A stretch of 29,896 bases of DNA from a virus: the IMG/VR virus record IMGVR_UViG_3300047546_000918, positions 1 through 29,896 of that record; one strand, given 5' to 3'. The notes below the pieces were generated by a model that ran no database searches, was not told the DNA's origin, and saw only the letters and a list, made by a program, of their open reading frames with translations. Numbering within the stretch: position 1 is the stretch's first letter; every line of letters starts with the position of its first letter. A program made the translations under genes and the position numbers. Of the stretch, positions 1 to 29,896 are shown in pieces.

Positions 1-1561
1 CTCCTGTGTTGTTTGTATCGTCACAGACTACACGGAAGTCTGTAATACCACGACGACCTTGTACATCACGCAAGAATGGTTCAACTAAAGCAACAAACTG
101 GGCACGTGTGAACTGATCGTTAAATTCGAACAGAGAGAAACGTGCTGCACGTGCAATTGCTTTTTCAAGTGTGATAAACAAACGACGAACATTGATGCGA
201 TCAAATGCACTTGGCTTGCTCAACAGAGTTTTATCACCAAAGAGAACTGTGCCTTCACCTGGGAAACTTACAACAGGGTTTACACCGATTTGATACAGAT
301 CATCACGGTTTGTTTTTGTTGGATTCCAAGCAAGTTTGATTACATTCTTGATTACACCACGATTCATACCACCTGGTGAGAACCAAGGATCACGTTCATT
401 GTCGGTACGAACACACAGACCAGCAATGTCACCGTTCAGAGGAATCCAACGATATGTATCAGAGTATTTGTCATACTGATATTTGTATCCCGAATCCAAC
501 ACTGCATATGAAGATGATGTCAGAGTGTTACGGAATGCTTTAATATCGGTAACTTCTTGACCAGCATTGTCAACGCAATCTGCTTTCTCTGGTGAAATGA
601 ATGCAACACAGTCCTTGCGTGTTTCTGCAATGTTGCTGATAACGTAAGTAGCAATTGTGCTGTTACCTGTTCCAGTTACGAGCAGAGAAACATCAACTGA
701 TTCTGCATTCTTAAATTGATCCCATGCAGATGTAACGTTTGCTGTGCCGCTTGTGCCAACAGCACCAGCAGACAATGAGTTAGATGAGTTACTTGAGAAA
801 ACTTTAAACGCACTTGTATTTGCAACAGAACCCCAAGCAGTACCAGAACCTAAATTTGTTGGGTGTGACAAAGACCAAACATATTGTGACTTGTTTTGAA
901 TAACGTCTTTGTAGTAGTTTGAGTTGCCGCTATCATCTTTAGCGTCGGATGCTTTGGAAACAAATGCATATTTTTCTAGAACTGTGCCAGCTGTACCTGT
1001 CCACAAACCATCTTCATCAACAACAACAATGTGTACTTCATCGTTAGCACCACCACGGCTAGCGACATATGAAGATGTGTTTGGAGTTGCGCTAAACTGT
1101 GTTCTATATGGCCATACACTCCAAGTGCCAGCATCAGCCATTGAAACAAGAATGCTATTACCTAATGAGCCTGGAAAACGTGCCGCCCAACCACCATTAA
1201 CGCCATATGCACCATCGGCATAACCTTTGTGGTTGTCAACATAATCGTCTTCGTTTTTGATCAGTACGCCTGTACCATTCGCTGTAGAGTTTAGAGCGCC
1301 AGCGCCTTGAGTACGAACGACTTTAAGGTTATTTCCGTATGCTAGAAAGTTCGCAGCAGAGAACCAATATTCATAATTATCGCTATCTGGTTTACCGAAT
1401 GTGTTCACTAGTCGAACTTCATCGGAAATAGTTGTTACAACACCGATTGGTCCCCAATTAAAAGGTCCTACAAAAGCGCCAGTAGAAGTGGCAACTGAAG
1501 GAATAACTGTAGTCAGATCAATCTCTGATACATTCACTCCAGGTGATAATTGAAATGCCAT
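1..1561 (-). CDS. 18: Tail sheath protein gp18 (3' end outside window)
   Basis: This is the T4-like contractile tail sheath subunit, which polymerises around the tail tube and contracts at infection. The frame opens at ATG 1559-1561 with the sequence MAFQLSPGVNVSEIDL and stays open for 520 codons to the window edge, so the stop and C-terminal domain are missing. The opening 'SPGVNVSEIDLT' and later stretches such as 'FSPGGMNRGVIKNV' and 'RRLFITLEKAIARAARF' are typical of myovirus sheath proteins. T4 gp18 is 659 residues, so roughly 140 or more residues probably lie outside. A clear ribosome site (AAAGGAG) precedes the start by about seven bases, and a CTAAATA late promoter lies about 50 bases upstream. 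The gene directly follows large terminase gp17, which is the T4 order. Identity is very likely. Confidence 0.93.
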   Translation of the reverse strand, partial: MAFQLSPGVNVSEIDLTTVIPSVATSTGAFVGPFNWGPIGVVTTISDEVRLVNTFGKPDSDNYEYWFSAANFLAYGNNLKVVRTQGAGALNSTANGTGVLIKNEDDYVDNHKGYADGAYGVNGGWAARFPGSLGNSILVSMADAGTWSVWPYRTQFSATPNTSSYVASRGGANDEVHIVVVDEDGLWTGTAGTVLEKYAFVSKASDAKDDSGNSNYYKDVIQNKSQYVWSLSHPTNLGSGTAWGSVANTSAFKVFSSNSSNSLSAGAVGTSGTANVTSAWDQFKNAESVDVSLLVTGTGNSTIATYVISNIAETRKDCVAFISPEKADCVDNAGQEVTDIKAFRNTLTSSSYAVLDSGYKYQYDKYSDTYRWIPLNGDIAGLCVRTDNERDPWFSPGGMNRGVIKNVIKLAWNPTKTNRDDLYQIGVNPVVSFPGEGTVLFGDKTLLSKPSAFDRINVRRLFITLEKAIARAARFSLFEFNDQFTRAQFVALVEPFLRDVQGRRGITDFRVVCDDTNNTG

Positions 1562-1605
1562 TGGATTTCTCCTTTTATTGTTGGGTCAATATTCTTTTTA
1601 TTGTC

Positions 1606-1612
1606 TATTTAG
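1606..1612 (-). promoter_or_regulatory. T4-type late promoter CTAAATA before tail sheath
   Basis: CTAAATAG reads on the minus strand in the 55-base gap between large terminase and tail sheath. CTAAATA is the known cyanophage counterpart of the T4 late promoter TATAAATA, recognised with the phage late sigma factor. The same octamer CTAAATAG recurs at two other gene gaps in this window and nowhere that I found inside genes on this strand. A dedicated promoter makes sense for the sheath, which is needed in many copies. The assignment is by motif and position only. Confidence 0.7.
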
Positions 1613-1616
1613 TTTT

Positions 1617-3248
1617 TTACAAACTTGATGATAAATAACCCGCCGGCGGCTCCCACATGTCGCCATCTTCCACTTCCATCTCTCTACGCAGACCGTCTTC
1701 AATAAAGCCAAACGGCAGCATACTTTCTTCACCCAGTAGATTCTGTTCTTCTAACATGATTTTTCTAATGTCAATTCTTGTTTCATCTTTGAAAAAAGTC
1801 TGTGCGGTTAGCCAAGCATAAAGAACTAGACCCATCACAATATCGTCGTTGTTACCTTCTTCAGCGGCATAAGTGTCACGTGTTCGAACGAATGTGTTTA
1901 GCTCGGCAATCGTGTCAAAGTCGTTGATAATGAGTTTGTCATTCTCAATCAGCGTCTTGAGGTTAGCACATCCAATTTTCTTGACTGATTTGGTAGTCTT
2001 TACGCCAAAAGCAACCGAACGTTTGAAGCCAGCAGAGATGCTTTGACCCTTGATGTGATGATGCTCTAACTTATAAATGTTCTCATACTCTAGATCATAG
2101 TGTAGAATATCAACCACTTGTTGACCTACATTGTTTGTCTCAATTAACACATACGCTTGATTGTATCTATTTGCCAAAGCATAGATGACTGTAGGTAAAA
2201 ACAATAACGGTAATTTATTATTACGATATCGTGCTACTTGCTTGTATGGTGCTTCTGTGGCATCCAAAACATTGATGGTATGATAATCTAATCCCACACC
2301 CTCAGCACAGTCTACGGTAGCAATGTAGATACGCCCCGGACGTGGGTCTTCATATACAAAGAGATTTCCATCATCTTCAATTCGCATTGGATCGTGAAAT
2401 GCTAGTGAACGCAACTTAGCACCTGAGATGAGTGTAGCTGAAGAGCCAATAAACTCTGTCTCAAATTCTTGACGAAACTGTTCTTCAGAAGTGTTTCGTA
2501 TCGTTTCTTCTTTCCACTTTTCATCTCGACCTGGTACCATCGACCAATGAATCTCAAGTGTCTTATAGAGTGAACGATTTTCAATGGCATCCATCCACAT
2601 CTTATAGAACAGATTCAAACCATTCGGTGTAGAAACAATAATTACTTTAGATGTTTTACCGGATGAGATAACGGGGTAAGTAGAAGTGAAGAAGTCTACC
2701 GCCATGTTATGTGGCACAAAAGCAAATTCGTCAAGAAAGATTAGATTGTATGAACCACCACGAACACCGGCTGCTGATGTTGCATATGCATAAATCTTTG
2801 AGCCGTTCTCCAACTCAATCGAACGTTTGTTCCAGTTGATGATACCTTGTTGGAGCCACATGGGTAGATACTCATAGGCTTTCTGTATCTTGGCAAGGAT
2901 GTCTTGTGCAAGTTGAAGTTTGTTAGCAAGAATACCAATTACAAACTCTTCATTGAACAGTGCAGACCATAGCATGTACCCAACAGTCGTGGTTGTTTTA
3001 CCAACCTGTCGTGGCATTTTTGCGATAACAAAACGATTGCTGTGAAACTGAGTAACCATTTCTTCTTGAAATGGCCACATATCAAAAGGCACAAGACCTT
3101 TATCTACATTGACGATTTTAACATAGGTACGAATAAAATATGCTGGATCTTCAGTACACTTTACAATTTCTTTGAGTTGCTCTTCAGTGTAGGATATTTC
3201 AACGCCGACCCGCTTGAGTCTCGAATTACCAAGATATCCATCATCCAT
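1617..3248 (-). CDS. 17: Terminase large subunit gp17 (packaging ATPase/nuclease)
   Basis: This is the DNA-packaging motor: it cuts concatemeric DNA and pumps it into the prohead. The protein has 543 residues, and T4 gp17 has 610. The ATPase domain shows Walker A PRQVGKTT (about 79-86, Lys84), Walker B LIFLDEF (169-175, Asp173, Glu174) and the coupling motif STPN (206-209). The C-terminal RNase H-like nuclease shows its acidic residues at Asp313 (ATVDCAEG), Glu370 (VLIETNN) and Asp469 (NNDDIVMG). The ATG at 3246-3248 starts three bases after the Dps-like gene stops. No strong ribosome site is visible, so translation may be coupled. The order gp16, an inserted gene, gp17, gp18 is T4-like apart from the insertion. 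Identity is near certain. Confidence 0.97.
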   Translation of the reverse strand: MDDGYLGNSRLKRVGVEISYTEEQLKEIVKCTEDPAYFIRTYVKIVNVDKGLVPFDMWPFQEEMVTQFHSNRFVIAKMPRQVGKTTTTVGYMLWSALFNEEFVIGILANKLQLAQDILAKIQKAYEYLPMWLQQGIINWNKRSIELENGSKIYAYATSAAGVRGGSYNLIFLDEFAFVPHNMAVDFFTSTYPVISSGKTSKVIIVSTPNGLNLFYKMWMDAIENRSLYKTLEIHWSMVPGRDEKWKEETIRNTSEEQFRQEFETEFIGSSATLISGAKLRSLAFHDPMRIEDDGNLFVYEDPRPGRIYIATVDCAEGVGLDYHTINVLDATEAPYKQVARYRNNKLPLLFLPTVIYALANRYNQAYVLIETNNVGQQVVDILHYDLEYENIYKLEHHHIKGQSISAGFKRSVAFGVKTTKSVKKIGCANLKTLIENDKLIINDFDTIAELNTFVRTRDTYAAEEGNNDDIVMGLVLYAWLTAQTFFKDETRIDIRKIMLEEQNLLGEESMLPFGFIEDGLRREMEVEDGDMWEPPAGYLSSSL

Positions 3249-3251
3249 AAT

Positions 3252-3686
3252 TTAACGTGTGAAACTCTTCAGCATCCAACCATGTTTTTGATGAGCATCT
3301 AAAATGTCTTGTAGAAAGTTACCTACCGCAGGTTCGTCTGCCGCATCTGCAAGTGCAATACCAGTACGCAACTCCATAATGTATTTGTCGTTGTCTTGAG
3401 CAAGTTCTGACATCATTACGATTGGTGCAGGTATTGCTATGTTGAACGTAATCTTTGACAATTCACTCATTCTTGCAAGAGTTGTTGGCGCATAAGAGTT
3501 CAATGCACGAATGTGTTCTGCGATTAAATCGGTCTGGTCGAACACAGATTCATAAAAGTCTCCTAAGAAACCATGATATTGTGCAAAGTCGGGACCCTCT
3601 ACATTCCAATGAAAAGTATGTGCTTTAAAGTACAAAGCAAAGTTTGTACCTAAGATGACTTTCATTTGTTCGATTAGTTGTTCCAT
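3252..3686 (-). CDS. Dps/ferritin-like protein inside the terminase operon
   Basis: This 144-residue protein looks like a Dps (DNA starvation protection) ferritin-like protein. Dps forms dodecamers that oxidise and store iron and can shield DNA from Fenton damage. The signature HTFHWNVEGPDF (23-34), then a second His and DLIAEHIRAL (53-62), and a C-terminal HQKHGWMLKS ending are all typical. Mapped on E. coli Dps, His26, His38, Asp53 and Glu57 match His51, His63, Asp78 and Glu82. The position of Asp67 is Gly42, with Asp43 next to it. The lysine-rich N-terminal tail of E. coli Dps is absent. The gene lies four bases after gp16 and three before gp17, where T4 has nothing between these genes. 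Its role in the phage is unknown; protecting DNA or binding iron during infection are guesses. Confidence 0.88.
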   Translation of the reverse strand: MEQLIEQMKVILGTNFALYFKAHTFHWNVEGPDFAQYHGFLGDFYESVFDQTDLIAEHIRALNSYAPTTLARMSELSKITFNIAIPAPIVMMSELAQDNDKYIMELRTGIALADAADEPAVGNFLQDILDAHQKHGWMLKSFTR

Positions 3687-3690
3687 AATT

Positions 3691-4092
3691 TTATTTATTT
3701 CCTTTAATCATTTTAAGTAACTCGTTTGTACTTCCAACAAATACTGCTTTATCTATACTGACACTTTTACTAGATTCTGATTGAGGTGCAAGTTCTTTTT
3801 TACGCTTCTGAAGTTCTAATAAATCTTTATTCATCTCAGCCAGATTTTTCATCATTGTGGCTAAGACTTCATATGCTCTTGGTGATTCTGACTGATTCGC
3901 TACGGATGCCAGTTCAGACAATGCTCGGTTACCATTATCAATTAATGAACGCATATTGGTACGAGCAAATTCAGCATCAGAATCAATTTGATTAGTAGAA
4001 TCCTCCACAATAACAGGCAATGTTTCTATTGTTTTTTCTTCAATAGGCTCAACATCAAAAATCTCTGACAAGTTTTTGTTTAGTTTTTTCAT
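3691..4092 (-). CDS. 16: Terminase small subunit gp16
   Basis: This is the likely small terminase, which recognises phage DNA and regulates the gp17 motor. From the ATG at 4090-4092 it is 133 residues, a little shorter than T4 gp16 (164). The N-terminus (MKKLNKNLSEIFDVEP) resembles other T4-like gp16 proteins. The middle (SDAEFARTNMRSLIDNG, then a helix-rich stretch ending in LLELQKRKKE) fits the central oligomerisation helices, and the C-terminus ends in NELLKMIKG. I chose this start because it overlaps the gp15 stop in an ATGA junction. An in-frame ATG five codons upstream (4105-4107) is the alternative. The call rests on position between gp15 and gp17 as well as sequence character. Confidence 0.85.
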   Translation of the reverse strand: MKKLNKNLSEIFDVEPIEEKTIETLPVIVEDSTNQIDSDAEFARTNMRSLIDNGNRALSELASVANQSESPRAYEVLATMMKNLAEMNKDLLELQKRKKELAPQSESSKSVSIDKAVFVGSTNELLKMIKGNK

Positions 4093-5087
4093 AATGTATC
4101 TGGCCATTCTTTAATTGTTTCGGTAAATCCAAAATCAGCGGGTGGTGCAGCAGTTGTCGGTGTGGGTTCAGTGATTACCGCAGCGGCATTGATTGATGTT
4201 ACATCAAGTGTGGCCACATTGTATTTTGCACCTGAGTAATCACCAATTAATGTATATCCTGGTTTAATGTACTCATTGCCACCTGTGATAACAAGTGTAC
4301 CAAGTGAAGTATTACTGAAGTATTCCACTGTACCAAAGAATCCATTAGCAGTGTCACGAATTGTTTCACCAGTGGTATATACATTATTACCATTGGCATA
4401 ATCAACATAGACTTTTTGTATCAACTTAGATGTAAGGTCGATATTGACATTTGTATTTGCCTGATTAATAATCTTGCCAGATTTGACTGGTGGCCAGATG
4501 AAACTTTTAGCAGTAAACGTCAAATCCCATACAATAATTCTTGTTGTGCCGTCAGACATACCACCTTCATATTCAACTGTAGATGCAACAGAGTTGAGTA
4601 TGATTGGTACAGTATATTTTTGATTCATTGCAGGTATAAAATCTACCACAACACTAAAGTCTGGCGTAAAAAACGGCAAAATTTGTTCTAGTATTTGTGT
4701 GCCGTCTTCTGTATTACGAACATATATTGATAAACTAAATTCAAAATTGTAAGGCACAGGAAGATATTGTGTCGCTACACCAGTATTTGTTGCTGCTGCA
4801 AAGTTCTGTAATGTAGAAATCTGTTTACGGCTGGAATCATATTCAAGACTGTCAAGATTAAATGACATTCTTGGTATCACAGAATTGACTGACTTAATAA
4901 GATTCGGATCAGAAGTAATCTGTGTCAAATATCTTTCTTTGGGTCCATACGACAACGGCACTTTAAGTTTTTCTTTTGGTGAACCTGATTGTGTATAACG
5001 AACAATCTCAAGATCATTAAACATTGTGCCAAACACAACAACCATTTTACGAATGGTGCGATGATAAAATTGTGCATTACCTAACAT
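4089..5087 (-). CDS. 15: Tail completion / sheath stabilisation protein gp15
   Basis: This matches T4-like gp15, which caps the tail at the head-proximal end, stabilises the extended sheath and makes the join to the neck. It has 332 residues against 272 in T4. The N-terminus (MLGNAQFYHRTIRKMVVVFG, then MFNDLEIVRY) and the middle LPVPYNFEFSLSIYVRNTEDG are typical, as is LTFTAKSFIWPP. After about residue 215 there is an extra beta-rich tail with a GETIRDTANGFFGTVEYF-type segment that T4 lacks; similar extensions are common in cyanophage-type relatives. The start ATG overlaps the gp14 stop by one base. It is preceded by the ribosome site TTTGGAG, which lies inside the last gp14 codons. Its stop overlaps gp16. 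Confidence 0.92.
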   Translation of the reverse strand: MLGNAQFYHRTIRKMVVVFGTMFNDLEIVRYTQSGSPKEKLKVPLSYGPKERYLTQITSDPNLIKSVNSVIPRMSFNLDSLEYDSSRKQISTLQNFAAATNTGVATQYLPVPYNFEFSLSIYVRNTEDGTQILEQILPFFTPDFSVVVDFIPAMNQKYTVPIILNSVASTVEYEGGMSDGTTRIIVWDLTFTAKSFIWPPVKSGKIINQANTNVNIDLTSKLIQKVYVDYANGNNVYTTGETIRDTANGFFGTVEYFSNTSLGTLVITGGNEYIKPGYTLIGDYSGAKYNVATLDVTSINAAAVITEPTPTTAAPPADFGFTETIKEWPDTL

Positions 5088-5998
5088 TACGGTTCTCCAA
5101 ACGGATTAACTTCCGTAAAGTCAATGATACCATCACTTGCTGCTTCAATACGTGCATTGTCAATGATGTCTTCAAATGCTGTGTTTTGAACTGGTGCATC
5201 CGATGCAAGTGTAACTGTCCACTGTGCAGAACTTGTATTACCTTTTACATTGGCTGACGCTGTAAAGTCACCTTGCATACGATAAACATCAATATATGAA
5301 TTTGGTTGAAAATCATAAACTAACGCTTGTGCTGTTGCTGAAGAAACATTTGAACCTTGATACACAATCTCATCATTTACAAATTTACCTGAACCTGAAC
5401 CTAAAGAAATACGTAGTCTTGGGTAGTAATTACGAATACTATTATCAATTTCTGCGATACCTGTTTCAATAATTTCATTGGAAAAGTAAAACTGTTTCAT
5501 TCTTAAAGCATAGACATATACATTACCACCACGACCACGGCCTAATGTATAAAACATTGCTTGATCGTTTTCAGATTCCACACTAGTAATTTCAAAAAAA
5601 CTTGTGGTCATTGGCACATAAACTAAATCACCTTCACGTGGTCTTGTGTAGCCATTAACTGTATATCTAAATCTTAGTCGTGATATAAGCATGGTGACTT
5701 CATCACGAATTTCTAAGCCAAATTTAGATATAAAATCTTGTTCGCCATCAAACCCCGAAACATTTTCAAGGTACATCTCAATGGCATGTGCGGTCAAATA
5801 TTGTTTGAGTGGATCTTCACCAAAAAGGTAATCTACCTGGTCACGTGTTGTGCGTGGCAAATAATAGACATCTAGCCCATAAATTTTAAGTGCTTCAATT
5901 ACCAAGTCTTCAACCAGCAGTTGCTCAGGAGTAATCGGAGCATCTGCAAGTCTGCTTGGAAAATTATTAAAATAGAAGTTTGTGGCGATTTTAGTTAC
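5087..5998 (-). CDS. 14: Neck protein gp14, start codon apparently lost
   Basis: This is the T4-like gp14 neck protein, part of the head-completion ring that joins head and tail. The longest frame from a conventional start begins at TTG 5903-5905 (272 residues, VIEALKIYGLDVYYLPR). The same frame stays open upstream to a TAG at 5999-6001 and encodes NFYFNNF and then PEQLLVEDLVIEALKIYG, which looks like the conserved gp14 N-terminus. That stretch has no ATG, GTG or early TTG. The codons just after the TAG are GTA ACT AAA ATC GCC ACA AAC. The real start was probably ATG GCT ACT AAA, now used by the GIY-YIG gene at 6575. About 303 residues would result if the whole open frame is translated. How translation begins here is unclear, and a two-base sequence error is possible. 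Confidence 0.85.
   Translation of the reverse strand, partial: VTKIATNFYFNNFPSRLADAPITPEQLLVEDLVIEALKIYGLDVYYLPRTTRDQVDYLFGEDPLKQYLTAHAIEMYLENVSGFDGEQDFISKFGLEIRDEVTMLISRLRFRYTVNGYTRPREGDLVYVPMTTSFFEITSVESENDQAMFYTLGRGRGGNVYVYALRMKQFYFSNEIIETGIAEIDNSIRNYYPRLRISLGSGSGKFVNDEIVYQGSNVSSATAQALVYDFQPNSYIDVYRMQGDFTASANVKGNTSSAQWTVTLASDAPVQNTAFEDIIDNARIEAASDGIIDFTEVNPFGEP
5989..5995 (-). repeat. Downstream copy of insertion-flanking direct repeat
   Basis: ACTAAAA at 5989-5995 (minus strand) matches the copy at 6563-6569. The match extends imperfectly upstream: GATAGGTAACTAAAA (6003-5989) against GATAATGGCTACTAAAA (6579-6563), a two-base gap plus two mismatches. The pair brackets the GIY-YIG gene. 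Confidence 0.6.
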
Positions 5999-6575
5999 CT
6001 ATCGCCTTTCTTGAAGCCCACCATTCTTTAATTCTTTTAGATTGTTGTGCTTTATAAGCCGGATCATTTTTGCGTTTTTTCGCTGATTTTTTTCCAGCGT
6101 ACTGTGCTTGTGCGATCTTTTTAGGATTATTAAATCTAACTAAACTCATTTTTTGTTTGGTTTCATCACTGTGTTTTTTACCCAACATAGGTTCCACATT
6201 TCTATTATTTCTGGCAATTTTTAGTTTCTTTTTTGTCTCTTCACTATGATTTTTATCAGTCATACCACCTTGACCACCATGAGTCATATTATAACCACAA
6301 CCATTTTCAAAATAAGAATTGTTTTCTTTTATAAAAAATGTTTCCATTTCTTCCAAAAGATATTTTTTATCTTGTGATTCAAAAATGACTTCCCAAGAAA
6401 AAACATCATTACCATATTTTTGAATGGCTTTATGTAATAAATAATGACTTCCTTTTTTTGAGCAACTTTTATGTTCAATAATTCTTTTCTCTAAAGATTT
6501 ATGTGTGTAACCAATGTAAACTTTTCCATTTACATTATTAGTGCATTTATAAATCTTATATGTTTTAGTAGCCAT
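5991..6575 (-). CDS. GIY-YIG homing endonuclease with NUMOD3 motifs
   Basis: This 194-residue protein is a GIY-YIG family homing endonuclease, a selfish gene that spreads by cutting alleles lacking it. It shows KIY (7-9), YIG (20-22), Arg31, the LLEEMETF helix carrying the likely catalytic Glu (75-78) and Asn96 in GYNMTHGG. Two NUMOD3-type DNA-binding repeats follow: NHSEETKKKL and KHSDETKQKM (about 109-143). The tail is lysine-rich. The gene starts in a TAATG overlap with the gp13 stop and runs into gp14, so it lies exactly between two conserved neck genes. Its DNA is visibly richer in A and T than its neighbours, as expected for a recent arrival. Its first four codons (ATG GCT ACT AAA) appear to be the original gp14 start. 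Confidence 0.93.
   Translation of the reverse strand: MATKTYKIYKCTNNVNGKVYIGYTHKSLEKRIIEHKSCSKKGSHYLLHKAIQKYGNDVFSWEVIFESQDKKYLLEEMETFFIKENNSYFENGCGYNMTHGGQGGMTDKNHSEETKKKLKIARNNRNVEPMLGKKHSDETKQKMSLVRFNNPKKIAQAQYAGKKSAKKRKNDPAYKAQQSKRIKEWWASRKAIGN
6563..6569 (-). repeat. Upstream copy of insertion-flanking direct repeat
   Basis: ACTAAAA lies within codons 3-5 of the endonuclease gene. Joining this copy directly to the one at 5989-5995 (removing 574 bases) restores ATG GCT ACT AAA ATC GCC ACA AAC in the gp14 frame. This suggests the repeat marks the insertion boundaries. Confidence 0.6.
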
Positions 6576-7525
6576 TATCCAGTAAAGATTTCTGATGGTA
6601 GAGAACCCATCATGTAGATTTGTTCTTCCATCTCTTTAATTTCTTCTGTTGCTTCATCATAAATCTTTTGACCATTGAGTGTTACACCACCTGGCATTTG
6701 AATACCTTCAAACTTTTTAAGGTTATTGCCCCACTGTTGTTTGATTTTTGCTGTGGCTAATTGTTTCAGAAAACGGTCGTTCCATACATCAGTGGTACCT
6801 TCAATTTGAATTGCTGAATTGTTATGTGTCAGCGTTGGTGGTCCTACTAATGTTAAACTTGTAGGAGATTCAATATTACCAACTTGTTTTGATTCTGTGC
6901 CAATAGTAATGAAGTCAAACGGTACAATTTCTTGATCAAATTTTGTGCCATATCCAGTAATGGTATTTGAAGATGGTGAACCTGTAACTGTACCTGTCAA
7001 TACAACTGTCTCTGGTCGAATTGTACGATAACACTCAACGACAACCCAATCACCAGGTTGCACATCTCTTGTCCAATCAATGTCAAGAAACACTTTATTT
7101 TGATGACGATTGAATCTAAACTGTGGTGTACCAGAAAATAGCAAATTCAATGTACGTAGATGCTGCATTGTGATTTCATAGGACACATATGATACCGAAG
7201 TAAAGTCATATAAATCGTGCAGACGTAACTGATAACGCAAATCAAACATGTTGATTGACGCATTAGATTGATCAAATGGAAAAATACCAGTGACAAATTG
7301 CACAGCATCAGGACAGTAAATCCACTTACGATTAATATCTTCTTGTGTAATTTGATGTTTCATGAACAGTTTTTCTGTTCCATCAAAATGATAATCACGC
7401 CAAAAATTTAATGCATCATCAATACGATCATCTACTTGATCATCATCAACGTTAATTTCAATAACTGGCCAACCAAGTCGGCGTAAGCAATAATCTTTAA
7501 ATTGTTGTCTAGTTGAAATAGTCAT
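6575..7525 (-). CDS. 13: Neck protein gp13 (head completion)
   Basis: This is the T4-like gp13 neck protein, which with gp14 seals the filled head and provides the tail docking site. It has 316 residues (T4: 309). The N-terminus (MTISTRQQFKDYCLRRLG, then WPVIEINVDDDQVDDRIDDAL) and the C-terminal FLKQLATAKIKQQWGNNLKK and MPGGVTLNGQKIYDEA stretches are classic for the family. A central beta-rich segment (about residues 175-245, GTVTGSPSSNTITGYGTKFD) looks like a small inserted domain of the kind also seen in other structural proteins here. The stop TAA overlaps the ATG of the endonuclease gene by one base. No clear ribosome site precedes the ATG at 7523-7525. Confidence 0.95.
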   Translation of the reverse strand: MTISTRQQFKDYCLRRLGWPVIEINVDDDQVDDRIDDALNFWRDYHFDGTEKLFMKHQITQEDINRKWIYCPDAVQFVTGIFPFDQSNASINMFDLRYQLRLHDLYDFTSVSYVSYEITMQHLRTLNLLFSGTPQFRFNRHQNKVFLDIDWTRDVQPGDWVVVECYRTIRPETVVLTGTVTGSPSSNTITGYGTKFDQEIVPFDFITIGTESKQVGNIESPTSLTLVGPPTLTHNNSAIQIEGTTDVWNDRFLKQLATAKIKQQWGNNLKKFEGIQMPGGVTLNGQKIYDEATEEIKEMEEQIYMMGSLPSEIFTG

Positions 7526-7529
7526 GATG

Positions 7530-8267
7530 TTATGGGTTTTGGTTTATTGCTTTTTGAAAATTAGAGTTTGCTGCTAATATAGTATATGTATTTGCTGCCG
7601 TTTTTATAATATTAAAAGAATATACATCAACAGATTCTTGTTGCGTTGTTGCAAAAGATGGTGCAGAATTGCCCAAATAAAAAGGAACTTGTAACACACC
7701 ATCAACATATACATTTGCACGATATCTTGTCGCACCTTGTTTCAACAAAATTGCCGTGGTGACTGATTGTCCTATAGACAATTGTGAATCTAAAGTATTT
7801 TGTGTATTTGCTCTTAGATTGAAAGTTACATTTGCAGTAGTATTTGAAGAAAAGAAATATACTGTATTATTTTGTAAATCAATATTTACATTGCCACCAA
7901 CCGCTGTTGTGAAAACATTGGCGCTTTCAAATACTTGTGTCAAAGATATTTGTAAATTTGCAGCAAGAGTATTACCTGCGACCTGACCTGCTACGATATT
8001 ATTAGCACGAACACTGTTGGGCGCCAAATCATCACCAGTAATTGTTTGTGGTGCAATCAAGTTACCAGTAATTGTACCAGCAACAATATTATTACCACGA
8101 ATAATGTTATCGGCTAAGTCATCACCAGTAATTGTTTGTGGTGCAATCAAGTTACCAGTAATTGTACCAGCAACAATATTGTTGCCACGAACGGCGTTTG
8201 TTGCAATTTTATTTCCAAGAATTGCACCATCTGCTATACGACCCGATTCTACTTTTTGTTCTGGCAT
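7530..8267 (-). CDS. Fibre-like virion protein with GNNIVAGTITGNLIA repeats
   Basis: From ATG 8265-8267 this is a 245-residue protein. I chose this ATG over one 11 codons upstream because the ribosome site GGAGGT sits eight bases before it. Residues about 8-95 are repeats of the type RGNNIVAGTITGNLIA, with a hydrophobic residue about every five positions, suggesting a beta-solenoid or extended fibre shaft. The remaining ~150 residues form a beta-rich domain (NVNIDL, VTFNLRAN, GQSVTTAILL, YVDGVLQVPF) that is clearly paralogous to the C-terminal half of the protein at 8560-9204. Both probably build tail or baseplate fibres. The exact role is not recognised. It lies one base after its upstream neighbour and just before gp13. 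Confidence 0.75.
   Translation of the reverse strand: MPEQKVESGRIADGAILGNKIATNAVRGNNIVAGTITGNLIAPQTITGDDLADNIIRGNNIVAGTITGNLIAPQTITGDDLAPNSVRANNIVAGQVAGNTLAANLQISLTQVFESANVFTTAVGGNVNIDLQNNTVYFFSSNTTANVTFNLRANTQNTLDSQLSIGQSVTTAILLKQGATRYRANVYVDGVLQVPFYLGNSAPSFATTQQESVDVYSFNIIKTAANTYTILAANSNFQKAINQNP
8029..8190 (-). repeat. 90-base tandem duplication in fibre gene
   Basis: The stretch from 8029 to 8100 recurs at 8119-8190 with a 90-base period. The first 62 bases are identical and two differences follow. The unit encodes 30 residues (RGNNIVAGTITGNLIAPQTI and the following GDDLA). Such near-identity suggests a recent in-frame duplication. Confidence 0.85.
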
Positions 8268-8268
8268 A

Positions 8269-8559
8269 TTACATACCTCCAAATAAGAAAACATCATCAA
8301 AGATGTCAGGAGGTGATACTATATTGTTTCCAGAAACAGCATTGTTAGCGATTAAATTACCTGTAATTGTGCCGGCGACAATATTATTACCACGAATGGC
8401 ATTTGTCGTAATGTTATTACCAGATACAGCACCACTAGCAATCAAGTTGCCAGTAATTGTAGAAACAACAATATTATTACTAGCAACAGCACCACCAGCA
8501 ATTAAGTTGCCCGTAATATTTGTTGTTCCAATGAGAGGTGAACGGACTTTTTGAATCAT
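8269..8559 (-). CDS. Short fibre-repeat protein ending SPPDIFDDVFLFGGM
   Basis: This 96-residue protein consists almost entirely of ITGNLIAxGAVxSNNI-type repeats with a period of about ten residues, then a short terminal segment SPPDIFDDVFLFGGM. The same terminal segment ends the larger protein at 28054-28722, so the two are partial paralogues; this one lacks the N-terminal beta-sandwich domain. Its last codons (GGA GGT ATG TAA) carry the ribosome site for the next gene. The start ATG is preceded by TTAGGATAA, the end of the upstream gene. It is probably a small structural or fibre component. It could be a fragment of a once longer fibre gene, but the frame is intact and it has its own translation signals. 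Confidence 0.7.
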   Translation of the reverse strand: MIQKVRSPLIGTTNITGNLIAGGAVASNNIVVSTITGNLIASGAVSGNNITTNAIRGNNIVAGTITGNLIANNAVSGNNIVSPPDIFDDVFLFGGM

Positions 8560-9204
8560 TTATCCTAAACCAAAAATTGTATTAGAACTTAATAATGTAT
8601 ATGAATTTGCATCAACTTTAATAATAGTAATTGAATACACATCAACTATAGGTCTAGCCAACGTTGAGGAAAATCCAGGTCTTACATTACCAGAGTATCT
8701 AGTATTTGCTGCTTGATATACTCCGTCAATTGCAATATTTGCTGAATATTGTGCAACGTTCTGAGATATCAAAAATGCTGTGGTAATTGATTGTCCTGGG
8801 TTTAAAATTCTATCAAGAGGTATTGTAGAATTACCACGAAGATTAAATGTCAAGTTTCCTGATGGAAACTGAGTTATATAATATATGGTTGATTCAAGTA
8901 AATCAATATTTACATTACCGCTTAACTGAGCAGGAATTATTTTTGATTGCTCAATAAGCCTAGTTAATGGAGCAATTTTGGTTGAAGTAATACCATTATC
9001 AACTATTGCTGCACCATTGATTGCATTAGGCAAAAAGTTTACATTGACTGCAATGTTTAAAGTATTTGAGGCAGGACTAAACGATATGTTACGATTAACA
9101 TATTCTGCTGTTGTTCTGCCAGATATTGCAGGCTGCAAACCGACATAGTGAATTGTTGCATCACTGACGGTTTGCAGTATTGGTAATGTAGTAACAGTTT
9201 GCAT
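8560..9204 (-). CDS. Virion structural protein, paralogue of 7530-8267
   Basis: This protein has 214 residues. The N-terminal ~95 residues include VSDATIHYVGLQPAISGRTT and a single IVDNGITSTKIAPLT-type repeat. The C-terminal half (NVNIDLLESTIYYI, LTFNLRGN, GQSITTAFLI, IAIDGVYQA, VDVYSITIIKVDANSYTLLS) aligns segment by segment with the C-terminal domain of the protein encoded at 7530-8267. The two therefore share a beta-rich domain with different N-terminal shafts. It begins right after the stop of the 1032-residue protein (TAAATG) without an obvious ribosome site, suggesting coupled translation. It is likely a tail or baseplate fibre component. The function is not known. Confidence 0.7.
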   Translation of the reverse strand: MQTVTTLPILQTVSDATIHYVGLQPAISGRTTAEYVNRNISFSPASNTLNIAVNVNFLPNAINGAAIVDNGITSTKIAPLTRLIEQSKIIPAQLSGNVNIDLLESTIYYITQFPSGNLTFNLRGNSTIPLDRILNPGQSITTAFLISQNVAQYSANIAIDGVYQAANTRYSGNVRPGFSSTLARPIVDVYSITIIKVDANSYTLLSSNTIFGLG

Positions 9205-12200
9205 TTATGCTTGTGCTTCTGTCCATGATAGGCGACTAAAAATTGGTGCAAAAGGTGTGCCAATATTACGAGCAACAATTGTTACAACATCCGGGCCATC
9301 TGGATAAGGACTTGTGGTTGGATTAGAAGTGCCGCCACCTAAAATGCTATTACCTAAATCACGAACCAAAGGTAAATCAAGAGATGTTGTAGTAAATGTT
9401 GAAGCACCACCAGAAGCATTTGTAAATGCAGCAAAAATAACTTCACCACCAGTTACAGCAGTATTTGCGGTGTGATTAATATATTGTACAAGACTTGAAC
9501 CACCAACACTTGTCCATGTTGGAGTTGCATTAGCAATTTGTCCGTTTAGAACAACTTGAATCAAGAATGCACCGCCAGATAACAAATCCAACTGTCGTAA
9601 GACCATTTGCATACGATTGATAATTTCACGGGTGCCTAAAGTCGCACCAGAAACACCAGCACTTACTGAAGGTGCAATACGGAAACTTTGTAGTGCTGAT
9701 GGGAAAGATGACGAAACGTTTGTAGATGTAGTCATACCTTGTGTAAACACAAACGATTTATCGTCATCGTAACGACCATCCATCATAACCGAAGTGCCCC
9801 AATGTGAAATACGTGGTGCATAACCTGGTGCGTGTAGTTCAATGTTTGTTGGTGTTGTTGTAGAGAATGTAAATGTTTGTGCGGCATTTGCCATTGGAGC
9901 AAATGTAACAAAACCGGTTCCACCAATTTGCGGTGCCATGCTCAATTGAATTGATACATTAGGTACAATTGACTGAACGACTGCCACTTGAGGAATATTT
10001 GCACTGACTACATACATGCCTTCTTGAATACCTACTGTGGTTGAACCAGGAGCAAGATTCAGTGTAGCGTTTGCTGTGGTCATAATACAGTTGATTGTAT
10101 TACCTTGTTGACCACGAAGCAGGTTGTTAAATGTCCAACCAGTAGGTGAATTGTTTGTAATACCGTTATACGAAACATATTCTCTTTGACTCAGACCAGT
10201 AGAACCCCAACCTTCAATCAGTAAAACACCTGCTGTTGGGAATCCAGAAGCATTTGCTACGTTTAATGAAGTGTCTGCTGCTTGTAACGTAGAATTGAGC
10301 CTTGTTCTTGGTGCAAAGGTGTTTGTTTCATATCTTGCTGGTAAGTTACCAGAACGCATGTATGCTTCATAGTTGACATTATTGTTGACCAACTTATGAC
10401 AATAATATACATTACCGTCAGTTGTTCTGAAACCCCAACGAATAAATCCGGCACCATACCATGAATAATCAAGGTACAACATTTGCATTTTAGTCAGATC
10501 AAGAATATAACCTGAAGGTCCTGTACCATCACAACGATCAATGTTCCATTGTGATTGTGGAATTCTAAAATCAATAGTTTTTGTTGCTACTGCTTGTACG
10601 GCTGGAACTTCACCACGATATGCCGGTGAAATTGAAAGTTGTTGATCAGATAAAATCTCAGTTACACGATATGACATACCTTTAATAACAACATAATCAC
10701 CAACTGCAAGTTCAGTAGAGAACTTGGTTGTAACCCCGTTGTATGTAATACCATTTACAATCGTGTTTGCAACGTTTGCTGAAACAAAACCAGACAATTG
10801 ATATGTTGATGAACGACGAACTGCATACAATTGTTGTCCGTCATATTCAAAGAAGATACCATTTTGATCATCAAACATACCTACACGATTTGAAGCACCA
10901 AACCAGTTATTGATTGAGCAACGATAAAGTCCTGTTGCTGTAGCAGTAGAAGGTGTGCTATTTGCAACATAAGTAAAAGTATAGGGGTCAATTACATCAC
11001 GAACACTAAATGTACCATTGTATGCTGATTGATCGGCATTCGCAATTTGAATGTTTACATTAGGACGAATTTGGTGTGAATACTTTGTACGTACAGTTAC
11101 TAATGCACCTGAACTTGTAATTGAATCAACTGACAATTGAGGCTTCAACATTGTGCCCGTTGACATTTGAATGCCTTTACCGGACTGATAACGGAAATAA
11201 CGGCGTGTCTGGCGAATCAATTGATTGTTATGTCCTTCTGCTGATGTGGAGAATTCAACACCACCATCAAACGAACGATGAACAACTGTGCCACGTGCAG
11301 AAGAGAATAGGTTTGCTTGACCACCAGAGGTAATACCTGTTGCACTTACTGGAGCAACGTTTGCATCAATGCGGAATACAGTGTTAGAATAAACACCAGT
11401 AACAGTAAATGTACCATTAGGCGCACCAGAAGTTGCTGCTACTGTGCCTTGAAGAACAATTTGATTGCCAAGTGAAAGACCATGAGCAGTCGTTGTTGTT
11501 ACTGTTCCATTTGAGAACGTGCTAATAAAATTAATGTTTGATAATGGAATATTAGCACGTGTAAAGATCGAACCGTTTGCAATGAATGTAGTATTTGGTA
11601 TATTAATGTTTAAGTTTGCTGAACCAATCGCAGTGTTTACGTAACGTTGTTTTGCCGCATATCTAAACCATTGTCCTTGTTGTGCTGCATCAACCATAAA
11701 GGTACCTTCAGATGGTGCCCATGTGGTATCTGAAACAAAAATCGGAGTGTTTACAAGAGGTGTATTTGCAGTGTAAACAGTTACAATATTTGAGTTTGAG
11801 TTTACAACCACTGCCGTAGGAATAATTGGACCACCAATTGAAATTTGAAGATTCGCACTTGTGTTTTGATAAGCATATGCACGATTGTTTACCAAACCAA
11901 CACTTTCCCATTTAGTTGCTTGTTGACCATATTCAAAATCGGTATCAATTAACGATTGAGGCTGAGATACACGAAACTTATTTACTGGATCAGTATATAA
12001 TTCTGAAGGTTTGAAAGTTTCTTCAAAGTCATCAACAATCACTTGAAGTTTATCTGTAGCAGACATTGCTGTTGTGTTATATTGCAGCACAAGTGTAGTC
12101 GTTGCAGCACCACTGATAGTATTCTGTGCAATTGCGTGAGAAGTCAGCTTCAGATTTGGATCTGAAAAGTTGAAAATTACTTGGTTGGTATTGGCATTTG

Positions 12201-12303
12201 TAATCAACACAAGTCGTTCACGTGGAACTATTTGATTCAACACAATCGTTCTTGTAGAAGGTGTGAACGAATAGTATGTGTCTATAATATCTTTTCTAGC
12301 CAT
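9205..12303 (-). CDS. Large T4-like virion structural protein (MARKDIIDTYYSF type)
   Basis: This is a 1032-residue structural protein of a type I recognise from T4-like cyanophages, opening MARKDIIDTYYSFTPSTRTI. The protein is beta-rich and made of several sub-domains. They include repeated 'GTVTTTTAHGLSLGNQIVLQ' and 'VRTKYSHQIRPNVNIQI' modules (about 265-450), a 'TKFSTELAVGDYVVIKGMSY' module (about 520-545), a tryptophan-rich region around 605-640, and a C-terminal domain with REIINRMQMVLRQLDLLSGG (about 895-915). No enzymatic motif is visible. It probably forms part of the baseplate or tail periphery. It has its own late promoter and the ribosome site TTTTGGAG before ATG 12301-12303. The function is unproven in any relative I can name. 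Confidence 0.82.
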   Translation of the reverse strand: MARKDIIDTYYSFTPSTRTIVLNQIVPRERLVLITNANTNQVIFNFSDPNLKLTSHAIAQNTISGAATTTLVLQYNTTAMSATDKLQVIVDDFEETFKPSELYTDPVNKFRVSQPQSLIDTDFEYGQQATKWESVGLVNNRAYAYQNTSANLQISIGGPIIPTAVVVNSNSNIVTVYTANTPLVNTPIFVSDTTWAPSEGTFMVDAAQQGQWFRYAAKQRYVNTAIGSANLNINIPNTTFIANGSIFTRANIPLSNINFISTFSNGTVTTTTAHGLSLGNQIVLQGTVAATSGAPNGTFTVTGVYSNTVFRIDANVAPVSATGITSGGQANLFSSARGTVVHRSFDGGVEFSTSAEGHNNQLIRQTRRYFRYQSGKGIQMSTGTMLKPQLSVDSITSSGALVTVRTKYSHQIRPNVNIQIANADQSAYNGTFSVRDVIDPYTFTYVANSTPSTATATGLYRCSINNWFGASNRVGMFDDQNGIFFEYDGQQLYAVRRSSTYQLSGFVSANVANTIVNGITYNGVTTKFSTELAVGDYVVIKGMSYRVTEILSDQQLSISPAYRGEVPAVQAVATKTIDFRIPQSQWNIDRCDGTGPSGYILDLTKMQMLYLDYSWYGAGFIRWGFRTTDGNVYYCHKLVNNNVNYEAYMRSGNLPARYETNTFAPRTRLNSTLQAADTSLNVANASGFPTAGVLLIEGWGSTGLSQREYVSYNGITNNSPTGWTFNNLLRGQQGNTINCIMTTANATLNLAPGSTTVGIQEGMYVVSANIPQVAVVQSIVPNVSIQLSMAPQIGGTGFVTFAPMANAAQTFTFSTTTPTNIELHAPGYAPRISHWGTSVMMDGRYDDDKSFVFTQGMTTSTNVSSSFPSALQSFRIAPSVSAGVSGATLGTREIINRMQMVLRQLDLLSGGAFLIQVVLNGQIANATPTWTSVGGSSLVQYINHTANTAVTGGEVIFAAFTNASGGASTFTTTSLDLPLVRDLGNSILGGGTSNPTTSPYPDGPDVVTIVARNIGTPFAPIFSRLSWTEAQA

Positions 12304-12351
12304 TTTGACTCCAAAACATTGGGAAAGTGTTTGTTTTTTTAAATTCTTTAC

Positions 12352-12358
12352 TATTTAG
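12352..12358 (-). promoter_or_regulatory. T4-type late promoter CTAAATA before 1032-residue gene
   Basis: CTAAATAG lies on the minus strand in the 58-base gap between the genes at 12362-12844 and 9205-12303. The distance to the start codon is about 50 bases, very similar to the site before tail sheath. This would give the downstream fibre and neck genes a separate late transcript. Confidence 0.7.
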
Positions 12359-12361
12359 CAT

Positions 12362-12844
12362 TCAGTATCCCATGAATATATCCGTGGGTCTGAATGGGTA
12401 AATCTTTGTATTTTGTGCTGGCGCACCTGAAACCACACGAATCATCACATCGGCACCTGCCGGCACTGGGTCGGCAAATAATATTTGCCCACTGCTATCT
12501 AAAGTATACCCTTTTGGTGCAGATGTAACATGACTCATCCAAAAAGTTTCAATGTTGTTCGCATATGCTGCCTGCATAAGTCCGGAAACTGATACCATAA
12601 GATTCCATGGACTTGCAACCGATACATTTGCTGTATTGTAAGTTAATGGAAATATGTTTGTAACACCATCAGTCAAATATGAGATGTCATCAAGGTCATA
12701 AACACTAAAAATTGTATTAGCTAATTTGCCTGATGTAACACTATAATCAGCAAGTTTGTCTGTTGTTACTGAATTATTTGCCAGTTTATCTGTAGTGATT
12801 GCATTATTTGCTATTCTGGCAGAACCTACTGTTTGTAACGGCAT
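12362..12844 (-). CDS. Small virion structural protein with TTDKLAN repeats
   Basis: This 160-residue protein opens with MPLQTVGSARIANNAITTDK and three copies of the fibre-type repeat TTDKLANNSVTTDKLADYSV (period ten). These are followed by a beta domain with FPLTYNTANVSVASPWNLMV, SGLMQAAYANN and a C-terminal PVPAGADVMIRVVSG. Similar 'asp-lys-leu' repeats and a following sandwich domain occur in many phage fibres and baseplate proteins. The ribosome site TTTGGAGG comes from the last codons of the giant heptad-repeat gene immediately upstream. It is likely a fibre adaptor or baseplate piece. No specific function is recognised. Confidence 0.72.
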   Translation of the reverse strand: MPLQTVGSARIANNAITTDKLANNSVTTDKLADYSVTSGKLANTIFSVYDLDDISYLTDGVTNIFPLTYNTANVSVASPWNLMVSVSGLMQAAYANNIETFWMSHVTSAPKGYTLDSSGQILFADPVPAGADVMIRVVSGAPAQNTKIYPFRPTDIFMGY

Positions 12845-12847
12845 TCT

Positions 12848-15800
12848 TTATCCTCCAAATACAAGAGCCATAGCAATTGCCTTTCCTGTAGATGCTGCTG
12901 TATTTGAAAGGTTTGCAATTGCAGCATTAGCAGAAGAATTGACGTTTGCAATTGCAGCATTAGCAGAAGAATTGACGTTTGCAATTGCAGCATTAGCAGA
13001 AGAATTGACGTTTGCAATTGCAACATTTGCTGTATTAGAAATGTTGTTTGATACATTGCTTGAGTTATAAATTAGATTTACAACATCTGTACTTAATTTT
13101 GCTAATGTAATTGAACCATCTGGTGTAATGAAGGCATTTGCTGTCGTGTACATTGTAATGACACGAACTAACTCACCGTTTGCAGGTGCGCCATCAAAAG
13201 TAATTGTCTGTTGGATATTATTTACAGTATACGATGTAATTGGTTGTATAACACCATCAACTGAAACAATTAATACTTCACGGGCTTGTGGTAAGAAGCC
13301 AAGATTAAATGTTGAGAAATTACCGTTTGCAACAGTTTCAAATGTAGAAACCGAAACGTTTGAACTCACATATTGAATAAAATATGGATTAACTTTTTCA
13401 TATCCAACAACACGAATATTTTCACCAACACCAGGAGCAGTTGTAAATGTAACTGTGTTTGTTGATGGATTTACTGTAAATGCATTTTCAGGTTGTAAAA
13501 TACCACCAATTGAAACAAAGATTGTATTACCAGATTCAGGTCTAAATCCAATATTGAATCCCTGTGTTACACCATCACCAATACCGTTATAAGAAACAAC
13601 AACAGCACCAGCGGAGTTCGCAACATCAAGTGTATAAAGATTTACATTATTGAATGCTGCTACACGTACAGTTTCACCAGCGGGTGGTGGCTCATTGAAT
13701 GAAATAGAATTATTTGAAGGATTTACTTCATAGTCTGCATATTCAACTTGAACAACACCACCAATAGAAACAATTACGGCGGTATTAGATGGCGGTGAAA
13801 ATCCTAAAGCGTAAGTAGAAACTGCGCCGTTTGATGTTGTGGTAAATGTTCGTACTTCAGCATTGGCACCCGTATTTGCTTTTGCAAATGCGGCATTAGC
13901 CTGAATAAATGCCGCATTTGCTTGATTACGAACCCAAGGATCAGATGCATTATTTGCTGCATTGAAAGCAGCATTTGCCTGAATAAACGATGCATTTGCC
14001 GTATTAAATGCAGCATTCGTTTGAATGAACGAAGAATTTGCAACAATAAATGCTGAGTTTGCATACTGACTGCCTGAATTAGCAGTTGCAAAAGCACCGT
14101 TAGCATATATGCCGCCAGAGTTTGCTGCAATAAATGCACCATTAGCATGATCAAACGCCGAATTGCTGTGAAAGAATGCAGAGTTGGCTTGTATGAATCC
14201 AGAGTTAGCAATAATAAACGCTGCATTCGCATAGTTGCCTGCTGAGAAAGCGTCAGCATTTGCTACGTTTGCTTGAGTAAATGCGCCGTTAGCGTAAATC
14301 GCAGCAGAGTTTGCGGTGTAACTTGGCGTGTTAGCGTAAATTGATACAGTGTTCAGATCAGCATATGCAGAGTTGGCCTGTATAAATGCTGAGTTTGCAT
14401 AACTACCAGTTGTGTTTTGTGCATTGAATGCTGACTGTGCATGAACTATGGCAGCATTGGCTTGTATAAATGCAGCATTGGCGGTGTGAAATGCTGGCTG
14501 TACTTGTGGTGCTACATTATTTGCTGCCGCAAAGGCTGCATTAGCATAAGCACCAGCAGACAATGCATTAGCATCTGCGTTGTTTGCTTTATCAAATGCT
14601 GCATTGGCTTGTATAAACGCCGCATTAGCCGTATTAAATGAAGGTTGAACTTGTGGTGCTACGTTATTAGCAGCAATAAATGCCGCATTGGCATATGCAC
14701 CTGCCGACAGCGCATTGGCATCGGCATTATTAGCCTTATCAAATGACGCATTGGCATGAATAAATGCAGAGTTGGCTTGTATAAATGCCGCATTAGCAAT
14801 TGTGCCAGTTACAAGATTATTCGCATAATTAAATGCCGCATTCGCATGAATAAATGCAGAGTTGGCTTGTATGAACGAAGAGTTTGCTACATTGCCAGTT
14901 GCATTCTGTGATTGATATGCCGCATTGGCTTGAATGAATGCTGCATTAGCGGTATCAAACGAAGGCTGAACCTGTGGTGCTACATTATTTGCTGCGGCAA
15001 ATGCGGCGTTGGCGTGATTAAATGATGCGTTTGCTTGAATGAATCCAGAATTAGCGACAACAAATGATGCATTAGCGTACTGGCCAGTTGCATTCTGAGA
15101 CTGATATGCTGAGTTAGCGTGTACAAACGCAGCATTCGCATATTGACCAGTTGCATTCTGTGATTGATAAGCAGCATTAGCATGTACAAATGCCGAGTTT
15201 GCATACTGACCAGTAGCATTCTGTGATAAGTATGATGCGTTAGCGTGTACAAATGCCGAATTGGTAGTATTATATAATACCTTGATTACATTTGCAGAAG
15301 TTAGACTTGCATATGTTAGATTACCAGCACCATCAGTTCTAATATAATCGTCGTTAGAACCGCCAGTAATGTGAACATTAGCAATCGTTCCTAAAAGAAC
15401 ACTCTTTGAAAGACTTATATCTACATTGGCACGAATATTGATTGTGTTACTTGAACCGATGATACGCATCTGTTCATTTTCATTATTCATACCACCAGCA
15501 GCAAATACTACATCATTTTGTGGTAAGAATGTACCAACTACAAGATCACCACCACCAGTTGATGTGTTGCCATGTACATACAAATAACCATCATTTGGTC
15601 CGATTAGTGTGAATTCAGGATCAGCATGTTGACTACCGCCAATACCAACATCAATGTAAGTGTCATCTTCAGTACCATTGTCAGCAGTTGCGACATAATC
15701 ACCTGACGCATTCGGACCATTACTAATATTTTGAATGTTTATCTGCGAATAACCATCATAGTTTGCAGAAGCCTGGAATACTGTGAATGGTTGATAGTCA

Positions 15801-18118
15801 TAGCCAGTTGGAATACCAGCGTACAATGCGTTATGACCATTTGATGCATAACCAAAAAATTGACCGCTATTACCAGTAACAGTTATAGAAGTAACATTGC
15901 CTACAAAATTAACATTGCCTAAAACACTCAGGTCATTTTGAATTGTTACATTACCTGAAATCGTGCCGCCAGCCGAACTAAACTTAGTATTTGAATTATC
16001 AAATGCTGCTTGTGCTAATGTTGTTCCAGTATTAGCTTGATTGTAACCAGCATTAGCATGAGCAAAAGCAGCATTTGCTTCAATGAAACCACTATTGGCA
16101 TGAATGAATGAACTGTTCGCATGTACAAACGCCGCATTGGCGTATTGGCCTGTAGCATTCTGCGACTGATATGCTGAGTTAGCATGTATAAATGCCGAAT
16201 TTGCTTGAGTGTACGCAGCATTGGCTGAAGCAAAAGCACCATTGGCGTTTGCGAAAGCAGCATTGGCTGAAGCAAAAGCACCGTTAGCATTAGCAAATGA
16301 TGCATTGGCGTGATTAAATGATGCATTAGCATGAATAAATGCTGAGTTTGCATATTGGCCAGTTGCATTTTGACTTACATATGCTGCATTGGCAAGATCA
16401 AATGCTGCATTGGTTTGTATAAATGCCGAATTTGCTTGAATATAAGAAGCATTAGCAGCAGCAAATGCACCATTAGCATTTGCAAAGGCAGCATTGGCAT
16501 GATTGAATCCTGAGTTAGCATGAATCAGTGCTGAGTTAGCATGATTATATGCTGCATTTGATTTAGCAAAAGCACCGTTAGCATTTGCGAAAGCAGCATT
16601 CGCCATCGCAAGACCAGCATTGGCATTGGCATATGCGTTAGAAGAATAAATGTATAAGTCTACATTGCTATTCGCAGCAAAAACATAGTTCGCAAAAATG
16701 GCATTGGCACCAGTAATGCTGCCATTTGAACCTGTTGTTGTCAGTGTGTTGGATGTAAGATTACCAACAATTGTAACTGTGCCTGTTACAGTACCACCAT
16801 TATTTGCATCTAATGAGTTGTTTGCACGGATGAATGCGGCATTAGCGGTATTGAATGCCGCATTAGCCGAAGCAAAGGCACCATTGGCGTTAGCAAAGGC
16901 AGCATTGGCTCTTGCAAAAGCACCGTTAGCATTGGCAAAAGCAGCATTTGCATGATGAAAACTTGAGTTTACATGTATGAATGCAGCATTGGCCTGCAAG
17001 AATGCCGCATTAGCAGTGTTGAATGCAGGCTGTACTTGTGGGAATACATTGTTGGCGGCAGCAAATGCCGCATTGGCATGATTGAATGAAGCATTTGCTT
17101 GAATGAATCCCGAATTTGCAACAATAAATGATGCATTCGCAGAAGCAAAGGCACCATTGGCATTTGCAAAAGCGGCGTTAGCGGCAGCAAATGCACCATT
17201 GGCATTTGCGAAAGCAGCATTGGCTACATTACCAGTTGCATTCTGTGATTGATATGCCGCATTGGCTTGTATGAAACCTGAGTTTGCATGAATAAATGCA
17301 CCGTTCGCCAAAGTGAATGCAGCATTTGCGTATTCACCTGTAGAATTCTGACTGATAAACGAAGCATTGGCTTTGAAGAATGCAGCATTAGCATGGTCAA
17401 ATCCAGAATTGGCATGATAAAAAGTTGAGTTACCAAAAATAAATGCTGAGTTAGCATGATTATATGCTGCATTGGCTTGTATAAATGCCGAATTAGCGTA
17501 TTGACCTGTGGCATTCTGACTTTGATATGCAGCATTTGCTTGTATGAAGCCTGAATTGGCATGGTCAAATGAAGCATTTGCTTTTATAAATGCAGAGTTG
17601 GCGTATGATGCTGTCGCTGAACCACCTAAGTCATCATAGTTTGTGCCATCATTTGTGAACTGCCATTTATCAGCAGTTTCATTCCACAACAAATAAACAT
17701 TCGGTAATACACCACGATCAATTTCAATACCAGCATTCATTGTCGGCGTACCCGACTGACTGATTGCTGCATTCAATGTGATGATATTATCACCAATCAA
17801 TACAATAGGTACGTTGGCTCCAATCTGACCACCAACAATACTCAAATTACCCTGAATGGTAACGTCACCAGTAATTGTACCACCGACATTTGCACTTAGA
17901 GAATTATTTGCACGAAGATATGCAGCATTGGCAAAATGATACGCTGATATGCCACGAACATAAGAATCATGTCCACCAATTGCTAATGCGCCTGTCTCAT
18001 TAGGTGTGCCAATGAATAATGTGTTACTACTGTATGAATATGCTGGTTCACCAATGTTCAACGCCGGCGGCGTGTTTGTAGTCAGTGAACGTTTTATTTG
18101 AATTGATGTATTTGACAT
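12848..18118 (-). CDS. Giant tail-fibre-like protein with about 130 ANxAFxx heptads
   Basis: This 1756-residue protein is probably a long fibre. Residues 1-165 resemble fibre N-termini (SIQIKRSLTTNTPPALNIGE, then GTPTMNAGIEIDRG and WNETADKWQFTNDGTNYDDL). Strict seven-residue repeats of the form ANxAFxx (variants ANSAYQSQNATGQY) fill about 166-428, 495-703 and 950-1420. A globular insert at about 703-943 contains a GDYVATADNGTEDDTYIDVG segment known from phage fibres. Residues 1420-1656 hold three tandem beta-sandwich modules (VIVSIGGVVQ, IFVSIGGILQ, LIVSVDGVIQ). The tail has 11-residue repeats and ends GKAIAMALVFGG. Phe/Tyr and Ala fall in a 4-3 spacing, as in a coiled coil. It starts ten bases after its neighbour with only a weak ribosome site. 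The exact role (long fibre, whisker or side fibre) is unknown. Confidence 0.82.
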   Translation of the reverse strand: MSNTSIQIKRSLTTNTPPALNIGEPAYSYSSNTLFIGTPNETGALAIGGHDSYVRGISAYHFANAAYLRANNSLSANVGGTITGDVTIQGNLSIVGGQIGANVPIVLIGDNIITLNAAISQSGTPTMNAGIEIDRGVLPNVYLLWNETADKWQFTNDGTNYDDLGGSATASYANSAFIKANASFDHANSGFIQANAAYQSQNATGQYANSAFIQANAAYNHANSAFIFGNSTFYHANSGFDHANAAFFKANASFISQNSTGEYANAAFTLANGAFIHANSGFIQANAAYQSQNATGNVANAAFANANGAFAAANAAFANANGAFASANASFIVANSGFIQANASFNHANAAFAAANNVFPQVQPAFNTANAAFLQANAAFIHVNSSFHHANAAFANANGAFARANAAFANANGAFASANAAFNTANAAFIRANNSLDANNGGTVTGTVTIVGNLTSNTLTTTGSNGSITGANAIFANYVFAANSNVDLYIYSSNAYANANAGLAMANAAFANANGAFAKSNAAYNHANSALIHANSGFNHANAAFANANGAFAAANASYIQANSAFIQTNAAFDLANAAYVSQNATGQYANSAFIHANASFNHANASFANANGAFASANAAFANANGAFASANAAYTQANSAFIHANSAYQSQNATGQYANAAFVHANSSFIHANSGFIEANAAFAHANAGYNQANTGTTLAQAAFDNSNTKFSSAGGTISGNVTIQNDLSVLGNVNFVGNVTSITVTGNSGQFFGYASNGHNALYAGIPTGYDYQPFTVFQASANYDGYSQINIQNISNGPNASGDYVATADNGTEDDTYIDVGIGGSQHADPEFTLIGPNDGYLYVHGNTSTGGGDLVVGTFLPQNDVVFAAGGMNNENEQMRIIGSSNTINIRANVDISLSKSVLLGTIANVHITGGSNDDYIRTDGAGNLTYASLTSANVIKVLYNTTNSAFVHANASYLSQNATGQYANSAFVHANAAYQSQNATGQYANAAFVHANSAYQSQNATGQYANASFVVANSGFIQANASFNHANAAFAAANNVAPQVQPSFDTANAAFIQANAAYQSQNATGNVANSSFIQANSAFIHANAAFNYANNLVTGTIANAAFIQANSAFIHANASFDKANNADANALSAGAYANAAFIAANNVAPQVQPSFNTANAAFIQANAAFDKANNADANALSAGAYANAAFAAANNVAPQVQPAFHTANAAFIQANAAIVHAQSAFNAQNTTGSYANSAFIQANSAYADLNTVSIYANTPSYTANSAAIYANGAFTQANVANADAFSAGNYANAAFIIANSGFIQANSAFFHSNSAFDHANGAFIAANSGGIYANGAFATANSGSQYANSAFIVANSSFIQTNAAFNTANASFIQANAAFNAANNASDPWVRNQANAAFIQANAAFAKANTGANAEVRTFTTTSNGAVSTYALGFSPPSNTAVIVSIGGVVQVEYADYEVNPSNNSISFNEPPPAGETVRVAAFNNVNLYTLDVANSAGAVVVSYNGIGDGVTQGFNIGFRPESGNTIFVSIGGILQPENAFTVNPSTNTVTFTTAPGVGENIRVVGYEKVNPYFIQYVSSNVSVSTFETVANGNFSTFNLGFLPQAREVLIVSVDGVIQPITSYTVNNIQQTITFDGAPANGELVRVITMYTTANAFITPDGSITLAKLSTDVVNLIYNSSNVSNNISNTANVAIANVNSSANAAIANVNSSANAAIANVNSSANAAIANLSNTAASTGKAIAMALVFGG
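12911..13030 (-). repeat. 33-base tandem repeat, about 3.6 copies
   Basis: Units begin at 12911, 12944, 12977 and 13010. The first three are identical in DNA sequence and the fourth diverges after about 13 bases. Each encodes 11 residues (AIANVNSSANA) near the C-terminus of the giant fibre. Exact DNA identity contrasts with the diverged heptads elsewhere in the same gene. Confidence 0.92.
13860..15265 (-). repeat. Heptad repeat block 2 of giant fibre (ANxAFxx)
   Basis: This block of 21-base units encodes ANxAFxx heptads, including the variant AANNVAPQVQPSFxT used three times and SAGAYAN used three times. Codons for the same residues vary freely (gcattagc, gcattggc and gcgttagc on the plus strand). 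The protein pattern is therefore kept while the DNA has drifted. Boundaries are approximate. Confidence 0.85.
15995..16630 (-). repeat. Heptad repeat block 1b of giant fibre
   Basis: This is a second stretch of ANxAFxx heptads, lying between the globular insert and a short non-repeat spacer (16630-16830). Alternating ANGAFAS/ANAAFAN pairs dominate. Boundaries are approximate. Confidence 0.85.
16830..17620 (-). repeat. Heptad repeat block 1a of giant fibre
   Basis: This is the N-terminal block of ANxAFxx heptads in the giant fibre gene. The register is kept even through the QNATGQY, FGNSTFYH and VQPAFNT variants, which are also whole heptads. Boundaries are approximate. Confidence 0.85.
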
Positions 18119-18127
18119 TTGTAATTC

Positions 18128-18379
18128 TTAAAATATTCCGCCGTCAAGAGTTCCTAAAACGGTAGTAGCAACTTTCATTTCAAAACGATTGTTTGCTGAG
18201 TCAAACACTAAAGAGTATCCATCTTGAACACCTTCTGTGGATACATCATTAATTTCCGCCAATGATACATTTGGCTTAGGACTATATTTTGGTGATACAA
18301 CAGTTGTTTGATTTGGCTGAAATACGGTGACTCTACCAACATCTGCTTGATTGATGCTGACTTTTCCTAGGTTAGCCAT
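18128..18379 (-). CDS. Small virion structural protein (DVSTEGVQDGYSL type)
   Basis: This 83-residue protein has the core NDVSTEGVQDGYSLVFDSAN followed by a short tail ending LGTLDGGIF. The same core is frequent in small structural proteins of marine T4-like phages, usually next to fibre genes. It lies ten bases upstream of the giant fibre gene. Its own ribosome site GAGGT is in the last codons of the preceding gene (TR stop). No enzyme motif, signal or membrane segment is seen. It may be an adaptor or accessory of the fibre that follows; this is inferred from position only. Confidence 0.7.
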   Translation of the reverse strand: MANLGKVSINQADVGRVTVFQPNQTTVVSPKYSPKPNVSLAEINDVSTEGVQDGYSLVFDSANNRFEMKVATTVLGTLDGGIF

Positions 18380-18382
18380 TTG

Positions 18383-18718
18383 TTACCTCGTAACACCAGG
18401 AAGAACTATGGCCGTACCTTCAACTACACGTGTCACAGAATTATCAGTTGAGTTTGTAATTTTTACATCATAAACATAACGACCGGGTGTAAGGTTTGAC
18501 GTATTTGCAGCGGTCATTGAAAGAGTAATTTGACCGTTGGCATTTCCTGTAATAGTTGATGTAAGTGTGTTTGCTGATGAAGAGTAGTAAGACTTACGTA
18601 ATTGTGCAGAGGCGGAGTATGTTGTAAGATTAATTGCATCACCTTGTGTGTCACTCACAGTCACAATTGATGATAAATTAGCACCCTGTTCGATTGTTAT
18701 TTCTACATAAGCAGCCAA
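18383..18718 (-). CDS. Small beta-sandwich structural protein, TTG start
   Basis: This 111-residue protein opens AAYVEITIEQGANLSSIVTV and ends GRYVYDVKI, VTRVVEGTAIVLPGVTR. The layout resembles the immunoglobulin-like or baseplate-upper-protein-like small structural proteins found in T4-like cyanophages. The start is TTG (18716-18718), chosen because a strong ribosome site AAGGAGA ends about five bases before it and no in-frame ATG fits. It is the first gene after the terminator and the CTAAATA late promoter, so it heads the transcript that includes the giant fibre. Its role in the particle is not known. Confidence 0.75.
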   Translation of the reverse strand: MAAYVEITIEQGANLSSIVTVSDTQGDAINLTTYSASAQLRKSYYSSSANTLTSTITGNANGQITLSMTAANTSNLTPGRYVYDVKITNSTDNSVTRVVEGTAIVLPGVTR

Positions 18719-18739
18719 GATTGTCTCCTTCTAATCGTC

Positions 18740-18746
18740 TATTTAG
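18740..18746 (-). promoter_or_regulatory. T4-type late promoter CTAAATA heading giant fibre unit
   Basis: CTAAATAG on the minus strand lies about 20 bases downstream of the terminator hairpin and about 22 bases before the TTG start of the next gene. Terminator followed by late promoter makes this a clean transcription-unit boundary. Confidence 0.75.
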
Positions 18747-18765
18747 TCAATCTCAGAAGCGTAAA

Positions 18766-18791
18766 AAAACCCTCACAAGTGTGAGGGTTTT
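18766..18791 (-). terminator. Intrinsic terminator between fibre units
   Basis: On the minus strand, CCCTCAC (18787-18781) and GTGAGGG (18776-18770) form a perfect seven-base stem with a four-base loop. It is extended by four A-T pairs and followed by a run of seven T. It lies about 18 bases after the stop of the gene at 18809-19177. The flanking A and T runs also make it look functional in the opposite direction, but no plus-strand gene approaches it. Confidence 0.9.
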
Positions 18792-18808
18792 GACAAAGAA
18801 ATTATAAT

Positions 18809-19177
18809 TTATTCTTGCGTTGGTGGTGAAACAGGATCCCAAGCACCAGTTGTTTCATTCCATTCATAATCACCTTCGGGTTTAGGCACAGGCGCTACCC
18901 AATTTGCTGTTTCTAAATCAAGTGTCCAAGATGGGAATGGTGAAGGGTTGATAAATGCATCAGTGCCTTCATGATAAATCATTCCTGGTCCCGCATATCT
19001 TTTGCGAAAATTACCATTGTAACTTGTTTGTACCCAACGACCACCAAATATTTTTTCACAATGTGCGGCACCAATAGATTCTTTTTCAGTACCATTAGGT
19101 GTAGATGTATCTCTGTTGTCAACAACGATAACACGAAGAACTACATTGTTATGATCCAGTTCGGCAAAATGCGCCAT
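18809..19177 (-). CDS. Conserved T4-like small protein (MAHFAELDHNNVV type)
   Basis: This 122-residue protein belongs to a family I recognise from cyanophages and pelagiphages: MAHFAELDHNNVVLRVIVVD, then GGRWVQTSYNGNFRKRYAGP, and a tryptophan-rich C-terminus (FPSWTLDLETANWVAPVPKP, WNETTGAWDPVSPP). The function is not established. The recurring tryptophans resemble the C-terminal 'YxWNExxxxW' endings of many tail-associated proteins. The gene has a good ribosome site (AAGGAG) and is the last before a strong terminator. It lies directly after the glycine-rich adhesin and its chaperone-like partner. A role in fibre assembly or as a fibre-associated protein is an inference from position. Confidence 0.75.
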   Translation of the reverse strand: MAHFAELDHNNVVLRVIVVDNRDTSTPNGTEKESIGAAHCEKIFGGRWVQTSYNGNFRKRYAGPGMIYHEGTDAFINPSPFPSWTLDLETANWVAPVPKPEGDYEWNETTGAWDPVSPPTQE

Positions 19178-19195
19178 TTTATCTCCTTGTAATTT

Positions 19196-19447
19196 TCATT
19201 TTAATTGTTCAGATAATACTTTTTCTTGTATACCAAATTCTTTGAGTTGATCATCACGCCACTGTGTATCTATGGAGTCTTCTAACTGCTTTAGTTTTTC
19301 CATACACTCTTTTACTTCTTCCATAGTTGGGCATGGTCTAGGATCATCCCATTTGCTAAATCCCATATTGCTAATTTCCCAAGTTGCTCCTGGTCGCAAT
19401 AAATGCATTGCTGTATCTATTCCATATAATTGATATATTTTTTTCAT
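19196..19447 (-). CDS. Small chaperone-like protein after glycine-rich adhesin
   Basis: From ATG 19445-19447 this is an 83-residue protein. The ribosome site TTTGGAG sits seven bases upstream; an in-frame GTG two codons earlier is less likely. It opens MKKIYQLYGIDTAMHLLRPG and continues ATWEI, then DDPRPCPTMEEVKECMEKLK and a charged helix to the end. The 'LRPGAxW ... P.PT.EE(I/V)' pattern recurs in small proteins encoded after phage fibres and in the protein at 22498-22917. It suggests a fibre assembly chaperone. Position directly behind the 654-residue adhesin supports this. Function is inferred, not proven. Confidence 0.65.
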   Translation of the reverse strand: MKKIYQLYGIDTAMHLLRPGATWEISNMGFSKWDDPRPCPTMEEVKECMEKLKQLEDSIDTQWRDDQLKEFGIQEKVLSEQLK

Positions 19448-19466
19448 AATCACTCCAAATAACTAA

Positions 19467-21431
19467 TTATCCAACAACTTTAATAATAACGATTCCTGAG
19501 CCACCATTGCCGCCTGAATACTGGCGGCAGGCTTGCGGTGCACCGTTTCTTGATGCACCGCCACCTCCACCACCTGTTGCTAATGTGGCATTATTTCCGT
19601 TGGCTCCTAATCCTGGAGTTCCGGGACCCGATATTGCACCAGCTCCACCCCCACCACCTGTACCACCTGTTCCCCAACTTTGAACTGGCGCTGCACCCCC
19701 ACCACCGCCACCGCCGCCATAAGTGACTGATGCTCCACTTATAGTAGAAGCAATACCATTACCTCCACTACCAGAAGTGGCCACAGGACCACCACCACCA
19801 GTTCCATTTGCAGAGGCTCCACCACCACCAGAAGCATTAGTTAATGGAGAAATTGTAGTTCCTCCACCGAATCCCTGAGCAGGAGTTACATTAGGTATGT
19901 TACCTTGGCCACCATTAACTCCTACACCACAGTTAGAGCCTATACCTCCACCACCAGATCCACCATTTTCACCATTATAAAAAGTCACTCCTGAAGGAAA
20001 TGAAGACGAAGTAAATCCACCTCCTCTGCCACCACCGGTTGAAGAAATTTGATTTGGTGCAGTTCCAAAAGAACTATTTCCACCATTAGCACCTGCGTCT
20101 ATGAAAGAGGTATTTGCTGCAAAGCCTCTTGTGCCGCCAGCTCCAACTTGTATGGCGTAAGTTGCACCTGGAGTAATTGGATAATTTGTTCCGGATCTAA
20201 CTCCGCCGGCGCCTCCACCACCACCAGCATAGTTTCTTGAACACGCAAAAGAAGCTGCACCACCACCACCGCCGCCACCGACGATGAGATAGTCAATCAA
20301 TGTAGCACCAGGCGGTGCGACCCAATTAGTTGATGCTTTGAAGGTGTAAGTATTTGTATTTGTTGATTGCAGATAACGAATAATGACGACACCGGAACCA
20401 CCTGAGCCACCTGGAAGAAATACAAAAGGTGTAGTAGGCACTGCGGGTGCTGAACAAGCACTTCCACCACCCCCACCACCGGTGAATGCTGTTCCGTTTG
20501 CTCCATTGCCCCGTATTGTTGAACAAAAATTACCTAAAGGTGCGGTTCTTCCACCACCACCTCTACCGCCACCACCGCAACCACCGGCGCCAGCATAAGA
20601 ACAAAGAGATCCTTGTGCGGGGTATGTGGGTGTTGGGTATGCTCCACCTCCCCCACCACTAGCATAATACGTTGAAATTCCTGTTATAGCGGAAACACCA
20701 CCAATTCCACCGCCACCAGCTGAAGTCGTGTTAGCAGTTCCTCCGACCGCACCTGCTCCACCTCCTCCACCTCCCATGGCTCGCATAACACCAGCGGAAG
20801 GTCCAGTGGCGCCACTACTAGTACCACCATTATTCCCCTGAGAGGGTGAGGTGACTGGAATATTTCCAGAACCCGCAAGCCAATTAGGCGCTCCACCCAC
20901 TAATGCGCCAGAACCGCCCCCAGAGCCACCGGTTCCAGAGAAAGTTGAGAGTTGACAACCACCACCATGACCACCACCCCTTGAGATAACATCATTAGGA
21001 GAATTGCCGAAAGAACTGTTACTACCATTTCCACTTGCTTGTCCAGGTGCCACCGTTGATGTTCCACCAGCACCTATTGTTATAGTGTAATCAGTGCCAG
21101 GAGTTACACTCATGTTTGTGCCTATACGAAAACCACCAGCACCGCCGCCACCGCCTATGAAAACGCAAGAATGTGTTATTCCTGTTCGCACAGCTCCTCC
21201 ACCCGCACCGCCACCGCCAACAACAAGATAATCAACAGAAGTAACGCCAGGCGGTGCTGTCCAAGTGCCAGAACCCGTAAATGTCAAAACAGTGGTGAGA
21301 AAGTTTTGTGGCCATTTACCTGCTGCGATGTAGTTCATGGCTTCAGATACAGTAAAGACGCCGCTTGTACCAGAAGTAGCGACTGAAACTGGTAGGGCTC
21401 TTACCAAACCACCTGAATAACGTCTAGTCAT
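19467..21431 (-). CDS. Glycine-rich tail adhesin with two duplicated domains
   Basis: This 654-residue protein opens MTRRYSGGLVRALPVSVATS and then has two long glycine-rich domains. Domain 1 (about 45-353) begins FTGSGTWTAPPGVTSVDYLV and ends GSGGSGVVIIRYLQ. Domain 2 (about 360-654) begins FKASTNWVAPPGATLIDYLI and ends GNGGSGIVIIKVVG. Runs such as GGGGAGGG and GGGGGGGA recur in both. Glycine-rich folds of this kind are known in phage adhesins; in phage S16 gp38 a polyglycine-II sandwich presents receptor-binding loops. A receptor-binding role at the fibre tip is therefore likely. A small chaperone-like gene follows. The ribosome site GAGGA lies eight bases upstream. Confidence 0.82.
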   Translation of the reverse strand: MTRRYSGGLVRALPVSVATSGTSGVFTVSEAMNYIAAGKWPQNFLTTVLTFTGSGTWTAPPGVTSVDYLVVGGGGAGGGAVRTGITHSCVFIGGGGGAGGFRIGTNMSVTPGTDYTITIGAGGTSTVAPGQASGNGSNSSFGNSPNDVISRGGGHGGGCQLSTFSGTGGSGGGSGALVGGAPNWLAGSGNIPVTSPSQGNNGGTSSGATGPSAGVMRAMGGGGGGAGAVGGTANTTSAGGGGIGGVSAITGISTYYASGGGGGAYPTPTYPAQGSLCSYAGAGGCGGGGRGGGGRTAPLGNFCSTIRGNGANGTAFTGGGGGGSACSAPAVPTTPFVFLPGGSGGSGVVIIRYLQSTNTNTYTFKASTNWVAPPGATLIDYLIVGGGGGGGAASFACSRNYAGGGGGAGGVRSGTNYPITPGATYAIQVGAGGTRGFAANTSFIDAGANGGNSSFGTAPNQISSTGGGRGGGFTSSSFPSGVTFYNGENGGSGGGGIGSNCGVGVNGGQGNIPNVTPAQGFGGGTTISPLTNASGGGGASANGTGGGGPVATSGSGGNGIASTISGASVTYGGGGGGGGAAPVQSWGTGGTGGGGGAGAISGPGTPGLGANGNNATLATGGGGGGASRNGAPQACRQYSGGNGGSGIVIIKVVG

Positions 21432-21458
21432 TAAAAATTCCTCTCTTGATGCACAGAA

Positions 21459-21842
21459 TTAACTAATTGTTTCGTATGAGCAAGTGAATGTCAAATTACT
21501 TGCTGAGTTACTCTGAACCCACAGTGTGCTTGTTTCACCAGTGACAGTGGTATCCAACAAATAAAACGATGTTGATTTATCTGTTAGAACTAAAGTTGAG
21601 TTAGGTGGCACAGAAACAGTGTTTCCAATTGAACGAAATGTAGTTCCATCAGCAAGACAAAGAGATATGGTAGCAGCATATGAATTGGACGGATCCAAGT
21701 TTGCTATCATGACCGTGTTTATTTTATGTGTTGCACCCGATGCGGGCGCAGCAACCAGTCCTTGTCGTGCCGTGTTTGCCGGTGTTAGCGTTACCGTGTG
21801 AGGTACAATAGTGGTTACGTTTACAATATTGGGTGCGGCCAT
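21459..21842 (-). CDS. Small beta-rich virion protein
   Basis: This 127-residue protein opens MAAPNIVNVTTIVPHTVTLT and continues THKINTVMIANLDPSN and VPPNSTLVLTDKSTSFYLL, ending in WVQSNSASNLTFTCSYETIS. This layout (short beta strands, 'IANLD' in the middle, a hydrophobic turn near the end) matches the small structural proteins at 27703-28041 and 28722-29054. They may be distant paralogues. It is translated from the ribosome site TTTGGAG inside the end of the gene before it and lies directly before the glycine-rich adhesin. The function is unrecognised; a fibre or baseplate decoration is the best guess. Confidence 0.65.
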   Translation of the reverse strand: MAAPNIVNVTTIVPHTVTLTPANTARQGLVAAPASGATHKINTVMIANLDPSNSYAATISLCLADGTTFRSIGNTVSVPPNSTLVLTDKSTSFYLLDTTVTGETSTLWVQSNSASNLTFTCSYETIS

Positions 21843-21845
21843 TTA

Positions 21846-22478
21846 TTATGCTCCAAAAATAATTGATCCTACAAATCCTGAAGAAAAGATTTTAGCATTT
21901 GCTGATACTGAAAGTTGATTTGCTGAAATAGAGTTATCGGAAATAAGATTACCTGTAATTGTGCCTGCTACAATGTTATTACCAGCAATAGCGCCAGCGC
22001 CAATCAGATTACCAGTAATTGTGCCTGCTACAATGTTATTACCACGAATAGCATCAGCAACAATGTTATTACCTGAAACGGCACCGCCAGCAATCAAGTT
22101 GCCAGTGATTGTGCCAGCAACAATATTGTTACCACGAATCGCATTTGTCGTAATGTTGTTGCCTGATACTGATGTAATCGCCAGTTTGTTACCTGTCACC
22201 GAACCATCTGACGGTACTTGTGTTGTTGTGCCGTTACCTAGATGATGTATAACAATATTGTTTGTGCCTACTCCCGGTGCTGTAGTAAATGTGATAACAC
22301 TACCATTAAGTGAATAATCAAATCCTGGTACTTGATATGCACCATTGACAAAAACAGCAATAGCAGCGGTGCCAGCGGGCGATCTGGCAAGAGTACCAAA
22401 AGATGTAGTGACACCATTACCATTATAGATGTCAACTATATGTGGTACTGAGGTAACTTGATTGCCAATATAAGACAT
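21846..22478 (-). CDS. Fibre-like protein: beta-sandwich plus GNNIVAGTITGNLI repeats
   Basis: This 210-residue protein opens MSYIGNQVTSVPHIVDIYNG. Residues about 15-85 form a sandwich module (IAVFVNGAYQVPGFDYSLNG, ITFTTAPGVGTNNIVIHHLG) that is also found in the protein at 28054-28722 and three times in the giant fibre. From about 90 on there are ten-residue repeats (SGNNITTNAI, RGNNIVAGTI, TGNLIAGGAV) for about 100 residues. The end is SSGFVGSIIFGA. The N-terminus MSYIGNxx resembles MAYIGNSPEVNVF at 28722, so the two are full-length paralogues with different repeat sets. It probably forms a short fibre or a fibre connector. Confidence 0.75.
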   Translation of the reverse strand: MSYIGNQVTSVPHIVDIYNGNGVTTSFGTLARSPAGTAAIAVFVNGAYQVPGFDYSLNGSVITFTTAPGVGTNNIVIHHLGNGTTTQVPSDGSVTGNKLAITSVSGNNITTNAIRGNNIVAGTITGNLIAGGAVSGNNIVADAIRGNNIVAGTITGNLIGAGAIAGNNIVAGTITGNLISDNSISANQLSVSANAKIFSSGFVGSIIFGA

Positions 22479-22497
22479 TTAAATCCTTAGTTTTTCT

Positions 22498-22917
22498 TTA
22501 TTTATTCGTTCTAGAAGGTGGCTCACCTTCTGGACAAGGATATTGTTCGTTTACTAACTTTATTGTTTTGTAAAAATCTGATTCTTTTCCTGGAATCTGA
22601 TCTTTATCTATTGCTTCAAATAACAAATTGAACAGCACAGTAATATCAGGATATGCCTGATAACGATCATAAAAGTGCTGCCAATATTCGCAAAATCTTT
22701 CTTGAAACTCTAGTTCGCTGAGTATTTCTTCTTTTGTTGGTGGCGGTAGACCACTAGGATCCTGATACTCACCAAAAACAAACTCACCGTCTTGCTCAGA
22801 TAAACCATACTGTGCTGACGGTCTTAGCGCACGTACTGCTGTTTTATAACTACAATCAAGTTTATCTTGACCATGATTAACTAAAAACTGTGAATAATAT
22901 ATCTCTTCGTTGTTCAT
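22498..22917 (-). CDS. Probable tail-fibre chaperone-like protein
   Basis: This 139-residue acidic protein contains AVRALRPSAQYGLSEQDGEF and, after a short link, PPPTKEEILSELEFQERFCE. It then has an aromatic, helix-rich half (WQHFYDRYQAYPDITVLF) and a proline-rich end. The 'LRPxAx(W/Y)' then 'PTxEEI' pattern is shared with the protein at 19196-19447. It is common in small proteins behind phage fibre genes, where several act as fibre chaperones. It lies two genes after the 1420-residue propeller fibre. A good ribosome site (AAAGGTG) precedes the ATG. The assignment is tentative. Confidence 0.55.
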   Translation of the reverse strand: MNNEEIYYSQFLVNHGQDKLDCSYKTAVRALRPSAQYGLSEQDGEFVFGEYQDPSGLPPPTKEEILSELEFQERFCEYWQHFYDRYQAYPDITVLFNLLFEAIDKDQIPGKESDFYKTIKLVNEQYPCPEGEPPSRTNK

Positions 22918-22948
22918 TCAATCACCTTTTCATCTATAATTTTATATA

Positions 22949-23425
22949 TTATGGCTTCTCAGGCCACTGTATGTTCCAAGGAAAACCTTCTTGCGACGAC
23001 ATATCACGAAGTGCTTGGCGATAGGTTGCCCATGTTGCTTTGTTCACTGGTGAATCTTCCAGTTGTGTCCAATCGGTTTCTGTCAATCTTTGATTGCGTG
23101 TGCGGCGAACAGCTTCACTCTGTTCAGCGTCTTTTCTTGCTTTATATGCTGTCTCTTGTTCGGCAGCAGTTTGGTTTTCATTATCAGTAAAGATTGGTCC
23201 CAACACATACTTAGTGTACCATTTTCCGTCAATTTGTTCAAGACCTCCAAATTGACTATATTGGTATGGAGTACCACCAGACGCTTGTGGTCCTTCCATT
23301 ACTGGATCAATACCATTTGCTTCCATCCACTCAGTTGTTACTAGTGCTGGAGTTTCTGGCATACTATCTCGTAGTGCGAAAACTGTGGGAAAATATTCTC
23401 CCGTTGATTGTAATCTATATCCCAT
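22949..23425 (-). CDS. Tail assembly chaperone-like protein (Phage_tail_APC type)
   Basis: This 158-residue protein has a variable N-terminal half (MGYRLQSTGEYFPTVFALRD, then GTPYQYSQFGGLEQIDGKWY). A classic C-terminal module follows: RRTRNQRLTETDWTQLEDSP, WATYRQALRDMSSQEGFPWN, WPEKP. That module is the phage tail assembly chaperone type, found in proteins that help fold or assemble fibres and are encoded next to them. It lies twelve bases after the 1420-residue fibre gene, which is its likely client. The ribosome site AAGGA is seven bases before the ATG. The C-terminal module is clear; the client is inferred from position. Confidence 0.85.
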   Translation of the reverse strand: MGYRLQSTGEYFPTVFALRDSMPETPALVTTEWMEANGIDPVMEGPQASGGTPYQYSQFGGLEQIDGKWYTKYVLGPIFTDNENQTAAEQETAYKARKDAEQSEAVRRTRNQRLTETDWTQLEDSPVNKATWATYRQALRDMSSQEGFPWNIQWPEKP

Positions 23426-23437
23426 TTTTTTCCTTTT

Positions 23438-26400
23438 TTACGCTATAGCCCAATATAAGTATTTTGGATCCGAAGTGTAAATATCTCCGTCAGTATTACC
23501 AACTAAAATTATATCGTCGGCAAATGCAACACAATTAAGTCCGTTATTACCGGCACTAGTGGTTCCTGTTACCCAAGTAATTCCATCATCCGAATATCCT
23601 GTATTACCTAAAGTAGCAACAATAACAAATCTATAAGACGCAAATACAATATCTTTTAGACCTTCTGTTGCTAATGATCCAGCATTTCGTGATGTCCAAG
23701 TAACTAAATTTGTTGATGTGCGAATAACGCCAGTGCCTCCCACCACAACATAAATGTTGTTACCATAAGCAACACTTTGCAAACTTGCGGAAGTACCAGA
23801 AGTCCGAGAAGTGAAATTAATACCATCTGTTGATGTAACAATCGTGCCAGAAGCACCAACAATTATAAGAGTATTGTTCAGAAATTTTATATTATTAAAA
23901 GTTGTGCTTGGCGGTGAAATTCCTAAAGAAACGGTTGACCATGTGACTCCATCAGTTGAAGAAAGTACCACTGAATTGCCAACTATCCAATATTTTCCTA
24001 ATGCATAGACACATGCAGCTAGTGAAGCAGAAGTGCCACTAGTTCTAGCAGACCAAGTAATAGCATTAGCAGATGTTGATATTTTGCCAGATTCACCCAC
24101 GGCCACATATAATCCATTTCCATAGGTAATTTGATTTATCGTTGTCCCACCTAAAATACTAGAAACAGTTGTCCACGAATATCCATTAGAGGAATAGATA
24201 ATATCTCCATTAACTGCGCCAGCTAACCATAAATTGTCTCCATATGCAACAGTGTTGATGCCACTTGTGCCCATTAAATCAAGTTGTGACCTCCAACTGT
24301 CAGCATAACCATCGTTCAAGTCATCTGGCGCCGTTGAGGAAATTTCAAAACCGTTGGCATACGTGTCTATGTAGTCTGTATTAGTCACTTCAGCAACAGT
24401 ATCATCAAATAATAAATAAGGGTCATTTCCAGAAACGATACCACGTGCTGAATCGTAGACATGCCACTTACCGGTACTACCACTTCCATTGATTGATTTA
24501 ATAAGCACAAAACGAGCACCAGTTGTAAACCCACAATCCACTTGAAATGTGCTACCTACGCCTTTGCCAATGTAAAAAGAACACTTACTTACTCCAAGAA
24601 CGCTACTCATCAGATATGCAACATGCCTTGATCCAGTTTCGTTGGTTCTAGCACTGGTTCCTACAGAAAAAGTTGTCGTATTAGGAGAGGTTCCATTCCA
24701 AAAAGTTGGAGAATTTCTGATGGCATTACCACTAGTGTCAATAGGTATATACCCATTAGGACCCAATTGGCTAAAATAAACACTCCAACTCTGTGCAGAG
24801 GATGTATTTTTAATCCACATCATTTCGGGAGTAGTTCCCAAATTATGACTGATTGTTCTAGCAGCACCGGTGCCAGTATATGTAACAATATCAAGGAATC
24901 CGGGAGCACGTTTGAATGCTTCAACGATTTGGTTATTCACAACAGTGCTTATGTTCAATTGAGAAGTTGCATCATTACCAACACCAAATCCATTCATTGC
25001 AGAAAAAGAGTTGCCATATCCTGTTATAGGAGTCATCAAAGAATCGGCGTCGGTGCTTCTATTTGCTGAAGAACCAGATAAAAGATAATCTTCACCAGAA
25101 AGTCTGTCACCAATAACAAAGCCTGCGACGGTAGTAGAATTTCGCTGACGAGCCATAATCATGTCAGTCAAAATATTGGTTATTACTTGGCGATTATCAA
25201 CGTTAGTGCCAGTATATATGACTGGCTGAAACACATCAACACCACTTGTTGGTGTTTTCATTGGACCACGACGAATGGCCATGTAAATAAATGTTGAACC
25301 CGCTTCATTCACATCCGATTCTACACCATTGAAATAAAATCCAGTAGATGTTGCACAAATTTGGTCAGCAGTAAGTGATGTTTCCACTACGGTTGAATCT
25401 GCGAACAACCATGCATCACGATGACGTTCGTTGACAGACATATTCCTCATGTTATCTACCATGACCCAGCGTTGGGCTCCGTTGGTAATATTTTTAATCA
25501 TTACCCATTGCGGTTCATATCCAAGCTGCACAACTTCTTTCAATCTATGATTACTACCGAGATAAGTTCCACAACTAATTATATTGTCCGTACCAGTAAG
25601 ACCAAAGCCACCAGCGTTGTGGGCGAATAGATAAGCAACGTAGGTTACACCATTAGCGTTAACATCACCATCAGTGCCTACTGAAAACTCAGTGGAAGTG
25701 GGCGCAGTGGAATTCCAAACACTGGCCGTCAAACCTTCCGGATTGGTTAAATTGAGAACAATTGAGTACGCTGCTGATGTTAAACTTCTATGATAGACCC
25801 GCCAATTACCCGAACTGCTTGTCCTCTTAACGATAATACACCCCGGCACGGAACCAAGATTGTGCGATATAGTTCTAGCTACGCCGGTTCCAGTGTATGT
25901 CACCACATCAAAGAACTTGGCTTGCTTGCGGAATGTCCATGATGCGTAGAAATGAGGAACACCATCGTTATAATCTGCATCTCCACCAATAGTGAATCCT
26001 GTAGAATCAAAAGAAGTAAGTCCTGTTGATTCGGTTGCCTCAGCAGCAGTTGAAGAAGAATCCAAAGACTTAGTTGCACCTCTTGTAGTATCAGTAAGAC
26101 GATGACCAGTAACTCCGCTGCGGCTTTTGATCCAAACTAGACCACCAAAACCAGTACCGGTAGTTATAGAAACCAAACTAGACGTTAAATTGCCTGTTGT
26201 TTCCGTTGCTATAGACGTAGTATTGCTGAATGTGGTTGCGGTGTTATTGAGTGTAGCTGCGGAATTTGATAAAGTAGCTTCCGTGTTTGTCAGTGAACTT
26301 TCTCCATACGTCAAGAAAAGTCCTGTTGATAGATATCCTCCTGTGCCGGAACCATCTCCTGGCAATTTAGCCAGCACAGTAATATATCTGTTGGTGCCGT

Positions 26401-27700
26401 CAATGGTATAATTCCCGTATCCACAAACATATACTGTACCACTGTTATCTACTGCTATTGATCTTCCGTCAGAATTGATCCCTGAATATCCAAGACTTCT
26501 TTGCCATTGAAGTACACCAGAGGTATCATATTTGGCAATAAGCATTCTATTTGTACCACTTGGAGTAGCACTTGAATAACCATTCACGTATACATTACCA
26601 CCACTATCTACTGCTATGGAACTGCCATAACTTTGTTGTGAAGTAGCACCAAATCTTCTTTGCCATTGAAGTACGCCAGAAGTATTATACTTCGCAATGA
26701 TAAAATCCGTGTAAGCAGTGTTCAGTTGATTTTTTGAGTGTCCACAAATATAGACATTTCCACTGCTATCTACCGCTATACCTTGCGCTCGGTCATCAGT
26801 TGGGGTGCTTGATTCAAGAAGTCTTCTTTGCCATTGAAGTTCACCAGAAGTATTATATTTGGCAACAAGCATTCTATAACCACTACCAAGAGTTTCTAGA
26901 GAACCACAAATATAGCAATTACCACTAGAATCTACTGCGATATCACGACCAAAATTATATGCAGTTCCACCTAAACCAAGACTTCTCTGCCATTGAATTG
27001 CACCTGTTGTGTCATATTTGGCAAGTTGAGCATCAAATCCACCGGCACCACTGCCCGTATAACCAACAACATATATGTTGCCAGAGTCATCTGTTTTTAT
27101 TCCTTCTGCGGTTTGTGCGGCAGTGGTGTTACCAAGTCTTACTTGCCACTGAAGTGTTCCTGAAGAATTATATTTGGCAATAAGAAAATCATCAGTTGCC
27201 GGTGATCCTTGTGTTGTACTACCACACACATAGACATTATTATTATTATCTACAGTTACAGAACTACCACTGCTGTTATTAGCGCCTCCAATTGATTTTT
27301 GCCATTGAAAAATTCCAGAAGAATTATACTTGGCGATAAAAAGTTCTGTGCTAACTGTGGTGTTTAATTGTCCACAAACATAAACATTGCCGCCACTATC
27401 TACTGTTACATATTCACCATAAGTGCTTGTCGTAGTTGATGGTATGCTAAGAGTAGCAATCCAACCTGATGATGTTGCTCCATCTCCTAAACGAATGTTA
27501 TTTGGAATACTTTGTGTTGAACCTGTTCCAGTATAAAGATATGTGGAATAAACATCTTCTACATAAACAGCCGCAGGCGCAGCAGGTGCCGATGGAAATG
27601 GAAAACGTCTAAGGCTTACTCTATTTAAAGTAATTCTTCTACCAGTAAATCTAGGCTGATTGTTCAACCTGCCAGTTAAACCTGCTCTTTTTAAACTCAT
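23438..27700 (-). CDS. 1420-residue fibre with two seven-bladed beta-propellers
   Basis: This is a large adhesin-like fibre. Residues 1-45 are basic with a proline-alanine link (FPFPSAPAAPAA). Residues about 75-450 hold seven repeats of the form 'AVDSSGNVYVCGxx...AKYNTSGVLQWQRxLG' (SBBP-type), enough for one closed seven-bladed propeller. About 470-1135 contains several copies of a lectin-like module (VVTYTGTGVARTISHNLG, IVTYTGTGAARTISHNLGTT) of the kind known as DUF7483 in phage fibres. About 1140-1420 has seven further repeats of the form 'VAYGNNIYVVVGxxGxIxTSxDGxTWTSR' (BNR/YCF48-like), a second seven-bladed propeller. No catalytic sialidase residues are evident. It is followed by the chaperone-like gene. 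Binding of host surface glycans is a reasonable inference. Confidence 0.85.
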   Translation of the reverse strand: MSLKRAGLTGRLNNQPRFTGRRITLNRVSLRRFPFPSAPAAPAAVYVEDVYSTYLYTGTGSTQSIPNNIRLGDGATSSGWIATLSIPSTTTSTYGEYVTVDSGGNVYVCGQLNTTVSTELFIAKYNSSGIFQWQKSIGGANNSSGSSVTVDNNNNVYVCGSTTQGSPATDDFLIAKYNSSGTLQWQVRLGNTTAAQTAEGIKTDDSGNIYVVGYTGSGAGGFDAQLAKYDTTGAIQWQRSLGLGGTAYNFGRDIAVDSSGNCYICGSLETLGSGYRMLVAKYNTSGELQWQRRLLESSTPTDDRAQGIAVDSSGNVYICGHSKNQLNTAYTDFIIAKYNTSGVLQWQRRFGATSQQSYGSSIAVDSGGNVYVNGYSSATPSGTNRMLIAKYDTSGVLQWQRSLGYSGINSDGRSIAVDNSGTVYVCGYGNYTIDGTNRYITVLAKLPGDGSGTGGYLSTGLFLTYGESSLTNTEATLSNSAATLNNTATTFSNTTSIATETTGNLTSSLVSITTGTGFGGLVWIKSRSGVTGHRLTDTTRGATKSLDSSSTAAEATESTGLTSFDSTGFTIGGDADYNDGVPHFYASWTFRKQAKFFDVVTYTGTGVARTISHNLGSVPGCIIVKRTSSSGNWRVYHRSLTSAAYSIVLNLTNPEGLTASVWNSTAPTSTEFSVGTDGDVNANGVTYVAYLFAHNAGGFGLTGTDNIISCGTYLGSNHRLKEVVQLGYEPQWVMIKNITNGAQRWVMVDNMRNMSVNERHRDAWLFADSTVVETSLTADQICATSTGFYFNGVESDVNEAGSTFIYMAIRRGPMKTPTSGVDVFQPVIYTGTNVDNRQVITNILTDMIMARQRNSTTVAGFVIGDRLSGEDYLLSGSSANRSTDADSLMTPITGYGNSFSAMNGFGVGNDATSQLNISTVVNNQIVEAFKRAPGFLDIVTYTGTGAARTISHNLGTTPEMMWIKNTSSAQSWSVYFSQLGPNGYIPIDTSGNAIRNSPTFWNGTSPNTTTFSVGTSARTNETGSRHVAYLMSSVLGVSKCSFYIGKGVGSTFQVDCGFTTGARFVLIKSINGSGSTGKWHVYDSARGIVSGNDPYLLFDDTVAEVTNTDYIDTYANGFEISSTAPDDLNDGYADSWRSQLDLMGTSGINTVAYGDNLWLAGAVNGDIIYSSNGYSWTTVSSILGGTTINQITYGNGLYVAVGESGKISTSANAITWSARTSGTSASLAACVYALGKYWIVGNSVVLSSTDGVTWSTVSLGISPPSTTFNNIKFLNNTLIIVGASGTIVTSTDGINFTSRTSGTSASLQSVAYGNNIYVVVGGTGVIRTSTNLVTWTSRNAGSLATEGLKDIVFASYRFVIVATLGNTGYSDDGITWVTGTTSAGNNGLNCVAFADDIILVGNTDGDIYTSDPKYLYWAIA

Positions 27701-27702
27701 TC

Positions 27703-28041
27703 TTAATAGACTTCAGTACCAAATGCAGAAAATGCTAACAATGAACTATTTGCATTGACTGACACAATTGAGCCGGCATTGAGTGTCACACCAAGTGACA
27801 ATGTAACAGTGTCTCTACCAGGAACATTGACACTGTATGCCAAATAACTTGCATTAGATACAGCAGCACCAGAAGTGTTTACTGCAATTCTAAATGCTCC
27901 GCCGTTTGCTGAACCCTCATCAAGGTTTGCAATAGTGATTGATGAAAGAATTGCAGAGTTACTTGTAGGAACTGTATAGAGAGTCGTCAGCACATTGGCT
28001 GTAGGGTTTCTTTGTCCTAAAATTGTATAATTTCTTGGCAT
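27703..28041 (-). CDS. Small beta-rich virion protein
   Basis: This 112-residue protein opens MPRNYTILGQRNPTANVLTT and then LYTVPTSNSAILSSITIANL. A 'SVNVPGRDTVTLSLGVTL' stretch and a 'AGSIVSVNANSSLLAFSAFG' ending follow. This pattern (tail-like beta strands, a conserved IANL turn and a hydrophobic end) is typical of small structural proteins of marine T4-like phages. It resembles 21459-21842 and 28722-29054. It has a clear ribosome site (AAAAGGA) and stands two bases before the propeller fibre, so it may attach or decorate it. The function is unknown. Confidence 0.68.
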   Translation of the reverse strand: MPRNYTILGQRNPTANVLTTLYTVPTSNSAILSSITIANLDEGSANGGAFRIAVNTSGAAVSNASYLAYSVNVPGRDTVTLSLGVTLNAGSIVSVNANSSLLAFSAFGTEVY

Positions 28042-28053
28042 TTATTTTTCCTT

Positions 28054-28722
28054 TTACATTCCACCAAACAAAAATGCATCATCAAAGATGTCTGGAGGTG
28101 ATACGATATTATTTCCAGATACGGCGTTATTAGCGATTAGATTACCTGTGATTGTACGAACTGCAATGGAGTTGCCAGCGATTGTGCTGGCCGCAAACAG
28201 ATTACCCGTAAGTGTGCCAACGGCAATAGCGTTGCCAGCAACCGAGTTATTGGCAACAAGGTTACCAGTAATTGCGCTAACGGCAATATTATTTCCACTA
28301 ATTGCTGTTGGTCCTAATTTAGGTCCAGTAACACTACCATCCGAAATATCCGTTACAATTACTGCACCTGGTGCAATTTTATCGCTTGTAACAGAGTTAG
28401 CAGCAAGTTGTGTTTGACCAACGGCACCTGCTTGAATCTGACTTGAGGTAACTTGATTGAATGTTAGTGTAATTGGTGATGTATAATTCACCAAAATGTT
28501 TTCAGTACCTAATGATGGCGCTTCAGTAAATGTTACAACACCTGATGAAACATTATACGAAGAAATTGGTGTCTGTAAAACACTGTTGACAACAACTATA
28601 ATAGCATTGGCATCATCAAGAGTTCTTGATAAAGTAAACTGAGTACAAGCACCAGTGCCGCTAAACTTATCTACTTTAGCAGTAAAGACATTGACTTCAG
28701 GGCTATTGCCAATGTATGCCAT
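28054..28722 (-). CDS. Fibre-like protein: beta-sandwich plus ITGNL repeats
   Basis: This 222-residue protein opens MAYIGNSPEVNVFTAKVDKF. Residues about 20-90 form the same sandwich module as 21846-22478 (IIVVVNSVLQTPISSYNVSS, VVTFTEAPSLGTENILVNYT). Residues about 95-205 carry ten-residue repeats, among them SGNNIAVSAITGNLVANNSV and AGNAIAVGTLTGNLFAASTI. The end, NNAVSGNNIVSPPDIFDDAF and LFGGM, is nearly identical to the C-terminus of the small protein at 8269-8559, twenty kilobases away. It is probably a short fibre or fibre tip. The ATG overlaps the upstream stop by one base, and the ribosome site GGAGGT lies in the upstream gene's last codons. Confidence 0.75.
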   Translation of the reverse strand: MAYIGNSPEVNVFTAKVDKFSGTGACTQFTLSRTLDDANAIIVVVNSVLQTPISSYNVSSGVVTFTEAPSLGTENILVNYTSPITLTFNQVTSSQIQAGAVGQTQLAANSVTSDKIAPGAVIVTDISDGSVTGPKLGPTAISGNNIAVSAITGNLVANNSVAGNAIAVGTLTGNLFAASTIAGNSIAVRTITGNLIANNAVSGNNIVSPPDIFDDAFLFGGM

Positions 28723-29054
28723 TAAGTGACCTCCAGAACCGAAACAATAACATCAGCAGCAGAAGCAATTGATGTGTTGACTTGCAGATAATCGCCTGCT
28801 TCTAGCACCAATTTTTGATCACCACCAACTGGAACTAATGCACCACCTGGAGCAATTGTCGCATCTTTGACAAGATAAACATTGTTGGTAATATTACCAC
28901 CACTCAGAATAACGTTTGCGGAAATAGGTGAAGGTGTAATATTGGCAATTGTCATACCAATCACAGTTGCTTGTACACCAGCACCGGCCGCATAGGCGTT
29001 TTGAGCCGTGGTTCCAGCAGCCTTGAGTGTTTGATTTTTAAAAGTATTAGGCAT
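28722..29054 (-). CDS. Small virion structural protein (cyanophage type)
   Basis: From ATG 29052-29054 this is a 110-residue protein. The ribosome site AGAGGA is seven bases upstream, and a TTG one codon earlier is not needed. It opens MPNTFKNQTLKAAGTTAQNA. The middle IGMTIANITPSPISANVILS and the end KLVLEAGDYLQVNTSIASAA, VIVSVLEVT are a familiar pattern of small structural proteins in T4-like cyanophages. Its last codons encode the ribosome site of the next gene. It is likely a particle-surface or baseplate component. There is no functional data to point to. Confidence 0.72.
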   Translation of the reverse strand: MPNTFKNQTLKAAGTTAQNAYAAGAGVQATVIGMTIANITPSPISANVILSGGNITNNVYLVKDATIAPGGALVPVGGDQKLVLEAGDYLQVNTSIASAADVIVSVLEVT

Positions 29055-29081
29055 CAAAATCCTCTAATTTTACAGTTTGAA

Positions 29082-29091
29082 TCTATTTATC
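29082..29091 (-). promoter_or_regulatory. Possible late promoter GATAAATAGA
   Basis: GATAAATAGA on the minus strand lies just after the stop of the gene at 29092-29307 and about 30 bases before the next start. It shares TAAATAG with the three CTAAATAG sites and ATAAATA with the T4 late consensus. It is weaker than the others because the first base differs from both known consensus forms. Confidence 0.45.
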
Positions 29092-29307
29092 TTATCCTAA
29101 GGCGATAGCAAATGCTAAAGCGGTATCAACCAAAGTATTGTTACCAGTTACAGCAAAGTCACCACCAACAACCAGATTTGTGTTCGCATAGAATGTACCA
29201 CCTACTCCGTTGGTAAGATTATTGGCGACTGCAATCAAATCTTGAGTTGCAACAAGCCATTGTTGAAAGGTGTTTGCTGTTGTTACTTGATTTATATTCG
29301 CTGGCAT
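29092..29307 (-). CDS. Small structural protein (MPANINQVTT type)
   Basis: This 71-residue protein opens MPANINQVTTANTFQQWLVA, then TQDLIAVANNLTNG, and ends NTLVDTALAFAIALG. The N-terminal segment is one I recognise as common at the start of fibre or structural proteins of T4-like marine phages. Here it forms a stand-alone small gene, either a separate subunit or the remnant of a longer fibre. The frame is intact with its own ribosome site (AGAGGA inside the end of the upstream gene). The function is unknown. Confidence 0.7.
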   Translation of the reverse strand: MPANINQVTTANTFQQWLVATQDLIAVANNLTNGVGGTFYANTNLVVGGDFAVTGNNTLVDTALAFAIALG

Positions 29308-29309
29308 TT

Positions 29310-29519
29310 TTATCCTCTACTTGCAATCTGTTGCAACAAGTGTTTTATCTCTTGAAAATCACTCTTCAAAGAAGCAATCTCTTCGTTTATATGATCAAGT
29401 TCATTTTTTATTTGTTTTTTACTACGATGCTCAGATAGCTTTTCCCTATCAACATTTATGATTGCTTGATTTTTTGGATCTCTTAAGAGATTATTGTGAT
29501 CTTTTACTTTGTACATCAT
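29310..29519 (-). CDS. Small coiled-coil protein of T4-like phages
   Basis: This 69-residue protein opens MMYKVKDHNNLLRDPKNQAI and then has a charged helix (about 32-65, KKQIKNELDHINEEIASLKS, EIKHLLQQIASRG) with heptad leucine/isoleucine spacing, a likely short coiled coil. Small proteins with this layout (a conserved 'YKVxxxxNLxRDPxxxAIIN' start and a helical end) sit next to structural genes in marine T4-like phages. The function is not established. The ATG overlaps the upstream stop in an ATGA junction, so translation is probably coupled. Its last codons (AGA GGA TAA) form the next gene's ribosome site. Confidence 0.72.
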   Translation of the reverse strand: MMYKVKDHNNLLRDPKNQAIINVDREKLSEHRSKKQIKNELDHINEEIASLKSDFQEIKHLLQQIASRG

Positions 29520-29896
29520 GACAATGCAATCGCTCGTAAATTTTTAACTGTTGGTACATTTGCTGGATTTGATGAGTAAAACACAATTTTAATCGAAAAT
29601 GTTCTGAAATTTTTATAAGTTATACCACCGGAAGTATATGTGACACCATTTACTTTATATTCATAATCATAATATTCATTAATATTTTGATTTACCGAAG
29701 AAACGCCAGTCTGTGTCATCAATATCCATGGCTTATTTTCAATTTTATCGGAATCGGTTGCTGCTTGTACACGATAATAAACTTGAACCGAAGAATCTTG
29801 CGGCAAGTTTTGTTGTAAATAAACTCTCAAAGCAGTAGCATCAAAACCATCATTCAATGTAACTTTTCTCAAAACATACTTAGATAGTGCACCTCC
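29516..29896 (-). CDS. C-terminal part of a large T4-like structural protein
   Basis: The frame is open to the window edge and enters in the middle of a protein (GGALSKYVLRKVTLNDGFDA). A TTG at 29870-29872 is not a credible start because the conserved block begins before it. The visible 126 residues continue TALRVYLQQNLPQDSSVQVY, KNFRTFSIKIVFYSSNPANV and end VPTVKNLRAIALS. This is the C-terminal domain I know from large structural proteins of cyanophage-type T4-like phages (a DUF4815-like setting). Most of the gene lies outside. It directly precedes the coiled-coil gene with a four-base overlap. Confidence 0.75.
   Translation of the reverse strand, partial: GGALSKYVLRKVTLNDGFDATALRVYLQQNLPQDSSVQVYYRVQAATDSDKIENKPWILMTQTGVSSVNQNINEYYDYEYKVNGVTYTSGGITYKNFRTFSIKIVFYSSNPANVPTVKNLRAIALS

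Follow-up and report, generated by a model that had tools for sequence, protein, structure and literature searches.

How is a structural gene translated when it has no ordinary start codon? The question is raised by gp14, an essential neck gene on the minus strand of a DNA stretch of 29,896 nucleotides from a T4-like bacterial virus (positions 1 to 29,896 of IMG/VR record IMGVR_UViG_3300047546_000918, hereafter the window), in which it directly follows the gene of a homing endonuclease. The starts of essential genes are usually thought to be fixed at ATG, GTG or TTG, the AUU of infC being the textbook exception. Our reading is that gp14 very probably starts at an AUC codon, with a Shine-Dalgarno (SD) sequence lying in the 3' end of the endonuclease gene, and that start codon, SD and endonuclease would have arrived together by homing. 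The features of the locus are the following.

6575..7525, minus strand: gp13 neck protein (head-tail adaptor Ad2; PHROG 211, E 8e-42, and the list of open reading frames)
5991..6575, minus strand: free-standing GIY-YIG/NUMOD3 homing endonuclease of 194 amino acids (PF01541, PF07460, PHROG 314 at E 2e-33, and comparison with the relative L002)
5999..6001, minus strand: in-frame TAG upstream of gp14, four codons ahead of its start, closing the frame (from the sequence)
5997..6000, minus strand: putative SD of gp14, AGGU, within the last endonuclease codons and 7 bases from the start codon
5987..5989, minus strand: gp14 start codon ATC (AUC), aligned with the ATG, GTG or TTG of relatives
5969..5989, minus strand: first 21 bases of gp14, replaced along with the endonuclease (ATCGCCACAAACTTCTATTTT here, ATGGCTACAAATTTCTATTTC in L002)
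5087..5989, minus strand: gp14 neck protein (head closure Hc2), 300 amino acids from the AUC (PHROG 460, E 2e-65; Pfam T4_neck-protein, E 2e-30)

The genes follow the T4-type neck order 13-14-15, with gp13 upstream and gp15 downstream of gp14 (PF11649, PHROG 460). The gene between gp13 and gp14 carries a GIY-YIG catalytic domain (PF01541, E 3e-8, 34.1 bits against a cut-off of 22.6) and a NUMOD3 DNA-binding motif (PF07460, E 3e-9, 37.3 bits against a cut-off of 20.4). As the preliminary description of this DNA had it, gp13 ends in TAATG, its TAA stop overlapping the ATG that opens the GIY-YIG gene. At the other end this gene finishes with ..GCG ATA GGT AAC TAA, a single base separating the stop from the ATC. 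Read in its own frame, the gp14 region runs TAG GTA ACT AAA ATC GCC ACA AAC TTC TAT TTT AAT AAT TTT. The N-terminus of gp14 is indeed devoid of an ATG, a GTG or an early TTG: following the in-frame TAG (6001-5999), the first of the three to occur is the TTG at 5905, codon 29 of gp14. The gene is under purifying selection (dN/dS about 0.08 for the window against the relative L010).

Alignment of the gp14 N-termini and gp13-gp14 junctions of relatives, which had been suggested as a check, is unambiguous and locates the start at ATC 5989-5987, since the M-A-T-N-F-Y-F-N-N-F of the relatives opens with ATG, GTG or TTG at exactly that position. This supports the earlier idea of an unusual start for gp14. 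The particular start then put forward, the GTA with an AAAGG six bases upstream as its SD, lies three codons above the canonical starts of the relatives and is therefore not the start; nor is any two-base repair needed. A two-base sequencing error at the junction, also envisaged, is excluded because the junction is repeated in L001 (IMGVR 3300043395_002731), which is 100% identical to the window across 5,449 bp, junction included, and in L010, which has the same TAGGTAACTAAAATCGCCACAAACTT with 74% identity in the endonuclease protein, 87% in the gp14 protein and about 81% in gp14 DNA.

Public viral contigs yielded 212 distinct start regions of gp14, collected by a scan blind to the start codon, by protein scans with gp14 and with endonucleases, and by two scans requiring ATH. 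With ATT, ATC or ATA at the gp14 start codon designated AUH, the position is occupied by ATG (119 alleles), GTG (30), TTG (13), ATT (26), ATC (18) or ATA (6) and by no other codon, counts that are not independent trials, as two scans selected for ATH and the alleles are related. Among the 13 called as TTG, L091 proves by homology to be an ATT allele, which brings the totals to 51 AUH and 161 canonical alleles. About a quarter of the distinct alleles in this AUH-enriched sample thus start with AUU, AUC or AUA, as against 8 of 105 in the start-blind scan. The AUH codons stand at the position homologous to the canonical starts; as called, the 50 AUH alleles contain no in-frame ATG, GTG or TTG upstream before a stop, and downstream the nearest lies at a distance of 11-93 codons. 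On the gp14 tree the AUH label is scattered, and the well-supported branches require at least 21 changes (quick method). Short junction queries found no AUH gp14 in cultured phages, and the SD-AUH pattern had no match among GTDB genome contigs; the records of S-SM1, Mosig, S-SRM01, DSL-LC03 and HTVC008M have their annotated gp13 and gp14 adjacent or nearly so.

AUH and canonical alleles differ sharply in what precedes the codon. A strong SD, defined by a duplex of dG <= -5.5 kcal/mol with an anti-SD that was assumed to be the usual one and may not be that of the host, is found at working distance in 50 of the 51 AUH alleles versus 8 of the 161 canonical ones. In AUH alleles it is usually AGGAG(G), at a distance of five to eight bases from the codon; most canonical alleles have none. 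The AGGU of the window, spaced like the AGGAG of other AUH alleles, is of the weakest kind in the set, its duplex with ACCUCCUUA being worth -6.4 kcal/mol over positions -20 to -4 and -4.6 over a shorter stretch. This weakness, and the fact that AUC initiates poorly in E. coli, speak against a start at the AUC. The association of SD and AUH is not absolute, a strong SD standing before ATG in L239 and L194. What the AUH alleles conserve is the SD and the AUH codon, and they share no slippery site. A conserved hairpin over the start was also considered and rejected: GGCGAT and ATCGCC pair in the window (z-score -1.2, 71 nt), and the structure is absent in L010 and other alleles.

Could ribosomes instead reach gp14 from the endonuclease or gp13 frame, through a programmed frameshift, stop readthrough or a bypass analogous to that of T4 gene 60/mobA? 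The preliminary description had raised this for the endonuclease frame, and the layout is suggestive, with an endonuclease stop so close to the ATC and a gp14 frame closed only by the TAG four codons upstream. However, in endonuclease-free AUH alleles the gap from gp13 to the start is 9, 11, 12, 13, 14, 16 or 17 bases, so that each of the three relative frames occurs among the upstream stops; readthrough or frameshift is thereby ruled out as a general mechanism. Neither a fixed frame relation nor a conserved recoding signal was found in these alleles, and we consider such a route very improbable. The same holds for an intron or a bypassed insert. Two copies of ACTAAA do lie 574 bases apart, as had been noted, and joining across them does yield an in-frame, ATG-started gp14 reading (ATG GCT ACT AAA joined to ATC GCC ACA AAC). 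Against this, positions 5000-7600 gave no Rfam match to an intron or other RNA, even at E = 1, the endonuclease-free alleles L028, L061, L085 and L323 lack any ATG exon upstream that could be joined, and the inserts vary widely in length and family. Hardly credible, finally, is a start at TTG 5905 or a sequence wrong by two bases: this TTG is the first canonical start and the one that gene finders would pick, but the conserved MATNFYFNNF and EQLLVED lie upstream of it in all relatives, the junction recurs in independent contigs, and the AUH alleles of many contigs refute both as a general explanation.

How the AUC start came to stand behind an endonuclease is suggested by near-isogenic pairs. 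The window and L002, an occupied and an empty allele in close relatives, are about 99.8% identical on both sides, and L002 has no endonuclease and an ATG start. Upstream they differ at 4 positions over 2.8 kb and, after codon 7 of gp14, at 5 positions in about 2.3 kb, whereas the first 21 bases of gp14 alone hold 4 of the 9 nearby differences (about 2.3 kb), the ATG/ATC change among them (P about 3e-6). Between L323 (ATT, 17 bases after gp13) and L263 (TTG, 2 bases after gp13) there are 0 differences in 900 bases upstream and in 2,470 downstream, versus 7 in the first 30 bases. L082, which has ATT and an endonuclease, differs from L223, which has ATG, at 9 of the first 21 bases, five of the 9 being silent third positions in consecutive codons. 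These pairs show the start region replaced alone. Such short replaced tracts next to an insertion are the expected leftovers of a cut in the start region that was repaired from an endonuclease-bearing donor, and the 21-base tract of the window would be consistent with an endonuclease that cuts the empty allele and transfers itself.

We propose that the starting DNA was an ordinary ATG-started gp14, as in L002, and that its repair from an endonuclease-bearing donor copied the endonuclease gene together with about 20 bases of gp14. The endonuclease ATG of the window occupies the place of the gp14 ATG in L002, where the same TAATG is the start of gp14 itself. The endonuclease would thus have taken over the coupling to gp13, and gp14 would rely instead on an SD that the 3'-terminal codons of the endonuclease gene provide, its AUC (5989-5987) being read by the ordinary initiator tRNA with the aid of that SD. 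Initiation of ribosomes at the AUC is what we infer from the alignment of starts, the SD and the purifying selection on gp14, all seen directly in the DNA; homing as the route by which the start module moves with the gene is inferred from the near-isogenic pairs and from the endonuclease scars described below. In this respect the preliminary claim that the endonuclease captured the gp14 start holds good, but the link is looser than capture implies, as AUH starts also occur in endonuclease-free phages, some of them with scars.

The AUH alleles that have no endonuclease look, at least in part, like such scars. L105 retains 81 bases with a mini-gene, MEKRKILSGAIKLMWQKRKLQQLGVQN followed by a stop, that matches the endonuclease C-terminus of L103 and L088; L329 has 54 bases that fuse the first and last codons of the endonuclease (MVNKVYRIYRKQQLVGV and a stop); and L069 has 46 bases of an endonuclease 3' end. 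L063 has no insert, yet its 21 bases ATAGGTAAATAAAATTCCTAC recur unchanged in L394, where they span the end of the endonuclease gene and the start of gp14. The insert of L342 is different and does not look like a GIY-YIG gene.

In start-blind samples chosen by endonuclease similarity, 20 of 39 alleles with an endonuclease directly before gp14 have an AUH start, that is, 8 of 9 behind endonucleases of the NUMOD3 type and 12 of 30 behind seg-like ones. In the sample chosen by the gp14 N-terminus, AUH is found in 5 of 97 alleles without a long insert and in 3 of 5 with one. The start-blind counts thus indicate that the endonuclease favours AUH and does not force it. A rule that an upstream endonuclease always means AUH had to be given up, as 19 of the 39 (18 seg-like, 1 NUMOD3) keep ATG or GTG, and so had the rule that any insert does, as L295 keeps its ATG with a 2.3 kb insert that has no endonuclease homology. 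The pattern is found at a second gene: the structural gene of L133 and L486 starts with ATC behind AGAGG and is preceded by a GIY-YIG gene, and its homologue in L487 has ATG at that spot, directly after gp15. L154, which at first seemed to add another AUC start behind an endonuclease, was left out: the similarity of its product to longer tail genes (phage G gp175, Tunturi_5) is confined to their C-terminal part, so that a split gene or an intron is just as likely.

Why should AUH be the codon that accompanies the SD? One possible answer, to be held tentatively, is dosage. Few copies of the neck protein are needed, and a very weak codon would offset the strong SD and restore the level of an SD-less, gp13-coupled ATG. 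A strong SD and a canonical start do nearly exclude each other, the similar SDs of other window genes stand before ATG, and a weak start that maintains stoichiometry has a precedent in sigR of Streptomyces (PMC5472188). Yet pure dosage would lead one to expect many strong SDs before GTG or TTG, of which there are almost none, and the strong SDs of L239 and L194 are paired with ATG.

An equally conceivable answer is descent: a single AUH-SD start would have arisen once beside an endonuclease, from where homing and recombination spread it, with the weak codon as a tolerated passenger. Such an origin would account for the core GGAG(G)NNTAAAATH common to distant gp14s, for the scatter of AUH on the tree with its many forced changes, and for the shortness of the replacement tracts. 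The different leaders in L315 (GGAGTTTGTGCC before ATA), L323 and L342, however, point to more than one origin, as do the different gene in L133 and the involvement of two endonuclease families.

Only slightly less likely, in our judgement, is an explanation by immunity, in which the endonuclease target spans the gp14 start and needs the G of the ATG, so that AUH destroys the site and outlasts the endonuclease. The loss is indeed limited to the third-base G (AUA, AUU and AUC, never CUG or ACG), and the GIY-YIG homing enzymes studied so far are known to need a G where they cut. In the near-isogenic pairs, moreover, the first 7-10 codons carry synonymous changes, as would be expected of a cut site. 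Speaking against simple immunity are the start-blind endonuclease-bearing alleles, about half of which keep ATG, and the different kind of insert in L342. One might speculate further that AUH starts in phage genes at large are homing-immunity alleles with an SD from the endonuclease end, a module that spreads and then persists as a scar in gp14 and other genes; we regard this generalisation as doubtful.

Several known systems offer partial parallels. infC, which encodes IF3, starts with AUU in E. coli and with ATC in Streptomyces (PMC5472188). Like gp14 it has a conserved AUH start codon, and by analogy translation of gp14 would be expected to be sensitive to IF3. Unlike infC, gp14 is a phage structural gene, its start varies between near-identical phages and travels with a homing endonuclease, and no autoregulation is implied. 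The GTC start of Streptomyces sigR is repressed by IF3 (PMC5472188); it is likewise non-canonical, thought to hold the product low, and overlooked by annotation, but it is GTC rather than AUH, chromosomal, and without a link to mobile DNA. T4 mobE, between nrdA and nrdB, has a start that overlaps the nrdA stop (UAAUGA), and co-conversion of flanks is established in T4 homing (PMC2988022). mobE is thus, as is the endonuclease of the window, free-standing, placed between two co-transcribed genes and overlap-coupled to the upstream stop, and flanking sequence is exchanged with the element in both; a change in the start of the downstream gene is not reported for mobE, whereas here the start codon and SD of gp14 were replaced. 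In genes split by endonucleases, such as Aeh1 nrdA, phage 25 gene 43 and T4 gene 60/39 with mobA (PMC2988022), a homing endonuclease also forces a new expression route on an essential neighbour, but gp14 is unsplit and not bypassed, initiation alone being altered. In the literature that we covered, which includes little from subscription journals, AUH starts in phage genes or tied to homing endonucleases are not reported.

Near-identical phages that differ only in the start module suggest that a mobile gene can rewrite the translation of its neighbour, and such natural isogenic pairs should be useful for the study of AUH initiation, IF3 fidelity and homing immunity. Gene finders restricted to three start codons would truncate gp14 in AUH phages. 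Codon 2 of gp14 is Ala, Ser, Pro or Thr, so that the initiator Met should be removed and the mature protein would carry no mark of the change in start codon.

The start module of gp14 (Shine-Dalgarno, start codon and first gp14 bases) varies independently of the insert upstream of it. Insert genes upstream are common to contigs L402/L403 and L406/L407, and despite this L402 carries CAGGAGGCTAAAATCGCTACATCG at the place of AAAATGGCAACAAAT in L406. ATT starts of gp14 are also found after other upstream inserts, as follows.

L112: HTH-like protein, then ATT start
L342: Vsr-like endonuclease plus more, then ATT start
L368: seg-like endonuclease and an extra gene, then ATT start

An inverted repeat spans the gp14 start of the window; it is disrupted in other alleles, L010 among them.

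Window 5984-6006: inverted repeat GGCGAT...ATCGCC, putative Shine-Dalgarno placed in the loop, AUC in the stem

The same replacement of ATG is seen in a second gene. At 1794-2506 of L133 (the same in L486), a structural gene with an ATC start and AGAGG upstream follows a GIY-YIG gene, whereas its homologue in L487 starts with ATG directly after gp15. Downstream of another GIY-YIG gene, in L154, lies an open frame without a canonical start (2592-3152). The similarity of its product to the phage G (gp175) and Tunturi_5 tail genes is confined to their C-terminal part, so that an endonuclease or intron has probably split the gene here.

Synechococcus phage S-SRM01 (L385), which has been cultured, carries a further endonuclease-like insertion in its neck operon, an HNH-domain gene (3578-4105) flanked by gp14 and gp15. 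Within the window, the neck protein gp13 (6575-7525) contains an extra domain, at about residues 177-231, with matches to PHROGs 1980 and 17834 of tail-fibre type. An ORF of 1756 aa (12848-18118), made of many ANAAF/HANAAF-like repeats, is probably a tail fibre; GNNIVAGTITGNLI-type repeats are common to the ORFs adjoining it. A further ORF of 654 aa (19467-21431) is very rich in glycine, with two halves alike.
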